Assembly: GCF_023238205.1 (NCBI RefSeq)
Contig: NZ_CP096659.1
Span: forward strand, 2,311,626 to 2,375,625
Direction: 5' to 3'
DNA: 64,000 nt
Source of the DNA: Halorussus limi
Lineage (GTDB): Archaea > Halobacteriota > Halobacteria > Halobacteriales > Haladaptataceae
Part shown: positions 1 to 64,000 of the stretch, piece after piece
Numbering within the stretch: position 1 is the first letter of the stretch
Layout: the number at the start of each line of letters is the position of its first letter
The notes under the pieces: model-generated
What the model was told of the DNA's origin: nothing
Databases searched by the model: none
What the model saw: the letters and a program-made list of their open reading frames with translations, nothing else
Program-made: the position numbers and the translations under genes

Positions 1-932
1 GACGAAGCAAGGCGATTCAGCAGCGAACCGGCAGAACGTTCCACTTCGCAACGCGGTTGCTCCCGAAGCGGATTCGCCAGCCGACCTACGTCCTCTACGC
101 GTTCTTCCGCGTCGCCGACGAGGTCGTGGACGGCGCGACGGACGCACCGCCCGAGGAGCAACGCGAGCGACTCGAACGACTCCGAGCGGAGGCATTGGGT
201 CGAAAGGAGACCGACGACGAAGTCCTCGCGGCCTTCCAAGAGGTCAGCGAGGAGCGCGGGATTCCCGACGAGGAGATAGAGATCTTCATCGACGCGATGC
301 TCTCGGACATCGAGAAGAGTCGCTGGGAGTCCTACGACGAACTGGAGGAGTACATGCGCGGTTCGGCCGCCGCGGTCGGTGTGATGATGCAGGCCGTGAT
401 GAGCGTCGAGGACCCCGAGCGCGCGAAACCCCACGCGGTCGCGCTCGGCGAGGCGTTCCAGTTGACGAACTTCCTGCGCGACGTGCGCGAAGACATCGAG
501 GACCACGACCGCATCTACCTGCCCGGCGACACCCGCGACCGCCACGGCGTCACGGAGGCCGACGTTCGGCGTTGCAACCCGACCGACGGCTTCCGGGCCG
601 CGATGGCCGACGAGTTGCGGCGCGCCGAACGGAAGTACCGCGAGGGCGTCGCGGGAATCGAGTATTTACCCGAAGACTGCCAGTTCGCGGTGCTGTACGC
701 CGCGGTACTCTACGCCGAGCATCACCGCCTCGTCCGGGCGCTCGACTACGACGTGTTCTCGTCGCCGCCCGAGGTCGGGGCGTTCCGCGCGGCGTGGCTC
801 TGGGCGAAGACGCGCTGGTACTGGCGGAAGTCTCGGGACCCCGTCACGGTGTTCCGGGCGGTCAGCGCCATCCCGTACGCCGAGAGTGGCCGCGCAAACC
901 ACCGCCCAGAGGGGACGCCGCAGGCCGACTGA
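1..932 (+). CDS. crtB: phytoene/squalene synthase, 5' end cut off by the window
   Basis: Joins two prenyl diphosphates head to head; in haloarchaea this is the first committed step to carotenoids (bacterioruberin) or squalene. The frame is open from base 3, so the start lies upstream; the TTG at 57 is internal, because the residues before it (TFHFATRLLP) match the family N-terminus. Both Asp-rich substrate/Mg motifs are visible: DEVVD near bases 117-131 and DVRED near 478-492, within TNFLRDVREDIEDHDRIYLP. About 309 codons are in the window. It is convergent with the purine gene downstream, 52 bases away. Phytoene versus squalene specificity cannot be told from motifs alone; phytoene synthase is the usual haloarchaeal assignment. 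Confidence 0.9.
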   Translation, partial: RSKAIQQRTGRTFHFATRLLPKRIRQPTYVLYAFFRVADEVVDGATDAPPEEQRERLERLRAEALGRKETDDEVLAAFQEVSEERGIPDEEIEIFIDAMLSDIEKSRWESYDELEEYMRGSAAAVGVMMQAVMSVEDPERAKPHAVALGEAFQLTNFLRDVREDIEDHDRIYLPGDTRDRHGVTEADVRRCNPTDGFRAAMADELRRAERKYREGVAGIEYLPEDCQFAVLYAAVLYAEHHRLVRALDYDVFSSPPEVGAFRAAWLWAKTRWYWRKSRDPVTVFRAVSAIPYAESGRANHRPEGTPQAD

Positions 933-984
933 GTCGGCCGAGGCGTCCGGCTTTTGCCGCGGAGAAGAGACCTTTAGCGCTCGC

Positions 985-2610
985 TCAGTCGTGTCGGAAA
1001 CACCGACTGCCGGTGAACACCATCGCCATGTCGTGTTCGTCGGCGGCCTCGATTACGTCGTCGTCGTTGACCGACCCGCCGGGTTGAATCACGGCCTCGA
1101 TGCCCGCCTCGGCGGCCGCCTCGACGGCGTCCGGGAAGGGGAAGAAGGCGTCGCTGGCCATGACCGCGCCCTCCGCGGACTTGCCCTCGGCGTCCTTCTC
1201 GGCCTTCATCTTCGCGATTTCGACGGCGTCCACCCGCGAGACCTGTCCCGCGCCGACGCCGACCGTCTCCGTCCCGTCGGCGAACAGGATGGCGTTGGAC
1301 TTGACGTGTTTGATGGTCTGCCACGCGAACAGCAGGCTCTCGTACTGGTCGTCGGTCGGCTCTCTCTCGGTGACGACCTCCAACTCGTCGCGGGTCGGAG
1401 CCTGCAGGTCGCGCTCCTGCACGAGTCGGCCGCCCACGAGGTCCTTCTCCGTGGTCGTCTCCGAGATGTCCGCGAACGTCTCTTCGTCCCCGACGTCCAG
1501 CACGCGAAGGTTGTCCTTCTCTCGGAGGGTCGCCAGCGCGTCGTCGGTGTACCCCGGCGCGACCACGACCTCTTTGAACGAGTCGATAATCTGCTCGGCG
1601 GTGGCCTCGTCACATTCCCGGTTGAGCGCGACGATGCCGCCGAAGGCGCTCTTGGCGTCGGTGGCGAGCGCTCGGTCGTAGGCGTCCGCGAGCGAGTCCG
1701 CAGTGGCGCACCCCGCCGGGTTGGTGTGCTTGATGACCGCGGCGGCCGGCCGGTCGAACTCCTTGACCAGATTCAGCGCGGCGTCGGCGTCGTTGTAGTT
1801 GTTGTATCCCATCCCCTTCGCGCCCTCGTTCAACTGGGGCGCGTCCACGACGTTGGCCTCCTCGCAGGTGGCGTCGCCGTAGAGCGCGGCGTCCTGATGG
1901 GGGTTCTCGCCGTACCGGAGGTCGGCCGCGCGGTCCGCGGTTTCGAGTCGCCGGGCCGGGAACTGTCCGTCTCCGTCGCCCTCGACGCGGACCTCGCCCG
2001 CCTCGGTGTCAACGTCGAGTCGCCCTTCGGCGAACCACCGGACGGCGCGGGGGTAGGCCTTGAACTCGCCCTCGTAGAGGACCCGCTCTTTCAGATCGTC
2101 CTCGTCGTCGCCCTCGTAGACCGGAACCGGTTCTTGGGTGACGACCGGGCCGGCGTCCACCTCGTCCTCGACGACCGCACCGTCCTCGTCGGTGGCGTCG
2201 GTGACGACGTGGACCGTGCAACCGGTGGTCTTCACGTCCGCGTCGAGGACCTGTCGGTGGGCGTCCGTGCCGGGGAACGACGGCAGCAGCGACGGGTGGA
2301 CGTTGAGCGTGAGCGGCGTTTCCTCCAGGAACGCGTCCGAGAGGATGCGCATGTACCCGTCGAGGCAGACGAGGTCGAAGTCGTAGTCTTCGAGCGCGGC
2401 GACGACGCGCCGTTCGTGTTCGCGCCGCGTCTCGCCCTCGTCTCGGGCCACGACTTCCGTCGGGACGCCGCGCTTCTCGGCGGCCTCCAGCGCGGGCGCG
2501 TCCGGGTCGTTGGTCAGTACGACTTCGAGTTGCGCGCCGCCGGGGGTGCGGTCGGCGATGTGGAGCAGGTTCCGTCCGCGGTTGCTTGCGAGCCCAGCGA
2601 TTCGGGTCAT
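985..2610 (-). CDS. purH: bifunctional GAR transformylase / AICAR transformylase (PurN-PurH C-terminal fusion)
   Basis: Carries two folate-dependent formyl transfers of purine synthesis. Residues 1-190 are a PurN-type GAR transformylase: LNVHPSLLPSFPGTDAH at 102-118 supplies catalytic N103 and H105, and D152 in VDAGPV is the expected acid, with about 12 extra residues before it. Residues 230-541 are the AICAR transformylase half of PurH, with LRYGENPHQDA at 231-241 and the catalytic pair K294-H295 in IKHTNPAGCA. The N-terminal IMP cyclohydrolase domain of bacterial PurH is absent; archaea normally use PurO for that step. The ATG at 2610 is chosen over the upstream in-frame start at 2670, because MTRIAGLASNRGRN matches the family N-terminus. 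purB starts divergently 168 bases upstream. Confidence 0.9.
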   Translation of the reverse strand: MTRIAGLASNRGRNLLHIADRTPGGAQLEVVLTNDPDAPALEAAEKRGVPTEVVARDEGETRREHERRVVAALEDYDFDLVCLDGYMRILSDAFLEETPLTLNVHPSLLPSFPGTDAHRQVLDADVKTTGCTVHVVTDATDEDGAVVEDEVDAGPVVTQEPVPVYEGDDEDDLKERVLYEGEFKAYPRAVRWFAEGRLDVDTEAGEVRVEGDGDGQFPARRLETADRAADLRYGENPHQDAALYGDATCEEANVVDAPQLNEGAKGMGYNNYNDADAALNLVKEFDRPAAAVIKHTNPAGCATADSLADAYDRALATDAKSAFGGIVALNRECDEATAEQIIDSFKEVVVAPGYTDDALATLREKDNLRVLDVGDEETFADISETTTEKDLVGGRLVQERDLQAPTRDELEVVTEREPTDDQYESLLFAWQTIKHVKSNAILFADGTETVGVGAGQVSRVDAVEIAKMKAEKDAEGKSAEGAVMASDAFFPFPDAVEAAAEAGIEAVIQPGGSVNDDDVIEAADEHDMAMVFTGSRCFRHD

Positions 2611-2777
2611 GTTCGAATTCCCGCCAGCGGAGGAAAAAGGCATTGCGGTCTCGACCGAGATGATATGCACGAACGAGCATACTTTAGGCGGCTATTCCGG
2701 TTTCTATTACCGTTGTATGCACGAGTGTGCCGAATCGGACCGACACTCTTTTGCCGACAGCACGGCCAGATTGCCAC

Positions 2778-4163
2778 ATGAACCCCCTCTACGCCGTGTC
2801 GCCGCTGGACGGCCGGTACGCCGGGCGGACCGAACCCCTGCGCGAGTACGCCAGCGAGGCCGCGCTGATGCGCGCCCGCGTCCGGGTCGAGGTCGAGTAT
2901 CTGGTCGCGCTGGCCGACCTCGACGCGACGCCGCTGGAACTGGACGACTCGGCCCGCGGCCGACTCCGCGACCTCTACGAGGAGTTCGACGAGGACGACG
3001 CCGACCTGATAAAGCGCATCGAGACCGAGGGGTACCGCGACTACTCGGCGACCAACCACGACGTGAAGGCCGTGGAGTACTTCGTCCGCGAGAACCTGCC
3101 CGAGGGCGCGGAGTCGGCCGCGTCGTGGATTCACTTCGCGCTGACCAGCGAGGACGTGAACAACCTCGCCTACCGCCTGCTGGTGCGGGGGGCGGTCGAG
3201 TCGGTTCTCCTGCCGGAACTCCGCGCGGTTCGGGACGCGCTCGGGGACCTCGCCCGCGAGTACGCGGACGTGCCCATGCTCGCCCGGACCCACGGCCAAC
3301 CCGCGACCCCGACCACCTTCGGCAGGGAGATGGCCGTCTTCGCCTCGCGACTCGGCCGCGCAATCGGGCGCGTGAAGGACGCCCGCGACGGACTACAGGG
3401 CAAGTTGGCCGGCGCGTCGGGCACCTACGCGGCCCACGTCGCGGCCTACCCCGACGTGGAGTGGCCCGCGTTCGCCCGCGAGTTCGTCGAGCGACTCGGT
3501 CTCGAACGGGCACCGCTCACCACGCAGGTCAACCCCTGCGACGACCTCGCGGAACTGTTCGACGCCCTCCGGGGCGCGAACAACGTCCTGCTCGATTTGG
3601 ACCGCGACGCGTGGCGCTACGTCAGCGACCGCTACCTCGGTCAGGAGGCCGCCGAGGGCGAGACCGGTTCCTCGACCATGCCACACAAGGTCAACCCCAT
3701 CGACTTCGAGAACAGCGAGGGCAACCTCTCGAAGGCCAACTCGGACCTCGTGTTCCTCGGCGACTACGTCACCTCCTCGCGCCTCCAGCGCGACCTCTCG
3801 GACTCGACCGTCAAGCGAAACGTCGGCGCGGCGTTCGCCTACTGCCTGCTTGGCTACGTCAAACTACAGGCCGGACTCGGCAAGGTCGTTCCCAACGAGC
3901 AGGTCATGCGCGAGGACCTCGAATCCACCCCCGAAATCATCGGCGAGGCGGTCCAGACCATCCTCCGGCGCGAGGGCCACACCGACGCTTACGAGCGCGT
4001 CAAGGACCTCACGCGCGGCCGGCGCGTGACCTTGGAGGACTTCCGGGACCTGTTCGAGGAGTTGGACGTGGACGAGGCGACCCGCGAGGAACTGCTCAAC
4101 CTGACGCCAGCGGGGTACACCGGCGTCGCGGGCGAGATGGCCGGTTCGCTCGACGAGGAGTGA
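2778..4163 (+). CDS. purB: adenylosuccinate lyase
   Basis: Cleaves fumarate from SAICAR and from adenylosuccinate, acting in both IMP synthesis and AMP synthesis. The 461-residue protein has family length. The fumarase/aspartase signature GSSTMPHKVNP lies near residues 296-306 and carries the catalytic serine. The N-terminal MNPLYAVSPLDGRYAGR is typical of PurB, which sets the start at 2778 rather than the in-frame upstream codon at 2727. It diverges from the PurN-PurH fusion, so the two purine genes probably share an intergenic control region. Confidence 0.95.
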   Translation: MNPLYAVSPLDGRYAGRTEPLREYASEAALMRARVRVEVEYLVALADLDATPLELDDSARGRLRDLYEEFDEDDADLIKRIETEGYRDYSATNHDVKAVEYFVRENLPEGAESAASWIHFALTSEDVNNLAYRLLVRGAVESVLLPELRAVRDALGDLAREYADVPMLARTHGQPATPTTFGREMAVFASRLGRAIGRVKDARDGLQGKLAGASGTYAAHVAAYPDVEWPAFAREFVERLGLERAPLTTQVNPCDDLAELFDALRGANNVLLDLDRDAWRYVSDRYLGQEAAEGETGSSTMPHKVNPIDFENSEGNLSKANSDLVFLGDYVTSSRLQRDLSDSTVKRNVGAAFAYCLLGYVKLQAGLGKVVPNEQVMREDLESTPEIIGEAVQTILRREGHTDAYERVKDLTRGRRVTLEDFRDLFEELDVDEATREELLNLTPAGYTGVAGEMAGSLDEE

Positions 4164-4200
4164 CGCCGGACCGCGGGCGAATTCGCGTCGGCGAAACAAA

Positions 4201-4207
4201 TTTATAA
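4201..4207 (+). promoter_or_regulatory. TATA box of the 4228 membrane protein gene
   Basis: TTTATAA centred 24 bases before the ATG, in an A/T-rich patch within G+C-rich sequence. The spacing fits a leaderless haloarchaeal transcript. Confidence 0.6.
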
Positions 4208-4227
4208 GACGTGACACATCTCGGAGT

Positions 4228-4668
4228 ATGAGCGACACCCTCCACTTCGGCCTCTTCCTCGCGGGTATCTTCCTGCTGACCGGCGCGATGGTCTTCGGCG
4301 TCGGGGCGCTCGAGTACGAGGTCGAGTCCCTCGGCACGGTTGAGAAAATCCCCGAGGGAACCGAGTCGCTCGTCTCCTTCGGGGACCTCTCGGCGCGCGA
4401 CCAGCGGACCGTCGAGCGGGCCATCGCGGGCGAGCGCCTCGTCTTCCGCGACCCGACCGAACTGCCGGGGCCGCGAAAGACCAAGGGGACGTTGGCCGTC
4501 GAGCGCGGCGGCGAGACGTACCTGCTCACGCGTCGAATCTTCTTCAACTGGCGGACCGAGTTCGGCGCGAGCGCGGTGGCGATGGCCGTCGCCGGTCTCC
4601 TCGCCGTCAGCGAGGCCGTCCGGCGACACCACTTCCCGCACCGCACGGTGGCGTGGACGCGGCGCTGA
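4228..4668 (+). CDS. small haloarchaeal membrane protein, function unknown
   Basis: 146 residues. A strongly hydrophobic helix lies at residues 7-28 (LFLAGIFLLTGAMVFGVGAL), a polar central part of about 85 residues follows, and a second helix lies near 112-128 (ASAVAMAVAGLLAVS). The central part (RTVERAIAGERLVFRDPTELP) resembles a small extracytoplasmic or cytoplasmic domain held between two anchors. No catalytic motif was recognised. It has its own TATA box and sits convergent to the Tat protein gene downstream, so its link to purB is only positional. Confidence 0.75.
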   Translation: MSDTLHFGLFLAGIFLLTGAMVFGVGALEYEVESLGTVEKIPEGTESLVSFGDLSARDQRTVERAIAGERLVFRDPTELPGPRKTKGTLAVERGGETYLLTRRIFFNWRTEFGASAVAMAVAGLLAVSEAVRRHHFPHRTVAWTRR

Positions 4669-4701
4669 GCGGAGTCGGCGACCCGTCCGGTCGCCTCGGC
4701 G

Positions 4702-5745
4702 TCAGTAATTCACCTTGACGTGGAACGTGTGCTTGAGGTAGTAGGTGTCGGAACTCCACCCGCCGTCGTAGAAGGTCCCCTTCGAGACGAGGTCCATCAG
4801 GTCGTACTGACCGCTCCCGGTGGCCTCTTGGTCTATCCAGCAGGAGCTACCGGGCTTCATGCCGTTGGTGTTCTGGCGGGCGCTGTCGCTGTTGAACTCC
4901 TCGTTCCACGTCGCGTAGTTGCCGCTCGGACTCGACTCGTCGACGGTCGTGACCGCGGGTTGGGTGTAACTCCAGCCGAGATTCGCGCCGCCGGTGCCGA
5001 CCGATACCTTGATGCTCTGGCTCCCGTCGTGGGTTCCGAGCGGGTCGTACTCGTCGAGGTCGGCGCTGCCCATGTCGTTTTGACTCCAGTCGTGTTTCGG
5101 TTCGCCGACGTCGTTGACCCACCCGGAGCCGTACTTCTGCGTGCCGGGTTCCATCACGAAGAAGTGCTTGACAGCGTAGGCGTCCTGCGCGGAATCGCCG
5201 TCGCCGTCCAACTGCTTGAGGTCGAGGTTGTTCGTGACGCACCCGTAGGGGTCCTTGCAGAAGTCGGCCTCGTCGTGTAGCACGTCGTTCCACGAACTGC
5301 TCTGAGTCGTGACGCCGTCGGCGGTCGCGGTCGAGGCGCGGTCGAAGGCCGTCGCGCGTTGTGCGGCCTTCCCGTGGAGGTGCGCGGCCGACTTCGCGTC
5401 GCCTGCGACGCCGGTGTACTGGCGGGGAACGCCGTTCGCGTCGATTTTGTAAGAGTAGGCGACGACGGTTCCGTCCTCGGGGTCCGGGTTCGAGACGGCG
5501 GGCGTTACGTCGAGGTCGCCGCCGCGGGCGTTGTACTCCGCGCGGGCGGCCCGGCGGACCTCTCGGATGCGGTCGGTCGAGATGCCGTTCGCGAAGTCGG
5601 CCTTGGCGACGTGTGAGTCGCTCTCGGGCGGACCGCGGGCGGCCGCGCCGCTCGCGGTGACTGTCGCGCCGGCCAACGCGACGCCGGTCGCGCGCAGGAG
5701 CGTTCGACGGTCGGTGCGGTTCGTGTGAGACGAATCGTCTGTCAT
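4702..5745 (-). CDS. Tat-exported protein of unknown function
   Basis: 347 residues with a twin-arginine signal: TDRRTLLRATGVALAGATV at about residues 11-29, followed by small residues ending ASGAAARG, a plausible cleavage region. The mature part is acidic and rich in Asn, Ser, Trp and Tyr. Three cysteines occur in DFCKDPYGC and SSCWIDQ, so one disulfide is possible. There is no recognised catalytic motif; the C-terminal half (GWSYTQPAVTTVDESS, HTFHVKVNY) looks beta-rich. The ATG at 5745 puts RR near the N-terminus; an in-frame ATG at 5766 would add seven residues. The upstream A/T-rich stretch 5750-5800 probably holds the promoter. Confidence 0.8.
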   Translation of the reverse strand: MTDDSSHTNRTDRRTLLRATGVALAGATVTASGAAARGPPESDSHVAKADFANGISTDRIREVRRAARAEYNARGGDLDVTPAVSNPDPEDGTVVAYSYKIDANGVPRQYTGVAGDAKSAAHLHGKAAQRATAFDRASTATADGVTTQSSSWNDVLHDEADFCKDPYGCVTNNLDLKQLDGDGDSAQDAYAVKHFFVMEPGTQKYGSGWVNDVGEPKHDWSQNDMGSADLDEYDPLGTHDGSQSIKVSVGTGGANLGWSYTQPAVTTVDESSPSGNYATWNEEFNSDSARQNTNGMKPGSSCWIDQEATGSGQYDLMDLVSKGTFYDGGWSSDTYYLKHTFHVKVNY

Positions 5746-5961
5746 GCTACGCAATATATTGCACACTTCTAAGACTTATAATTAACTACTATAATTGTTG
5801 TTAGATAAAACGCCGCTCCGACGAATCGGTCGCTCTCCGCACGGCGCGTCGAAGGCGAAACAGAGCCGAGAGAAATATCTAGCGCCCTTAGAAACAGCTA
5901 TAGAATTCTTTCACAACGTCACAAGAGTCTCTTTCTCTCCGAATCGTGACCAGCGTCTGGC

Positions 5962-7056
5962 TCAGGAGAGGAGCGACGCCAGCGTCTCTTCGACGGCCTC
6001 ACCGGCCTGCTCGACTTCCGCGACGCGGACGTACTCGCGGGGCGCGTGGGCCACCGCGCCCTCGTCGTCGGCCAGCGCGCCCGGTCCGAACACGACCGTC
6101 GGCGCGAGTTCGGCGAAGTACGACGCCTCGGTCGCGGCACCGAACGGCCGGACGGTCCCGCCGGCGGCCTCCCGGAGCGTCCGGACCAGCGTCGAGTCTC
6201 CGGGCGTCTCGAACGCCGCCAGAAACGGCGTCTCGCGCTCGGCCAGCGACACCTCGACGCCGACGTCCGCCGGCGCGTGCGCTCGGAGGTGGTCGGCCAG
6301 CGCAGCGCGGAACCCCTCGGCGGTCTCGGGCGGGACGCTCCGGCGGTCCACGACGAACGAACACTCGGCGGGCACCTGATTCGTGGCAGTGCCGCCCTCG
6401 ATGGTCGTGGGCGTCAGCGTCGAGTCGCCGAGGGCGTCGCTCTCGTCCGGGCGGTCCTCCCGGTCGTCGAACGAGTCGAGCGCCGAGAGCAAGTCGCCGG
6501 CCGCCCGGACCGCGTTGACGCCCGACTCGGGTTCCGCGGCGTGGGCGTTCGCGCCCCGGACCGTGACCGTCGCCTGAAACCGGCCCTTGGCGGCGTTGCA
6601 CACGTCGAGTTCGGTCGGTTCGCCCACGATTACGGCGTCGGGGGCCGGGTCGAAGTCGAGGGCGGCCGCGCCGGTCGAGTTCGTCTCCTCGTCGGGCGTG
6701 ACCGCGAGCGTCACCCGCCCGCGCTCTACCTCGACGCCCAGAAACGCCGCGAGCATCGCCGCCAGCGGTCCCTTCGCGTCGCAGGAGCCTCGCCCTCGAA
6801 TCAGTTCGTCGTCTCGGGAGAACTCGACGTGCGGCGGCACGGTGTCGATGTGAGTGTTGAGGACGACGTGCGGTCCCTCCCGTCCGGAGTCCCGGACTGC
6901 AAGCGTGTTGCCGGCGTCGTCCACCGACACTTCTACGGCGGGGTCCGCACCTGCGGATTCGAGCGTCGCCACCAGCAGGTCGCGCATCTCGGTCACGCCC
7001 TCGTGGGAGGTCGTCTGTACCGCGTCTTCGAGGAAGTCTATCGGGTCGAATGTCAT
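5962..7056 (-). CDS. dapE: succinyl-diaminopimelate desuccinylase (M20 metallopeptidase family)
   Basis: Hydrolyses N-succinyl-LL-diaminopimelate to LL-diaminopimelate and succinate using two zinc ions. The 364-residue M20 protein shows the metal-site motifs NTHIDTVPP (residues about 66-74), GRGSCDAKGPLAAML (about 87-101) and PDEETNSTGA (about 119-128, general base E). M20 enzymes vary in substrate; DapE is preferred here because the gene is last in a dap operon that contains dapD, whose product needs this step. It begins 24 bases after dapF, the only loose junction in the operon. An acetylornithine deacetylase-like role is the main alternative. Confidence 0.85.
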   Translation of the reverse strand: MTFDPIDFLEDAVQTTSHEGVTEMRDLLVATLESAGADPAVEVSVDDAGNTLAVRDSGREGPHVVLNTHIDTVPPHVEFSRDDELIRGRGSCDAKGPLAAMLAAFLGVEVERGRVTLAVTPDEETNSTGAAALDFDPAPDAVIVGEPTELDVCNAAKGRFQATVTVRGANAHAAEPESGVNAVRAAGDLLSALDSFDDREDRPDESDALGDSTLTPTTIEGGTATNQVPAECSFVVDRRSVPPETAEGFRAALADHLRAHAPADVGVEVSLAERETPFLAAFETPGDSTLVRTLREAAGGTVRPFGAATEASYFAELAPTVVFGPGALADDEGAVAHAPREYVRVAEVEQAGEAVEETLASLLS

Positions 7057-7080
7057 GAGAAGGTGTCCGTCGGTTTCGGC

Positions 7081-8007
7081 TCAGGCCTCGGAGACTCGCC
7101 GCGGTTCGGGCGTCGAGGAAATCTCGCCCGTGAACTCGCGCTCGGCCGGGCCGGTCAGACTCGCGCGCTCGCCGCGGAACGTCACGCCGAGGCGACCGCC
7201 CGGCGGGAAGACGCCGACCGACGCGTCGCCGTCGATTTCGCCCGCTCGCCGGGCGACCGCCGCGATTGCGACCGCGCCGGTGCCGCAGGCGCTGGTCTCG
7301 CCCTCGACGCCGCGCTCGTAGGTCCGCTGGTCGAAGGCGACGGTGTCGCCGTCGCCGGCCTCGCTCCGCCGCGACGCGAACGTGACGTTCGCGCCCTCGG
7401 GGAAGGCGTCGGCGTGACGGACCGCGGGAGCGACCGCGTCGAGGTCCACCTCGTCGACGTCCTCGACGAATGCGACGGCGTGGGGCACGCCGGTGTTCAC
7501 CGCGGTCACTTCCACGCCCTCGACGGTCTCTTCGACCAGCGGTTGTTCGCGGTCGGGCGCGAGCGGTACGTCGCCGGGCGCGAACGACGGCGCCCCCATC
7601 TCGATGGTCACCTCGTCGTCCGATATCTCGGCCCGGCGGGTCCCGGCCTGCGTGTCGAGCATCACGGTGTCGGCACCGGTACGCTCGGCGGCCCACTTCG
7701 CGGCGCACCGCGCGCCGTTGCCGCACATCGCGGCGGTCGACCCGTCTGGTTGGACCAGCGTCATCACCGCCCGCGGCGGCGAGAACTTGGGTTCGAGCGC
7801 CAGAAACAGCGCCCCGTCCGCCCCCACCGAGTCGGTCGGCGCTGTCGTCGCGCCGCCGTCGGCCGCGCCGCCGTCGGTGAGGCGCACGCCGTCGCGTCGG
7901 TCGCACACTTCGCGGGCGAACGCGCCCCGGTCGGGGACGTACTCGTCCGCGTCTACTACTACGAAATCGTTGCCGGTGCCGTGGAACTTCTCGAATTCGA
8001 TGCTCAT
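7081..8007 (-). CDS. dapF: diaminopimelate epimerase
   Basis: Interconverts LL- and meso-diaminopimelate with two cysteine acid/base residues and no cofactor. Both signatures are present: MCGNGARCAAK near residues 92-102 and SACGTGAVAIA near 239-249. The N-terminal FHGTGNDFVVVD is the classic DapF substrate loop. The 308-residue length is slightly above the usual 275-285, with an insertion near residues 46-60 (ADGGAATTAPTDSVG region). The start codon overlaps the lysA stop as ATGA (8004-8007), which suggests coupled translation. Confidence 0.95.
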   Translation of the reverse strand: MSIEFEKFHGTGNDFVVVDADEYVPDRGAFAREVCDRRDGVRLTDGGAADGGATTAPTDSVGADGALFLALEPKFSPPRAVMTLVQPDGSTAAMCGNGARCAAKWAAERTGADTVMLDTQAGTRRAEISDDEVTIEMGAPSFAPGDVPLAPDREQPLVEETVEGVEVTAVNTGVPHAVAFVEDVDEVDLDAVAPAVRHADAFPEGANVTFASRRSEAGDGDTVAFDQRTYERGVEGETSACGTGAVAIAAVARRAGEIDGDASVGVFPPGGRLGVTFRGERASLTGPAEREFTGEISSTPEPRRVSEA

Positions 8008-9272
8008 CTGTCAACCTCGGGTTCTACCGCCGTCACGTCCGCTATCGTTTCGCGTCGCCGCGCCAGTCGGTCGTCGTCGCCGTCCAAGACGACCGAGGCC
8101 GGGCGGGGACGGGAGTTGTACTGACTCGCCATCTCGTAGCCGTAAGCGCCCGCGTTCCCGACCGCGAGCAGGTCGCCGCGCTCGGGGTCGGCGAGCCGGT
8201 GGTCGCCCAGCGAGTCGCCGCTCTCGCAGACCGGCCCGGCGACCGTGACCTCGCGCTCGGGGCGCTCGTCGGCGTCGGGCGCGACGCTCCGAATCTCGTG
8301 GTGGGCGTCGTAGATGGCGGGGCGCGCGAGCGTCGTCATCCCCGCGCCGACCCCGACCACGACGCTCGACGGCGTCTCCTTGACCGTATTGACCCGGGTC
8401 AGCAGGACGCCCGCGTCCGCCACGAGGTACCGGCCGGGTTCGACCGCGAGCGTCGCGTCCACTTCGCCCAGCGCCTCGCGGGTGGCCTCCGCGACCGCCT
8501 CCAAGTCGAGCGGGTGTTCGTCGGGCGAGTAGGGAACGCCGAAGCCGCCGCCCACGTCCACGAAGTCGAGGTCGAGGCCGCGACCCTCGATTTCGCGGGC
8601 CAACTCGCCCATTCGGCCGACGAGGTCCCGGTGGGCCGAGAGGTCGTCGCCCGAGATGCCGCTTCCGGCGTGGGCGTGGATTCCGACCACCTCGAAGTCG
8701 TCGTCGGCCGACTCCGCGAGGTCCGCCGCGCGCTCGTAGGGCACGCCGAACTTGGCGTCGGCGCCGGTCGATACTTTCTCGTGGTGGCCCGCGCCGACGC
8801 CGGGGTTGACCCGCAGGCAGACCCGGCCGTCGTAGCCCCGGTCGGCGAGTCGGTCGAGGGTGTCCTCGGCCCCGGCCGTGACGGTCACGCCCGGATGCTC
8901 CTCGGCGAGGCGGACCGCCACGTCGAGGTCCCGGGCGGGCGGGTTGACCGCGGTGTAGTGGACGTGCGAGCCATCGACTCCCGCGTCGAGGGCGCGCGCC
9001 AACTCGCCCGCCGACGCGCACTCGACGCCCGCGCCCTCGTCGGCGAGCGCCTGCAGGACCGGCCGGGCGGTGTTGGCCTTCGCGGCGTAGTAGACGTCGG
9101 CCTCGGGGAACGCCCGGGCCATCCGCCGGTAGTTCTCGCGGGCCCGCTCCACGTCGAAGACGTAGAGGGGCGTGCCGTACTCGTCGGCCAGCGACCGGAG
9201 GCGCTCGGCGGGCCAGTCGGCGAGGCGTCGAACCGGGGGATTCCGTGCCGTCGACCCGCTCTCGCTACTCAT
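8004..9272 (-). CDS. lysA: diaminopimelate decarboxylase
   Basis: PLP enzyme that decarboxylates meso-diaminopimelate to L-lysine, the last step of the pathway. The 422-residue fold-type III protein carries the PLP lysine in VYYAAKANTARPVLQAL, a glycine-rich phosphate loop (DVGGGFGVPY) and the C-terminal motif CESGDSLG that supplies the active-site cysteine. The start at 9272 (MSSESGSTARNPPVRRL) overlaps the dapD stop as ATGA at 9269-9272; the longer open frame to 9662 lies wholly over dapD and is not used. Confidence 0.95.
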   Translation of the reverse strand: MSSESGSTARNPPVRRLADWPAERLRSLADEYGTPLYVFDVERARENYRRMARAFPEADVYYAAKANTARPVLQALADEGAGVECASAGELARALDAGVDGSHVHYTAVNPPARDLDVAVRLAEEHPGVTVTAGAEDTLDRLADRGYDGRVCLRVNPGVGAGHHEKVSTGADAKFGVPYERAADLAESADDDFEVVGIHAHAGSGISGDDLSAHRDLVGRMGELAREIEGRGLDLDFVDVGGGFGVPYSPDEHPLDLEAVAEATREALGEVDATLAVEPGRYLVADAGVLLTRVNTVKETPSSVVVGVGAGMTTLARPAIYDAHHEIRSVAPDADERPEREVTVAGPVCESGDSLGDHRLADPERGDLLAVGNAGAYGYEMASQYNSRPRPASVVLDGDDDRLARRRETIADVTAVEPEVDR

Positions 9273-10102
9273 TCTCGCAGGGCCTCCTCGCGCTCGACGG
9301 CTTCCATCGTGGTCTCCTCCACGTCCATCGCCACGACCGCGGGCTTGTAGGCCCCGCCGTCGAACAGGTCGTGGTCGCCGACCGACGACTCCACGAACCG
9401 GGTGAACGCCCGGCGCTCGGGCGGCAGGCGGCCGTAGAGCACCTCCTCGTCCACGAGGTCGTAGACCGGGATGCGGGGCGTGAGCAGGGTGTTCTCCGCG
9501 ACCACCGAGTTCTCGCCCACGACGAACCCGGAGGTGACGCGGCATCCCGCACCGAGCGACGCGCCGTCCTCGACCACGACCGGCGCGTCCTCGACGGGTT
9601 CCAGCACGCCGCCGACGAGCGTGTTCGCGCCCAACTTCACGTCCGCGCCGATTTGGGCGCACGACCCCACGGTGTCACAGGAGTCCACGAGCGTCCCGTC
9701 GCCGACGTGCGCGCCGATGTTCACGAAACTCGGACTCATCATGATGCAGTCCGAACCGAGGTACGCGCCCCGGCGAATTACGGTCCCGTCGGGCGTGTTT
9801 CGGGTGCCGCGGTCGGGCAGGTCCCCGGTCTCGCGCAGGGGAAGCACGTCGTGGTAGGTCACGTCGCCGTACTCCCGGCCGGCAATCGACCGCAGGCCGA
9901 AGTTCAGCAGGATGCCGCGCTTGACCCACTCGTTGGACTCCCACTCCCCGCCGCGCTTCTCGGCGGCCCGGACCTCGCCGGTTTCGAGCGCGTCGAGGAA
10001 GGCGTCGAGCGCGTCGAGTTCCTCGGGGCCCGCCGAATCGGCGGACAGGTTGCCTTCGTCGTAGCGATGCCACAGGTCGTCGATGTCGGATTCCAGACTC
10101 AT
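9269..10102 (-). CDS. dapD: 2,3,4,5-tetrahydropyridine-2,6-dicarboxylate N-succinyltransferase
   Basis: Succinylates tetrahydrodipicolinate using succinyl-CoA, which commits the operon to the succinylase branch of lysine synthesis. The 277-residue protein has an N-terminal helical part and a left-handed beta-helix of hexapeptide repeats running from about residue 95 to 215 (for example IMMSPSFVNIGAHVGDGT and LGANTLVGGVLEP). The start overlaps the dapB stop (ATGA at 10099-10102). A related acetyltransferase role (DapH) cannot be formally excluded, but length and the VKRGILLNFG region fit DapD. Confidence 0.9.
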   Translation of the reverse strand: MSLESDIDDLWHRYDEGNLSADSAGPEELDALDAFLDALETGEVRAAEKRGGEWESNEWVKRGILLNFGLRSIAGREYGDVTYHDVLPLRETGDLPDRGTRNTPDGTVIRRGAYLGSDCIMMSPSFVNIGAHVGDGTLVDSCDTVGSCAQIGADVKLGANTLVGGVLEPVEDAPVVVEDGASLGAGCRVTSGFVVGENSVVAENTLLTPRIPVYDLVDEEVLYGRLPPERRAFTRFVESSVGDHDLFDGGAYKPAVVAMDVEETTMEAVEREEALRE

Positions 10103-10965
10103 CGGTCGTCGCCTCCGGTGTCGTTGGTCGCTTCCGCGTCGTTCGACTCTGCTCCGTCTACTACGTCGGCGAAGTCGTACCAGCCCGGCTCCCGCCCCGC
10201 CAACCAGACCGCCGCGTCGAGCGCGCCCTCGGCGAAGACGCCGCGGTCCTCGGCGCGGTGGGTGAGCCGAACCTCCTCGTGATTCCCGGCGAGCAAGACC
10301 TCGTGTTCGCCCGTGATGGTGCCGGCCCGGCGCGCGTGGACGCCGATTTCGCCCGCCTCTCGGGGCGCCTCGCCCTCGCGGCCGTGGACGCGCTGGCCGT
10401 CCGCCGTCCCACCGTCGCGAGCGCCTTCGATGGCCTCCAGAATCGTCTTGGCGGTGCCGCTCGGCGCGTCTCGCTTCCGGTTGTGGTGGGTCTCGGTGAC
10501 CTCCACGTCGTAGCCCGGCAGGTCGGCGACCGCCGACTCGACCGCCGAGACCAGCGCCTGCACGCCCCGGCCGAAGTTCGAGGCCTTCAGCACGGGCGCG
10601 TACTCGGCGAGTTCCCGGAGCGCCGCCTCGCCCTCGTCGTCGAACCCGGTCGTGCCGACGACGCTGGCGACTCCGGCCTCGGCGGCGACCGCGACGTAGT
10701 TCTGACTGCTCGCAGGGCCGGTGAAGTCCACGACGACGTCGGGACTCCGGTCGGCCAGCAGGCGGTCGAACTCGCGGGCCGGTTCGACGCGGACGCCGGC
10801 GACCGACTCGGCGGGGTCTCGGGGCGCGTCGCGGTTGACCGCGAACGCGACCGACACGTCTTCGCGGGCCCCTGCCGCGTCGAGGACCGCCCGGCCCATC
10901 TCGCCGGTCGCGCCCGTGACCGCGACCGAGACGTTCGTCGATTCTCCGTCGTCCCCTACGCTCAT
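10099..10965 (-). CDS. dapB: 4-hydroxy-tetrahydrodipicolinate reductase
   Basis: NAD(P)H-dependent reduction of hydroxytetrahydrodipicolinate. The nucleotide-binding VAVTGATGEMGRAVLDAAG lies at residues 13-31, with the usual GxxGxMG pattern. The substrate and catalytic signature ETHHNRKRDAPSGTAKTI is near residues 157-174. The 288-residue length includes about ten extra N-terminal residues before the Rossmann strand, so a slightly later start is possible, but the ATG at 10965 forms an ATGA overlap with the dapA stop, which supports it. Confidence 0.95.
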   Translation of the reverse strand: MSVGDDGESTNVSVAVTGATGEMGRAVLDAAGAREDVSVAFAVNRDAPRDPAESVAGVRVEPAREFDRLLADRSPDVVVDFTGPASSQNYVAVAAEAGVASVVGTTGFDDEGEAALRELAEYAPVLKASNFGRGVQALVSAVESAVADLPGYDVEVTETHHNRKRDAPSGTAKTILEAIEGARDGGTADGQRVHGREGEAPREAGEIGVHARRAGTITGEHEVLLAGNHEEVRLTHRAEDRGVFAEGALDAAVWLAGREPGWYDFADVVDGAESNDAEATNDTGGDDR

Positions 10966-11870
10966 TGGTGTACTCCAGTGGGTTCCCCCTCTAACTCTTC
11001 GAGGATACCCGCAAGTTCTGCGCGGTGTCGCTCGGAGAGGCGACTCAGCGGCGAGCGGAGGTGGGCCGGACCGTAGCCACGAATCTCCATCGCCTCCTTG
11101 ACCGGGATGGGATTGGTCTCAGAGAACAGCGCCCGGACCAGCGGCGCGAGTTCCTCGTGAACCGCGCGGGCCGCGGCGAAGTCGCCCGACCGTGCGGCCT
11201 CGACCAGCGCCGCGGTGCGCTCGGGTTCGACGTTCGCCGAGACGCTGATGGTGCCGGTCGCGCCGAGCGACAGCATCGGGAGCGTGAGGAAGTCGTCGCC
11301 CGAGAGGACCGAGAACTCCTCGTCGCGGGTCCGCTCGATTACCTCGCCGATTCGGTTCAGGTCGCCGCTGGCGGCCTTGTAACCCTGGATGTTTTCGTGT
11401 TCGGCGAGCGAGACCGCGGTCTCGACCGCAACGTTGCGGCCCGTGCGGGAGGGGACGTTGTAGACGATTTGGGGAACGTCCACCTCGTCGGCGATGGTCC
11501 GGTAGTGGCGCTCCATCCCTTCGGGTTCGGGCTTGTTGTAGTACGGCGAGATGAGGAGCAGGGCGTCGGCCCCGGCGTCGGCCGAGCGCCGGGAGAGTTC
11601 GAGGGCTTCGCGGGTGTTGTTGCTTCCCGACCCCGCGATAACGGGCACGTCCACGGCGTCGGTGACGGCGTCCACGACTTCGACGTGTTCGTCGTGGCTC
11701 AGGGTCGCGCTCTCGCCGGTCGACCCGACCGCGAGGAGTCCGTCCACGCCCGCGTCCGCGAGTCGCCGGGCGTCCGCTCGGAGTTGTTCGAAGTCGATGC
11801 TGTCGTCCGTGTCGAAGGGGGTCGTCATCGCCGGGTAGACCCCGCTGAAGGGTTCGTCGGTGCGTGTCAT
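10962..11870 (-). CDS. dapA: 4-hydroxy-tetrahydrodipicolinate synthase
   Basis: Condenses pyruvate with aspartate semialdehyde; first gene of the lysine operon. The 302-residue TIM barrel shows GSTGESATL (threonine and serine that bind the pyruvate carboxylate), VYNVPSRTGRN (catalytic Tyr) and GYKAASGDL (Schiff-base Lys). The KDG-aldolase branch of this superfamily is the main alternative, but the five dap/lys genes downstream settle the call. No clear TATA box sits 25-30 bases before the ATG, so the transcript may carry a leader that starts further up in the 300-base gap. Confidence 0.95.
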   Translation of the reverse strand: MTRTDEPFSGVYPAMTTPFDTDDSIDFEQLRADARRLADAGVDGLLAVGSTGESATLSHDEHVEVVDAVTDAVDVPVIAGSGSNNTREALELSRRSADAGADALLLISPYYNKPEPEGMERHYRTIADEVDVPQIVYNVPSRTGRNVAVETAVSLAEHENIQGYKAASGDLNRIGEVIERTRDEEFSVLSGDDFLTLPMLSLGATGTISVSANVEPERTAALVEAARSGDFAAARAVHEELAPLVRALFSETNPIPVKEAMEIRGYGPAHLRSPLSRLSERHRAELAGILEELEGEPTGVHQ

Positions 11871-12170
11871 GTGCTGGGTTCGGGACTGGGTCGCTGGTGA
11901 CTGGTCGGAGAGTGGTGCAGAACGAGTACGGCCCGCGACGGGTCGCCACGCCGCCGAGGACCTATCAGTAACCGGGTTTTGTGCGTTTCAGCCCCGCGAA
12001 ACCGACCGACCCACCGCTGGCCGAGGCGTCGAGTGTGGCCGAGGTGGCGTCGGGGTGCATATGCGTCCCACTCACCGCCGGGAACTTAACCTTTGGGTCG
12101 ACAGCGAAACCTGCCGAACGCGGCCGCCCGAGAGTGGGTTTTATCTTTCCGACGGCCGAAGCGGTGATTA
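11871..12170. other. divergent intergenic region between the lysine operon and the metallophosphoesterase pair
   Basis: A 300-base gap with no supportable gene. The right edge holds the TATA box for the plus-strand phosphoesterase. On the left I see no well-placed TATA box for dapA; the only A/T-leaning stretch on that side is around 11962-11986. No hairpin resembling a lysine riboswitch was recognised. Confidence 0.5.
12139..12144 (+). promoter_or_regulatory. TATA box of the first metallophosphoesterase gene
   Basis: TTTTAT about 29 bases before the ATG at 12171, consistent with a leaderless transcript. Confidence 0.5.
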
Positions 12171-12812
12171 ATGCTCGTTCTCGGAGACGCCCACGCCGAC
12201 GACCCCGACAATCGGCGCGCGCTGTTCGCCGCCTACCGGGAGTCCGACGCGGACGTGGCGCTGCAGTTGGGTGACTTACTCTACTACGACCTGCCGATTC
12301 CGACCTACTTCATCGCCGGTAACAACGAGGACTTCGACGTCATCGACGCGCTCCGACACGGCCGCGTCGAGAGTTCCGACGTGACCAACGCCTTCCTGAT
12401 AGCGGACGAAGCGGTCGAAGTAGACGGCCTGCGCGTCGCGGGCCTGTCGGGCAACTACGCACCGACCCAGTACGAACGGCCGCGGCCGAACCTGCAGGGC
12501 GAACGCCGCCGCCACTTCGTCCGCGAGGACGTGGAGGCGGTCAAACAACTCGACGACGTGGACGTTTTGTTGACCCACGAAGCGCCCCACGGCTTGCCGG
12601 TCTCGGAGTCCTACGAGGTCGGGTGCGAGTACATCGACGAACTGATAGAGGCGGTCGAACCCCGCCTCTGTCTGGTGGGCCACCACCACCAGCACGCCGA
12701 GACGACCTACGGCGACACCCGGGTCGTGGGCATCGCGTCGGTCGGCAAGCGGTACTACGAACTCGACCCCGCGACGCTCGAACTGACCTCCTACCCGACG
12801 CCGCCGTCGTAG
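12171..12812 (+). CDS. metallophosphoesterase, copy 1 of a tandem pair
   Basis: 213-residue calcineurin-like phosphoesterase. Metal-site motifs are GDAHADD (residues 5-11, DxH), LQLGDLLYYD (GD), AGNNED (GNxxE-type, with Asn-Asn instead of Asn-His), LLTHEAPHG and VGHHHQHAE (GHxH-type). It resembles small archaeal and bacterial phosphodiesterases of the YfcE/MJ0936 type, but the substrate is unknown. The next gene is a paralogue of exactly equal length, 54 bases downstream, so this is a recent or maintained duplication. Confidence 0.85.
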   Translation: MLVLGDAHADDPDNRRALFAAYRESDADVALQLGDLLYYDLPIPTYFIAGNNEDFDVIDALRHGRVESSDVTNAFLIADEAVEVDGLRVAGLSGNYAPTQYERPRPNLQGERRRHFVREDVEAVKQLDDVDVLLTHEAPHGLPVSESYEVGCEYIDELIEAVEPRLCLVGHHHQHAETTYGDTRVVGIASVGKRYYELDPATLELTSYPTPPS

Positions 12813-12866
12813 ACGCGTCCCGTCCGGGCCACAGCCCTTACCTCCGGGCCCATCGATACTTCGGCG

Positions 12867-13508
12867 ATGCTCGTCCTCGGAGACGCCCACGCCGACGACC
12901 CCGACGACCGGCGCGCGCTGTTCGCGGCCTACCGCGAGAGCGACGCCGAGGTCGCACTCCAGACCGGCGACCTGCTCCACTACGACCTGCCGATTCCGAC
13001 CTACTTCGTCGCGGGCAACAACGAGGACTTCGACGTCATCGACGCGCTTCGGCGCGGCGAGAACCCCGAGGGCGCGAGGGTCCGAAACGCGCACCTGCTC
13101 GCGAGCACCGTCGCAGAGGTCCGGGGCCTCCGGGTCGCGGGCCTGTCGGGCAACTACGCACCGACGAAGTACGACGAAACCCGGGCCGACCTCGCGGGCG
13201 AGCGCAGGCGACACTTCGTCCGCGAGGACGTCGAGCGCCTGAAGGCGGTCGAGGACGTGGACGTGCTTCTCACGCACGAGGCCCCGCACGGCCTGATATA
13301 CTACGGCTACGACGCCGGGTGCGAGCGAATCGACGAACTCCTCGACGCGCTGGAACCGGACCTCTGTCTGGTCGGCCACCACGAGCGCCACGCCGAAGCG
13401 ACCTACGGCGACACTCGGGTCGTGAGTCTCGCGCCCGCGTGGGAGCGATACTACTACCTCGACCCCGAGACCCTCGACCTCTCCGACCGCGCGACGCCGA
13501 CGGAGTGA
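12867..13508 (+). CDS. metallophosphoesterase, copy 2 of a tandem pair
   Basis: 213 residues, clearly paralogous to the preceding gene: identical stretches include LVLGDAHADDPD, DLPIPTYF, GNNEDFDVIDAL, AGLSGNYAPT and LTHEAPHGL. The last metal motif differs: copy 1 has VGHHHQH and copy 2 VGHHERH, so the second histidine of GHxH is glutamate here. The middle part near residues 68-90 has also diverged. Either the two copies use different metals or substrates, or copy 2 has reduced activity. No separate TATA box is obvious in the 54-base gap, so co-transcription with copy 1 is likely. Confidence 0.85.
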   Translation: MLVLGDAHADDPDDRRALFAAYRESDAEVALQTGDLLHYDLPIPTYFVAGNNEDFDVIDALRRGENPEGARVRNAHLLASTVAEVRGLRVAGLSGNYAPTKYDETRADLAGERRRHFVREDVERLKAVEDVDVLLTHEAPHGLIYYGYDAGCERIDELLDALEPDLCLVGHHERHAEATYGDTRVVSLAPAWERYYYLDPETLDLSDRATPTE

Positions 13509-13581
13509 GTGGTCTCAGGTGCGCGGCTACCTCCCCCGAGCGAGCGCCAGAGACGGTCGCAGGCGAGCGGTGTGGCGGACC

Positions 13582-13587
13582 TTTATA
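13582..13587 (+). promoter_or_regulatory. TATA box of the NYN-domain gene
   Basis: TTTATA centred about 28 bases before the ATG at 13613; fits a leaderless start and supports that ATG. Confidence 0.55.
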
Positions 13588-13612
13588 CCGCCGGGAGTAC
13601 CAAGCATGCTCT

Positions 13613-14110
13613 ATGACCGAAATTCACCCGCATCAGCGGGTCGCCGTCCTCGCTGACGCCCAAAACCTCTATCACACCGCCCAGAGCGTCTATAGCCGAA
13701 ACATCGACTACTCTGCGCTCCTCGAAAAGTCGGTGCAGGACCGGGAGTTGACGCGGGCTATCGCGTACGTGATTCAGGCCGACAGTCCGGACGAGGAGCG
13801 GTTCTTCGAGGCGCTGGCCGACATCGGCTTCGAGACGAAAATCAAGGAACTCAAGACGTTCGGCGACGGGTCGAAGAAGGCCGACTGGGACGTGGGCATG
13901 AGTCTGGACGCGGTGACGCTGGCCAACCACGTCGATACGGTCATCCTCTGTACCGGCGACGGCGACTTCTCGCGACTCTGCTCGCATCTCCGCCACGAGG
14001 GCGTGCGGACCGAGGTGACTAGCTTCGCGGAATCGACCTCCGAGGAACTCATCGAGGCCGCCGACGCGTTCGTGGATATGTCCGAGCGTCCGGACACCTT
14101 CCTACTCTGA
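13613..14110 (+). CDS. NYN domain protein (LabA/DUF88-like, PIN-fold nuclease family)
   Basis: 165-residue NYN-family protein, a PIN-like fold often with RNase activity. The acidic residues expected around the metal site are in VLADAQNLYH (near residue 13), ADWDVGMSLDAV (near 89-100) and LCTGDGDFSRLCSHL (near 110-124). The N-terminal part is short, so the domain fills the protein. The open frame extends far upstream over the phosphoesterase genes; the start at 13613 is chosen because a well-placed TATA box lies before it and the conserved fold begins there. RNA target unknown. Confidence 0.85.
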   Translation: MTEIHPHQRVAVLADAQNLYHTAQSVYSRNIDYSALLEKSVQDRELTRAIAYVIQADSPDEERFFEALADIGFETKIKELKTFGDGSKKADWDVGMSLDAVTLANHVDTVILCTGDGDFSRLCSHLRHEGVRTEVTSFAESTSEELIEAADAFVDMSERPDTFLL

Positions 14111-14140
14111 AGAAAAACGAGTTTCGCCGCTGGCGCCGCC

Positions 14141-14311
14141 TCAGACCGGGCGGCCGTCTTCGTTCGCGGTGCCGCTGAGGAGCGCCCCCGCCGCCATGAC
14201 GAGCACCGCGACGGCCGAGAGGACGTAGGTCGGGAACGTCTGGATGGTCGCGACGCCGAGGACGACTACGCCAGCCAAGAGGACGAGTGCGAGGCCGAGG
14301 TTTGCTTTCAT
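14141..14311 (-). CDS. small two-helix membrane protein
   Basis: 56 residues: MKANLGLALVLLAGVVVLGV forms one transmembrane helix and YVLSAVAVLVMAAGALLSG a second, with a short polar tail ending DGRPV. The start at 14311 has a clear TATA box 30 bases upstream; the in-frame codon at 14335 would remove that promoter spacing. No function can be assigned. Confidence 0.65.
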   Translation of the reverse strand: MKANLGLALVLLAGVVVLGVATIQTFPTYVLSAVAVLVMAAGALLSGTANEDGRPV

Positions 14312-14337
14312 CGTACCTGTGGGTAGGCGCTCCAAGA

Positions 14338-14345
14338 ATATAAAT
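14338..14345 (-). promoter_or_regulatory. TATA box of the 56-residue membrane protein gene
   Basis: ATTTATAT on the minus strand, about 30 bases before the ATG at 14311, inside a distinctly A/T-rich stretch (14330-14400). Confidence 0.55.
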
Positions 14346-14482
14346 CAAACCGTAACCGCCGATAAAAGTAATGATAGATAATTAAATTGTTTCGGTGTGT
14401 CGAGACCCTAGTTAGCAAGTATCAAACTCGGGGCGACGACGAGAACGAAGCCTTTTCGCCGCGGCACGCCAACTCGCGGCCA

Positions 14483-14959
14483 ATGAGTTCGAGTCAGACC
14501 GACGACCTCCCGCGACTCCGGACGACCGCCGACTACCAGTTCGGGGCGGGCGTCGGCGCGACGCTGTTCCCGGAAGGCGACGACCTCGAAGTCAAGCGGT
14601 CGTCGTCGGGGCGGCCACAGCAGGTCATCGCCGACGCCGGGCGACTCGTGACCTACGGCACCGACGGCCGGTTCACCCTCGGACTGGAAGGCGGTCGCCG
14701 AGTCGCGGCCGCCCTCGAACCTCCGGCGGGCCGAGTCGTCGTCGGCGACGAGAGCGAACCGTTCGTCCGCGACGGCAAGAACGTCTTCGCGAAGTTCGTC
14801 GCCGCGGTCGGTCCCGAGGTCCGACCCGGCGACGAGGTGGCAATCGTCCACGAGGACGGCTCTCTTCTCGGCGTGGGCCGGGCCGAACTCTCGGCCGACG
14901 CGATGGGCGACTTCGACACCGGGATGGCCGTGATGGTCCGCGAGGGCGCCGACGAGTAG
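14483..14959 (+). CDS. PUA domain protein
   Basis: 158 residues. The C-terminal 75 residues form a PUA-type RNA-binding domain, with [20 protein letters not shown] at about residues 84-103 and [21 protein letters not shown] at about 113-133. The N-terminal half ([20 protein letters not shown]) resembles the domain found before PUA in archaeosine transglycosylase-like proteins, but the catalytic barrel is absent. It precedes NAC and a tRNA methyltransferase, which fits a translation or tRNA-modification setting. Start at 14483 chosen because the upstream extension is not protein-like. Confidence 0.8.
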
Positions 14960-15063
14960 CCCCCGGTCGCTTCCGGTGGCGGTTCCGGCCGCGGAATCAT
15001 CTCTCGACTGCCGACACACGACCACGGACCCGAATCGACCACCGTCGGTGGCGGTCCGCCAAC

Positions 15064-15070
15064 CTTATTT
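15064..15070 (+). promoter_or_regulatory. TATA box of the NAC gene
   Basis: CTTATTT about 27 bases before the ATG at 15094. Confidence 0.5.
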
Positions 15071-15093
15071 CTTCACGCTCCGACGAACCGAGT

Positions 15094-15486
15094 ATGTTCG
15101 GAGGAGGCGGCGGGGGTCTCGACCCTCGTAAGATGCAACAGATGATGAAGCAGATGGGTATCGACGTCGACGAACTCGACGCCGAGGAAGTCGTCATCAC
15201 GAAGAGCGACGGCGAGCAACTCGTGTTCGACAACCCCGACATCACCGTGATGGACGCTCGCGGCCAAGAGACGTATCAGGTCGTCGGCGAACCCGAGACC
15301 CGCGCGGCGAGCGAGGCCAGCGCGGTCGAGTCCGGCGACGCGGACGGCGACGACGCCGGGAGCGAAATTCCCGACGGCGACGTCGAACTCGTCGCCCAGC
15401 GGACCGGCGCGACCGAGGACGACGCGCGCGAGGCGCTCGAAGCCACCGACGGCGACCTCGCGGCCGCGGTCGAGCGGTTAGAGTGA
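15094..15486 (+). CDS. nac: nascent polypeptide-associated complex protein
   Basis: 130 residues. Archaeal NAC binds the ribosome near the exit tunnel as a homodimer and contacts nascent chains. The N-terminus has the typical [20 protein letters not shown], the NAC domain covers about residues 20-70 ([20 protein letters not shown]), and a UBA domain ends the protein ([20 protein letters not shown], about 95-130). The acidic linker between them is haloarchaeal in character. Its TGA stop overlaps the GTG start of the next gene (GTGA), so the two are translationally coupled. Confidence 0.95.
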
Positions 15487-16217
15487 CGGTCCTGCTGGTT
15501 CACGGCGACCGAGAGTACCTCCGGGAACCCGGCGAGGAACTCCAGACCGACCTCGGAGTCCTCGACGTGCCCGAGGACGTCGAACCCGGCCAGACGCTGG
15601 AGACCCATCTGGGCGAACCGTTCGAGGTCCGGCGACTCCGCGGTCCCGACCTGTTCAACCACTTCGAGCGCACCGGCGCGCCGATGATGCCCCGCGACGT
15701 GGGTCTCATCGTCGGTCACACCGGCGTCGCGGCGGGCGACCGCGTGCTGGACGCCGGGACCGGAACCGGCGTTCTCTCGGCCTACCTCGGTCGGGCGGGC
15801 GCGGACGTGACCACCTACGAGCGCGACCCCGAGTTCGCCGAGGTGGCCCGCGAGAACATGGAACTCGCCGACGTGTCCGACCGAGTCGACGTGCGCGCCG
15901 GCGACCTGACCGAGGCGTTGGCCGACGACTCCGCCGACCTCGGCGAGTTCGACGTGCTGACCCTCGACACGGAGGACGCGCCCGACGTCGTCGCACGCGC
16001 GCCCGACCTGCTGGCCCGCGGCGGCTACGTCGCGGTCTACTCCCCGTTCGTGGAGCAGACCCGCGAGACCGTCGAGTCGGCCCGCGAGGCCGGTCTCGCG
16101 GACGTGGAGACCTTCGAGACCATCCAGCGCCGGATGGACTTCGACGACCGGGGGTCGCGGCCCTCGACCGCGGGTGTCGGTCACACGGGCTATCTCACCT
16201 TCGCGCGCCGACCGTAA
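15483..16217 (+). CDS. trmI: tRNA (adenine-N1)-methyltransferase, TrmI-like
   Basis: 244-residue SAM-dependent enzyme expected to make m1A at tRNA positions 57/58. The N-terminal beta domain is followed by [20 protein letters not shown] and the SAM loop [20 protein letters not shown] (about residues 85-104); [14 protein letters not shown] near 156-169 is motif IV, with NLPEP-type residues replaced. The GTG start overlaps the NAC stop (15483-15486). Archaeal TrmI usually lies in translation-related operons, which agrees with this site. The family is clear; the exact position modified is inferred. Confidence 0.88.
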
Positions 16218-16314
16218 CGCAATCGCGACCTGTTTTGCCGTAGGCCGAGCGTTCGAGCGCAAAGTCTGTCCATAACAAAGCCGACACTCGTCGTCTTCGG
16301 AGGCGACCACTCAC

Positions 16315-17118
16315 ATGTCCGAGACACTGTCAGTCGCGCTTCTCGTTCGCGGGCCCGACGTTCCGGCGTGGCAGGCCAGCGCGGTCGAGTCGATGCTCGC
16401 GCGGACCGACGCCGAGGTGACGACGGTCGTCCGGTGTACCGAATCGACCGGCGGAAAACGGGGCGGTCTCGACCACTACCTCGACCGGGTCCGGGAGTAT
16501 CCGCTCTGGACGCCGGTCGGCGCGGCGGTCCAACTCGGCGACCCGCCGGCCTATCAGCGACCGCGAGCGGTCGGGAGTATCGAGGGACTCGGCGACCCGG
16601 AGACGCTGGCGGTCGACCCCGACCCCGCCCCGGACTTCGGCAACGTCCTGCCCGACCGCGCGGTCGAGGTCGTCGGCGAGACCGACGTGGCGATTCGCTT
16701 CGGGTTCGGCATCCTGAAGGGCGACGTGCTGGACGCGCCGGAGTACGGCGTCCTGAGCTTCCACCACGGCGACCTCCGGGAGTACCGCGGGATGCCCTGC
16801 GGGTTCTGGGAGTTTCTCAACGGCGAGGAGACCGCGGGCGTGACCCTCCAGCGACTCACCGAGACGCTCGACGGCGGGTCGATAGTGGCCTACGAACCGG
16901 TCGACATCGCCGACGCCCGGACGTGGTCGGAGGTCCGCGAGCGCCTGTTCGCGGTCTCCGACGACGTGCTGGTGAAGGGCGTCCGGAACGTCGCGTCGGG
17001 CGTCGACCCCGAGTCGCCCGACGAACTCGGGGACCTCTACTCGCTCCCGGAGGGCGGCGACGTGCTGAAGTACGTCCTCAAGGAGGGGAAGGGCCGAGTC
17101 CGGCAGGTCGTCGGGTAG
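16315..17118 (+). CDS. formyltransferase-fold protein, substrate unknown
   Basis: 267 residues. The C-terminal half has the formyltransferase layout: DVAIRFGFGILKGDVL (about 124-139), GVLSFHHGDLREYRG (145-159) and LTETLDGGSIV (181-191). In Fmt and PurN the active triad is Asn, His and Asp; here the Asn position is S148, the histidine is kept (H150) and the acid is D186 in LDGGS. The first 100 residues are not like Fmt (VALLVRGPDVPAWQASAVES). Archaea do not formylate initiator tRNA, so this is not a standard Fmt. A sugar or small-molecule formyl or acyl transfer is possible, not shown. Confidence 0.75.
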   Translation: MSETLSVALLVRGPDVPAWQASAVESMLARTDAEVTTVVRCTESTGGKRGGLDHYLDRVREYPLWTPVGAAVQLGDPPAYQRPRAVGSIEGLGDPETLAVDPDPAPDFGNVLPDRAVEVVGETDVAIRFGFGILKGDVLDAPEYGVLSFHHGDLREYRGMPCGFWEFLNGEETAGVTLQRLTETLDGGSIVAYEPVDIADARTWSEVRERLFAVSDDVLVKGVRNVASGVDPESPDELGDLYSLPEGGDVLKYVLKEGKGRVRQVVG

Positions 17119-17282
17119 CCGTGGCGGACCTCGGAAACCACGTTACAGCGAACCGAAGGCTCGCGCACTGACTCTCGCCGTCACGCCTGTACTTCTACCG
17201 CGAGTGAAGGAGCGAAGCGACTGAACGAGCGGGCCACGGAATCCCTCGACGGAGGCGAACTGCCGAGCGCAGTAAAAGGTCG

Positions 17283-17600
17283 TTAGTTGTCGTCTTCCCG
17301 CCACTTGTGTTCGCACTCGGTGCAGATGAAGAACCGCGTCTCGCTCTCGTCGGCCGCCCGAATCTGTTGCATGTACCAGCGCGCGCGGTCGTTGCCACAC
17401 TCCGGGCAGTGGGCCTCGGTCGTGGGGAGCGCGCTCTGCTCGTCGCCCTTGCTGGTCTCGATGACCTCGCTGGCCTCTTGGTCTTCGGTCACGACGTAGT
17501 TGGCCTCGGGGTCCTTCGGCGTCTTGTTGCCGCAGCTATCGCAGACCCAAAGCTCGTCCTCCGCCTTCATCATCGAACCGCACTCGTCACAGAACTCCAT
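17283..17600 (-). CDS. transcription factor S (TFIIS/RPB9-like)
   Basis: 105 residues with two zinc ribbons: CDECGSMM...CDSCG at residues 3-24 and CPECG...CTECEHKW at the C-terminus (about 65-102). The acidic loop RAADESETR contains the DE pair of TFIIS-type factors that reach the RNA polymerase active site and stimulate transcript cleavage. The start at 17600 gives MEFCDECGSMM, the usual TFS N-terminus; a GTG three codons upstream is less likely. It helps backtracked polymerase resume transcription. Confidence 0.93.
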   Translation of the reverse strand: MEFCDECGSMMKAEDELWVCDSCGNKTPKDPEANYVVTEDQEASEVIETSKGDEQSALPTTEAHCPECGNDRARWYMQQIRAADESETRFFICTECEHKWREDDN

Positions 17601-17646
17601 TGTTGTCACGGCGTAGCGGACCCGACTAGTTAAGCGCCGTGCTTCG

Positions 17647-17904
17647 TCACCCCTCGCCCTCCGACTGGTAGGGTTCGCCCACCGCCTCGCGCGGCAGGAC
17701 GTTGTTGATTTCGGACTGGAGTTCCTCGTTCGACTCGAACTCCTCGGCCGGAACGTCGGCTATCAGTTCCCCCAAGTTGCGCTCCCCGTCGGCGAGCAAC
17801 AGCGTCACGTCCTCGAACTCGCTCGCGGCCGTCTCTCTCGCGATCGGATACGAGAGTTCGCCGAGCATCGATTCGACGTGGCTGAGTTTGACCTCCCGTG
17901 CCAT
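17647..17904 (-). CDS. conserved haloarchaeal small protein (DUF5789/DUF2795-like)
   Basis: 85 residues beginning MAREVKLSHVESMLGELSYP. The pattern of short helices followed by LLLADGERNLGELIADV and a C-terminal SEINNVLPREAVGEPYQSE matches small haloarchaeal proteins of the DUF2795/DUF5789 type, as far as I can judge from memory. Function unknown. The start at 17904 removes an upstream extension that overlaps the promoter of the divergent oxidoreductase gene. Confidence 0.75.
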   Translation of the reverse strand: MAREVKLSHVESMLGELSYPIARETAASEFEDVTLLLADGERNLGELIADVPAEEFESNEELQSEINNVLPREAVGEPYQSEGEG

Positions 17905-18001
17905 GTCCCGGGCTACGACGAGTCGGTCCTTAGGTGTTGTCGGCGATTGCCCGCCGCCCCGGAGCAGCAAAAATTTGTGGCGCGCGCCCGAACCTGCCGT
18001 C

Positions 18002-19267
18002 ATGACCGAAGTCGTCGTCGCTGGCGGTGGACCGGCCGGACTGGTCGCGGCGCGTCGTCTCGCCGACGCGGGCGCGGACGTGCGACTCTACGAGCGCCAC
18101 CACGACCTCGGCGGGCGGGTGCGAACGCTCCGCCGCGACGGGTTCGTCTTCGACCGCGGGTTTCAGGTGCTTTTCACCGCGTACCCGGCGCTCCGGCGCG
18201 AGTTGGACCTCGACGACCTCGACCTGCGGTACTTCAAACCCGGCGCGGTGGTCGCCCGCCCGGGCGAGCGCTCGACGCTCTCGGACCCCTTTCGGGACGT
18301 GGACGCCGCGCTGGAGACGGCGCTCAACCGCGACGTGACGTTCCGGGACAAACTCAAGGTCCTCGGACTCCGCCGGGAACTCGCCGACGAGTCCGACCGC
18401 GAACTGTTTCGCGGCCGCGACGCGACCACCCGCGAGTACCTCCGCGACCGGGGGTTCTCCGAGAAGTTCGTCGAGAACTTCGCCGCGCCGTTCTACGGCG
18501 GTATCACGTTAGACCGGAGTCTTGGCACCTCGAAGAAGGTCTTCGAGTTCACGTTCAAGATGCTGACGGTCGGCCGCATCGCGGTCCCGGCCCGCGGGAT
18601 GGCGGCGGTGAGCGAGCGACTGGCGGCGTCCGCCCGCGAGGCCGGGGTCGACGTCGTGACCGACGAGACCGTGACCGATTTGGACCCTAACGGCCGCGAC
18701 CCGACGCTCGAACTCGGCCGGGACTCGACCGCCGCCGACGCCGTCGTCGTCGCCACCGACCCGAAGCAGGCCCGCGAGTTGACCGGCGTCGAGTCGATTC
18801 CGACCGACGCGAAGGGCTGTGTCACCCAGTACTACGCCTTCGACGGCGAGGAACTCGACGCCGGCCAGCGCCTCCTGCTCAACGCCGAGTCGGACGCACC
18901 GAACCACGTCGCCCAGCTCTCGTCGGTCGCGCCGGAGTACGCGCCCGAGGACCGCAACCTCCTGAGCGCGACGTTCCTCGGGGTCCCCGACGACCCCGAG
19001 GAGGACCTCGCGGCGGCGACGGCCCGGACGCTCGATTCGTGGTACCCCGAGCGCCGCCTCGACCTCGAAACCCTCCACACGAGTCGGGTCGAGTTCGCCC
19101 AGTTCGCCCAACCGCCGGGGGTTCACGGCCGCCTGCCCGACGTGGACGCTCCCGACGGCCCGGTCTACCTCGCGGGCGAGTTCACCGAGGCGTCGTCGCT
19201 GAACGCCGCGATGACGAGCGGTCGGAAGGCCGCGAAGACGGTGGCCGAGGACCTCGACTTGGAGTAG
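18002..19267 (+). CDS. FAD-dependent oxidoreductase of the amine oxidase / phytoene desaturase type
   Basis: 421 residues. The N-terminal Rossmann motif VVVAGGGPAGLVAARRLADA (residues 4-23) and ERHHDLGGRVRT (about 31-42) are the FAD site of this superfamily. The substrate half contains ENFAAPFYGGITLDRSL, similar to carotenoid and protoporphyrinogen oxidase relatives. The C-terminal FAD motif reads VYLAGEFTEASSLNAAMTSG. The substrate is not determined; carotenoid desaturases are usually near 500 residues, so a generic NAD(P)/FAD-dependent oxidoreductase is the safer call. Start at 18002 fits the conserved N-terminus. Confidence 0.85.
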   Translation: MTEVVVAGGGPAGLVAARRLADAGADVRLYERHHDLGGRVRTLRRDGFVFDRGFQVLFTAYPALRRELDLDDLDLRYFKPGAVVARPGERSTLSDPFRDVDAALETALNRDVTFRDKLKVLGLRRELADESDRELFRGRDATTREYLRDRGFSEKFVENFAAPFYGGITLDRSLGTSKKVFEFTFKMLTVGRIAVPARGMAAVSERLAASAREAGVDVVTDETVTDLDPNGRDPTLELGRDSTAADAVVVATDPKQARELTGVESIPTDAKGCVTQYYAFDGEELDAGQRLLLNAESDAPNHVAQLSSVAPEYAPEDRNLLSATFLGVPDDPEEDLAAATARTLDSWYPERRLDLETLHTSRVEFAQFAQPPGVHGRLPDVDAPDGPVYLAGEFTEASSLNAAMTSGRKAAKTVAEDLDLE

Positions 19268-19333
19268 CGACGACGAATCGCCGTACGTGCGCGAGTCCGC
19301 CGCGCACTCCCCCGAACCTGACCGACGTTCCCC

Positions 19334-20044
19334 TCAAAGCATCCGCCGAAACTCCCCCAGCGGCGGGAACGACAGCGTCTCCCCGCGGTCGGCGTCCCAC
19401 ACGACCGGGCGGAGCGCGTCCGCGTCCCGGACGACCGGCGACTGGAAATCCCTCGCCCGCATCCCGTTGACGGTCGTACCGGGCGCGAGGCGGTTGAACG
19501 CGGGCACCATCAGCACGTCGCCGCCCCGGTACGTACCCGGCCCGTACAGCAGACAGGGGTGGCGCGACCCCTCGATTTCGATGGCCGGGTGGTCGTGGCC
19601 GACGACGTAGCGGTCGGCCGACGCCTCGGGCGCGGCGTGGCCGTGGACGACCAGCGTGTCGCCGACGCGGAACTCGTCGGGGGTCGAGACGCGCCCCGAG
19701 TCCGCCGCCAACTCGTCGCTCACCGCGTCGAGCATCGCGTCGTGGTTCCCACGGACGACCACGAGGTCGGCGCCAGCGTCCGCGACGGTTTCGCGGAGCG
19801 CGGCCACCGTCTCGGCGACGCCAGCGGGCACGCGGTCGAAGGCGTGGAGCAGGTCGCCCGCGACCACGACCGTCGCGGGGTCGAACGCGGCCAGCAGGTC
19901 GGCGAGTCGGTCGGTCAGGTCGGTGCGCTCGCCCAGCGGGAGTTCGACCGCCGAGGCGGCGTCGCGGCCGACGTGGAGGTCGGCGACGACCAGCGCGTCT
20001 TCGGCGGGGAGGTAGACCGCTCGGTCGCGGAACTGCGCGTCCAT
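19334..20044 (-). CDS. metallophosphoesterase (archaeal SbcD/Mre11-related small phosphoesterase)
   Basis: 236 residues. All metal motifs are intact: VVADLHVGRD (DxH), VVVAGDLLHAFDRV (GD), VVVRGNHDAML (GNHD), DTLVVHGHAAP and VVGHDHPAIEI (GHxH). This is the archaeal family often listed as putative phosphoesterase related to ICC/SbcD, seen elsewhere beside large helicases. Unlike the tandem pair at 12.2-13.5 kb, it keeps the canonical GNHD and GHDH. Start at 20044 (MDAQFRDRAVYLPAEDA) matches the family N-terminus. Confidence 0.88.
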   Translation of the reverse strand: MDAQFRDRAVYLPAEDALVVADLHVGRDAASAVELPLGERTDLTDRLADLLAAFDPATVVVAGDLLHAFDRVPAGVAETVAALRETVADAGADLVVVRGNHDAMLDAVSDELAADSGRVSTPDEFRVGDTLVVHGHAAPEASADRYVVGHDHPAIEIEGSRHPCLLYGPGTYRGGDVLMVPAFNRLAPGTTVNGMRARDFQSPVVRDADALRPVVWDADRGETLSFPPLGEFRRML

Positions 20045-20105
20045 CGTCGCGGTGTTGGCTCCCGTCGGTCTTCGGGGTTGCGGTCGCCGAGGCACACGAA
20101 GCGTC

Positions 20106-20531
20106 TCAGCGGGACTCTCCGTAGCGGGCGAGGAACGCCTCTCGCGTCCGGACGGCCACGCCCGCGAACCCGTCGCGGTCCCGGAGGTGGTAATCGTCGG
20201 AGACGACGAGGTCCGCCGCGGCCGCCACCGCGCATTCGAGGACCGCGTCGTCGTCGGGGTCCGCCGCGGCGTCGATTTCGACGGCGGGTTCGACCACCCG
20301 GCCGAACTCGAGGACGCGCTCCACCCTCTCGGCCCGACGCGCCGGCGGGAGGTCCGAGACCGGCAGGTGGTCGTAGGCGAGGACCGCCGCGAACTCGGCG
20401 AGGAGCGCGGGCGAGACAGCGACTTCGACCTCGCCCGCGTCGGCCAGCGCGACGCAGGCCAGCGGTTCGTCGGGGAAGGCGAGTTCCGCGACGAGGACGT
20501 TGGTGTCGAAGACGACGGTCGGACGACTCAC
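20106..20531 (-). CDS. PIN domain protein
   Basis: 141 residues. The PIN acidic residues are in VVFDTNVLVAELAF (residues 5-18), a central conserved glutamate (LLAEFAAVL), and DPDDDAVLECAVAAAADLVVSDDYHL (two fragments near 95-120). This is the COG1569-like group often annotated as a toxin component, but no antitoxin-like gene lies beside it. A GTG start at 20531 (VSRPTVVFDTN) is chosen because the fold begins there. It is divergent from the regulator at 20650 with 118 bases between. Confidence 0.8.
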   Translation of the reverse strand: MSRPTVVFDTNVLVAELAFPDEPLACVALADAGEVEVAVSPALLAEFAAVLAYDHLPVSDLPPARRAERVERVLEFGRVVEPAVEIDAAADPDDDAVLECAVAAAADLVVSDDYHLRDRDGFAGVAVRTREAFLARYGESR

Positions 20532-20617
20532 GCCGAGGACTCGGACCGCGTCGGCGAAAAACCTCCCGACCACCGCCCGGCGAACGCCGAGGCCGCGCGA
20601 AACGCTCGACCGCCGGG

Positions 20618-20625
20618 GATTTATG
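20618..20625 (+). promoter_or_regulatory. TATA box of the COG1497-like regulator gene
   Basis: GATTTATG about 28 bases before the ATG at 20650. Confidence 0.5.
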
Positions 20626-20649
20626 TTCGTCGTGGCGAAACCGGTAGGT

Positions 20650-21435
20650 ATGGCCGACGTTTTGGAGAACAAGCGGGCCGCGACGCGATTCCGCATCCTC
20701 GCCGAAATCGCGGAGCGCCAACCCGCGGTGAGTCAGGGCGAAATCGCGGACGCGGTCGGGGTGACGAGTCAGGCCGTCAGCGAGTACATCCGGGCGCTCG
20801 TCGAGGACGAACTGGTCGAGAAGGAGGGTCGGTCGCGCTACACCGTGACCAAGGAGGGCGTCGACTGGCTGCTCCAGGAGGCGACCGACGTGCGCCGGTA
20901 CGCCGACCACGTCACCGACGACATTCTGGGGAGCGTCCAAGAGGAGGCGGCCATCGCCACCGACGACGTTTCCGAGGGAGAGGCCGTCACGCTCTCGCTC
21001 CGCGGCGGACTCCTCCACGCGACCCCCGGCGAAGAGGGGCCGGCGACCGGCGTCGCCACCACCGACGCCGAGGCGGGCGCGGACGTGGGTGTGACCGGGT
21101 TCGAGGGCATCATCGACTTCGACCCCGGCGAAGTCACGGTGTTCCAAGTGCCGCCGGTCCGGTCGGGCGGCGCGTCGGCCACCGACCCCGGCGCTCTCGC
21201 CGACGCCTGCGAGTCGGCCGACCTCGTGGCCGCGACCGGCGTCGAGGCCGTGGTGGCGCTCCGGCGCGCCGACTGCGACCCCGCGACGACCTTCGCCGCG
21301 GGCGAGGTGGCCGCCGAGGCCGCGGGACGGGGTCTCGACGCCGTCGTGGTCGCCACCGCCGACATCGTGGGTCGAGTCACCGACGCTCTCCGCGACGGAA
21401 ACATCGCCTACGAGGTCTCGGAACTCGGCCCGTAG
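20650..21435 (+). CDS. winged-helix transcriptional regulator, COG1497-like
   Basis: 261 residues. The N-terminal 75 residues form a MarR-like winged helix: RFRILAEIAERQPAVSQGEI, then the recognition helix VGVTSQAVSEYIRALVEDEL and the wing GRSRYTVTKEG. The remaining 180 residues form a separate conserved domain rich in Val/Ala (LVAATGVEAVVALRRADCD, LDAVVVATADIVGRV) of the archaeal COG1497 type, possibly a ligand domain. Targets are not known. It is divergent from the PIN gene, so autoregulation or control of that neighbour is possible but unproven. Confidence 0.85.
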   Translation: MADVLENKRAATRFRILAEIAERQPAVSQGEIADAVGVTSQAVSEYIRALVEDELVEKEGRSRYTVTKEGVDWLLQEATDVRRYADHVTDDILGSVQEEAAIATDDVSEGEAVTLSLRGGLLHATPGEEGPATGVATTDAEAGADVGVTGFEGIIDFDPGEVTVFQVPPVRSGGASATDPGALADACESADLVAATGVEAVVALRRADCDPATTFAAGEVAAEAAGRGLDAVVVATADIVGRVTDALRDGNIAYEVSELGP

Positions 21436-21460
21436 CCACGCAACCGTTCGCGCGTCGGCC

Positions 21461-22036
21461 CTAACTCACCCGATTCTTCGCCGCCGTGTAGGCCTCCCGG
21501 ACCTGCTGGAACTCCTCGCGGTCGCCGCCGTGGTCGGGGTGGACCTCCTTGACCTTCTGACGGTAGGCGCGCTTGACCTCCGAGAGCGACGCCCCGCGGG
21601 GCACGCCGAGAACGGCGAAGGCCGCCCCGGTTGGGTCGATGTGTCCGTCGTCCTCCTCGTCGGCGATGTCGGGCGTCTCGAACGGCAGGCGGTCGCCCAG
21701 ATGCATGCCGGGCATCTCGTGTTCCACGAGGACCGCGTACGTCGGCGACCGCTCGATGCGGAAGTAGGCCCGCGCGTCGAAGGTGATGGCCACGTCACGC
21801 TCGGGCAGGTAGAAGGCGACGTGCTGGCCTTCCACGAAGTGGTCTTCGGCGAACGCCTCGCCGATTGTCGAGAGGTACTGGCGGATTTCGATGCGGCGTC
21901 GGCCCTCGCCCGTGGTGTAGGTCGCGTTCGAGGACCTGGTCGGGTAGAGTCGCGCTCCGGCGACGAAGATGGCACCGATGACGACCCCGATTCCGACCGA
22001 CAGCCAGAGGCCGACAACCATCCATTCAGGCAACAC
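21461..22036 (-). CDS. membrane-anchored J-domain protein
   Basis: 191 residues. One N-terminal transmembrane helix (VVGLWLSVGIGVVIGAIFVA) is followed by a soluble region of about 100 residues and a C-terminal J domain with LGVPRGASLSEVKRAYRQ and the diagnostic HPD in VKEVHPDHGGD (near residue 170). J domains stimulate Hsp70 ATPase, so this could recruit DnaK to the membrane. The start is a GTG at 22036 or an ATG at 22021; both leave the helix intact. It is convergent with the upstream regulator gene. Confidence 0.85.
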   Translation of the reverse strand: MLPEWMVVGLWLSVGIGVVIGAIFVAGARLYPTRSSNATYTTGEGRRRIEIRQYLSTIGEAFAEDHFVEGQHVAFYLPERDVAITFDARAYFRIERSPTYAVLVEHEMPGMHLGDRLPFETPDIADEEDDGHIDPTGAAFAVLGVPRGASLSEVKRAYRQKVKEVHPDHGGDREEFQQVREAYTAAKNRVS

Positions 22037-22176
22037 GAAAATTCGTTAGGGCCGTATCATAAAGAATCTCCCGCCGGTTATTTCCGGAGCGGTGGTATCG
22101 AAACGATGGCAACATTAATGTCCGTCGGCTTAGATAGACCGAACGGTATGTCAGGTCGGTATCGCTACTCGGACCA

Positions 22177-22716
22177 ATGACAGTACAGGACCAGACCCCG
22201 GAGCGCGAGGACGAACTCGACCCCAGCGAGATTCACAACGTCCTCCGGAACGACCGACGCCGACGCGCGATACAGCATCTGCGAGAGTCGGACGGACCGA
22301 TAGACGTGGATACGCTCGCCGAACACATCGCCTCCGTCGAGACAGGAGAGTCGCCGCCGCCTCGCGACGTTCGCAAGAGCGTCTACGTCTCGCTTCACCA
22401 GACTCACCTCCCGAAACTCGACGACCTCGAAATCGTCGACTACGACCAGCGCGACCAGCAACTCGAACTCAGAGACCGGGCCGAGGAGGTCGAGGTGTAC
22501 ATGGAGGTCGTCTCCGAGGACGACATCTCGTGGTCCACCTACTACTTCGGGGTCGGCCTGCTAGGCCTTCTCACGCTCCTCGCGGTCCGCCTGAACCTCC
22601 TGTTCGTCTCGTCGTTCGGCGTCGAATTCTGGTCGTGGTACTTCCTCGTTCTGTTCACGCTCTCGGCGACGTACCACGCCTACTCCGAGCAGAAACAGCA
22701 GGTCTTGGGACTCTGA
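22177..22716 (+). CDS. winged-helix protein with two C-terminal membrane helices
   Basis: 179 residues. The N-terminal 110 residues look like a DUF7344-type wHTH found widely in haloarchaea: EIHNVLRNDRRRRAIQHLRE, IDVDTLAEHIASVE and a helix with SVYVSLHQTHLPKLDDLEI, then YDQRDQQLELRD as the wing. Two membrane helices follow at about 122-142 (YYFGVGLLGLLTLLAVRLNL) and 150-168. A DNA-binding domain tied to the membrane suggests a sensor-type regulator, but no ligand domain is present. Confidence 0.75.
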   Translation: MTVQDQTPEREDELDPSEIHNVLRNDRRRRAIQHLRESDGPIDVDTLAEHIASVETGESPPPRDVRKSVYVSLHQTHLPKLDDLEIVDYDQRDQQLELRDRAEEVEVYMEVVSEDDISWSTYYFGVGLLGLLTLLAVRLNLLFVSSFGVEFWSWYFLVLFTLSATYHAYSEQKQQVLGL

Positions 22717-22774
22717 AGGTGGCGGCGCTCGGACAGAAACTGTGTCCAGCACCGGACAGATAGAAAAGCGTCGT

Positions 22775-23533
22775 TCAGCCGATGTATCGCAGATTCTCGT
22801 CGGTCGCCATCCCGGACTGCTGGTTCTCCATCTCCTGAATCTTGTTCGCCACGTCCTCCATGTCGTCGGCCCGTTCCTCCAGCGAGTCGAAGTTGACCTC
22901 GAAGCCCAGCACGTCCTCCAGCACTTCGAGGACCGCGCGAGCGCTCTTCGGGTCCACGAGGTAGCCGCTGGTCTCGCCCATCAGACAGGTCGCGCGGAAG
23001 CCACGGCGCTCGCCGAGACCGAGCAAGAGACCGCTCGTGCCGACGATGCCGCCCGCGGGTTCGTCCTCTCGGAACTCGACACCCGCGTCGCGTAACTCCT
23101 CGGCGAACTCCTCGTGGGTGGCCGCGCCGAGAACGTCGTACTCGTCCATGAGTTCGCCCGTTGGCACGCCGCCCAGCGCGTACACCGTCTCGACGTCGAA
23201 CTCCGCGGCCACGTCGAGGAACGCGTCGGTCAGTCGGTAGTGGCCGGTGTTGTCGCTGGCCTGGTGGTCGCCGGTCAACACCAGTAGGTCTCGGTCGTCG
23301 AGTTCGACGGCGTGGATCTCCGCGCAGGCGAGTTCGGTCGTGCCGTCGTCGGCGACGCTGACCTGCGGCGGAAAGTGTTCGGAGTAGACCCGCCGCACCA
23401 ACTCGCTCTCTTTCTCCTCGAGGAGGTGTTCGACCGCCAGTTTTCCGACGTGGCCGACGCCCGGAAGCCCCTCGACGAGGACGGGGTCCTGCAGGTCGGG
23501 GTCGGCGACTGCCTCGATGTCGAGTTCGTCCAT
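22775..23533 (-). CDS. PAC2-family proteasome assembly chaperone
   Basis: 252 residues of the PAC2 family. The signature VLVEGLPGVGHVGKLAVEHL occurs at residues 18-37, with YSEHFPPQVSV (about 49-59), LVLTGDHQASDNTGHY and TYALGGVPTGE-like segments. Archaeal PbaB/PAC2 proteins assist 20S proteasome assembly or bind its ends as ATP-independent factors. The C-terminal QNEMENQQ-type helix and tail ending DENLRYIG carry a possible HbYX-like hydrophobic-Tyr-X end (Y-I-G), which in related proteins docks the proteasome. It ends an operon of translation genes. Confidence 0.88.
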   Translation of the reverse strand: MDELDIEAVADPDLQDPVLVEGLPGVGHVGKLAVEHLLEEKESELVRRVYSEHFPPQVSVADDGTTELACAEIHAVELDDRDLLVLTGDHQASDNTGHYRLTDAFLDVAAEFDVETVYALGGVPTGELMDEYDVLGAATHEEFAEELRDAGVEFREDEPAGGIVGTSGLLLGLGERRGFRATCLMGETSGYLVDPKSARAVLEVLEDVLGFEVNFDSLEERADDMEDVANKIQEMENQQSGMATDENLRYIG

Positions 23534-23538
23534 GTGGC

Positions 23539-23721
23539 TTACTCGCGGGCGCGCTCCTTAAGTGCCCGTCGGTACTCGCCGTGGGGGTCCTCGGGGTTGA
23601 ACGGAGCGGGCGCGCTGTTGACGGCCTCGGCTCCGCACTCCGGACACGTCGTAGAAAGGGTGTACACCGGCCGCGGGTGTTCGTCGCGCCACGCCGAACA
23701 GACGAGGATATCCGATTTCAT
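23539..23721 (-). CDS. nop10: H/ACA ribonucleoprotein subunit Nop10
   Basis: 60 residues, the normal archaeal Nop10 length. It opens MKSDILVCSAW and has the zinc-ribbon half CPECGAEA; the second zinc cysteine pair of some archaea is reduced to C8 here. The C-terminal PFNPEDPHGEYRRALKER is the linker and helix that wrap Cbf5. With Cbf5, Gar1 and L7Ae it forms the pseudouridylation complex. It lies 12 bases after aIF2-alpha and 5 bases before the PAC2 gene, the common archaeal order. Confidence 0.95.
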   Translation of the reverse strand: MKSDILVCSAWRDEHPRPVYTLSTTCPECGAEAVNSAPAPFNPEDPHGEYRRALKERARE

Positions 23722-23733
23722 CGGATAAGTGGC

Positions 23734-24537
23734 CTACTGTTCCTCTTCGGTCTGCCGGTCGCGGTGGAACGACCCGGTGCCGCCGACCGATTCGATTGCC
23801 TCTTGGGCGCGGGCCGCGCTCTCCTTGAGTTGGTCCTCGGCCGTCTTGTAGTTGGGCGCCTGTACCCGGATGCGGTACTCGGGCGCGCCGACGTAGGTCA
23901 CTTCGAGGTCGATTTCGTCGGGGATGTCGCCGTTCCCCTCGGCGGCCTGCAGGGCCTCCTTGATGTCGTCCACGCCGCCGCTCGACGCGCTTTCGAGGTC
24001 GACGTAGCCCGTGACCGTGACGTAGGGCACCGAGACGTTCTCGCGGGCGGTGTCCACGATGGCCTCGACTTCCTCGTCGGTGAGGCCTGTGGCGTCGAGC
24101 GCTTCGGGGCCGTGAATCGCGGCCTGCTCGAAGCCGCCGTAGAGACCGCCGAACTCGGCGAGGAGTTCGTTGGCGACCTGCGAGTACTTCTCGTCGCCCA
24201 TGTCCTCGCCGAAGGCCAGTTCCATCCAGTTGTCGGCCTTCTGCTCGTTCTTCCACTCCTGAATCTTCTCGGAGCGCTGGTGGTCGTTGACGTCTTTCAG
24301 CGAGAGGTCGATCTGCTGTGCACCCTCGTCCACGTCCAGTACCTTGCAGACGACCGTCTGGCCCTCGTTGACGTGGTCGCGGATGTTCTTGATCCACCCG
24401 CTGGCGACCTCGCTGACGTGGATGAGACCGCGCTTGTCCTCGTACTCCGAGAGGTCCACGAAGACGCCGAAGTCTTCGATTTCGTCTATCTTGCCGACGA
24501 CGAGTTCGCCGGTGTCGGGCCAGCCGCTGTATTTCAT
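23734..24537 (-). CDS. eif2a: translation initiation factor aIF2, alpha subunit
   Basis: 267 residues. Domain 1 is an S1 fold ([20 protein letters not shown], then [20 protein letters not shown], residues 10-58), domain 2 is helical (about 85-170) and domain 3 is the alpha/beta part that binds the gamma subunit ([20 protein letters not shown]). aIF2 delivers initiator Met-tRNA to the small subunit. The start overlaps the rps27e stop (ATGA at 24534-24537). The C-terminal tail is very acidic and Gln/Glu-rich (TEEEQ). Confidence 0.96.
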
Positions 24538-24749
24538 CGCGCTTCCACGCTGTCGTCGGACTGTACGCTGCTCGCGGAGCGTCGCTCCACGGTGTCGGTC
24601 ACTTCGCCCTCGAACTCGGCGTCGCCGCCGGTCGGGCGGGCGAGGGTCGCGCCACAGACGGCGCAGGCGACCTCAGTCGCGGCCTTACCGAAGACGATCT
24701 GTTCGTTGTCGCAGTCCGGACACTGGACCGTGTAAAAGTTTCCTGCCAT
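24534..24749 (-). CDS. rps27e: 30S ribosomal protein S27e
   Basis: 71 residues. The zinc site is CPDCDNEQ and [14 protein letters not shown], which is the S27e signature. The tail ending DSVEAR is longer and more acidic than in thermophiles. It begins 3 bases after the L44e stop and its own stop overlaps aIF2-alpha. Confidence 0.95.
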
Positions 24750-24752
24750 GGG

Positions 24753-25034
24753 TTAGTCCTCCAGTTCGAGTCGGCCGGCGCGCCATCCCTCGCGGAGGTG
24801 GGCCTTGCCGCACTCGCTGCAGCGGTACTTCAGGTCGGTCTTCTTCGTGGGCTTGTCCCCACCGGGAACTTTGGAGAACCGACCGCGGTTCCCGATACCC
24901 TTCGAGCCTTCGCGCTGCTTACGCTGGTCCCACTTCATGCCGGTCGAGCGACCGGTTCGGACCTTCTGGACCTCGTGTTCTTCGTGAGCCTTGCAATGCG
25001 GGCAGTACGTATTGAAGCGTCGTGGCATCTGCAT
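24753..25034 (-). CDS. rpl44e: 50S ribosomal protein L44e
   Basis: 93 residues. [20 protein letters not shown] at the N-terminus and [20 protein letters not shown] at the C-terminus carry the four zinc cysteines; [18 protein letters not shown] is invariant in the family. L44e lies close to the E-site tRNA on the large subunit. Start at 25034 follows the haloarchaeal MQMPRRF form; an ATG two codons later is also possible. First gene of the five-gene operon. Confidence 0.96.
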
Positions 25035-25048
25035 AGATATCTACCTTG

Positions 25049-25067
25049 CCGTGGTGTAAGGCCACGG
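25049..25067. repeat. inverted repeat before rpl44e
   Basis: CCGTGG and CCACGG are perfect inverted arms of six bases separated by seven bases. They lie between the TATA box and the expected transcription start, so they could act as an operator or, if transcribed, as a small leader hairpin. Confidence 0.4.
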
Positions 25068-25068
25068 G

Positions 25069-25077
25069 GCTTAAAAC
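25069..25077 (-). promoter_or_regulatory. TATA box of the L44e operon
   Basis: GTTTTAAGC on the minus strand, centred about 39 bases before the ATG at 25034. The spacing predicts a leader of roughly 10-15 bases. Confidence 0.5.
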
Positions 25078-25401
25078 CCGTTTGGTTCACGGTCGGACCC
25101 CGAGGACTGGACTGCGGTCTCGCCCCCGGCGCAACGGGTCCGTTCGCCTCGAATCACCGAGTCGCTCTCGTCCGGTAGTTTTACTTTCGCCATACGTGGC
25201 ACGATTTTAAGTCCTCTCCGTGTGAACAATTGGGTAACGACCGTCGAACGGCGGGCGCGTGGTGGTGTGCCGACTGTGCCCGCGGCGACGGTCGTCGGAG
25301 GACACGATGGTAGGCTCTCAATCGAATCGACTCGAACGATACGGAATGGACGGTCAGGGGGAACCGACGAACGCGACGAGGCGAACGCGGGGTGGGTCTC
25401 G

Positions 25402-25788
25402 ATGACTGACTCCGGTTCTGCCCCGCTCGACGGCGGTGCGACGACCGTCGAACGCATTCGCGTCGAGCGATACGCCGACCTGCTCGCCGACCCGGGCCTC
25501 GACCGGCGCGACGCCGACGCGCTCGCGGCCGCGCTCCCCGCAGGCCCGCGAGAGGTCGCGTTCCGACTTCCGCTGGTGGTGGCCGAGGAGGCAATCCTCG
25601 AATCGGTCGCCGGGAGCGACCGGGTGTTCGTCGCCGAAGCCGTGCCCGAACGCGAAACCGAGCAGGCTCACTACGTCCGACAGGACCGACGCGGGTGTTG
25701 GGTTCCGAAGGCCACGGCGACGGTCTACGAACTCGCCTACGGGGCCGTACTGGACCCGGACCGACCAGAAGCGTCCGAGTCGGCATAA
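25402..25788 (+). CDS. haloarchaeal protein of unknown function
   Basis: 128 residues, not recognised. It is acidic, with a helical middle (YADLLADPGLDRRDADALAA) and a C-terminal part EQAHYVRQDRRGCWVPKATA that contains the only cysteine. No membrane helix or signal. ATG at 25402 is the first start after non-coding-like sequence. Its TAA stop shares a base with the ATG of the next gene (taATG at 25786-25790), so the two are probably one transcript. Confidence 0.65.
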   Translation: MTDSGSAPLDGGATTVERIRVERYADLLADPGLDRRDADALAAALPAGPREVAFRLPLVVAEEAILESVAGSDRVFVAEAVPERETEQAHYVRQDRRGCWVPKATATVYELAYGAVLDPDRPEASESA

Positions 25789-26186
25789 TGGTCCAGCACC
25801 GCTTCGAGTGCGTCCACTGCGGGTATCGCATCCGCGTGACCGGCGAGGACTGCGAGGCGGCCCGGCAGGACGCCCGCGAGCGAGGTGCGGCCCACGTCAA
25901 CGAAATGCACGAGGACCGACTCGCCCGCGACCCCGACTGGCCCGACGAACTCGCACCCGACGACCTGCTGGCCGACGACGCCGCCTTCGGGTCGCTCAGA
26001 GGGTGGCTCGGACCGGCCGACGACTTGCTCGTCTGTGCCGACTGCGGCTACTACTTCGGCCACGAGGGCGACGACGACCGCGCGCCGGTCGGCGAACAGG
26101 GACTGGTCTGCGAGGCCTGCTACGCCCGTCGGGTTCGGGACCGCGACGACTCGATGGCCGATGCTATCGACGATTTCTTCAGGTGA
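25788..26186 (+). CDS. zinc-finger protein of unknown function
   Basis: 132 residues with two zinc-binding pairs at each end. The N-terminal RFECVHCGYRIRVTGEDCEAA resembles a C2-type ribbon, and the C-terminal part has LLVCADCGYYFGHEGDD and LVCEACYARRV, a full four-cysteine ribbon. A helical acidic stretch joins them (AAHVNEMHEDRLARDP, with two histidines). It may be a nucleic-acid or protein-binding adaptor. The coupled upstream gene is also unknown. Confidence 0.75.
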   Translation: MVQHRFECVHCGYRIRVTGEDCEAARQDARERGAAHVNEMHEDRLARDPDWPDELAPDDLLADDAAFGSLRGWLGPADDLLVCADCGYYFGHEGDDDRAPVGEQGLVCEACYARRVRDRDDSMADAIDDFFR

Positions 26187-26282
26187 CGGGACGCTCATCG
26201 GAGCTCCTTTCGACAGACAGCACTATACATATTAATTACTAATTAAAAAATACTAAGTAAAACCGGCGCGTCGGTGAATACG
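26187..26282 (+). promoter_or_regulatory. A/T-rich promoter region of the Tat-exported hydrolase gene
   Basis: A stretch of about 45 bases (26220-26263) is almost free of G+C, with several overlapping TATA-like and TAATTA elements 25-60 bases before the ATG at 26283. One exact TATA box cannot be picked. Confidence 0.5.
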
Positions 26283-27180
26283 ATGACGGTTAATCGACGA
26301 AGATTCCTCAAGCACAGCGCAACAGCCACCGTCGGGGCCGCCGCTCTCGTCGGTCTCGGGGTCCGCCGCGGCCTACGACGTGCCGCTGGTCTCGACGCGC
26401 GACCACTACAGCGGTACTACGCTGGTCTCGGGCGAGACTGCGACCAGTTACGACACCAACGGTCTCGTGCCCGGCGTCGACACCGGATGCGTCGGCGACC
26501 TGACGGTGTTCATCCACGGCTGGGACAAGAAGAGCAGCGAGTCGGACGCCGAGCAGGCCGCCCGCGAGAAGTGCAAGCACGCCCGCGACGAACTCACCGC
26601 CGCCGGGTACGGCGGCACCGTCGTCGGTTACACGTGGGACAACGACGTCGGCGGCGGCGCGGACTACGGGTGGGGCGAGGCCCAGACCGTCGCCCAGAAG
26701 AACGGCGCGAAACTCGCGCAGTTCCTCGTGGACTACAAGTACCGGTGCCCCGACTCGACGGTTCGACTCTCCAGTCACTCGCTCGGCGCGCAGGTTCTGC
26801 TGAGTTCGCTCCGGTCGCTGAACGGGTCGTGGTTCACCGACAACGGACACGAGGTTCGCTCGACGCACCTCCTCGGCGCCGCGCAGGACAACGAGGCGCC
26901 CACGCAGGAGACCACCGACACCTACAACGCCATCCGCGACGTGGTCACGGGCGCGTTCAACTACCACAGCCACGAGGACGACACGCTCCAGTGGATTTAC
27001 AACAGCATCGAGTTCGACCAGGCCCTCGGCGAGACGGGTTACGAGGACGGCAACACGCCCGCGCCGAACTACACCGAGTTCGACGCCACCTCACAGGTCG
27101 GGTCGAACCACTCGGGCTACCTGACGAACCTCTCGGACGAAGTCGTCTACCACATGGAAAACGTCAGTTCGTACGTGTAA
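26283..27180 (+). pseudogene. Tat-exported alpha/beta hydrolase with a frameshift in its signal peptide
   Basis: A twin-arginine signal begins at 26283 (TVNRRRFLKHSATATVGAAA) but its frame leaves the mature protein at a run of four G bases (26358-26361). Reading one fewer G gives an unbroken protein, with VGLGSAAAYDVPLV at the junction and a normal AxA-type cleavage site. The mature part has the hydrolase oxyanion motif VFIHGWDKKS, a nucleophile elbow SSHSLGAQVLLSSL, and late Asp/His candidates (FNYHSHEDDTLQW). It looks like a secreted lipase or esterase of about 298 residues. The frameshift may be a sequencing error, true inactivation, or rarely a slippage switch. Confidence 0.75.
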
Positions 27181-27199
27181 CTCGGACCCGTCGGCCCGG

Positions 27200-27204
27200 T
27201 TTTT
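27200..27204 (+). terminator. possible oligo-T terminator after the hydrolase gene
   Basis: Five T bases 20 bases after the stop codon in otherwise G+C-rich sequence. Archaeal termination often needs only a T run; the run here is short. Confidence 0.3.
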
Positions 27205-27297
27205 CTACCGGTAGTCACGCCGCGACGGCGTCGTCTCCGAACCCGCCGCCGAGGCAGTCCCGAAGCGCTTAAACGCGCTCCTTCCGAATCGCCGAGC

Positions 27298-27567
27298 ATG
27301 AAGCGACTCATCATTCACGGGGACCCCGGTATCCGGAAGAACGCCGTCATCGACTACGACGGCGACGAAGTCGTCTGCTTCGGAATCAGTCGGCAGGGCG
27401 ACTGGCACGGCCCGGACGAACCCCAGTTGTGGTGCACCATCGGTACCGAGGACGAGCGCGAGGACTACCAGAAGCGCAACTTCGTCCCCCACTGGCTCGA
27501 AACCGAATCCGTGGACGCCGAGGCCATCGACGTCATCAAGCGCGCCGACGACATCGCCGTCTCGTAA
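27298..27567 (+). CDS. HAH_0734-family small protein
   Basis: 89 residues beginning MKRLIIHGDPGIRKNAVIDY and containing QLWCTIGTEDEREDYQKRNF and VPHWLETESVDAEAIDVIK. This small protein is widespread and highly conserved in haloarchaea and is named only by a Haloarcula locus. No function is known. It has one central cysteine and no membrane segment. Confidence 0.85.
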   Translation: MKRLIIHGDPGIRKNAVIDYDGDEVVCFGISRQGDWHGPDEPQLWCTIGTEDEREDYQKRNFVPHWLETESVDAEAIDVIKRADDIAVS

Positions 27568-27672
27568 TCGGTCGCCTCGGTAGTTCGAGTTTCGCGACGC
27601 GCCGCAGCCTCTTTTCCCCCCGATTTGGCCCGAGTAACCGTCGGCCGCGCCGACCGAGTCGTCCCCGTCCCG

Positions 27673-28446
27673 TCAGTCCTCCAGCACCTCCGCTGAGTCG
27701 TCCCGCGGCCGGTAGTCCAACTTCCGCATCGTCTCGGTCAGCGAGAGGTAGCGGTCGTCGTTCCGGGAGACCGCGTGGCCGGTCACGGGCGACTCCGGCA
27801 GGTCGGCGTCTACCGCGCACTTGATAGCCTCGCGGCAGTCGCCGGGACTCAGCCACATCGCGCGAGCGAACCGGGCGCGGGCCGCGTCGGCCTCGTCGTC
27901 TGCGTCCTGCGTTTCGCGCAGGTCGTCCTCGTCCATCAGCCAGCCGATTCGGAGGTTCACGACCTCGACGCCGTGGCGGTCGGCGTAGAAGTCGCCGAGG
28001 GCTTCGGCCGCGACCTTGCTCACGCCGTAGTAGGAGTCGGGCCGGGTCGGGTCGTCGGGGCGGACGACGCGGGCGTCCTCGCGCATCGACTCGGGTTCGG
28101 CGGGGTCGTCGGTGTTGTACATCTGGACAGCGTGGTTCGACGAGGCGAAGACGACTCGGTCGAGGTCGTTCTGGCGGGCGGCCTCGTAGGCGTTGTAGGT
28201 TCCGCCGACGTTGGGTTCGAAGACGCCGTCCCAGTCGGCGTCGGGCGAGGGGTTGCCCGCGAGGTGAACGAGTACGTCCTGTCCCGCGAGCGCGTCGGCG
28301 AAGGCCTCGCGCTCGGTCACGTCGAGCGTCGGCCCGTCGAGGTCCTCGTGGTCGCGGTGGGTGATGGGCGTCACGTCGTGGCCACAGAGCGCCAACAGCG
28401 CCTCTCGGCCCACGTTCCCCGCGGCACCGGTGATTGCGACGTTCAT
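27673..28446 (-). CDS. NAD-dependent sugar dehydrogenase/epimerase (extended SDR, uronate dehydrogenase/Azf-like)
   Basis: 257 residues. The NAD site is VAITGAAGNVGREALLALCG (residues 3-22). The catalytic YxxxK is YYGVSKVAAEALGDFY (near 120-135) with the serine in VVFASSNHAVQMY. The combination SSNHAV plus YYGVSK is typical of the uronate dehydrogenase group, which includes the haloarchaeal NAD-dependent glucose-6-phosphate dehydrogenase Azf. Substrate cannot be decided here. Start at 28446 chosen at the conserved first strand, not the in-frame ATG at 28470. Confidence 0.85.
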   Translation of the reverse strand: MNVAITGAAGNVGREALLALCGHDVTPITHRDHEDLDGPTLDVTEREAFADALAGQDVLVHLAGNPSPDADWDGVFEPNVGGTYNAYEAARQNDLDRVVFASSNHAVQMYNTDDPAEPESMREDARVVRPDDPTRPDSYYGVSKVAAEALGDFYADRHGVEVVNLRIGWLMDEDDLRETQDADDEADAARARFARAMWLSPGDCREAIKCAVDADLPESPVTGHAVSRNDDRYLSLTETMRKLDYRPRDDSAEVLED

Positions 28447-28518
28447 AGCGGCGCTACCACGACGAGCCAAAAATAGGTGGTCGCCGACGTCCGACCGGCG
28501 AGCGGAGGCGACCGTCGG

Positions 28519-29814
28519 TCAGTCGTCCGCGGGCGTGACTGCATGCTCCGGCGCGGACTCTATCGTGAACAGCCACGCGAACACGGTCGACGAAATCACG
28601 ATGAAGGCCGCGGCGGTCCAGAACGCGACGAAAACCGAGGTGGCGTCCCAGATGGCCCCGACAAGCACCGGGCCGCCGACCTGTCCGACCTTCCACGCGA
28701 TGGACCGTAACGAGAGACTCGACCCGACTGCGTCGAAGTACTCCCCTTCCTCGATGAACAGCGCCATGCTCGCGGGAAGGCGGAGGCTGTCGGCCACGCC
28801 GAGAATCGCGTAAGCCGAAAAGAGGACGAAGAACGCGCCCGGAAGCGCCATCTCCCGACCGAGTGCCGCGAGCGTGACGCCAGAGACGTAACCGTCGGCG
28901 TACTCGGCGAGGGGAATGAGCGCGGTGCCGAGCGCGTAGGTCAGCGCGCCCGCGAGGATGAACCGGTGCTTTTGGCCGAACCGGTCGGTCAGGTCGCCGA
29001 CCTTGCCTTGCGTGAGCGTCTTGGTGAGTTTGCCGCCGGCCAGGATGCCGCCGGTCAGGAACTCGTTGATGCCGAACCTCGTCTGAGCGTAGATTGGCAG
29101 GAAGATAATGACCGCCATTTTCCCGACGCTAAACGCGCCCCGAAAGAAGACGAGCGCTTTTATCGCACGGCGGCCCATCAGATCCCGAAGCGTCTCGTAG
29201 CCGGTAGCCTCTTCGGGGTCCGACCGGCCGCCCGGATTATCTCGGAGGAAGAGGTACACCGAAACGAACGCGCCGATGGTGAAGACGCTGAGTACGGCGT
29301 AGGTGAGACTGAAACCGTAGACCAGCAGGAGGAGACCGCCGATGAGATCGCCGAGCAGACTGGAAAACGCGCCAACCTGATTGTAGGTTCCGATCCACAA
29401 CCCTCGCGACTCGTCGGGGCTGATTTCGCCGACGACGGTGGTGCCGGTCAGCCAGAGGATGCTCGCACCGAGACCCTGTATCGCTCGAAGCAGGATAACG
29501 TGTTCGACCGCCGAGACGAACATGAAGCCGACGAACACACCGACGTTGATGAGAAGTCCGACCAGCAGGAACCGCTTGGCGTCCTTCAGGTCGATATACC
29601 TGCCGAGCGGTAGAACGATGAGCAACTGTACGGCAGCGAACGCTGTGCCGAACAGTCCCTCGACGGTACCGGAGGTATCGAACATGTTGGCGTACACCCC
29701 CAGCGCGATGAGAATGGTGGAGTACGCCTGACTCCGGGCGAACGCGGTGCTGGCGAGCGCGACGAACTCGCGGTTTCCGAAGAGGCGGAGCGACCCGCCG
29801 CTCGACTCGGCCAC
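28519..29814 (-). CDS. MFS transporter
   Basis: 431 residues with about 12 hydrophobic segments. The first conserved part reads LYGVYANMFDTSG-like GVYANMFDTSGTVEGLFGTA, then PLGRYIDLKDAKRFLLVG (the loop 2-3 region with a degenerate MFS motif A) and LLRAIQGLGASILWLTGT. The second half repeats the loop as GKVGDLTDRFGQKHRFILAG, a good motif A. Substrate unknown; the overall look is that of a drug or sugar exporter. A GTG start at 29814 is used (VAESSGGSLRLFGNREF); upstream codons are not hydrophobic or conserved. Confidence 0.85.
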   Translation of the reverse strand: MAESSGGSLRLFGNREFVALASTAFARSQAYSTILIALGVYANMFDTSGTVEGLFGTAFAAVQLLIVLPLGRYIDLKDAKRFLLVGLLINVGVFVGFMFVSAVEHVILLRAIQGLGASILWLTGTTVVGEISPDESRGLWIGTYNQVGAFSSLLGDLIGGLLLLVYGFSLTYAVLSVFTIGAFVSVYLFLRDNPGGRSDPEEATGYETLRDLMGRRAIKALVFFRGAFSVGKMAVIIFLPIYAQTRFGINEFLTGGILAGGKLTKTLTQGKVGDLTDRFGQKHRFILAGALTYALGTALIPLAEYADGYVSGVTLAALGREMALPGAFFVLFSAYAILGVADSLRLPASMALFIEEGEYFDAVGSSLSLRSIAWKVGQVGGPVLVGAIWDATSVFVAFWTAAAFIVISSTVFAWLFTIESAPEHAVTPADD

Positions 29815-30152
29815 TGTTACGAATCGAAATAGCAGACGACCCAGTAATAAATCCACGGCTCGCGGAAACAGACGGCGTCGAACTCCGCCGCCGAGAGCGG
29901 AACGAGGGTGGCGAAAACGCCGCCGAAATTGGCTGACACCCGCTATTCGGTCGAAACCGTCTCGAACTCGCCACCGCCGGACCGGCCGAGACACCCCGAC
30001 AGATTCAGCGCGGCGGCGACGGAACTGACGGGTATCGTTCGGCGCGCATCCACATTGTATTACCTAACTATTCCCGGGTCTCCGAGTCGGATGTATAGCT
30101 CGAAAAAGTCGTCGGGAAACGAGACGGAGCGATTCGGAAGACGCCCGACCGC
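29815..30152. other. intergenic region between the MFS gene and the Gly/Met-rich protein gene
   Basis: 338 bases. The left edge holds the MFS promoter. The rest has no supportable gene; the middle is G+C-rich and the 30040-30110 part is more A/T-rich. Downstream of the gene ending at 30153 I see only a weak T-run on its strand. Confidence 0.5.
29845..29853 (-). promoter_or_regulatory. TATA box of the MFS gene
   Basis: GATTTATTA on the minus strand, about 34 bases before the GTG at 29814. It supports the chosen start. Confidence 0.45.
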
Positions 30153-30593
30153 TCAGTCGTCGAGGCCTTCGACGGCGTCGGCGATGCGCTGAAGCTGTCG
30201 GGTCGCGTCGCGGACCTCGTCGCGGAGTTGTCGGACCTCGCGGACGAGTTCCTCGTTGCCGCCGGACTCGCTCTCGCCGGGTCGGCCGCCGGGGCCGGCG
30301 CCGCCCGGTCCGGCACCGGGGCCGGCGCCGCCGGGGCCGCCGCCCATCATGCCGCTCATCATCTGTGCGAACGGGTTGCCGCCACCGCCGCCGCCGCCGC
30401 CCATCCCGCCAGGGCCGCCGCCGCCCATCATCTCTTCCATCTTCTCGCGTCGCTCGTCGGCGTCGCCCTCGCCCTCCTCGGCGCGCTTCTCTCGAATCTC
30501 CTCGACGCGCTCGCGGAAGGACTTCTCCTCGCCCTCTTCGCCCTCGGACTCCGTTTCGTCAGGTGCGTTCTCGTTGGATTCGTCGTCTGCCAT
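30153..30593 (-). CDS. Gly/Met-rich coiled-coil protein, function unknown
   Basis: 146 residues in three parts. Residues 1-55 are highly charged (DETESEGEEGEEKSFRERVE). Residues 56-108 are low-complexity Gly/Met/Pro with phrases such as MMGGGGPGGMGGGGG and QMMSGMMGGGPGG. Residues 115-146 form a probable coiled coil (VREVRQLRDEVRDATRQLQR). The Gly-Met tract resembles tails of chaperonins and of some client-binding chaperones. The start at 30593 is chosen because the upstream frame to 30854 lacks protein-like composition. Not recognised as a named family. Confidence 0.65.
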   Translation of the reverse strand: MADDESNENAPDETESEGEEGEEKSFRERVEEIREKRAEEGEGDADERREKMEEMMGGGGPGGMGGGGGGGGNPFAQMMSGMMGGGPGGAGPGAGPGGAGPGGRPGESESGGNEELVREVRQLRDEVRDATRQLQRIADAVEGLDD

Positions 30594-30962
30594 GACTCGG
30601 GGTTCGGGGCCGAAGTGGAAAAACGTGGTGTCTTCGGAAGCGTCCGAGGCGTCGAACGCCGAGATGCCCTGAAGCGGACTCGGCGAGGGACTCGTCGGAA
30701 CCGCCGGTCCGCGGTCGGCGAAGTCTCGAACAGCGTCGGGAGGTGGCGGGAAGTAGCCTCGGCGAACGGCGCCGCCGGGCAGCGTCTGTGGACAGTGGCC
30801 GTGCGTACCTCCCCTGGCCCTGTTTCGGAGGAGTGACACGAACCGGCGGTACACACCGCGGCGACCGCCCGCTGACGACGATTCTCGCGGCCGTCCGACC
30901 TCTCAGAACGACCGACAGGCGTCTGACGCAACGTTTACTTGTTCGCGTGCAATTGTCCGCCC
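30594..30962. other. divergent intergenic region, mostly featureless
   Basis: 369 bases between divergent genes. A TATA-like GTTTACT lies at about 30931-30937, 29 bases before the ATG at 30963. No clear promoter was found for the minus-strand gene. The open frames here are shadows of one another and none has protein-like composition. Confidence 0.5.
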
Positions 30963-31964
30963 ATGACAAGCCTCGCGGAGGCCTACGAGGAGAACGTCGG
31001 CGAGGTCGGTAACGTCCGACTCCTCTACCTCGGGGTCGGTCTGTTCGCCGCCGGGGCGCTGCTCGTCGTGCTCGGCATCGTCTTCGCCACGACGGGCGTC
31101 GAATCGGCCTTCGGCATCGAGTGGTGGCAGGGCCGGAAAGCCGCCGGGATACTGGCGGGACTCGGCGTCCCGGCCGTCTTCGTCGGCATCTTCAGCGTCC
31201 TCCCCGCGAGCGAACGCGTCCGGGCGGCCGCCGCCATCGGCGCGGGTATCTCGACGCTCGGCGTCGCGCTGTTCGCCCACGCCTACCCCTACAAGTGGAC
31301 CGGCGCGCCCGGTCCCGAGGACCTCACGCTTCAGGTCGTCGCCGTTTACTTCGTCGGCGTCATGGTGACGTTCGGGTGCCTGTTCGTCGCCGTGGTCAAC
31401 TTCAAGACGCGCAACGACCCCGGCGGCACCGTCACGCTCGAAGTCGCCCACGAGGGCGAGGTCCGGACCGTCGAGGTCCGGAAGGGCGAACTGGAGGAGT
31501 TCGACGACATCGAGAATCTGAGCGCGCTCCAGACCGAACTCGCGGACTCGGCCGCCGGCGACCCGGACAACGACCCCGAACCGGTGCCCGCCGACCCGAC
31601 CGAGACCGGTCTCGGCGGCGTCGCGTTCATGGGCGACGTGCCCGACGGCGAGACTCCGACCCAGACGAACCACTCCGGTCGCGGCGCGCGCCCGACCAGC
31701 GACGGCGGTGAGCAGACCTTCGGTCTGCGAGCCTCGTCGGACCCGCAGTCCGACGGCGGGACCGCGACCGACGACATCCGGTCGCCGCTGGACGACGCCG
31801 ACGCGACCGCCCGCTCCCGACAGGGAACCACCGACGCCTACTGCGGCAACTGCCAGCACTTCCAGTACGTCCGGACCAACGAGGGGATGCAACCACACTG
31901 CGGCTTCTACGGCCGCACGATGAGCGACATGGACGCCTGCGAGGAGTGGGAACCGAACGGCTAA
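30963..31964 (+). CDS. haloarchaeal membrane protein with C-terminal cysteine motif (DUF7139-like)
   Basis: 333 residues. Four membrane helices lie in the first 145 residues (LYLGVGLFAAGALLVVLGIV, AGILAGLGVPAVFVGIFSVL, AAAIGAGISTLGVALFAHAY, VVAVYFVGVMVTFGCLFVAV). A long acidic, disordered linker follows, and the C-terminus has CGNCQHFQYV, then PHCGFYGRTMSDMDAC, a four-cysteine zinc- or cluster-type motif. It may correspond to a family labelled DUF7139; I recall that name but cannot check it. Start at 30963 removes an upstream Cys-rich extension. Confidence 0.7.
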   Translation: MTSLAEAYEENVGEVGNVRLLYLGVGLFAAGALLVVLGIVFATTGVESAFGIEWWQGRKAAGILAGLGVPAVFVGIFSVLPASERVRAAAAIGAGISTLGVALFAHAYPYKWTGAPGPEDLTLQVVAVYFVGVMVTFGCLFVAVVNFKTRNDPGGTVTLEVAHEGEVRTVEVRKGELEEFDDIENLSALQTELADSAAGDPDNDPEPVPADPTETGLGGVAFMGDVPDGETPTQTNHSGRGARPTSDGGEQTFGLRASSDPQSDGGTATDDIRSPLDDADATARSRQGTTDAYCGNCQHFQYVRTNEGMQPHCGFYGRTMSDMDACEEWEPNG

Positions 31965-32028
31965 CCCGTCGGCGACCGTGAACGTGTTCGGCAGAGGATA
32001 ACTTTTGCTGGAGCGACGACGGTACCGT

Positions 32029-32178
32029 ATGCTCGAATTCAGCGTGAACCGACTCGGCGCCCTCGGGATACTGGGCATCCTCGGCGTGTGGACCAACGAA
32101 CCGGCGCTGTTCGCCCTGTTCGCGCTATTCGCGCTGTTCGCCTCCGACCGGACGATACGCATCCCGACCGCCGAGTAG
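32029..32178 (+). CDS. 49-residue hydrophobic microprotein
   Basis: A short frame with ATG at 32029 and TAG at 32176-32178. It encodes LGALGILGILGVWTNEPALF followed by a triple ALF repeat (ALFALFALFA) and a polar tail SDRTIRIPTAE. The pattern is two short hydrophobic stretches split by WTNEP, like a hairpin membrane peptide. A TAACTTTTG sequence 25-30 bases before the ATG may be a weak TATA box. Codon use is haloarchaeal (G/C in most third positions). No family recognised. Confidence 0.55.
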   Translation: MLEFSVNRLGALGILGILGVWTNEPALFALFALFALFASDRTIRIPTAE

Positions 32179-32186
32179 TCCCCGAC

Positions 32187-32696
32187 TCAAAGTTCTCGAA
32201 GCGTAGCCTCGACCGACTCCCAGTGACTGCCCTTCCAGAAGTACTGCCCGCAGTCGGGACACCGCCAGACTCGAATCTCGGCGGAGTCCGGAGCGTACTC
32301 CGGCGTCGAGGCGTCTTCCCCGACCGCGACCAACTCGCCGTTGCACTCCGCGCACCGCGCCGGTTCCGAGAGTTCGAGCGCGAACCCGGCGTCGGCAAGT
32401 TCCCGCAACTGGTCGGTCACTGGCTTCGACGCGAGGAGCAGGCCGTCCGCGCGCTCAGCTAACTCCACGTCGCGGGTCACGAGCAGGCGGTCCTCCGACT
32501 CCGCCAGAGCAAGGAGTTTCGAATCCGCTTCGACGCCCCGGTCGAGCGCGTACGCCGCGTCGTACCCGCACATCCGGAGGTAGGTCGCCAACTTGCCGAG
32601 CATCACGTCGAGCAAGAGCGGGGTATCGGCGGGCGCGCGGCGGGATGGGGACCCGTCCGCGGACGGTCGCCGGTCGGCGGAGGCGTCCTCGGTCAT
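32187..32696 (-). CDS. Mut7-C RNase domain protein
   Basis: 169 residues. A PIN-like Mut7-C fold occupies residues 25-115 (LLLDVMLGKLATYLRMCGYD, then LLVTRDVELAERADGLLL) with conserved acids D29 and D-pairs in TRDVEL. The C-terminal zinc ribbon has CAECNGEL and WRCPDCGQYFWKGSHWE. Such proteins are thought to be RNases; the role in archaea is untested. The ATG at 32696 lies 3 bases from the polX stop (32699), so the two are co-transcribed. The larger open frame upstream lies over polX. Confidence 0.85.
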   Translation of the reverse strand: MTEDASADRRPSADGSPSRRAPADTPLLLDVMLGKLATYLRMCGYDAAYALDRGVEADSKLLALAESEDRLLVTRDVELAERADGLLLASKPVTDQLRELADAGFALELSEPARCAECNGELVAVGEDASTPEYAPDSAEIRVWRCPDCGQYFWKGSHWESVEATLREL

Positions 32697-32698
32697 GC

Positions 32699-34438
32699 TC
32701 AGTGGAGGAACTCGCGAACGCCGTCGGCGTCCCGGGCGTTCAGGATGTCGTCGGCCTGCGCCCATCCGCGCCGGGCGGTGTGGACGCCGTACCTGACGAG
32801 TTCGTACTCTCCCGGCGAGTGAGCGTCGGTGTCGACGGCGATGGTCGCGCCCTCCTCGACGGCCTGCTTGACCGCGCTCCCCCAGAGGTCGAGGCGGTAG
32901 GGGCTGCTGTTGATTTCGAGGGCGGTGCCGTGGTCGGCGGCGGCGCGGGCCACCACGTCGATGTCCAACTCGACGCCGGGTCGCTGGTGTATCATCCGAC
33001 CGGTCGGGTGGCCGATGATGTCCACGCACGGGTGTTCGATGGCGGCGATGATTCGCTCGGTCGCGTCGCCCTCCAGTTTGCTGTGGGGCGAGGCGACCAC
33101 GCAGTCGAGGTCCGCCAGCAGGTCGTCGCCGACGCTGATGGACCCGTCCTCGGCGATGTTGGCCTCGACGCCCGCGAAGACGGTGACGGGGAGGTCGGGT
33201 TCGAGGTCCCGAATCTCGGCCAACTGCTCGCGCAACTCCTCGTCGTCGAGTCCGACGCCGCCGACCATCCCCGGCCCGGTGGCGTGGTCGGCGACGGAGA
33301 TGTAGTCGTGGCCGAACTCGGCCGCCGCCTCGGCCATCTCCGCGACGGTGAACCCGCCGTCGGACCACTCGGTGTGGAGGTGGAGGTCGCCCCGAATCTC
33401 GTCCTCTTCGACGAGGTCCGGCAGGTCGCCGTCCGCGGCGGCGGCGATCTCCCCGCGGTCCTCGCGCATCTCGGGTTCGATGTACGGCAGGCCGACCGCT
33501 TCGTACATCCCCGCCTCGGTCTCGCCAGCGACCCGCTCGCCGACTCGTTGGCCGGCGTCGGGGTCCTCGACCTCGCTCACGTCGAACACGCCGTACTCGT
33601 TGATTTTGAAGCCCCGGTCGATGGCGTAGTTCCGGAACCGGATGTTGTGTTCCTTGCTCCCGGTGAAGTACTGCAGTGCCGACCCGAACTCCTCGGGTAC
33701 GACGACCCGGAGGTCCACGCGCTGGCCGTCCGAGCGCACGCTGGCCTTGTCGGTTCCGGCCTCGATGACTTCGTCGGCCTCCGACCACTCGGTGAACGCG
33801 TCGATGACCGCCTGCCGGTCGTCGCTCCCGACCAGCACGTCGATGTCGCCGATGGTCGGTTTCCACCGACGCAGGGACCCCGCGAGTTCGCACCGGCCCG
33901 CCTCCGGAATCGCCTCGAAGAACTCCAAGGCGGCCTCGCCGACCGGCCGGGCGTCGCCGAGCAGTTTCCGGCCCTGCGACTCGCGGGCGAACTGGATGCC
34001 CTCCAAGATGTTCTGCTCGGTCTTCTCGCCGAACCCGGACACCTCCCGAATCTCGCCCTCGCGGGCGGCGTTCTCGAGGTCGTCTAAGTCCCGCACGTCG
34101 AGCGCCCGGTAGAGGTCGCCCACCGTCTTCGGGCCGACTCCCTCGACGCTGGTGAGTTCGGCCATCTCGACCGGCATCTCGGCGCGCTTCTCTTCCAACT
34201 GCTCGAACGTGCCGGTCTCGACGGCCTCCACGACTTTCTTCGAGATTGACTCGCCAACGTCCTGAATCCGCTGAACCGCCTCGGGACCCTCGGCGGCCAG
34301 TTCCTCCACGTCCTCGGGCGAGTCGCGGATGCTCTCGGCCGCCCGCTCGTACACCTTCGGCTTGTAGTCGACGCCTTGGGCTGACAGCAGGTCGGCGTAC
34401 GCTTCGAGTAAGTCGGCGACTTCGGCGTTTCGTGACAT
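32699..34438 (-). CDS. polX: DNA polymerase/3'-5' exonuclease PolX
   Basis: 579 residues, full PolX length. The N-terminal 8 kDa-like and HhH part (residues 1-150) includes TSVEGVGPKTVGDLYRALDV and SGFGEKTEQNILEGIQFA. The polymerase acids are in GDIDVLVGSDD (near 196-206) and VDLRVVVPE (near 240). The C-terminal PHP nuclease domain starts near 345 (GDLHLHTEWSDGG) with VADHATGPGM, later histidines in ASPHSKLEGD and IIGHPTGRMI, and a final VDTDAHSPGEY. It fills gaps in base excision repair. The ATG at 34438 lies 5 bases downstream of the DUF5788-like gene. Confidence 0.95.
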   Translation of the reverse strand: MSRNAEVADLLEAYADLLSAQGVDYKPKVYERAAESIRDSPEDVEELAAEGPEAVQRIQDVGESISKKVVEAVETGTFEQLEEKRAEMPVEMAELTSVEGVGPKTVGDLYRALDVRDLDDLENAAREGEIREVSGFGEKTEQNILEGIQFARESQGRKLLGDARPVGEAALEFFEAIPEAGRCELAGSLRRWKPTIGDIDVLVGSDDRQAVIDAFTEWSEADEVIEAGTDKASVRSDGQRVDLRVVVPEEFGSALQYFTGSKEHNIRFRNYAIDRGFKINEYGVFDVSEVEDPDAGQRVGERVAGETEAGMYEAVGLPYIEPEMREDRGEIAAAADGDLPDLVEEDEIRGDLHLHTEWSDGGFTVAEMAEAAAEFGHDYISVADHATGPGMVGGVGLDDEELREQLAEIRDLEPDLPVTVFAGVEANIAEDGSISVGDDLLADLDCVVASPHSKLEGDATERIIAAIEHPCVDIIGHPTGRMIHQRPGVELDIDVVARAAADHGTALEINSSPYRLDLWGSAVKQAVEEGATIAVDTDAHSPGEYELVRYGVHTARRGWAQADDILNARDADGVREFLH

Positions 34439-34442
34439 GGCT

Positions 34443-34880
34443 CTATAATCGTCCGCGGTTGTTGGCGTCGTCCCGGCCGAGCGCCTGCTTGAGGAACGAC
34501 ATCCAGCGCTTCTGGTCGGCGGCCTCCTTGGCCTCGCTCTCGCGTTCGAGGTCGGTCGGGCCGAGGCTCTCTAAGGCGTTGAGCGCCCGGTCGATGCCGA
34601 CGATGGCCGCCGCGAGGTCCTCGCCCTCCTCGTAGGTGATGTCGCCCTCTTCCAGCAGTTGTCGGCGCTGGAGGCGCTCGCGCCGGAGGTTCTTCTTGGC
34701 CTCGTCCACTCGCTCGCGTTCGCCCGCGGGGACGGTGTCCCGACGCTTGATTTCGAAGACGAACTCCCGGAGGTCCACCGACTCGCCCTGCACGTCGATG
34801 GCCTCGGGGATGTTCGCGCCGACCGTCGCGCCCTCGCGCTCAACGCGCTCCAGCAGTTGCTTGCGCTGGTACTCCTTCAC
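34443..34880 (-). CDS. DUF5788-like haloarchaeal protein
   Basis: 145 residues, mostly helical and charged. Phrases KEYQRKQLLERVEREGATVG, EIKRRDTVPAGERERVDEAK and IVGIDRALNALESLGPTDLE match the haloarchaeal DUF5788 group as I remember it. No catalytic motif. A GTG at 34880 is preferred as start; an in-frame codon at 34907 would add nine residues (TLAARGRD). It leads polX and Mut7-C in one probable operon, so a DNA-repair link is possible. Confidence 0.7.
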   Translation of the reverse strand: MKEYQRKQLLERVEREGATVGANIPEAIDVQGESVDLREFVFEIKRRDTVPAGERERVDEAKKNLRRERLQRRQLLEEGDITYEEGEDLAAAIVGIDRALNALESLGPTDLERESEAKEAADQKRWMSFLKQALGRDDANNRGRL

Positions 34881-35085
34881 GTCTCTCCCTCGGGCCGCCA
34901 GCGTCAAAAATTCGCCGGGAATACCCGCCGCGCCGTCGTTCGTCGCCGACCGCGGTTTCCGGAGGCGCGACGGCCCGTCACAGATACGGGCGACGACTGC
35001 CGAAGCATGCGCCCCGGAAATAATCGCCGGGTGGCGGTATGACTCGGTTCAAAGCATAGGTACCCGGAGTGATTACGGGGAAGGC

Positions 35086-35775
35086 ATGAAGAAGCCCGGA
35101 GAGGTGTTCGAGGACGCGAGCGTCTACGACCCCGGTATCGAGGCCATCGTGCCGCGGTACGACGAACTCCACGACACCGTCCTCAACGCGCCGCCCCACG
35201 ACCGAGACGAACCCGTCAGCGTCCTCGAACTCGGCGCGGGGACCGGCGAACTCACGACGAAGCTCCTGACGCGGTTCCCCGAGAGCGAGGTGCTTGCAGT
35301 GGACCACAGCGACCAGATGCTCGAAGAGGCCGAGCGCAAACTGGAGACGTTCGGCGACCGGGTGACTCTCGAATCCGGGGCCTTCCCCGACGACTACCCG
35401 CGGGCGGAAGGCGAGTACGACCTCGTCGTCTCGTCGCTGGCGGTCCACCACCTCGACGAGGACGGGAAGCGCGACCTGTTCGACGCCATCCACCGGTCGC
35501 TCGCGCCCGGCGGGTGGTTCATCAACGGCGACGTGATTCGGTTCGACGCGCCCCACCTCGAAACCCTCTCGGAGGACATGATAGAGAACTGGGTCCGCTC
35601 GAAGGGGTGGAAGGAGTCCGAGTTCATGGACGAGTGGGAGGCCAGCGACGACTACGACGACCCCTCGACGCTGACCGACCAACTGGTCTGGCTCCGGGAA
35701 TCCGGCTTCGACGCGGTCACGTCCATCTGGCAGTACTACAACTTCGCGGTGTACGGCGGCGGGAAGTCCGAGTGA
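35086..35775 (+). CDS. class I SAM-dependent methyltransferase
   Basis: 229 residues. Motif I is VSVLELGAGTGELTTKLLTR (about residues 45-64) and motif II is VLAVDHSDQMLEEAERKL; the post-motif YDLVVSSLAVHHLDEDGKRD contains the usual VHH. C-terminal aromatic residues (IWQYYNFAVYGG) resemble small-molecule methyltransferases. Substrate unknown. Start at 35086 fits the N-terminal helix and the A/T-leaning upstream. Confidence 0.85.
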   Translation: MKKPGEVFEDASVYDPGIEAIVPRYDELHDTVLNAPPHDRDEPVSVLELGAGTGELTTKLLTRFPESEVLAVDHSDQMLEEAERKLETFGDRVTLESGAFPDDYPRAEGEYDLVVSSLAVHHLDEDGKRDLFDAIHRSLAPGGWFINGDVIRFDAPHLETLSEDMIENWVRSKGWKESEFMDEWEASDDYDDPSTLTDQLVWLRESGFDAVTSIWQYYNFAVYGGGKSE

Positions 35776-35884
35776 ACGCGGCGTCTGTTACGATTCTCGA
35801 CACGCCGATTTTCGGCGTCCGTCGCCCCGCCGCGCTCGCCGACGACCCAAATCCCTTTCAGGTCCGGCCCCAAAGACTCCCCCA

Positions 35885-36814
35885 ATGGCGCAGTGCGACG
35901 AGTGTGGCGAACACGAGAACATGCCGTACAAGTGCCGACGGTGCGGCGGCACTTACTGCTCGTCCCATCGACTACCGGAGAGTCACGACTGTCCGGGACT
36001 GAACCAGTGGGACGACCCGGAGGGCGTGTTCGACAGCGGGTTCGACGATAGCGTGAACGACCGCGGTGGGTCCGGAGGCATCACCGACCGCATCGGGGTG
36101 AACACGGGACCGGGCGGCCCGCTGGGCTACTTCCGGAACAACATGACGTTCGTGTTCCTCGGTGCGATGTGGATATGGTTCGCCTTCCAATGGGGCATCG
36201 CGCCGTTCCTGCTCGGCATCCGGCCGGGGTCGATAACGTGGTACAACATCTTCACGCTCAACTCCGAGAACATCTTCTACGGCTACCCGTGGATTACGTC
36301 GGTGTTCTCCCACGGCGGGTTCGGCCACATCGCGCTCAACTCCATCGTGCTGTACTTCTTCGGGCCGGTGGTCGAGCGCCGCATCGGGTCCAAGAAGTTC
36401 GCGGCGCTGTTCCTCGTCAGCGGCGCCGTCGCCGGAATCGCGCAGGTCGTCGCGACGATGTTCATGAACCCCGGCCTGCTCGCCCCGGTTCTGGGCGCGA
36501 GCGGTGCCATCGCCGCGATTCTGGGCGTGTTGACCGTCCTGAACCCGAACCTGACCATCTACCTCTACTTCATCTTGCCCATGCCGCTGTGGCTGGCGAC
36601 CACGCTGTTCGTCGGATACTCGGTGTTCGTCTCCGCGACGGGCGGCATCGGCGCGGGCGGAGTCGCCCAGTTGGCCCACCTCGCGGGCGTCGCGATCGGG
36701 TTGGCCTACGGCGCGAAACTCAAGCGCGAGGGCGAGCGCGCCCCGCAGGAACTCCAACTCGGCGGTGGCGGCGGTCCCGGCAGGGGACCGGGCGGTCCGG
36801 GCGGACGATTCTAA
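35885..36814 (+). CDS. rhomboid intramembrane serine protease with N-terminal AN1 zinc finger
   Basis: 309 residues. Residues 1-40 form an AN1-type finger (CDECGEHENMPYKCRRCGG, CSSHRLPESHDCPG). About six membrane helices follow. Rhomboid catalytic parts are HIALNSIVLYFFG (near residue 147), the serine in GASGAIAAILGVL (near 206) and the second histidine in LAHLAGVAIGLAYG (near 265). The C-terminus is Gly/Pro-rich. Rhomboids cut membrane-spanning substrates; the finger may recruit partners on the cytosolic side. Endonuclease V follows 24 bases later. Confidence 0.92.
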   Translation: MAQCDECGEHENMPYKCRRCGGTYCSSHRLPESHDCPGLNQWDDPEGVFDSGFDDSVNDRGGSGGITDRIGVNTGPGGPLGYFRNNMTFVFLGAMWIWFAFQWGIAPFLLGIRPGSITWYNIFTLNSENIFYGYPWITSVFSHGGFGHIALNSIVLYFFGPVVERRIGSKKFAALFLVSGAVAGIAQVVATMFMNPGLLAPVLGASGAIAAILGVLTVLNPNLTIYLYFILPMPLWLATTLFVGYSVFVSATGGIGAGGVAQLAHLAGVAIGLAYGAKLKREGERAPQELQLGGGGGPGRGPGGPGGRF

Positions 36815-36838
36815 ACCCTCGCGCCCCTCTGTTCTCGC

Positions 36839-37663
36839 ATGACGCCAGTTCGTCCCGAGTTCGCGCCCGACGCGAGTCTCTCGCGGTCGGAGATGGAGCA
36901 ACTCCAGCGCGACCTCGCCGAGACCGCGGTCTTCGAAGACGAGTTCGACTTCGACCCGGCCGCGGTCCGCGCCGAGTCGAGCGACTCCGAACAGGTACAG
37001 TTGGGCCAGACGACCGGGCAAGCCGAAACCGTCGATTCCGAACCCCCCGTCGTCGCGGGCGTGGACCAAGCGTTCGCCGCCGACGGCGAGAAGGCCGTCA
37101 GCGCCATCGTCGCCTCGCGGGGCGGCGAGGTGATCGAGCGCGTCCACGCGGTCGAACCGGTCGAGATTCCCTACATCCCGGGCCTGCTCTCGTTCCTCGA
37201 GGGCGGGGCCATCCTCTCGGCGTTCGAGGCGCTTTCGGTCGAACCGGACCTCGCGGTCGTGGACGGGAGCGGGCGCATCCACTTCCGGCAGGCGGGCATC
37301 GCCACCCACATCGGCGTCATGCTCGACCTTCCCGCGGTCGGCGTCGCCAAGAACCTGCTCTGCGGTCGCCCCCGCGAGTCGCTCGACGGTTACCTGCCGG
37401 AGGGCGCGCGGGTCGCCATCGAGGCCGACGACAGCGTGACCGCACCCGAGGGAACGGTCATCGGCCACGCCTACCAGTCCCGACAGTACGACAACCCCGA
37501 AAAACGCCACGTGAATCCCCTCTACGTGAGTCCGGGCCACCGCGCGAGCGCCGACACAGCGACCGACCTCGTGGGGCGACTCTGCGCGGGGTACAAGCTC
37601 CCCGAACCGACCCGCTTGGCCGACCAGTTTGCCGACGAGATGAAAGCGGACGTCGGCGACTGA
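36839..37663 (+). CDS. nfi: endonuclease V
   Basis: 274 residues, longer than typical archaeal enzymes (about 220) through a 65-residue N-terminal part. Core motifs: VVAGVDQAF (catalytic D in GVD), EIPYIPGLLSFLEGGAILSA (catalytic E), VVDGSGRIHFRQAGIATHIG (D with G-x-G-x-x-H), and GVAKNLLCG (K). EndoV cleaves DNA or RNA next to inosine. Residues 45-65 are an acidic, Gln-rich spacer that is probably haloarchaeal. The closeness to rhomboid suggests co-transcription only. Confidence 0.9.
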   Translation: MTPVRPEFAPDASLSRSEMEQLQRDLAETAVFEDEFDFDPAAVRAESSDSEQVQLGQTTGQAETVDSEPPVVAGVDQAFAADGEKAVSAIVASRGGEVIERVHAVEPVEIPYIPGLLSFLEGGAILSAFEALSVEPDLAVVDGSGRIHFRQAGIATHIGVMLDLPAVGVAKNLLCGRPRESLDGYLPEGARVAIEADDSVTAPEGTVIGHAYQSRQYDNPEKRHVNPLYVSPGHRASADTATDLVGRLCAGYKLPEPTRLADQFADEMKADVGD

Positions 37664-37831
37664 CGCCCACGCTCGGGGTCACAGACCGCGACTGAACGCC
37701 GGGGACACGTTCACCGCAGTTCCGACGCGACCGACGTATCAGTTCACCCGTGACAGGAAGTGCCATTTCTGAGACCCTGACGAGACCAGAGAGCGACGAA
37801 ATTTAACTGTCCGCGCCGCGACAGTGGAACC

Positions 37832-38674
37832 GTGACCGAAACCGTTCTCATCACTGGTTGCTCGTCGGGCATCGGGCGCGAGACGGCCCACGCGTTCCTC
37901 GAAGACGGGTGGGAAGTGTACGCCACCGCCCGAAACCCCGCCGACGTGGAGTCGCTCGGCGACGCCGGGGCCAACATCGCGTCGCTCGACGTGACCGACG
38001 AAGACGACGCCGAGCGCGTGGTCGAGCGCATGATAGACGAGGAGGGCCGCGTGGACTGCCTCGTGAACAACGCGGGGTACGCGCAACTCGGCCCGGTCGA
38101 GGACGTGCGCGTCGAGAGCGTCGAGAACCAGTTCGAGGTGAACGTCTTCGGACCCCACCGCCTCGTGCGCGAGGTCCTGCCCCACATGCGCCAGCGCCAG
38201 ACCGGCACCATCGTCAACGTCTCCAGCGTCTCGGGCCGACTCGCCACGCCCGGCATGGGCATCTACAACGGGTCGAAGTTCGCCATGGAGGGAATCAGCG
38301 ACGCGCTCCGGCCCGAAGTCTCGGAGTACGGCATCGACGTGGTGCTGGTCGAACCCGGCCCCGTCGACACGGCCTTCACCGAGCGCGCGAGCGACGAAAT
38401 CGAGGGGTTAGAGCGGTCGGACGCCTACGAGACGCTCTACTCGATTCTGGACGACACCGAGGCCGTCGGCGGTAGCGGTCCCGGCGCGGTCCACCCTCGC
38501 GAAGTCGCCGAGGCGATTCTCGACGCCGCGAACCTCTCGGACCCCGCGGACCGCTACCCGGTCGGACAGGTGGCGAAGGTGGCGATGCTCGGGCGGTTCG
38601 TGCCCGCGAAACTGCGCGACAAGTTCTACCGAATCGCGCTCTCGCTCGTGGCGAAGAATCCGCTCGGGGACTGA
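37832..38674 (+). CDS. SDR family oxidoreductase
   Basis: 280-residue classical short-chain dehydrogenase. The NAD(P) loop is VLITGCSSGIGRETAHAFLE (residues 5-24); the Asn-Ala-Gly strand is VDCLVNNAGYAQLGPVED, and the active Ser and YxxxK are NVSSVSGRLAT and GIYNGSKFAMEGISDAL. It resembles the 17-beta-hydroxysteroid dehydrogenase-like group. The start is GTG (37832); a TATA-like AAATTTAAC ends 26 bases before it (37799-37806), which supports a leaderless transcript. Confidence 0.88.
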   Translation: MTETVLITGCSSGIGRETAHAFLEDGWEVYATARNPADVESLGDAGANIASLDVTDEDDAERVVERMIDEEGRVDCLVNNAGYAQLGPVEDVRVESVENQFEVNVFGPHRLVREVLPHMRQRQTGTIVNVSSVSGRLATPGMGIYNGSKFAMEGISDALRPEVSEYGIDVVLVEPGPVDTAFTERASDEIEGLERSDAYETLYSILDDTEAVGGSGPGAVHPREVAEAILDAANLSDPADRYPVGQVAKVAMLGRFVPAKLRDKFYRIALSLVAKNPLGD

Positions 38675-38770
38675 GTCCTGCTCGGCCGCCCGGCGCGCGA
38701 GCGCCGCGGCCGCGAGCGGGCCGACCGGGACCTAACTGAAGTATGTAATAATTCGAAGCTCGGCCCGGAG

Positions 38771-39904
38771 TCACTCCAGGCAACTCGCCACGAGCGCCAG
38801 CATGCGCTCGCCGCGAACCTCGTCGGCGAGCAGCGGCACGCGCTTCACGTCGTGGCCGCGGAAGACCTCCTGCGCCTCTGCGAGCGCGTCCTGTTGGACC
38901 TCCCACCGGCGCTGACAGAACTCGCAGGTGTCGAGGTTCGGCGAGACGAACGCTTCCGTGTCGGTACCTCCACCGCCCGCCACGGCGGTCAGGTCCTCCA
39001 TCACCTTGTTGACCACCACGGTACCGACCGGGACGCCGAACTCCGAGAGTTGGCCGAGCAGGCGCTTGGACTCGAAGACGCTCATCTCCTCGGGCACCAT
39101 CACGACCCGGAAGTCGGTCTGGCTCGGGTCCCGGAGCGTCGAGCGGAGGCGCTCGATGCGCTGGCTCAGTTCTTCGAGGTCGTCCAACCCCTGCTCGGGG
39201 TCGGCGTCGTCGCCGCCGAACATGCCCTTCATCCCCTCCATCATGCCCTCGAACTTCTGCTTGAGTTTCATGATTCGGCCGACCATCGTGTCCATGAGTT
39301 CCGGCAGTTCGAGCAGGCGGAGGGTGTGGCCGGTCGGCGCGGTGTCCACGACCACGCGCTCGAACCGCGCGTCGTCCATGAACTCCAAGAGCTTCTGCAT
39401 CGCGGCGGCCTCGTCCGCGCCCGGCATCGGCCCGCCGAGCATCGCGTCCATCGGATTGTCGCCCCCGAGCATCCCCGCGAGGCCGCCCATCGGTCCGGCG
39501 GCGTCGCCGCCCGTCGCACCCGCGTCCGGGTCTCCGACGCCCGTGGCGTCGGCACCGTCCCCGCCGCCCGTGCCGCCCGCGACCCCGCCGAACATCGCCT
39601 CGCCGGCCTCCATCGCGGCGTCGGGGTCGATTTCGGCGGCGTAGAGCGGCACGTCCTCCCGGATGCGCTCGGGGTCGGCCGGGATATCGGTCCCGAAGGT
39701 GTCCGACAGCGAGTGGGCTGGGTCGGTGGAGACGACCAGCGTCGAGGTGCCGTCGCGGGCGCTCGCCAGACCCGTCGCGGCCGCCATCGTGGTCTTGCCG
39801 ACGCCGCCTTTCCCACCGTAGAGGACGTACTCGGGCGCGTCCACACCCTTCGGCAGGTCGGTCTCGTCGATGTGTTCGACCGGTTCGACGTCGAGTTGGC
39901 TCAT
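38771..39904 (-). CDS. ArsA/Get3-family ATPase
   Basis: 377 residues. The deviant P-loop is GGKGGVGKTTM (residues 30-40), switch I is STDPAHSLSDTF and the ATP-sensing A-loop region is VVVDTAPTGHTLRLLELPEL. The C-terminal cysteines TCEFCQRRW (C327, C330) match the zinc site of Get3, so it is closer to tail-anchored protein targeting than to arsenite pumping. Residues about 105-163 are a Gly/Asp/Met-rich insertion (for example LAGMLGGDNPMDAMLGGPMP) in the helical client-binding part. No ars genes are nearby. Confidence 0.88.
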   Translation of the reverse strand: MSQLDVEPVEHIDETDLPKGVDAPEYVLYGGKGGVGKTTMAAATGLASARDGTSTLVVSTDPAHSLSDTFGTDIPADPERIREDVPLYAAEIDPDAAMEAGEAMFGGVAGGTGGGDGADATGVGDPDAGATGGDAAGPMGGLAGMLGGDNPMDAMLGGPMPGADEAAAMQKLLEFMDDARFERVVVDTAPTGHTLRLLELPELMDTMVGRIMKLKQKFEGMMEGMKGMFGGDDADPEQGLDDLEELSQRIERLRSTLRDPSQTDFRVVMVPEEMSVFESKRLLGQLSEFGVPVGTVVVNKVMEDLTAVAGGGGTDTEAFVSPNLDTCEFCQRRWEVQQDALAEAQEVFRGHDVKRVPLLADEVRGERMLALVASCLE

Positions 39905-40008
39905 TGTCGGAGGGTTGTCCGCCCGGACTTGTGTACTCGTCGGTCCTTCGCGTTACGAGGGTCGAATCGCGAGAGGATTCGGGTATTCGTCCTCGGCCTG
40001 CCGTGGCC

Positions 40009-41112
40009 TCAATCGCCGCGGAGCGCCGACACGTCCCGCCGAGAGGCCTCCAGCACCTCGCCGGGAGTCAGTTCGGTCTCGCGCCACGCCGGAAGCCGCC
40101 GGTCGGCCTCCGGCGGGACGATGGCCTCGGCGTAGATGTCCACCTGCTCGCGCTCCTCGCCCCGGTCGTAGTCGAGACCGTTGAACCCCGCGTCGGCCGC
40201 GTACTGCTCGACGAACTCCTCGGCGGTCTCCCGGTAGCGGTCGGCCAGCGAGTCGTACTCGGGCGTCACGCCGTGGGACTCGACCGCTCGGAGGAGCGCG
40301 AGACCGACGTGACGGCTCATGTCCGAGAGACCGGTCGGTCCCGACACCGCCCGGTGGTCGTGTTCGTAGCGGCCGAGGTCCACCTGTGCGGTGCCGGAGA
40401 ACCCCGCGTGAGCGAACGCCTCGCCGAGCGTGCCGACCTCCAGCCCCCAGTGGCGCTCGACCCGGAGCGACTCCACGAGGTCGCCGGTCGCGGCGAACTC
40501 GCCCGCAAGCGCGTACCGGAACGAGTCGAGGTAGTCCAGCACCGCCGCGTCCGGGTGGGCGTCGGCGAGCGCCCGCACGAGCGGGGCGTAGAACAGCCGA
40601 CAGAGCCGCCCGTAGAGGGTGCCGTTCTCGACGCGGGCGTAGTAGCCCTTCGAGAACTCGTAACCCGACGCGAGCGGGTAGCACAGGCGCGAGACGTCGC
40701 CGGCCTCGTAGGTCTTGGCGTCGGCGTCGTGGACCACGACGTACTCCCGGCGCGCGGCGGCGACCCCGAGCGCCAGCCACACGTCCCGGCCCTTCCCCGC
40801 CGCGCCGTTCAGGCCGAAGTCGTCCAGCAGGTCGGTCACGTCCGGCCCGTTGCACCACACCACCGACAGTGGCAGGTCGAACCCGTCGAGCCAGTCCAGA
40901 AACGGCGCGACCTTCTCGGGCGGCGCACGCAGGGCGACGACCACCTCGCCGGGCGCGACCGACTCCAGTTCCGAGAGGACGCGCTCGGCGGCGAGTCCGG
41001 CGTACTCGCGTTCGGTCATCGGCACGACCACCGCGGCGCGGTCGGTCGGCGCGTCCGGCACGTGGCCCGTCAGGTCGTGCAACGTGGCGACTCGCTCCTG
41101 TCCGTACTCCAT
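40009..41112 (-). CDS. GT-A glycosyltransferase, GT81/GpgS-like
   Basis: 367 residues. The donor part has AGKGRDVWLALGVAAARREY followed by the metal motif VVHDADAKTY (DAD), and the acceptor half has VERHWGLEVGTLGEAFAHAG. These match the layout of glucosyl- or mannosyl-3-phosphoglycerate synthases of family GT81. Such enzymes make compatible solutes, which would suit a halophile, but donor and acceptor are inferred only. There is no membrane segment. It lies 64 bases from the MFS gene on the same strand, and they may share a transcript. Confidence 0.75.
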   Translation of the reverse strand: MEYGQERVATLHDLTGHVPDAPTDRAAVVVPMTEREYAGLAAERVLSELESVAPGEVVVALRAPPEKVAPFLDWLDGFDLPLSVVWCNGPDVTDLLDDFGLNGAAGKGRDVWLALGVAAARREYVVVHDADAKTYEAGDVSRLCYPLASGYEFSKGYYARVENGTLYGRLCRLFYAPLVRALADAHPDAAVLDYLDSFRYALAGEFAATGDLVESLRVERHWGLEVGTLGEAFAHAGFSGTAQVDLGRYEHDHRAVSGPTGLSDMSRHVGLALLRAVESHGVTPEYDSLADRYRETAEEFVEQYAADAGFNGLDYDRGEEREQVDIYAEAIVPPEADRRLPAWRETELTPGEVLEASRRDVSALRGD

Positions 41113-41175
41113 CGCCCGGAGGTTAGAAAGGAGGGGTTGAAAAGCAACGGGAAGCGGGTCGGGTGGGAACCGTCG

Positions 41176-42408
41176 CTAATCTCCGCGCGCCACGCTCGGG
41201 TCCCGTCCGCCGGTCGGGAGCGAGTCGGTCGCGTAGAGGACGACCAGAACAACCAGCACGGCGACCAGCGCCCCGCCGAACGTCCGGAACACCGTGTCGT
41301 AGGCGAACCCCATGTCCACCAGCGTCCCGACGGCCACGCTCCCGGTGGCCTGCACTATCATCATCGACCCGCTGTACACCGAGTAGGCGCTCGCGCGGTT
41401 CTCGTCGGGGAGCGAGTCGAGCAGGTAGGTGTCGAGCGCGGGGAAGAGGCTGTGGATGACGTAGCCCAGAATCGCCGTGACGACCGCGAGCGCGACCAGC
41501 CCCTGCACCGCGGTCAGCGCGAACAGGCAGGCGATGAACCCGCCCAGAATCGACAGCATCAGCGGGACGTGGGGCAGGCGGTCGGCGAGTCGCCCCGTGA
41601 CCCAGAAGGCGGGCACGCCCGCGGCGAACACGACCGTCAGGAGCGTGTTGGCGGTCCCGGCGTCGATGCCCTTCGTCGCGGTGACGTACTTGATGTAGAA
41701 GTTGAACAGCCCGTTCCACGCGAACCCGGCCATCCCGAGGATGGCGACGCCGCTCACGATGATGGGCCACTGGTTGCGGGCCGCGGCGACGAGCGCGCGG
41801 TCCTCCGACCCGGCGGCGGGCATCTCGGTCCGCTTGGCGGTCCAGTAGAAGCCCGCGGTGGCGGCCGCCGCGACGACCGCGACGATGACGAAGACGCCGC
41901 GCCACGGGGCGAACGGCACGCTCCCGAAGACGCCGCGCCAGAAGCCGACCGTCAGGACCGCGCCGACGAACAGCGGCGCGGCGACCGCGGCCAGTTGGCT
42001 CGCGGTGCCGTGAATCCCGAGCGTCCGGCCGACGCGCTCGGGGTAGAGTTCCGAGATGAGCGGGTTCGCGGCGATGAAGTACGCGCCGCTGGCCACGCCC
42101 ATCAGGAACGCGCCGACCGCGAGCATGACCACCGAGTTCGCGAACGCGATGAACGCCGCCGACCCGGCCAGCACCGCGCCGGTCCCGAGGACGACCTTGT
42201 GGCGCTCGACCCGGGTCAGCAGGTAGCCGGTCGGGATTCGCGGCGTCGCGCTCCCCAACCACGCCAGCGTCGCTATCAACCCGGCCGTGGACGCCGAGAG
42301 CGCGAACGCCGCCGACAGCGGTTCCAACAGCGGCGCGAACACCACCCGACCGAGGTTGACGAGGAAGACCATCGTACACATCGAAGCGAAGACCCGACCA
42401 CGTGACAC
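41176..42408 (-). CDS. MFS transporter
   Basis: 410 residues with about 12 helices. Motif A-like loop: LGSATPRIPTGYLLTRVERH; second half loop TGRLADRLPHVPLMLSILGG. Other helices include LVALAVVTAILGYVIHSLFP and ALVAVLVVLVVLYATDSLPT. Its substrate is unknown. It starts the GT81-like unit and its promoter probably lies within 42409-42470, close to the divergent zinc-ribbon gene. Confidence 0.88.
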   Translation of the reverse strand: MSRGRVFASMCTMVFLVNLGRVVFAPLLEPLSAAFALSASTAGLIATLAWLGSATPRIPTGYLLTRVERHKVVLGTGAVLAGSAAFIAFANSVVMLAVGAFLMGVASGAYFIAANPLISELYPERVGRTLGIHGTASQLAAVAAPLFVGAVLTVGFWRGVFGSVPFAPWRGVFVIVAVVAAAATAGFYWTAKRTEMPAAGSEDRALVAAARNQWPIIVSGVAILGMAGFAWNGLFNFYIKYVTATKGIDAGTANTLLTVVFAAGVPAFWVTGRLADRLPHVPLMLSILGGFIACLFALTAVQGLVALAVVTAILGYVIHSLFPALDTYLLDSLPDENRASAYSVYSGSMMIVQATGSVAVGTLVDMGFAYDTVFRTFGGALVAVLVVLVVLYATDSLPTGGRDPSVARGD

Positions 42409-42500
42409 ACGGAGTGCTATTCCGAGGGGACAGTCAAACCTTCCGAATCCGGCGAAGTGGCCCTTACACTTTTCATTCGTCTCGTCGTAGTTCGGAGGCC

Positions 42501-42692
42501 ATGAAATCGATTCGTCGCGGTCTCTGGGACGGCGAGGTCGGCAAGGACACCCGGGGCCGATTCGCGTGTCGCATCTGTCGGGAGTCGCTCGTGGTGGGGT
42601 CCGAGGAAGGAGACGGAACCGAGCGGTCGTGTCCGGAGTGCGACCGGTCGTGGAAGTCGACCGCCCCGCGCTGGCGGACGACCGGCGGGTAA
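42501..42692 (+). CDS. small zinc-ribbon protein
   Basis: 63 residues. CRICRESLVVG and CPECDRSW are the two cysteine pairs of a ribbon with an acidic loop between. Basic N-terminus (MKSIRRGLWDGE). Small haloarchaeal zinc fingers of this size are common and mostly unstudied; one is known to affect biofilm and swarming in Haloferax, but no such role can be read here. ATG at 42501 chosen because the upstream extension is not conserved-looking. Confidence 0.75.
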   Translation: MKSIRRGLWDGEVGKDTRGRFACRICRESLVVGSEEGDGTERSCPECDRSWKSTAPRWRTTGG

Positions 42693-42732
42693 CGCGAGAC
42701 GCGGACCGGCGAAAGCGGACCGACGGGCGCGC

Positions 42733-43821
42733 TCACTCGAACACGGCGTCGAAGGCGTCCGCGCCCAGTGGGTCGAACCGGCCCGCCCCGACGTTCTCCT
42801 CGACGTGTTCGGGTCTGCTCATTCCGACCAGCGAGGAGGTAACGCCGGGGGCGCTCCGGGCGAAGTTGATGGCGCGCTGGACCGTCGTGTCGCCCTCGAG
42901 TCGCTCGCCGACCGCGTCGGGAATCTCGGCGGCCAAGTCGCCCTGCGCGATGCTGGCGCTGGTGAAGACGTTGAGGCCCGCCTCGTGGGCGAACCAGAGC
43001 GCGCTCTGGGGGCCGTCCGGCCCCTCGTGGGACTCGACGGTGAAGGCGTCGGCCATGAAGACGTTGAAGGGCAGTTGAATCGCCCGGAGGTGGGTCGCGG
43101 TGTTCTCGGCGGCCTTGGCGGCCTTCCGGGCGCGCGAGACGATTTCGGGCAGCGAGAGGTACTGGTCGTCGCTTTGGGGCACCCGGAGGGCGTTCCACGT
43201 CGCCACGCCGTACTTCGAGATGTCGCCCTCGGCGGCCCGTTCTTCGAGACGGGTGAACGTCTCCTCCAACTGGTCGTAGACCTCCTCGCGCGAGCGAGCG
43301 TGGAGTTGCGTCTCCGGGTTGTGGACGTAGTAGAGGTCGATTTCGTCGACTCCGAGGTTGTCGAGCGACCGGTCCACTTGGTCGTCGATGAAGTCGGGCG
43401 CGATGCAGTGGCTCCCTCGGGCCAAGTCTTCTCGCTCGACGAGACCCGCGTCCACGAACTCCCGCTTCACGTACTCGCCGGGGTCCTCTGGTCGCTCGCC
43501 GTCGAAGGGGAGGAAGCCGCCCTTCGTGGAGACGAAGACGGCGTCGCGGTCCACGTCGGCGTCCTCGATGGCTCGGCCGACGGCGCGTTCGCTCCGCTGG
43601 CACCGGTAGTTGATGGCGGTGTCGACGACGTTGACGCCGCTCTCGAGCGCGGTGGCGATGGCGTCGCGGTACCGGGCGTCCACCTCGTCGGTCGGGTCGC
43701 CGAGGTACGTGCCGACCCCGAGCGACGAGACGGCCAGTCCGTCGAACAGGCGGAAGTAGGTCCGGCCGAAGTCGTCGCCGTGCTGGAGTTTGTACTCGTA
43801 AGTGCCGTCGTCGGTGGCCAT
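42733..43821 (-). CDS. aldo/keto reductase
   Basis: 362 residues. NADPH-dependent TIM-barrel family: SLGVGTYLGDPTDEVD at the N-terminus, then the catalytic Asp and Tyr in VVDTAINYRCQRSERAVGRA, followed by VFVSTKGGFLP and LYYVHNPETQ (His). The cofactor end is GVTSSLVGMSRPEHVEENV. The barrel has two insertions compared with the usual 320 residues. Substrate unknown. The start at 43821 follows the conserved N-terminus; the open frame continues upstream over a membrane protein gene and is a shadow. Confidence 0.88.
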   Translation of the reverse strand: MATDDGTYEYKLQHGDDFGRTYFRLFDGLAVSSLGVGTYLGDPTDEVDARYRDAIATALESGVNVVDTAINYRCQRSERAVGRAIEDADVDRDAVFVSTKGGFLPFDGERPEDPGEYVKREFVDAGLVEREDLARGSHCIAPDFIDDQVDRSLDNLGVDEIDLYYVHNPETQLHARSREEVYDQLEETFTRLEERAAEGDISKYGVATWNALRVPQSDDQYLSLPEIVSRARKAAKAAENTATHLRAIQLPFNVFMADAFTVESHEGPDGPQSALWFAHEAGLNVFTSASIAQGDLAAEIPDAVGERLEGDTTVQRAINFARSAPGVTSSLVGMSRPEHVEENVGAGRFDPLGADAFDAVFE

Positions 43822-43914
43822 GCCCGAACGTAGCGGCTCTATCAGGATAAGACCGGAGGATTCGATTCGGTTCGGTTTCCACAAATCCCGGGGTCCGAAA
43901 TCGCCAGTTTCGAA

Positions 43915-44634
43915 GTGGAAACTGCAATAGGTCATCCGCGTGTCGTAACAGTCGTGTTCGAGCGTTCGACTGCTTCCGCTCCCGACGCGCCTGACACACC
44001 CGACGGTACACTCCCGCGCTGGCTGGCCCGATACGCCGACTGGGGTCTGTACGGACTGCTGGCAGGGACGATTCTGTGCCTCGCCGCGTTCGTCACCAAC
44101 CCCGTGCCGGACCCGTCGTTCCCGTGGGCGACGCTGCCCGCCTCGGTTCGGTTTCCGGTCGCACAACCGCGAATCGAACACTGGCCGGTGACCTACACCG
44201 CCGGTATCTGGTTGTGGGTGTTCTGTCTCCCGGCGGTGTTTCTGGCCGGGTATCGCCGGTACGCGGGGCGATACGCGGCCGAGAGCGGACGGAGCGCCAC
44301 CCTGTGGCTGGTCGGACTCCCGACCGCGGCGATGTTCGCGCTCACGACCTACTGTCGGTTCTTCTGGCCGAAGCTCTACCCGGCGTCGTGGAACGCGCCG
44401 TCCTACACCTTCGTCTGCTGGCTCTACTGCTCGTCGTACGTTCCGCTGTGGAGCAACGCGGCCTACGCCGTCGCCGTGCTCGGTCTCGTCGCGACCCTGC
44501 TCGCGTACCGCGGAGTCGACCTGACGAAGTACGCGCTGGCGGCGTTCGGCGTGCTGGCGCTCCCGCTCGGCCTGCCAGCGCTCTACGCGGCGTCCCTCCG
44601 CCACAGTGATTCAGACCCGAGCGAGGGTCGTTAG
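43915..44634 (+). CDS. membrane protein of unknown function
   Basis: 239 residues with about five hydrophobic helices (YGLLAGTILCLAAFVTNPVP, YTAGIWLWVFCLPAVFLAGY, LWLVGLPTAAMFALTTYCRF, YAVAVLGLVATLLAYRGVDL, LAAFGVLALPLGLPALYAAS). It has four cysteines, two in VCWLYCSSY. The start is uncertain: GTG at 43915 is used here, and a GTG at 43951 would shorten the N-terminus by 12 residues. It precedes the halocyanin gene by 60 bases but that gene has its own promoter. Not recognised. Confidence 0.65.
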   Translation: METAIGHPRVVTVVFERSTASAPDAPDTPDGTLPRWLARYADWGLYGLLAGTILCLAAFVTNPVPDPSFPWATLPASVRFPVAQPRIEHWPVTYTAGIWLWVFCLPAVFLAGYRRYAGRYAAESGRSATLWLVGLPTAAMFALTTYCRFFWPKLYPASWNAPSYTFVCWLYCSSYVPLWSNAAYAVAVLGLVATLLAYRGVDLTKYALAAFGVLALPLGLPALYAASLRHSDSDPSEGR

Positions 44635-44665
44635 CAGAGTTTTAGGCCGACCAAAACCGGAACGC

Positions 44666-44677
44666 TTTTTATTTTTA
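44666..44677 (+). promoter_or_regulatory. TATA box of the halocyanin-repeat gene
   Basis: A T-rich TATA-like element centred about 24 bases before the ATG at 44695. Its right end overlaps the palindromic operator. Confidence 0.6.
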
Positions 44678-44689
44678 GGTATACCTAAA
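44674..44689. promoter_or_regulatory. perfect 16-base palindromic operator (DtxR-type half sites)
   Basis: TTTAGGTATACCTAAA is a perfect palindrome. The half site TTAGG is the core of DtxR/IdeR/SirR-family operators, which sense iron or manganese. It lies between the TATA box and the start codon, where a bound repressor would block a leaderless transcript. Metal control is inferred, not shown. Confidence 0.7.
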
Positions 44690-44694
44690 CCGAT

Positions 44695-47142
44695 ATGGCG
44701 ACTAATCGACGAGACCTGTTGAAAGCGGGGAGCGCACTGTTCGCGGGCGTCTCGCTCGCGGGTTGCGGCGGGAAGTTAGAATCTGTGGCTCCGGGGTCGT
44801 CCGGCGACCAAAGCGGCGGCGACGCGCCGAAACCGGCCGAACTGGCCGTCGCTGCCGAGTGGAACGTCTACCGGGCGCTGGCGGCCGACGCGCTCGCGCT
44901 CGGCATCGCGGGCGAGTTCGACGCCGCGGCCGGAGTCGCGGCCGACGCCTTCGAGAAGTTCGAGGGGGCCACGGGCGAGTGGGGTGCCCACGAAGTCCTC
45001 GAAACCACCAGCGAGAAGCGCTACGCGGAGTTCGAGGAGGCGCTCGGCCAACTCCGAGAGCGCGCGACGGGCGAGAACGTCGAGGAGATGCGAGTCGAGG
45101 CGGACCTCGTCTCGAAGCACCTCTCGGCCGCCCAGACGAAACTCGTCGGCGAGGAGAACGCTCGCGCGCTCGACCTCCAGTTCTTCGGGACGCGCCTCGC
45201 GACCGCTTCGTCGCTCTACGCGGCCGGGAAGGGCGACGCCGCGGCGACGGTCGCGGGCGACACCTACGAGCAGTTCGAAAAGGCCGCGGTCCACGAGGAC
45301 CTCGAAACGGCCGATTCCGAGAGCTACGAGAGCTTCGAGAGTGCCGTCGAAGCGGTCGAGAAGGCCGCGAAGGCCGGAACCGGCGGAACCGTTCGTAACG
45401 AGGCAAACGCCGCCTTCGACGCCGCCGCGACGGGGTCGTACGCGGTCGCGGCCAGCGAGAGCGCGGCCGGGGCGGGCCACCTCGCGGCGATGCAGGCCCG
45501 CGGCTACGACGCCTCGATGCTGGCCTCGCTTGGCGGCCCCTCGACCGACTTCGCTCACGCCGCCGCGCTGAACGGCTACCGGGCGCGGGCCTACGACGCG
45601 GCGTGGCTGACCGCCCGCGGGAAGTCCGAGTACGCGAAGCGAGTCGCCGAGGATATCTTCGCCCACTTCGAGGGCGCGAAAGCCCACGAAGCGCTCGAAG
45701 AAGCCGACCACGAGGCCTACGAGGGCTTCGAGGGCGGACTGGAGGACCTCGCCACCGCCGCCGGGAACGGCGACGCGGAGGCCGCCGCGAAAGCGGCCGG
45801 TACCGTCGAGAAGCACCTCCGCGCGGGCATCTCGACGCTCGCCACCGACACCGAGGCCGCGGTCCTGCAGGCGGCGTTCTTCCGAGCGCGGTTCGGTGAC
45901 GCCCGCGAACTGTACGCGCTCGGCGACGGCGAGGCCGCGGCCGGCCTCGCGCAGGGCCTCTTCGAGCGATTCGAGAAGGACCAACTCGGCTTCCACGAGA
46001 CGCTCGAACGGACCAGCGAGGACCTCTACGAGGCCTTCGAGCACGAACACCTCCAGAAGGGACTGATTCCGGGGTTCCGGAACGGGAACGACGAAGCGGT
46101 CGCGACTCACTTCGCGGGCGTCGGCGACGCCCTCGTCGAGTTCGCGACGCAGGCCGGGTCGACGGCGCAGGTGAGCGCGGCCGAGAGCGGCCTGATGAGC
46201 GCCCGCGTCTTCGACGCCGCGGCGCTCGCTGCGCTCGGCGAGTCGAGTCGGGCGAAGTCCGTGGTCCGGTCGGCGTTCCGCCACTTCGAGGAGGGCGCGG
46301 GCGGGTTCCACGAGGCGCTGGAACACGCCGGCCAGAAGCGATACGAGTCCTTCGAGAGCGCCCTGAACGCGGTCGGGAGCGCTGCGGAGAGCGGGTCAGA
46401 CGGCGACGCCTACGCGAAGGCGAAGGCGTTCGACGGCGAGGCCGTGGCCGCGATTTACGCGGTCGTCGCGAACGCGGGCGGCGACTTCGGCGGCGCGGCG
46501 GCGGCGGTCGCGCAGGACGCCTTCGCGGCGTTCGAGGAGGCGAAAGTCCACGAGTTGCTGGAGAAGGCCGACCGCGAGGCCTACGAGCGCTTCGAGGGTA
46601 AACTCGAAGGGCTAATCGGGGCGCTCAAAGGCGGGAGCGGCGTCTCCGACGCGCTCGCGGCGTTCTCGCGGGCCTCGGTCCGCGCGGAGTTCGCCGTCGC
46701 TGGAGCGCCGGCGAAAGCCCCGGTCGGCGAGGGCGAGTCCGGCGGCGGCAGCGAGAGTGGGTCCCAGACGCAACTGCAGGGCGGTCCCAACGTCGTGAAG
46801 GGCGTGCCAGACGACGCCGACCACGTCGTGAAACTGAAGGCCGTCTCGTTCGACCCGGCCGAACTGACGGTGCAGAAGGGCGACAAAGTGGCCTTCGAAC
46901 ACGCCGGCGGCGAGGCCCACTCGGTCACGGCCTACGAGGACGGGATTCCGGAGGGCGCAGCGTACTGGGCCTCCGGCGACTTCGACTCACAGAAGCAGGC
47001 CGAGTCGGGGTGGGAGAAGGGCAACGGTGCAGTTCAGTCGGGCCACTCGTTCGTCCGTACCTTCGAGACGAAAGGCACTCACGAGTACTTCTGCATTCCC
47101 CACGAGGCCGCGGGGATGAAGGGAAAAATCGTCGTGGAATAG
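44695..47142 (+). CDS. Tat lipoprotein with helical HExLE repeats and a C-terminal halocyanin domain (DUF5059-like)
   Basis: 815 residues. A twin-arginine signal (NRRDLLKAGSALF) ends in lipobox SLAGC with C24 as lipid site, so the protein sits on the outer face of the membrane. Residues about 50-670 form an all-helical array; six units each contain a F-x-x-FE helix and HExLE: H99, H200, H331, H434, H539 and H619. Interleaved histidines occur at 142, 262, 374 and 472. Residues 700-815 are a type 1 copper domain with ligands H742, C800, H803 and M808. Probable role: electron transfer linked to metal or haem handling; the operator just upstream suggests metal control. Confidence 0.85.
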   Translation: MATNRRDLLKAGSALFAGVSLAGCGGKLESVAPGSSGDQSGGDAPKPAELAVAAEWNVYRALAADALALGIAGEFDAAAGVAADAFEKFEGATGEWGAHEVLETTSEKRYAEFEEALGQLRERATGENVEEMRVEADLVSKHLSAAQTKLVGEENARALDLQFFGTRLATASSLYAAGKGDAAATVAGDTYEQFEKAAVHEDLETADSESYESFESAVEAVEKAAKAGTGGTVRNEANAAFDAAATGSYAVAASESAAGAGHLAAMQARGYDASMLASLGGPSTDFAHAAALNGYRARAYDAAWLTARGKSEYAKRVAEDIFAHFEGAKAHEALEEADHEAYEGFEGGLEDLATAAGNGDAEAAAKAAGTVEKHLRAGISTLATDTEAAVLQAAFFRARFGDARELYALGDGEAAAGLAQGLFERFEKDQLGFHETLERTSEDLYEAFEHEHLQKGLIPGFRNGNDEAVATHFAGVGDALVEFATQAGSTAQVSAAESGLMSARVFDAAALAALGESSRAKSVVRSAFRHFEEGAGGFHEALEHAGQKRYESFESALNAVGSAAESGSDGDAYAKAKAFDGEAVAAIYAVVANAGGDFGGAAAAVAQDAFAAFEEAKVHELLEKADREAYERFEGKLEGLIGALKGGSGVSDALAAFSRASVRAEFAVAGAPAKAPVGEGESGGGSESGSQTQLQGGPNVVKGVPDDADHVVKLKAVSFDPAELTVQKGDKVAFEHAGGEAHSVTAYEDGIPEGAAYWASGDFDSQKQAESGWEKGNGAVQSGHSFVRTFETKGTHEYFCIPHEAAGMKGKIVVE

Positions 47143-47166
47143 CGCGACGCCGGTCGGGTCGTCCGC

Positions 47167-48354
47167 TCACACGTCGCCGTTCAGCGCGGCGAACACGTCC
47201 TCGGCGAGTTCGGCCTGCGACCACATCGCGGCCTCGCCGCCGTTGGCGTAGGCCGCGCCCTCGACCGGAACCTGTCCGCCGCCCATGCGAGCGTGGCCGC
47301 CGGCGCTCGCGCCGGGAATATCGCCGGCGACGGTTTCGAGCGCCTTCCCCATGTGGACCCGGTCGTCGCGCGACCGGCCCGAGAGGTGGACCGTCTCGTC
47401 GCGCCGTCCGTAGACGACCACCGCGGTCACGCCCTCCAGTTGGAGGAGTTCGTCGGCCGCCTGCGGGACGGCGTCGGCGTTGTTCACTCGGCCCACGTCG
47501 CTGACCGCGAACGACCCGCGAACGTCCCGCCCCGAGATGGCGCGGGACTTGACCTCCAGCACCTCGGCGCTGACCTGCGGGTTGGCGATGCGGTCGAGCA
47601 GGTCCTCGTCGACGCCCTCGTAGAGGTACGCCGCCGCCCGGAACTCCGCGTCGGTACAACCGCTGGTCAACTGCTTCGTGTCGGACTGGACGCCGTAGAG
47701 CAGGCCCGTCGAGACCTCGGAGGGCACCGTCAGGCCGTCCGCGTTCGCGTCGTCGTCGGGTCCGACCGGCGTGCCGCCAACGTCCTCCAGATACTCGGCG
47801 ACGATGGTCGCACAGGCCCCGTAGTCGGTGCGCTGGTCGGTGAACTGCTCGCCGGTCCCGTTACCGGGGTGGTGGTCCACGACCGCGTAGGGTTCGAGTC
47901 GCTCGGCCCCTTCGAAGCCGCGGGGCGTGTTGTGGTCGACCAGAATCACGTCCTCGGCGGCGACCTCGCTCACGTGGTCTATCTGTTCGAGTTCGAGGTC
48001 GAGGACCGTCCGGAACGCGCGGTTCTCCTGGTGGCGAATCTGCCCGGCGAACTGGAGGGTGGCGTCGGTGCCGACCTCGCTGGCCAAGTGAGCGACTCCG
48101 ATGGCGCAGGCCATCGCGTCGGGGTCGGGGTTCGGATGCATCAGGACCGCGACCTCGTCGCGCTTTGCCAGCGCGCGCTTGAGTTTGGCGCCCATCGGCC
48201 GCCGAATCCAGCGGACGACCAGCCACAGCGACGCCAGCAGGGCAATCGCTCCGAGAGCGGCGGCCCCCGCGAGTTCGGGCGAACTCAGACCGTAGGACTC
48301 GGCGGCCTGAACGACCTCCCGAACCCCGAGTTCCGGGACGACCGGCAGTTGCAT
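47167..48354 (-). CDS. DHH family phosphoesterase with N-terminal membrane helix
   Basis: 395 residues. One helix (LGAIALLASLWLVVRWIRRP) precedes a DHH domain with HPNPDPDAMACAIG (metal Asp), ILVDHNTPRG and VVDHHPGNG (the DHH motif). DHHA1 follows with ASAGGHARMGGGQVPVEG as the GGGH-type loop. The family includes NrnA-like nanoRNases and cyclic dinucleotide phosphodiesterases; the membrane helix recalls GdpP-like enzymes without their PAS/GGDEF domains. Start at 48354 (ATG) is chosen over the TTG at 48369. The exact substrate is open. Confidence 0.85.
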   Translation of the reverse strand: MQLPVVPELGVREVVQAAESYGLSSPELAGAAALGAIALLASLWLVVRWIRRPMGAKLKRALAKRDEVAVLMHPNPDPDAMACAIGVAHLASEVGTDATLQFAGQIRHQENRAFRTVLDLELEQIDHVSEVAAEDVILVDHNTPRGFEGAERLEPYAVVDHHPGNGTGEQFTDQRTDYGACATIVAEYLEDVGGTPVGPDDDANADGLTVPSEVSTGLLYGVQSDTKQLTSGCTDAEFRAAAYLYEGVDEDLLDRIANPQVSAEVLEVKSRAISGRDVRGSFAVSDVGRVNNADAVPQAADELLQLEGVTAVVVYGRRDETVHLSGRSRDDRVHMGKALETVAGDIPGASAGGHARMGGGQVPVEGAAYANGGEAAMWSQAELAEDVFAALNGDV

Positions 48355-48424
48355 GACTCGTACTGACAACCCCGACGAACAAGAAATTTTCCCGAGAGAT
48401 AGAAATTTGAGGGGTTCGCGCCGA

Positions 48425-49312
48425 TTAGTTCCGGTACGACGCGATTTCCCGACGGTATCCCTCCCGATAGGTCGGATAGCTGAACTCGTATCCGAGGTCC
48501 CGTAGTTTCGCGTTGTCGCACCGCTTGCTGGTCAGAATCCGGCGCTCGGTCCGCTCCGAGAGGTCGCCGTCGGCCAGTCGCTCCTCGGTAGTCTGCTTGG
48601 GCGGGCGTGGCTCCCCGCACTCGTCGGCCAACCAGTCCGCGAAGTCCCACTTCGAGACGGGGTCGTCGTCAGCGACCAGCACGACTTCGCCGCGCGCGAG
48701 GTCCTCGTCCAGCAGGAACCGGACCGCGCCCGCGGCGTCGTCGCGGTGAATCATGTTGAGATAGCCCTCCGTGACCGGTCCCTCCAGATACCGCTGTAGT
48801 CGGGTCCGGCCGGGTCCGTAGATGCCCGCGAGGCGCGCGACGGTGCCGTCGATGCCGTGGTTCCGAGACTCTTCGAGTGCCACGCGCTCGGCCTCGGCCA
48901 GCACCTCGGTCTTGTCGGTCCGGGGGTCGAGGGGCGTCTCCTCGTCGACCCAGTCGCCGCCGTGGTCGCCGTAGACGCCCGTGCTGGACGTGTAGACCAG
49001 TCGCTCCGGCGGGTCGTCGCGCCCGCCGAACTCTTCGATAGCGGTGCGTAACCCCTCGACGTACACCTCGCGGGCGGCCGCCGCGTCGCGCCCGCCGGAA
49101 CTCGCCGCGAAGACCACGGCGTCGGCGTCGGGCACCCCGGCCAGCGAGTCGGCGTCGGTCACGTCGGCCCGCACCGCCTCGAAGCCCGCGTCCTCTATCT
49201 CGGCGATGCCGTCGTCCGAACGCCGGACGCCCACCGCGCGGTGGCCCGCCTCGGTCAACTGGCGACCGAGTTCCAGACCGACGTAGCCGCATCCGAGTAT
49301 CGCCACGTGCAT
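48425..49312 (-). CDS. NAD-dependent epimerase/dehydratase-like SDR protein
   Basis: 295 residues. The dinucleotide site is VAILGCGYVGLELGRQLTEA (residues 3-22), a GxGxxG as in YeeZ-like proteins. LVYTSSTGVYGDHGGDWVDE places the catalytic Ser-Thr and Tyr (VYG), and the C-terminal part (DGTVARLAGIYGPGRTRLQR) is typical of extended SDRs. The YxxxK lysine is not obvious, as in other atypical SDRs. Substrate unknown. A 21-base repeat lies in its promoter region. Confidence 0.85.
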   Translation of the reverse strand: MHVAILGCGYVGLELGRQLTEAGHRAVGVRRSDDGIAEIEDAGFEAVRADVTDADSLAGVPDADAVVFAASSGGRDAAAAREVYVEGLRTAIEEFGGRDDPPERLVYTSSTGVYGDHGGDWVDEETPLDPRTDKTEVLAEAERVALEESRNHGIDGTVARLAGIYGPGRTRLQRYLEGPVTEGYLNMIHRDDAAGAVRFLLDEDLARGEVVLVADDDPVSKWDFADWLADECGEPRPPKQTTEERLADGDLSERTERRILTSKRCDNAKLRDLGYEFSYPTYREGYRREIASYRN

Positions 49313-49364
49313 GCGCCGACGTTGGGGCGTGGCCGGGATAACTCCCCCGACGAAGCCAGTCCGA

Positions 49365-49406
49365 GATAGGTCTGTACCTGGTAGGGACAGGTCTGTATTT
49401 GGTAGA
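49365..49406. repeat. two tandem 21-base direct repeats before the SDR gene
   Basis: Two adjacent copies (49365-49385 and 49386-49406) share GGTCTGTA and GGTAG blocks with the same 21-base phase, and a third weaker partial copy follows with GGTATACATG. They lie 50-100 bases upstream of the minus-strand SDR start. Two helical turns of spacing suggest side-by-side protein binding; this is inference. Confidence 0.5.
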
Positions 49407-49496
49407 GATGGGTATACATGTGTCTCCGAGAACGATAGAAACAGAACTCCGAGGCGGCGAAAACACCGACGCCGACCGAAACGCCGCGAAAATCCG

Positions 49497-49931
49497 CTAC
49501 CGCTGGCGACTCGCGATGAGGTGGTGGAGCGTCGCGTACTCCGCGAGCGTCATCGGCGCGCGCCCCTCGACCTTCTGGTGGACCTGCTTGCCGTCCAAAT
49601 CGTCGATTTCGGCCGCGATGGTGTCCACGTCGAGGACCGCCGTGGTCATCCCCATCAGGAGCGTGTCCCGGACCTCGGCGACGACGGCGTCCGCCGGCGG
49701 AGCGTCGTCGGCCAGCGCCGTGACGGCGGCGGCGTCCTCCAGCGTCAACTCGTCGGCGACCCCGGCGTCTTCGTCGGCCACGGCTTCGAGCGTCTCGCGG
49801 TCCACGCCGGTCTCCTCGGCGACCGAATCGACGCCGCGTTCGTCCACGATGGCGGCGAGGTCCGCGACGTAGTTCGCGCGCACCTCCTCCGGGGAGGTCG
49901 ACTCGGGGTCCTCGATGTCGTCGTAAATCAT
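49497..49931 (-). CDS. DUF5791-like haloarchaeal protein
   Basis: 144 residues, acidic and helical. Phrases SPEEVRANYVADLAAIVDER, VDRETLEAVADEDAGVADEL and GRAPMTLAEYATLHHLIASR match the haloarchaeal DUF5791 group as I recall it. The middle looks like a helix-turn-helix (VAEETGVDRETLEAVADE), so DNA binding is possible. No neighbouring gene gives a clue. Confidence 0.75.
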   Translation of the reverse strand: MIYDDIEDPESTSPEEVRANYVADLAAIVDERGVDSVAEETGVDRETLEAVADEDAGVADELTLEDAAAVTALADDAPPADAVVAEVRDTLLMGMTTAVLDVDTIAAEIDDLDGKQVHQKVEGRAPMTLAEYATLHHLIASRQR

Positions 49932-50018
49932 GGTCGAACCGACGGTCCCGGGATTGAAAGGGGTTTCACTTCGATAGAAGCGGGTCGCGAGACCGACGTC
50001 CGCTCGCGGAGGCGACTC

Positions 50019-53000
50019 TCAGGGCCACCCCGGCGAAGTCTCGTCTCGGTTTCCGCCTCGGTCGCCGACCCCGGGCGGACCGGGCGGCACGACCACCGCG
50101 ACGACCGTCTCGGTCTCGAAGCCGACCGGCGTCGTGCGCCCGACGACCTCCGACTCGCCGTCGCCGTCCCAGTCGAGTCTCACCGTCGCCGACTCGCGGA
50201 CGTAGGTCACCGACTCGCCGGGCGGCCCCTGCGGCGCGCTGACCGCGAAGCGGGCGTACTCGCCCAGGACCTCGACCGACCAGACGTTGAGCGTCGCGTA
50301 CCAGTAGCCCGGCACCGGCGCGACCGGTAACCCGGCCGGGACTGCGCCCAAGGCCTCGCCGAACCACCGCTTGCTGGCGACCTCGGTCGCGTTGGCCAGT
50401 CCGCTCGCCACCGCCTGCTTGAGCGCCGTCCGGGCGACCTGTCGGGTCACGCTCGCGGTCTCGTTCACCGTCGAACGCGTCGGTCCGGCGACTCGCTCGC
50501 GGACCGATTCGACCGCCAACTCGGCGCGCAGGCGGACCCAGTCGCGCCGGTCGGGTCGCCGAAGCGCGGGCCGCCCGCGGACCACGGCCGCCGCGACGGC
50601 CCGGCCCGCCGTCCCGTTCGCCACGGCGAGCGCCCGCCCGGCGGTCGTGTTCCACCGCGCCAGCGCCGACTCGACCGCGGCCCGGCGCTCGGCCGCGCTC
50701 AGGTCGAACCGCGAGAGAGCCAACCCGCCGACCAACTCCCGGCGGACGTTCCGCATCGACGCCGCGAGCGACCGCCGGAGCGCGTCCCGCCGACGCGCCA
50801 GACTCTGATTGTCCGCCTCGGCCAACGTGCGGTTCGCGGCCCGGAGCGCCAGCGCGGCGGTCCGGAGGTCGGTCCGGCCAGACCCGCCGTCGCCGACCGC
50901 CGCCGCGGCGACCGACTCCGCGGCGTCGCCGTACGGGACCGCGAAGACGTTCAGGTTCCGGGCCGCGAGCGGACGTTTCTCCTCGCCAGCGGGAATCGCG
51001 GCGACCTGCTCGTGGTCGAGGCCCGCGAGCGTGAGGTACGGCGGTGCGCCCGACACGCTCAGATTGACCGCGCTCCCCGGCCCGTCGGCGGGCAGGGGTC
51101 GCGGCGGCGAAGTCTCCGGCGTCGTTCGGGCGCGCAGAATCCGGCGGACGCGGTCCAGCGACACCCCCGCGTCGGCGAGCGCGTCCTTCACGCCGCTCCG
51201 GGTCCGCTCCTCGCGGTCGGCACGCGACTCCAATCGCGCGACCACTCGGTCGAGGTACGCGGCCCGCGCCGCGACCCGCGCCCGGTCGGCCGCGCCGTCG
51301 TAGCGACCGGGCGCGTCGAGGAGCGCCGCGCGCCGACTCCGGACCGCCCGAGCGAGTTCGGCGGTCGGCGGCGGACCGCCGACCGCCCGACGCCGAGCGA
51401 CCGTCACCGAGAGGTTCCGGACGCGTTCGCGCAGGCCGACGAGGTCCCGGTAGACCCACCGTCGGAGTCCGTCCGGCCGCCGACCCGCGACCCGTTCGGG
51501 CCGAGTGTCGAGCGTTCCGGCGACCGCCCGACGGGCGGCGGCGTCGAACCCGCCGCGCGACTCGACCAACTCCTCGGTCGCCCGTTGCGACAGGTCCCGG
51601 AGGTTCGGCCCGCCGAGCGCGCCGCCGCGCTCGTGGACGCCCGACACCGGCCGCGAGGGGGCGAACTCGGAGTTCGCGTCGTGGTCGCCCGCGACCCCGA
51701 CCCGCACCGCGAACGTCTCGGTCCACCGCTGGACCGTTCTGCGGGTCTCGGAACCGGTAGTTCCGTTCCCGCGAGCCCCGCCCTCTCGGGTCCACTCGGC
51801 GACGAGCGTTCGGGTTCGCACGACTCGGCGCGACTCGGCACCGAGCAGGTGCCGCCCCTCCGGAGTCCCGAGGGTCGGCGCACTCGCAAGGTCGCCGACG
51901 CCGGACTCCACTGCGGTCCTCGTCCGGACCTCGCTCGACCGGAGCGTCCAGTTCGCGCCCGGCGACTCGGGCGCGGGCCGGGCCTCGCTCTCGACCTCTC
52001 GGACCGCGGCGACGAGGCGCGCGTCGGCGGCGTAAGCCGAGCGCAGAACGCCGGAGAGGTCGGTCCCGTTCGCGCCGGTCACGAGGCCCGCGAACGCGCG
52101 GTCCGCGGTCCGGTTCACGCCGACGCGGAGCGAACGCCGGGTCTCGCGAGAGTCCGTCGGGTTCCCGCTCGTCACCCCGCCGGGCATCGGATTGCGCTTC
52201 TGGTAGTCCCTCGCGGCCGCGAGCAGTTGGTCGGTTCGAGCGGAGCCGTAGTGGGCGTTGGCGGCCGTGAGTAGGTCCGTCGCGCCGACTCTGGCGGTCG
52301 CCCACCTGACCGCGCGCCGGGCCCGGGGGTCGGTCCGGCCGAAGGCGGCCCGCTGTTCGCGCAGGAGCGCGCCGTTCGCCGCGAGTTCGACGTGGCGGTT
52401 CGCCACCACGTTCTCGACCGGCGCGCCGCCGTACTGGGCGTAACCCCGCGCCCACGCCACGGCGTAGAGTCGCGCGGTGAGTCGGCGGCCGAGGCCGGGC
52501 GCGAGCGGACCGCGGTCGAGTCGGGACTCGAACCGCTCGACGCGCTCGTGGAGCGCCAGCGCGGGCGTCGCGACGACCAACTCGGGCGCGAGTCGCTCGC
52601 GCTCGACCACCCGGCCGTCGCGGGTCGCGGTGACGGTGACGTTCCGGATTCGGACGCGGAGTCCGGCGTTCTCGGCGCTCCCGTTGGCCCCGGCCGGGTC
52701 GACTTCGACCCGGCGCTTGGCCGCCCGGAGGTCCGAGGCGTTCCGAATCGCCGGGAGCGAGACCGAAGCGCTGACCGCCGCCGACCCGCTTCCGCCCGTC
52801 CGCACGCCGACTTCGCCGAGACTCTCGCGGGCCGCGAGGTAGATTCGGAGACGGAGCGCGTCGCGGAACGGCGTCGAGTCGTTCAGCGCGCGCCCCGCAG
52901 TGGTGTTCGCGACCGCCGTCACCGGCGCGCTGGCGGCCCGTCGCCCGGCGCGTGCGACCGCATCCCGGAGCGCGGTGTTCGTCGCGGCGGTGGCGCGCTC

Positions 53001-53141
53001 GACGGCGACGCCCACCGAGTCGTCGGTCCGGGGCGTCGGCCCGCCAGCCAGCGAGGCGCTGAGGCCCGCGCTCGCGACCAGTAGGACGACGCCGACGAGC
53101 GCGAACGGAACCCGGCCGCGCCGGTCCTCGGCCAGTCTCAT
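50019..53141 (-). CDS. very large membrane-anchored exported protein of the pilus cluster (DUF7286-like)
   Basis: 1040 residues. A short basic N-terminus (RLAEDRRGRVPF) is followed by one helix (ALVGVVLLVASAGLSASLAG); the rest is an Ala/Arg/Val-rich, largely helical ectodomain of about 1000 residues with no cysteines that I can see. It has repeated VGVNRTADRA-like and RAAVESAL-like helical segments and Asn-x-Ser/Thr sites. Near the end TPVGFETETVVAVVVPPGPP looks beta-like. It is the last of four ATGA/GTGA-overlapped genes, and the start at 53141 overlaps the previous stop. Probably a surface or structural part of the pilus-like system. Confidence 0.75.
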   Translation of the reverse strand: MRLAEDRRGRVPFALVGVVLLVASAGLSASLAGGPTPRTDDSVGVAVERATAATNTALRDAVARAGRRAASAPVTAVANTTAGRALNDSTPFRDALRLRIYLAARESLGEVGVRTGGSGSAAVSASVSLPAIRNASDLRAAKRRVEVDPAGANGSAENAGLRVRIRNVTVTATRDGRVVERERLAPELVVATPALALHERVERFESRLDRGPLAPGLGRRLTARLYAVAWARGYAQYGGAPVENVVANRHVELAANGALLREQRAAFGRTDPRARRAVRWATARVGATDLLTAANAHYGSARTDQLLAAARDYQKRNPMPGGVTSGNPTDSRETRRSLRVGVNRTADRAFAGLVTGANGTDLSGVLRSAYAADARLVAAVREVESEARPAPESPGANWTLRSSEVRTRTAVESGVGDLASAPTLGTPEGRHLLGAESRRVVRTRTLVAEWTREGGARGNGTTGSETRRTVQRWTETFAVRVGVAGDHDANSEFAPSRPVSGVHERGGALGGPNLRDLSQRATEELVESRGGFDAAARRAVAGTLDTRPERVAGRRPDGLRRWVYRDLVGLRERVRNLSVTVARRRAVGGPPPTAELARAVRSRRAALLDAPGRYDGAADRARVAARAAYLDRVVARLESRADREERTRSGVKDALADAGVSLDRVRRILRARTTPETSPPRPLPADGPGSAVNLSVSGAPPYLTLAGLDHEQVAAIPAGEEKRPLAARNLNVFAVPYGDAAESVAAAAVGDGGSGRTDLRTAALALRAANRTLAEADNQSLARRRDALRRSLAASMRNVRRELVGGLALSRFDLSAAERRAAVESALARWNTTAGRALAVANGTAGRAVAAAVVRGRPALRRPDRRDWVRLRAELAVESVRERVAGPTRSTVNETASVTRQVARTALKQAVASGLANATEVASKRWFGEALGAVPAGLPVAPVPGYWYATLNVWSVEVLGEYARFAVSAPQGPPGESVTYVRESATVRLDWDGDGESEVVGRTTPVGFETETVVAVVVPPGPPGVGDRGGNRDETSPGWP

Positions 53142-53674
53142 CGCGACCACGTCCTGACGGTCAGGCGGACCCCGCGGACCGAGAACGCGGCCGCGTACAC
53201 GTCGGCGTCGGGCGGCGGCGCGGGACCGGCGACGACTCGGCCGGACCCCACCGACCTCCCAGAGGTCCGGGCGGTCGTGCGGCGCGCGACCACCTGCGCG
53301 CGGCCTCCCGACCGATGGAGCGCCCGGCCGACTCGCGCCGCGACGGCCCGCGCGAAGTCGGTCGCCGGGTCCGGTCCGGCCTTCGCCGCGACTGCGCCGG
53401 CGAGCAGTCCGGCGAGCGTGTCGTGGACCGTCCGGTTCTCCGGGTCGCCGACGCCCGCGGCGGCCGCGTCCGACGACGGAGCGCGGTAGGTCACGCTCGC
53501 GGTACTCGTCGCCAGTACCGTCGCGGCCTCGTCGGCGGCGTCCGGAGCGGTCGCGGGACCTGCTCCCGACTCGTTCCGCGTCTCGGACATCGGCGTCCCC
53601 GCGAGCGTCAGCGCGCTCGCCGAGACCAGCAGGAGGCAGAGCGAGACGTCGAGGACCGTGCTGATGGCTCTCAC
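53138..53674 (-). CDS. membrane-anchored exported protein of the pilus cluster (DUF7284-like)
   Basis: 178 residues. N-terminal RAISTVLDVSLCLLLVSASA is a hydrophobic anchor that begins a few residues from the start, a pilin-like layout. The ectodomain is Ala/Thr-rich with ATSTASVTYRAPSS and a basic C-terminus (RLTVRTWSR). A GTG start at 53674 forms a GTGA overlap with the preceding gene's stop; the long upstream extension is a shadow. The NCBI label DUF7284 is from memory. Confidence 0.7.
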   Translation of the reverse strand: MRAISTVLDVSLCLLLVSASALTLAGTPMSETRNESGAGPATAPDAADEAATVLATSTASVTYRAPSSDAAAAGVGDPENRTVHDTLAGLLAGAVAAKAGPDPATDFARAVAARVGRALHRSGGRAQVVARRTTARTSGRSVGSGRVVAGPAPPPDADVYAAAFSVRGVRLTVRTWSR

Positions 53675-54084
53675 GACCACACCTCCGCCCGGAGGCGACC
53701 GGGGCGGACGCTCCCCGGCGCGACGCGGACGCTCACCGAGAGGGCGGCGGCGTCGGCGCCCGGGGGCGGCGTCGGCCCGGCGTGCCACGACCGCCCGGCC
53801 GCGCGGAGCGTGAGGTTCAGCCGGTAGCCCTCCGGACCGGCGCGCAGGCCCGCGGCGAGCGCCTCGGGGTCCGCGACGCCGGTCTCGGTCGTCGCGCGCT
53901 TCGCTCGCTCGACGGTCGGGTCGGCGAGGTTCCGGTCCGGCGTCGGGAGCGTCGCGCCGAGGACGCCGGTGTAGGCCGAGAGCGCGACGCCGACCGCGAA
54001 GACCGCCACCAGCGCCGCGACGGGTTCGACCTGCGCGCGGTTCGACGCTCGGGACGCCGACTCGCTACCCGACCAACGTGACAT
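53671..54084 (-). CDS. pilin-like protein of the pilus cluster (DUF7285-like)
   Basis: 137 residues. The N-terminus has a charged stretch ending SNRAQVEPVAALVAVFAVGV: the Arg-Ala-Gln-Val-Glu-Pro followed by a hydrophobic helix resembles archaeal type III/IV prepilin junctions. The ectodomain is short (about 95 residues) with LNLTLRAAGRSWHAG. It overlaps the gene before it by 20 bases and the gene after by four (GTGA). Whether PibD cleaves it is not known. Confidence 0.7.
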   Translation of the reverse strand: MSRWSGSESASRASNRAQVEPVAALVAVFAVGVALSAYTGVLGATLPTPDRNLADPTVERAKRATTETGVADPEALAAGLRAGPEGYRLNLTLRAAGRSWHAGPTPPPGADAAALSVSVRVAPGSVRPGRLRAEVWS

Positions 54085-54529
54085 CGACGCCCTCCCACGA
54101 GACTCGACGCACGGTCAACTGCTCGCGCGAGCGCCACTCGGGCGTCCGGTCGCGGGCCGCCGCCGACGCCCGCCGGAACTCGGCGGGAGTTCCGAACGCC
54201 CGCTTGGGCGGCGTCCCCCGAAGCACGTCCCAGAGCGCTGTGTCGCGCCGGACCGGCGTCACGGGGCCGTAGGCGAACGTCGCGTGGCCGGTCGTACCGC
54301 CGTCCCTGAGCCAGAGTCGGTACGGGCCGATTCGAGCGGCCTCGACCGCCAGCGGGTGGACGCCGGTCGTCGGATGGGCGCTCGCGGCGACCGAATCGAC
54401 GGTCGCGGCCGCGCTCGCGGCGTCCGGCGGCGGTGCGCGCGGGAGCGTCGCCGCGACGCCGACTGCGGTGGTGCTGGCCAGCGCGAGGCCGACCCAGAGG
54501 TACCACGTCTCGACTGGTGCGTCGAACAT
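54065..54529 (-). CDS. membrane-anchored exported protein of the pilus cluster (DUF7283-like)
   Basis: 154 residues. FDAPVETWYLWVGLALASTT and AVGVAATLPRAPP give a single N-terminal anchor; the remainder is a small domain with ARIGPYRLWLRDGGTTGHAT and VRRVSWEGVDVTLVG. It is the first gene of the exported-protein unit; a TATA box 28 bases upstream fits a leaderless start at 54529. The label DUF7283 is from memory. Confidence 0.7.
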   Translation of the reverse strand: MFDAPVETWYLWVGLALASTTAVGVAATLPRAPPPDAASAAATVDSVAASAHPTTGVHPLAVEAARIGPYRLWLRDGGTTGHATFAYGPVTPVRRDTALWDVLRGTPPKRAFGTPAEFRRASAAARDRTPEWRSREQLTVRRVSWEGVDVTLVG

Positions 54530-54553
54530 GGCCCGCGTTCGTCCCGTCCTCGG

Positions 54554-54560
54554 ATTTAAA
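54554..54560 (-). promoter_or_regulatory. TATA box of the exported-protein unit
   Basis: TTTAAAT on the minus strand 28 bases before the ATG at 54529. The following bases (CCGAGGACGGGAC) match the ATPase-operon promoter at 59652 nearly base for base. Confidence 0.7.
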
Positions 54561-54649
54561 GCTCGGGGTCGGGCGGGTCGGTAGGCGTCGGCGATAGCCC
54601 GACGAAACCGGTCGCGAACGACCGTCGTCGCGACCACTCGGCCGTCGCC

Positions 54650-55834
54650 CTACGCGAACTCCACCTCGTCGAACCGGTCGATTCCGAACTGTTCGATGGG
54701 ATGGTCGGTGTGGCCGTCGTCCACCAAATCGGCGACGACGGACCCCACGACGCTCGAAAACTTGAACCCGTGGCCGGAGAACCCAGCGGCGACCGCGACC
54801 TGCGGATGCTCGGGATGGGTGTCGATGACGAACCGCTCGTCGGGCGTGTTGGTGAACATGCAAGTCGAGAGGCGCATGGTCGGTCCCGCGGCGTCCGCGA
54901 AGTAGCCCTCGACGTACTCTCGCAGAATCTCCTCGTCGGTCGCGGTCGGTTCGCGGTTCATCTCGTCGGGGTCCACCGTCTCCCGGCGGTGGTTGTACTT
55001 CCCGACCTTGACGCCGGGCACGCCGTGAATCGGGAAGCCGTAGAAGTAGCCCTCGTCGCACCGCATCGAGAAGACGGGGAACTCCTCGGGCGCGAACCGG
55101 TCGGGCGAGTCGGGTTGGAACCAGCCCAGAACCTGCCGCTCGGGTTCCAGCACCGGCGCGAGTTCCGGCAGGAGTTTCCCGGTCCACGCGCCCGCGGCGA
55201 AGACCAGCGAGTCGGCCTCGTAGGTCGCGGTCCCGTCGGCCCCGGGGAGCGCCGACTCGGCGACGACTTCGACGCCGCCGTCGTCGAGCGCGCGCCAGTC
55301 GCGGACCTGCGTCCGGGCGCGAATCTCGGCACCGCGGGCCTGCGCGCCCTCGACGTGGGCGACGATGCACTCCTCGGGCACGAGAAAGCCGCCTCGCGGC
55401 TGGAACACCGCCCGAAAGTCCTCGGGCACGTCGTAGCCGGGGAACCGGTCGTTCAGCGCCGCGCCCGACAGCACGTCGTGGTCGAGGCCGTGTTCCCGGC
55501 AGGACCGGCGCGCGCCCTCGAAGATGTCGCTGTCCGGCGGCCCGACCGCGACGGAACCGGTCTCGTGGACGAGTTTTTCGCCGTACTCGTCGCCGAGCGC
55601 GGCCCACTCGTCGTAGGCCGACCGGAGTAGGGGCACGTACGAGGGGTGCTCGTAGTACGCGAGGCGGATGATTCGAGTGTAGCCATGCGACGACCCCTGC
55701 GTGTGGGGTACGTCGTAGCGTTCCAGTCCGAGAACGTCCTTCCCGCGGTCGGCGAGGTGGTACGCGGCGGCGCTCCCCATCCCGCCGACGCCCACGACGA
55801 TGGCGTCGTAGCGGCGAGTCTCGGTGGCGGACAT
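54650..55834 (-). CDS. solA: monomeric sarcosine oxidase / N-methyl-L-tryptophan oxidase-like protein
   Basis: 394 residues, near the usual 370-390. The FAD motif is IVVGVGGMGSAAAYHLADRG, and SSHGYTRIIRLAYYEHPSYV is diagnostic of the MSOX/MTOX group. STCMFTNTPDERFVIDTHPE carries the cysteine that links FAD covalently in this family, and AAGFSGHGFKFSSVVGSVVA is the C-terminal FAD region. It oxidises an N-methyl amino acid, giving formaldehyde and peroxide; the exact substrate is not known. It lies between the TadC-like gene and the exported-protein unit, and A/T-rich TAATTTACTC at 55860-55869 may supply its promoter. Confidence 0.85.
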   Translation of the reverse strand: MSATETRRYDAIVVGVGGMGSAAAYHLADRGKDVLGLERYDVPHTQGSSHGYTRIIRLAYYEHPSYVPLLRSAYDEWAALGDEYGEKLVHETGSVAVGPPDSDIFEGARRSCREHGLDHDVLSGAALNDRFPGYDVPEDFRAVFQPRGGFLVPEECIVAHVEGAQARGAEIRARTQVRDWRALDDGGVEVVAESALPGADGTATYEADSLVFAAGAWTGKLLPELAPVLEPERQVLGWFQPDSPDRFAPEEFPVFSMRCDEGYFYGFPIHGVPGVKVGKYNHRRETVDPDEMNREPTATDEEILREYVEGYFADAAGPTMRLSTCMFTNTPDERFVIDTHPEHPQVAVAAGFSGHGFKFSSVVGSVVADLVDDGHTDHPIEQFGIDRFDEVEFA

Positions 55835-55920
55835 ACGGAGTCCGTCGCCCGGCCGGACCTAATTTACTCCGGTTCCGTGCGCCTCGTTCGCAGGGACCTC
55901 CACGCCGAAAATTTCGCCGT

Positions 55921-55980
55921 CACACCGCACCTCTCGCGTCCACACCGCACCTCCCGCCGCCATACCGCGCGTCCCGTCTC
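55921..55980. repeat. three tandem 20-base repeats
   Basis: Three adjacent 20-base units, of the form CACACCGCACCTC then a variable end. The second copy differs from the first at three end positions; the third is more diverged (CATACCGCGCGTC). They lie immediately after the TadC-like gene and 87 bases before the oxidase gene, in no gene. They could be a termination or binding element. Confidence 0.6.
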
Positions 55981-57667
55981 ACGCCGCGAACCCCGCGCCC
56001 ACGAAGCCGGCGAGGAACGACCCGACCGCGCCGAGCAGTGCCAGTCCGACCCGGTAGCCCACGAGCGCGGGGTCGAAGCCCCGCTCCAGTCCGGTCGCCA
56101 GCGTGGTCAGGACGGCGGCCATCAGCAGGACGTACCCACTGACGGCGAGACCGAGCGCCGCGGTCGGGAGCGGGTCGCCGAGGGTTCCGGCGGCCATCCC
56201 GTCGGCGAGCGCGACCGTGGCCCCGCCGACCAGCGGGCCGAAGACCGCCGCGGTGTTCCGGAGCGTCCCGGTCACGCTGGCGAGTTCGCGCCGGGCCTCG
56301 CGCTCGACGCGCTGGAGGTCGTCGACGTGGTCGGCCATCGCGACGATAGCGCGACCGGCGGGTCGCCCCTCGCGGGCCGCGAGCGCGAGCAGGGCGGCCA
56401 CGCTCCGGGCCTGCGGACTCGGCACGTCGGCGAGCGCGCCGTACTCGCCCAGAAACGCCTCGCGGACGCCGACCCGGAGTCGCCGCTGGAGACCTGCGGC
56501 CGCGGCCAGCGTCTCGCCCGTGCGCCCGGCGACTTCGGGCGCCGCGTCCGCGATTGCGGACTCGACGGCCGCGCCGTCGCTGACCCGCCTGCCGACCAGA
56601 TAGAGCGCGTCGGTCAGGTTCGACTCCACCGCCCGGGCGTCGTCTCGAATCCGCTTGACCGGGCGGAACCACCGGACCAGCGCGGCCCCGACTGCGCCGC
56701 CGGCGACCGCGGGCCAGCGCGTCCACCCCGGGAGCGGCGCGGTGGCGAGCATGGCGAGCAGTCCCGCGCCGACTCCGACCGCGAGCGTCGGCCAGCGATG
56801 CGACGGAACCGCGGGATGGTCCCGCGACACCTCCGGAGGCGGGAACGCGGCGGGTCGTCGAACCGCGAGCCACACGCCGGCCGCGACCAGCGCCGCGGGG
56901 AGGAGCAGGTCGTAGACGACGACCAGCGCGTGAATCGAGAGGGGCACCCCGGCCACGCGGGCCGCGGGGAGGACCGCGACCAGCGCGAGCGGAAGCAGGA
57001 CGCCGAAGGCGTACAGCGCCGTGGTCGGCCCCCGAACCGTCTCGGCGAACTCGGCCATGCGGTCGCGGGTCCCGTCGAGAATCGCGGTCATCGCCCGGTC
57101 GAGCGTGGTCTCGCGCTCGCCCGCGGGAGCGTCGGCCGCCGACTCCACGAGCAGCGCCGCCCGCCGGAGCGGCGGGTTCCGGTCGGCCCACGCCGCGCCG
57201 AAGGCCCCGAGACCCGAGCGAGGAGTGCCCGCGGCCCGCCGGACGTGTTCGCGCAGGTCGTCCGCGAGTCGCCCCTCGGCCCGCGCCGCGAAGGTCGCCG
57301 CGCGCTCGCTCGCGGGTTCGACGCGCATCCGCAGCACCGCCCGAGCGACGAGCGCTGGCGCGGTGCCGAGCGCGGCGGTCCGCCGGGCGGTAGCGAGCGC
57401 GACCGGGGTGCGCCGGGCAGCGTGCACGACCCCGAGTGCGAGGAGGAGTGCGGCGACGACGACGAACAGACGGACTCGGCCGGGCGCGACCGCCGCGAGA
57501 AGTGTTCCGAGCAGGACGACGAGCGCCGCGGCGCCGTTGCCCGCACGGACCGTCGTCTCCGCGTCCGTCTCGGCGTCGAGGTACGCCAGCGCCCGCGCGA
57601 GGTCGCCGCCGTCGTCCGTCTCGACGGGCCACGGAGAGAGGCCGGCGAGGAATCGGAGGAGCGTCAC
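55979..57667 (-). CDS. TadC-like pilus/secretion platform protein
   Basis: 562 residues with several hydrophobic segments, including AALVVLLGTLLAAVAPGRVR near 45-65, and pairs near 250-300 (TTALYAFGVLLPLALVAVLP, ALVVVYDLLLPAALVAAGVW) and 500-562. Two type II secretion F-like helical parts have AARAEGRLADDLREHVRRAA and GRRVSDGAAVESAIADAAPE. It would form the inner-membrane base that the ATPase drives. A GTG start at 57667 overlaps the ATPase stop (GTGA). Confidence 0.85.
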   Translation of the reverse strand: MTLLRFLAGLSPWPVETDDGGDLARALAYLDAETDAETTVRAGNGAAALVVLLGTLLAAVAPGRVRLFVVVAALLLALGVVHAARRTPVALATARRTAALGTAPALVARAVLRMRVEPASERAATFAARAEGRLADDLREHVRRAAGTPRSGLGAFGAAWADRNPPLRRAALLVESAADAPAGERETTLDRAMTAILDGTRDRMAEFAETVRGPTTALYAFGVLLPLALVAVLPAARVAGVPLSIHALVVVYDLLLPAALVAAGVWLAVRRPAAFPPPEVSRDHPAVPSHRWPTLAVGVGAGLLAMLATAPLPGWTRWPAVAGGAVGAALVRWFRPVKRIRDDARAVESNLTDALYLVGRRVSDGAAVESAIADAAPEVAGRTGETLAAAAGLQRRLRVGVREAFLGEYGALADVPSPQARSVAALLALAAREGRPAGRAIVAMADHVDDLQRVEREARRELASVTGTLRNTAAVFGPLVGGATVALADGMAAGTLGDPLPTAALGLAVSGYVLLMAAVLTTLATGLERGFDPALVGYRVGLALLGAVGSFLAGFVGAGFAA

Positions 57668-59652
57668 GACGGCCTCCGGTCGGCGTAGGCCGAGACGACC
57701 GCCGCTGGCGTCGTCCGATTCCGGCGGGCGAGGTCGGCGAGCAGCGACTCGCGGTCGCTCAGGGCCTCGCGCACGTCGGCGTAGGACTCACCGGAGTCGG
57801 CGAGTGCGGCGACCAGCGCGCTGTTTCCGCGGTCGATGCGGCCCGTCGGGTCGAGTTCGGCGTTCCCGCCCGCGCTCGCGGTTCCGCTGCTCGCTCGCCG
57901 GGCGCGCTGGGACTCGTCGGTCCGAAAGAGCGCCTCGAACCGGTCGCCGTCCACGACTTCCTCGACGGTCTTCACGCGGCGGCGCTTGCCCGCGGGCGTC
58001 GAGACGGCTTCGAGCGTCACCACGAGGTCGGTCGCGGCGAACGACGATGCCGGGACGCCGAGGTCCGAGACGACGCGCTCGCGGACGCCCGCGCCGCCGT
58101 CGCCGTGGATGGTACCGAGGACCGCGTCGCCGTTGGCGCCGACGCGCATCGCCTCGTAGAGGACAGCGGCCTCCTCGCCGCGGACCTCGCCGACGACGAG
58201 CGCGCCCTCGCCGAGGCGGAGCGCGGTCCGGAGGGCGTCCGGCGGTGCGAGACCCGGTCCGTCTCCGGACTCGGTCCGGAGCGGCTGGAAGTCCCGACCC
58301 CGACGCTGGAGCGCGGCGACCGGGAGTTCGGGCGTGTCCTCGATGACCACCGTCCGGGTCGCCGCGGGGAGTTCCCAGCATAGCGCGCCCAGCAGGGTCG
58401 TCTTGCCCGCGCCGCGGGGTCCGGCGACGAGTCCGGCCGCGGCGCGTTCGGCGGCCAGCGAGAGGAGCGCGGCGGCGTCCGCGGCGAGCGTTCCGTTCTC
58501 GACCAGCGCGGGCAGGGTCCACGGCGTCGCGTCGTGAGCGCGGAAGGCGAACCCCGGCCCGTCGCTGACCGGGTCGGTGACGCCCGCGACCCGGACCCCG
58601 CCGCGGTCGCTCCCGGTCGCACCGACCTCGGCGGTCGCGTCGAGCGTCGGCGCGGCCCGCGAGAACGCGCGGCCGTTCTCGCGTCGGAAGCGCGAGGCGA
58701 GCGCCCTCGCGCCCGAGTCGGTGAGTCGGACGTTGGTCCGCATGCGCTCGCCGTCCACCGTGACGCGGAGGGGATTCCGGCCGACCGGCGCGGTGGCGAA
58801 CACGTCCGAGACCGCCGGGTCGGCGAAGAAGTCCGCGAGGACGCCGTAGCCGCGGGTGTGCTTCCGGAGCGCGGCCGCGAGGGACTCGACGGGCGCGTCG
58901 GCGTCGGCGACCTCCCGGACCGCTCGGCCGGGCGCGCGCTCGCTGGCGGCGCTTCCGGCGCGCTCGCTGTCGGTCCCCGCGACCGCGCTGGGTCCCGAGA
59001 CTGCACCGTCGGCGAGCAGTTCGTGCGCCTCGGCGAGCGCGTCGAGCGCGCTCGCGTCGAAGGCGTGTTCGACCGGTTCGAGGTGGTAGGTCCGGAGAAC
59101 GCGCTCGTCGCCGTAGACTCGGACGGTCGCGCCGGTGGGGAGTTCGCGGGTCTCGGCGAACGCCGCGTCCGGCGGAGGGTCGGCGGCCACGCGCGCCTTC
59201 GCGACGGGCGGGCCGACGAACGGGCGGAGCGCGTCGGCGTAGCCCTCGACGCGGCGCGCGCACTCCGCGAGGCCGGTCTCGGCGACGAGTTCGCCCACAG
59301 GTCCCGCGCGTCCGACGGCGGCGCGGGCGGCCGCGAGCGGGTCGGACTCCGCGCGGTCCGCGAGCGCCGCGTCGTAGAACGCCGCGCGCTCGGCGAACCG
59401 TCCGGCGGCGACGAGCAGCGCGGCCGCCTCGCCCTCGTAGGCGCGTTCGAGGCGGTCTGTCCGGGTCACGACCGCCGCGGCCTCGCGGTCGGCTAACGCG
59501 GCGATTGCGGTCCGGCGGCAGGCCGGTTCGGCCGCGAGGTCGCCTCCGCCGGGGCAGGCCGCGGCGTCGAGCAGGAGTCGGTCGTCGTCGAACTCGGGGT
59601 CGCAGGCGCAGTCCGGGTCGTCGTCGCGGAAGCGCGCGAGCGGATTTCGCAT
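57664..59652 (-). CDS. type IV pilus / secretion system ATPase
   Basis: 662 residues. The catalytic half has Walker A GPRGAGKTTLLGA (K417), Walker B ALVVGEVRGEEA and GTIHGDGGAGVRERV (His box). The N-terminal 300 residues form the usual archaeal N-domain. Four cysteines near the N-terminus (C15, C17, C33, C45) could bind metal; the spacing C-x-C-x15-C-x11-C is unusual for ATPases. Start at 59652 fits the TATA box 28 bases upstream. Its stop overlaps the TadC-like start. Energy source of the pilus-like system. Confidence 0.92.
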   Translation of the reverse strand: MRNPLARFRDDDPDCACDPEFDDDRLLLDAAACPGGGDLAAEPACRRTAIAALADREAAAVVTRTDRLERAYEGEAAALLVAAGRFAERAAFYDAALADRAESDPLAAARAAVGRAGPVGELVAETGLAECARRVEGYADALRPFVGPPVAKARVAADPPPDAAFAETRELPTGATVRVYGDERVLRTYHLEPVEHAFDASALDALAEAHELLADGAVSGPSAVAGTDSERAGSAASERAPGRAVREVADADAPVESLAAALRKHTRGYGVLADFFADPAVSDVFATAPVGRNPLRVTVDGERMRTNVRLTDSGARALASRFRRENGRAFSRAAPTLDATAEVGATGSDRGGVRVAGVTDPVSDGPGFAFRAHDATPWTLPALVENGTLAADAAALLSLAAERAAAGLVAGPRGAGKTTLLGALCWELPAATRTVVIEDTPELPVAALQRRGRDFQPLRTESGDGPGLAPPDALRTALRLGEGALVVGEVRGEEAAVLYEAMRVGANGDAVLGTIHGDGGAGVRERVVSDLGVPASSFAATDLVVTLEAVSTPAGKRRRVKTVEEVVDGDRFEALFRTDESQRARRASSGTASAGGNAELDPTGRIDRGNSALVAALADSGESYADVREALSDRESLLADLARRNRTTPAAVVSAYADRRPS

Positions 59653-59676
59653 GGGCCGAGGTGGTCCCGTTTTCGG

Positions 59677-59683
59677 ATTTAAA
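59677..59683 (-). promoter_or_regulatory. TATA box of the ATPase/TadC operon
   Basis: TTTAAAT on the minus strand, 28 bases before the ATG at 59652, followed by CCGAAAACGGGAC. Same layout as the promoter at 54554. Confidence 0.7.
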
Positions 59684-59904
59684 CCCTCGCGCGGGGCGGG
59701 TCGGACGGTTCGGGCGAGGCGTTCTCGATTCGATTTCGGGGGTTCGGACGACGCGGGTCGTCTTCCGGTGGCGGCGGTCACGTTCGGACGACCGCCGATG
59801 CGGGGCGGCGTGCGGCACACGGCCACCTCGGCCTACGAATGTTAGAGGTGATTTTGCACGGGTAATAAGCAGCTATAAATTTCTAATACAATTGTATATA
59901 TGTT

Positions 59905-60411
59905 TCAACGCGCTTCCGCCGAAACGACTACCGTCCGCCGTCCGTCGAGCGGAACCAGTCGGAGCGTCACCTTGTAGGTCTTACCTCCCCGGAGGACCAG
60001 CACCGCCGCGTCGGACTCGGCCACCGCGCCGTCTCGGACTGCACGCAGGTCGGTCCCGACCCGGCGGACCTGCCGCGGGGCGTCCGCGACCCGGAACGCG
60101 AACACGTCGCGTTCGGCCGAATCAGTCACCGCTGACGGGTCCCCCTCCGGCAACTCGCCATCCGGAACGCCGCCGAGCGCGACGACGGCCAACGGGGCCG
60201 ACGTCGGCGACCGGGCCGGGAGTGACACCGTGAGCGTCCGGCGCGCGCCCGGGGCGTCTTCTGCGGCGAGTGTCGTCGCGGCCGCGGCCACCCGGTCGAG
60301 TTCGCGCTCGGCGAGGCGTTCGGTCCGGGTCGCTCGCGCGCCGTCGAGCGCGGGCGTGACCGCCGCGACCAGCGCCGCAGCGAGCGCGACGCCGAGGACT
60401 AGCCGTAGCAC
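59905..60411 (-). CDS. membrane-anchored protein upstream of the pilus ATPase (DUF7311-like)
   Basis: 168 residues. One N-terminal helix (LRLVLGVALAAALVAAVTPA) and a beta-like ectodomain with TLTVSLPARSPTSAPLAVVA and YKVTLRLVPLDGRRTVVVSA. A GTG start at 60411 shares a base with the TAG stop of the coiled-coil gene. The label DUF7311 is from memory. It probably contributes a structural part of the machine. The 252-base gap that follows it contains an A/T-rich stretch (59845-59905). Confidence 0.7.
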   Translation of the reverse strand: MLRLVLGVALAAALVAAVTPALDGARATRTERLAERELDRVAAAATTLAAEDAPGARRTLTVSLPARSPTSAPLAVVALGGVPDGELPEGDPSAVTDSAERDVFAFRVADAPRQVRRVGTDLRAVRDGAVAESDAAVLVLRGGKTYKVTLRLVPLDGRRTVVVSAEAR

Positions 60412-60923
60412 TACAGCATCTCCGCGAAGCGAGCGAGTAGGCCGCGGTCGTCGGCCTCCCGTTTGTCGCTATCGCGTGGTCCGTCCTCGGCTTCGAAATC
60501 GGCCTTCGCGCACCGCGAAGGCGTGGCCCGCGGGGAGTCGCACTCGCAGGGTCGCTCGTGTTCGGCCGAGCGCCGGCGTCCGCCGTCTGCATCGCGTTCC
60601 GTGCGGTCGCCGTCGAACGCTACGTCTTCGCGGTCGCCGTCGAACTCAGACTCCAGCGACTCGGCTTTCGCCAGCGCCGCGTCGGCCCGACGCTCGACCG
60701 ACTCGTTGACGGCGCTGACGTTGCCGACGTAGCCGCGGAGCGCCTGCGTCGCGCCGTCGAGTTCGTCGAGTCGCTCGTCCACCGCGTCGAGTCGCGCGGA
60801 CAGGGCTTCGACCTCGCGGGTCAGTTCCGCGGAGTCCCGGAGGTCGGTCAGGTCGCTATCGTCGTCTGTCAGGGCGCGCTCCACGGCGCGGAGTCGCCGG
60901 TCGAGCGCCTCGGATTCGGACAT
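60411..60923 (-). CDS. coiled-coil protein of the pilus cluster (DUF7310-like)
   Basis: 170 residues, no membrane segment. Residues 5-90 are a heptad-rich coiled coil (LDRRLRAVERALTDDDSDLT, LTREVEALSARLDAVDERLD), then an acidic and Cys-bearing tail (ERPCECDSPRATPSRC), ending GLLARFAEML. The three cysteines are in CECDSPRATPSRC. It is the first gene of the minus-strand unit, with TATA at 60946-60954. It may be a cytosolic partner of the ATPase. The label DUF7310 is from memory. Confidence 0.7.
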   Translation of the reverse strand: MSESEALDRRLRAVERALTDDDSDLTDLRDSAELTREVEALSARLDAVDERLDELDGATQALRGYVGNVSAVNESVERRADAALAKAESLESEFDGDREDVAFDGDRTERDADGGRRRSAEHERPCECDSPRATPSRCAKADFEAEDGPRDSDKREADDRGLLARFAEML

Positions 60924-60945
60924 GGAACTCGTTCGTTTCCTTCTG

Positions 60946-60954
60946 ATATTTAAG
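60946..60954 (-). promoter_or_regulatory. TATA box of the coiled-coil gene
   Basis: CTTAAATAT on the minus strand about 27 bases before the ATG at 60923; leaderless. Confidence 0.6.
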
Positions 60955-61099
60955 GGTGCGCCCGGCGCGAAGGGCGGCAATACGGCGACGGTTCCGGGTC
61001 GAACTTAACGAAGCCGAAAGTACCGGATTCCGGAGGTGACAGCCGCCAGACGGCACGGACGCCGGAAGGTTGATTAGTCGTCAATTCGACTCACCGCGC

Positions 61100-62179
61100 A
61101 TGAAAGTCGTCCTGATTGGTGTCGGACAGGCCGGGGGGAAACTCACCCAGCGATTGGCCCAGTACGACCAGAAGATGGGTTTCGGTGCGGTACAGGGAGC
61201 GCTCGCGGTCAACTCCGCGAAGGCGGACCTCCGAGAGTTGGACCTCGACACGGTGCTGGTCGGACAGGACCGCGTGAAGGGTCACGGCGTCGGCGGTGAC
61301 AACGAACTCGGTGCCGAGGTCATGCAGAGCGACGCGACCGAAGTGATGGACGCGCTCGACGGACGCATCACGGCGCAGGCCGAGGCTATCTTCGTCGTCG
61401 CGGGACTCGGCGGCGGCACGGGGTCGGGCGGCGTGCCCGTCCTCGCCCGCGAACTCAACCGCGTCTACCAAGTTCCGGTGTACGGACTGGGCGTCCTCCC
61501 CGGCCGCGGCGAGGGCGCGATGTATCAGGCCAACGCCGGGCGCTCGCTCAAGACCCTCGTCCGAGAAGCCGACGCGACCCTCCTCATCGACAACGACGCG
61601 TGGCACACCTCGGGCGAGAGCATGGGCGAGGCCTTCGAGAAGATAAACCAGAACATCGCCCAGCGCGTCGGTCTGCTGTTCGCGTCGGGCGAAGCGGTCG
61701 AGGGCGTCGGCGAGAGCGTCGTCGACTCCAGCGAGGTCATCAACACCCTCCGGTCGGGCGGCATCGCCACGCTCGGATTCGCCAGCGCGGCGGCCGCCGA
61801 GAGCGCCGAGGAGAACGTCAACGCCGTCACCTCCATGACTCGGAAGGCCCTCCTCAGCAACCTCAGCCTCCCCAACGCCATCGAGGCCGACTCCGGCCTC
61901 CTCGTGGTGGCCGGCCAACCCGAGTCCATCCCGCGGAAGGGCGTCGAGCGCGCCCGGAAGTGGGTCGAACAGGAGACCGGGAGTCTGCAGGTCCGGGGCG
62001 GCGACTTCCCGCTGGACAGCGACCGACTCGCGGCGCTCATCCTCCTCGGCGGCGTCGAACGCTCCGAGCGCGTCGAGGAGTTCCTCGAACGCGCGAAGGA
62101 GGCGAGCAAGCAGACCGAGGAACCCGACGAGGACCCGGCCGAGAAGTTCCACAACGACCAGCTAGACGACCTGATTTAG
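61100..62179 (+). CDS. cetZ: CetZ-family tubulin/FtsZ-like GTPase
   Basis: 359 residues. The nucleotide site has LIGVGQAGGKLTQRLAQYDQ at the N-terminus and the tubulin signature GLGGGTGSGGVPVL (near residues 101-114), with NSAKADLREL and DNDAWHTSGESMGEAF typical of CetZ rather than FtsZ. CetZ proteins shape archaeal cells and support motility. The start at 61100 (MKVVLIGVGQAG) removes ten residues of an upstream frame. It is divergent from the pilus-cluster coiled-coil gene, 176 bases apart. Paralogue number (CetZ1, 2 or other) cannot be set. Confidence 0.92.
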   Translation: MKVVLIGVGQAGGKLTQRLAQYDQKMGFGAVQGALAVNSAKADLRELDLDTVLVGQDRVKGHGVGGDNELGAEVMQSDATEVMDALDGRITAQAEAIFVVAGLGGGTGSGGVPVLARELNRVYQVPVYGLGVLPGRGEGAMYQANAGRSLKTLVREADATLLIDNDAWHTSGESMGEAFEKINQNIAQRVGLLFASGEAVEGVGESVVDSSEVINTLRSGGIATLGFASAAAAESAEENVNAVTSMTRKALLSNLSLPNAIEADSGLLVVAGQPESIPRKGVERARKWVEQETGSLQVRGGDFPLDSDRLAALILLGGVERSERVEEFLERAKEASKQTEEPDEDPAEKFHNDQLDDLI

Positions 62180-62227
62180 CGGCCTCACGCCTTTCGTTTC
62201 TCTGCTAACGAATCGTCGTTACGTTCC

Positions 62228-62234
62228 AAAAAAA
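62228..62234 (-). terminator. oligo-T stretch after the phosphodiesterase gene
   Basis: Seven A bases on the plus strand give T7 on the minus strand, about 40 bases after the stop at 62274. This is a candidate archaeal T-run terminator for the minus-strand gene in the gap between convergent genes. Confidence 0.4.
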
Positions 62235-62273
62235 GTCGAAAATCCGAAGCCGACGGTCCGTCCGGAGCCGAGT

Positions 62274-63617
62274 TCAGACCAGACTCCGGCCGTCGAACTC
62301 GCCCGCGTCGTACTCCATCTCCATCAGGTCGAGAATCGTCGGCGCGATGTCGTAGAGGTTCACGTCCCGAATCGTCGCGTCGGGGTCGTCCACGAACAGC
62401 GAGGCGTTGTCGAAACTGTGCATTCCGTTGCGGGGTCCGTGGCCGAACACGTCGTCGTGACCCTTGAACCCGGCCTTGAGGTCGAAGCCGTGGTTCGGGA
62501 TGGCGACGAGGTCGGGCGCGATGTCCTCGTGGTCGCCGTGGAACGCCTCCTCCTTCTCGACCACGCGGTCGCAGACCTTCCGGCCCTCGGGGCCTTCGAG
62601 GTTCTCGAGCGCCTCCTTGAGTTGGTCGCGCTTCTGTTCGTACTCGCTCTCGGGGACGCTCCCGCGGGGTTCGCGACCCTCAAGGTTGATATAGAACCGG
62701 CCGGGAATCAGCGAGTAGGCCTCCGTGTCGTCACTGATGTCGCCCAGACCCTCGTGGTCGTCGTCTTCGTAGGAGAGCCAACCCTCCTGTCGGAGCCACT
62801 CGTTGAAGTGGACCTCGTAGTCGAGCGAGGTGAACCCGTGGTCGGAGGCGACCATCATCGTCACGTCGTCGGGGAGGTTCTGGCGAATCTCGCCGAGGTA
62901 GCGGTCGACCTTCTCGTAGAAGTCGAGGAACTCCTGTTTGTACTCCATGTCCTCCTCGTAGTGTTTGAACAGGAAGTGGTTCACCCGGTCGGTCGTCATG
63001 AAGACGCCGAAGAAGAGGTCCCAGTCGTCCTGCTGGATGTAGTGTTTGAACGCCTCGTAGCGGGCGTCGAGGGTCGCGTGGGCGTTCTCGATGAACTCCT
63101 GTTTGTCCTCGTCGTGGCCGAGTTTCGGGTTGGTGTCGAGTCGGTAGTCGATGGACTCGAGGTAGTCGCGCAGTTCGTCGGGGTACGCGGCCTTGTCGAT
63201 GCCCGGCGAGAGGAAGCCCGAAACCATGCGCTGGACGTTGCGCTGGGGCGGGAAGGTGACGGGGACGTTCATCACGGTGGCGTCCCGACCGGCGTCGTGG
63301 ACGCGGTCCCAGAGGCGAGTCGCCTGCACGTCGCGACCCATCGGGACGTAGGTGTCGTAAGAGCCGACCTCGCGGTCTTGGAACCCGTACACGCCGGTAT
63401 TGCCGGGGTTGACCCCGGTCGTCAGGGAGGGCCAGCACGCCGAGGACTCGGGCGGAACGATGCTGTCTATCGCGCCCGAGGAACCTTCCTCGGCGAGGGC
63501 AGCCAGATGCTCGAACTCGTCGAAGTGGTCCTCGAGGAAACTGTACGGAACGCCGTCGATACCGAAGAAGGCGACGCGGGGCTTGTCGTCGCCACGAAGC
63601 TTGTCGAAGAGACCCAT
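62274..63617 (-). CDS. alkaline phosphatase superfamily phosphodiesterase/nucleotide pyrophosphatase-like enzyme
   Basis: 447 residues. The metal and nucleophile motifs are VAFFGIDGVPYSF (Asp), ESSACWPSLTTGVNPGNTGV (nucleophile S or T in SLTTG), VMNVPVTFPP, VFMTTDRVNHFLF (Asp-His) and VASDHGFTSLDYEVH (Asp-His), with FDLKAGFKGHDDVFGHGPR for the last His. This layout is that of type I phosphodiesterases and archaeal phosphoglycerate mutase-like enzymes; the substrate is open. Start at 63617 chosen at the conserved N-terminus. A soluble cytosolic protein with no signal. Confidence 0.85.
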   Translation of the reverse strand: MGLFDKLRGDDKPRVAFFGIDGVPYSFLEDHFDEFEHLAALAEEGSSGAIDSIVPPESSACWPSLTTGVNPGNTGVYGFQDREVGSYDTYVPMGRDVQATRLWDRVHDAGRDATVMNVPVTFPPQRNVQRMVSGFLSPGIDKAAYPDELRDYLESIDYRLDTNPKLGHDEDKQEFIENAHATLDARYEAFKHYIQQDDWDLFFGVFMTTDRVNHFLFKHYEEDMEYKQEFLDFYEKVDRYLGEIRQNLPDDVTMMVASDHGFTSLDYEVHFNEWLRQEGWLSYEDDDHEGLGDISDDTEAYSLIPGRFYINLEGREPRGSVPESEYEQKRDQLKEALENLEGPEGRKVCDRVVEKEEAFHGDHEDIAPDLVAIPNHGFDLKAGFKGHDDVFGHGPRNGMHSFDNASLFVDDPDATIRDVNLYDIAPTILDLMEMEYDAGEFDGRSLV

Positions 63618-63724
63618 GTATCCCGGTAGAACGGGGGGCTACGTGAAATTTCTTTTCGTAGTCACAGCCATCGACGTGAACGATGATGAAGGATATGGGG
63701 TCGAGCCGACGGGTTCGGCGGTCG

Positions 63725-64000
63725 TTACGAACTCTCGAACGCCTCGAACAGCGCCTTCCGGGTGCTGGCGTCGATGAGCATGTCGAGGGTCTCCTCGTGG
63801 TCGCTGTCCACCTGCGCGAACAGGCCGAGAGGCACCCGCGCGGTGGCGGCGTCGGTGTTACCGCCGGTCGTCTCGCTCGTGCCGAACGCCGAGTCGAGGA
63901 TGTCGAAGGCGTTGGTCCGCACGTCCTCGGCCCGGCAGGAGACGACGATGGTCTCCTCGTGGATGCCGAAGACGGCGGCGGTCGAGACGCCCTCCAGTCG
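63725..64000 (-). CDS. C-terminal part of a DHH/DHHA1-type phosphoesterase, cut by the window
   Basis: About 91 codons remain; the frame is open to base 64000. VSTAAVFGIHEETIVVSCRA is the DHHA1 nucleic-acid-binding strand pattern, and GTSETTGGNTDAATARVPLG sits where the GGGH loop is expected, with Asn in place of His. The end reads IDASTRKALFEAFESS. The family is inferred from this fragment; a full DHH motif is out of view. The window also contains a complete DHH protein at 47.2 kb that differs clearly. Confidence 0.6.
   Translation of the reverse strand, partial: RLEGVSTAAVFGIHEETIVVSCRAEDVRTNAFDILDSAFGTSETTGGNTDAATARVPLGLFAQVDSDHEETLDMLIDASTRKALFEAFESS

Follow-up and report, generated by a model that had tools for sequence, protein, structure and literature searches.

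What would a haloarchaeon do with a surface protein that joins a copper domain to six helical units? We asked this of an ORF on the + strand of the window, the 64,000-nucleotide stretch of the Halorussus limi genome analysed here, which encodes a product of 815 aa (positions 44695-47142). The architecture, DUF5059 (PF16502) followed by PF00127, is already catalogued, and the family is functionally uncharacterised. Pfam treats DUF5059 as a single 619-residue domain, and the window protein matches that profile over positions 1-619 of 619 with 755.9 bits (gathering score 25, E 5e-227). HcpE of Haloferax (HVO_1228, annotated as "halocyanin domain protein") has the whole architecture in common with the window protein. 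Of 292 Halobacteria genomes sampled, 78 carry DUF5059, and a wider phylum sample of 295 genomes gave 11 matches, all in the same order. The literature that we found naming DUF5059 or HVO_1228 does not describe the six-unit make-up, the iron boxes or the link to FTR1 reported below; this is a known family with a new functional reading.

Architecture and kinship of the protein

The protein is a Tat lipoprotein, beginning with the signal MATNRRDLLKAGSALFAGVSLAGC, and would be anchored to the cytoplasmic membrane on its outer side; an earlier note on this DNA had placed it on an outer membrane, which haloarchaea do not have. The same note had described a terminal copper domain, and its residues H742, C800, H803 and M808 proved to be invariant in 56 relatives. 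Against the NCBIfam halocyanin model TIGR03102 the protein scored 42 bits, below the curated cut-off of 93.8 bits, and is therefore not a member of that family. The copper domain was the sole match among the matches listed when the PDB was searched by sequence with the family profile, and a Foldseek search with the full-length model returned nothing beyond it among the best 50 matches. The features of the gene and its promoter are collected in Table 1.

Table 1. Features of the DUF5059-halocyanin gene and its promoter, in window coordinates (res, residues of the encoded protein).
Feature	Position	Strand	Basis
Distal DtxR-like box TTTAGGCCGACCAAAA, 1 mismatch	44641..44656		Paired box in 63/65 relatives
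AT-rich core-promoter region between the boxes; putative BRE/TATA role	44657..44673	+	Sequence; layout conserved
Proximal DtxR-like palindrome TTTAGGTATACCTAAA, exact	44674..44689		One of just 5 exact copies across the 4.6 Mb genome
Tat signal and lipobox (LAGC), res 1-24	44695..44766	+	RR and LAGC conserved among relatives
Unit 1 (res 47-152): E90, H99, E100, E103, Y110, E114	44833..45150	+	Predicted helices; invariance
Unit 2 (res 153-253), degenerate (H200 in 36/56)	45151..45453	+	Conservation
Extra helix between units 2 and 3 (res 255-278; H262, invariant D272)	45457..45528	+	Predicted helices; conservation
Unit 3 (res 284-384): H288, E326, H331, E335, Y342, E346	45544..45846	+	Conservation; best single-unit FTR1 N-domain match, 88-89%
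Unit 4 (res 385-488): E427, H434, E435, E438, Y445, E449, H452, H472	45847..46158	+	Conservation
Unit 5 (res 490-593; last helix common with unit 6): E532, H539, E543, Y550, E554	46162..46473	+	Predicted helices; conservation
Unit 6 (res 572-669): E614, H619, E623, Y630, E634	46408..46701	+	Predicted helices; conservation
Flexible linker (res 670-712), partly low pLDDT	46702..46830	+	Predicted model
Type-1 copper (plastocyanin/halocyanin-like) domain	46831..47139	+	Pfam PF00127, E 1e-15; Foldseek plastocyanins; ligand invariance

The pattern [FY]xxFE-x(4-9)-HExLE-x(5-8)-YxxFE has exactly six matches in the 815-aa protein, and the six F-x-x-FE/HExLE units of the earlier note are borne out, with H99, H200, H331, H434, H539 and H619 all at the positions given there. 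The protein holds HExLE 6 times, whereas 2000 shuffled versions of it averaged 0.02 and never held more than 1, and pairwise hhalign comparisons among the six units gave 97.9-99.6%; by these sequence comparisons the units are true, mutually homologous repeats. Their constant core extends to a YxxFE motif downstream of HExLE. AlphaFold2, with 56 family sequences as input, yielded a model of the mature protein (pLDDT 91) and of the helical part (pLDDT 94, pTM 0.81), the latter with 30 helices, about five per unit, including one additional helix after unit 2 and one helix common to units 5 and 6. In the predicted structure, helix B ends with FxxFE, the short helix C is HExLE and helix D begins with YxxFE, and a stretch of 25-29 residues, located at one end of every predicted bundle, holds all three motifs, an arrangement which in the model is compatible with clustered ligands and is no demonstration of a cluster.

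The resulting E/H/E/Y/E set, to which the first helix often adds an Asp, shows no or almost no variation among the 56 relatives in units 1, 3, 4, 5 and 6. Unit 2 is decayed, with H200 kept in 36/56 relatives (the His is lost in 20) and the Tyr in 14/56. A second set of histidines proposed earlier, at 142, 262, 374 and 472, is present in full and mostly unconserved (H142 in 14/56, H374 in 6/56, H262 in 43/56 and H472 in 56/56 relatives), and two conserved histidines, H288 (56/56) and H452 (55/56), had been overlooked. Three-unit DUF5059 forms of 503-523 aa occur in Halopiger, Halobiforma and one metagenome-assembled genome (L094-L097), with His/Asp-rich linkers before the copper domain and a degenerate middle unit.

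Searching the PDB with the helical domain using Foldseek gave nothing significant (best E 0.18), the weak matches being PsbQ-type four-helix bundles and, at E=3, EfeO. The earlier note had likened HExLE to the HxxE motifs of imelysin/EfeO-type proteins, claiming no homology. The likeness did not hold, as the motif is H-x3-E; its Glu residues follow the His by 4 or 1 positions, which does not make an HxxE metal motif. Kinship to M75/imelysin (EfeO/EfeM) was rejected as well, with no Pfam M75 match in the protein and only 0.2-0.4% in hhalign comparisons to M75, and M75 was not found in the 295-genome phylum sample. EfeO (cupredoxin plus M75/imelysin) is likewise a cupredoxin fused to a helical His/Glu domain in an iron-uptake context, but its domain order is the reverse of that in the window protein, which has HExLE rather than HxxE and no detectable M75 similarity.

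The units did match the extracytoplasmic N-domain of FTR1 proteins, a domain which has no Pfam model of its own and which we saw in an archaeal 560-residue FTR1 (L168), in three-unit FetM-like proteins and in cytochrome c/FTR1 fusions. Pooled DUF5059 units aligned to it by hhalign at 88.4% (E 2.8e-6, an E-value for a single comparison) in the register FE...H/E...D...FE/IE, whereas the scores were about 1% for reversed profiles, no more than 3.3% for 60 block shuffles and no more than 0.6% for unrelated families. A larger profile of 18 sequences, the match to which covers one domain class, gave 78.9% for the pooled units, 87%, 89% and 86% for units 1, 3 and 4, only 10-22% for units 2, 5 and 6 taken singly, and at most 4.2% for shuffles. 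Since the pooled units and units 1, 3 and 4 score 78.9-88.9% and the decoys no higher than 4.2%, remote homology to the extracytoplasmic FTR1 domain is likely, though not proven.

The N-domains of FetM and of the cytochrome c/FTR1 fusions resemble the DUF5059 units in register (FE, E for H, D, (I/L/F)E), and the tandem units of FetM, together with a fused electron carrier or an adjoining copper protein, resemble the DUF5059-halocyanin layout. Precedents for such pairings are alphaproteobacterial cytochrome c-N-domain-FTR1 fusions and FetM beside a P19-type "iron transporter" gene. The window protein differs from these proteins in having no permease, His instead of Glu, six units, and a cupredoxin where FTR1 systems have cytochrome c or P19. 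It has no PF03239 match and is thus not itself an FTR1 permease (transmembrane, REGxE); no PF03239 was detected in the host genome either, so that the FTR1/EfeU partner of an EfeUOB system is absent there, and the haloarchaea sampled yielded no FTR1 among the matches listed.

Iron boxes at the promoter and expression of the gene

To compare promoters, 65 upstream regions of relatives with full sequence were scanned for palindromes with at most 2 mismatches to the DtxR-like TTTAGGnnnnCCTAAA. At least one was found in 65/65 regions and two in 63/65, with a box spacing of 33-37 bp in 62 of the 63 two-box regions; an exact copy was present in 46/65, and the proximal box of the DUF5059 relatives starts 18-23 bp 5' of the start codon. 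As a control, a box stood at 20 of 1002 other genes of the same loci, many of these being divergent neighbours that have the DUF5059 intergenic region in common. In their half-sites, TTAGG/CCTAA, the boxes agree with DtxR sites already known (PMC524172).

Within the host genome, the exact motif was found in 5 places, compared to 0 for a reversed control pattern, and allowing up to 1 mismatch gave 16 sites, compared to 1 for the control. The five exact palindromes mostly adjoin iron/siderophore ABC genes, and other boxes stand upstream of an SBP/permease/ATPase operon of the Fe(III) type, of genes for two Peripla_BP_2 lipoproteins and of one for an ABC ATPase. The hcpE-type promoter carries DtxR-type TTAGGnnnnCCTAA boxes in common with iron transporters, and the genome encodes at least three DtxR-type regulators. 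From these sites, the DUF5059 gene is probably a member of an iron-regulated set, with predicted binding and repression by the regulator.

Two transcriptomes of H. volcanii link the orthologue HVO_1228/hcpE to siderophore genes in a correlational manner: it was up 2^4.2-fold with siderophore (iuc) and iron-SBP genes in one strain (PMC7714728) and down 2^2.9-fold together with siderophore/iron-SBP genes in another (PMC9051519). HVO_1228 does not appear in the main text of an H. volcanii iron-starvation proteome or among the strongest changes given there. No universal operon partner was seen in the neighbourhoods of DUF5059 genes. In Halobellus clavatus, FecB-FecCD-ATPase genes lie directly upstream of the DUF5059 gene with a 51 bp gap, and in Halohasta salina it is flanked by two ferritin-family genes. 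DUF5059 and IucA/IucC occur together in 32 genomes when about 21 are expected (Fisher p 0.0009, kinship between genomes ignored). IucA/IucC was not found in the host genome, and an iron role would therefore be independent of that siderophore pathway.

Two other genes in the window are recorded here. A putative membrane protein of 239 residues without a Pfam match (43915-44634, + strand) ends 6 bp 5' of the distal iron box, and a DUF7286 protein of 1043 residues is encoded at 50019-53150 (- strand).

Proposed role and alternatives

Iron uptake in haloarchaea is poorly resolved; in Halobacterium, for instance, energy-dependent iron uptake has been measured and the gene was not identified (PMC11349517). 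With the strong promoter signature that ties it to the iron regulon and its link to the extracytoplasmic FTR1 domain, DUF5059, present in about a quarter of haloarchaea, now has a function hypothesis. Iron acquisition is well supported and the best-supported role, and the protein is probably expressed only under iron shortage. The earlier idea of surface metal handling coupled to an electron carrier gains from the iron boxes in all tested relatives and from the co-expression of the orthologue with siderophore genes; the haem function suggested alongside it found no supporting evidence, and inspection revealed no haem motif.

More specifically, we think it rather likely that the protein is an iron-starvation-induced lipoprotein for ferroxidase-type iron capture that feeds Fe(III)/siderophore ABC importers. 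Iron would be bound in five of the six units by the E of FxxFE, the H and E of HExLE and the Y and E of YxxFE, often with the Asp. The halocyanin domain would then take an electron from bound Fe(II), the ferroxidase direction, and pass it towards the respiratory chain, and the Fe(III) might be handed to the co-regulated ABC importers, since the host has no FTR1 permease. By analogy, the copper proteins that work with iron permeases (P19/FetP, Fet3) and the cytochrome c-FTR1 fusions suggest that Fe(II) gives up its electron to a carrier placed next to FTR1-type units. To our knowledge, P19/FetP is not a type-1 copper protein, and we liken it to the window protein by description only. P19/FetP is a copper-dependent periplasmic iron protein, and by a literature title cited in PMC10783030 its copper site would act together with FTR1-type N-domains in iron uptake. 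A bolder version, possible although we lean against it, is a permease-free ferroxidase, in which six FTR1-type modules fused to a halocyanin feed ABC importers as a separate archaeal form of oxidative uptake.

The direction of electron flow separates the ferroxidase reading from its strongest rival, a ferric reductase, in which the halocyanin, fed by the respiratory chain, would reduce Fe(III) or Fe(III)-siderophores and the helical sites would capture the released Fe(II). Such an enzyme would be expected under the same regulation and co-expression with siderophore genes, and the above-chance co-occurrence with IucA/IucC speaks for it; but the host itself lacks IucA/IucC, and the potential of type-1 copper is generally higher than that of iron bound by carboxylates, which favours oxidation. 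We regard reduction as unlikely. Less probable again is copper-for-iron substitution, by which a cell short of iron would make more of a copper-based electron carrier, with the helical part as a mere scaffold or spacer. Iron-box control would fit, as would the replacement of cytochrome c by halocyanin as the haloarchaeal carrier (PMC8305020), but a spacer would not be expected to keep H/E/Y sets invariant in five units or to resemble a domain of an iron permease, and most haloarchaea lack the gene.

Slightly more doubtful still is a protein that sequesters and quenches Fe at the surface as a store, buffer or antioxidant; the repeated carboxylate-rich sites and the ferritin-family neighbours in Halohasta agree with this, whereas the predicted iron-repressed control, with boxes in common with importers, is opposite to that of usual stores. 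Handling of manganese or haem instead of iron is very improbable: DtxR-family regulators can sense Mn and Peripla_BP_2 proteins can bind haem, but the scanned host box targets include ABC genes of the Fe(III) and siderophore types, a ZnuA/MntC-type binding protein is not among them, and the transcriptomes tie the orthologue to siderophore genes. If the ferroxidase reading is true, copper supply and iron uptake would be coupled in haloarchaea, in parallel with yeast Fet3-Ftr1 and bacterial FetMP and through a different protein, and the protein may show how haloarchaea capture iron and oxidise it when it is scarce and the usual permease is missing.

Other genes behind iron boxes

Further boxes in the host precede a lipoate ligase-like gene and two loci with DUF7552 genes, one of which has DUF7551 as well. 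DUF7552 genes lie directly behind DtxR-like boxes in two of three host copies (L124, 5368-6289; L128, 6116-7989), the third copy being in the same cluster, and DUF7552 also adjoins DUF5059 in several genera (also L039, L040 and L074). DUF7552, with DUF7551 at one locus, is probably an unrecognised family of the iron regulon. The iron box that precedes the lipoate/biotin-ligase-like gene of the host (L122, 5414-6343) is an exact one. A gene of an RGP-like glycosyltransferase family with an iron box (L123, 5430-6638) adjoins the host Fe(III) ABC operon, and a similar boxed glycosyltransferase-family gene is present in a Halobonum locus (L067, 1660-2832).
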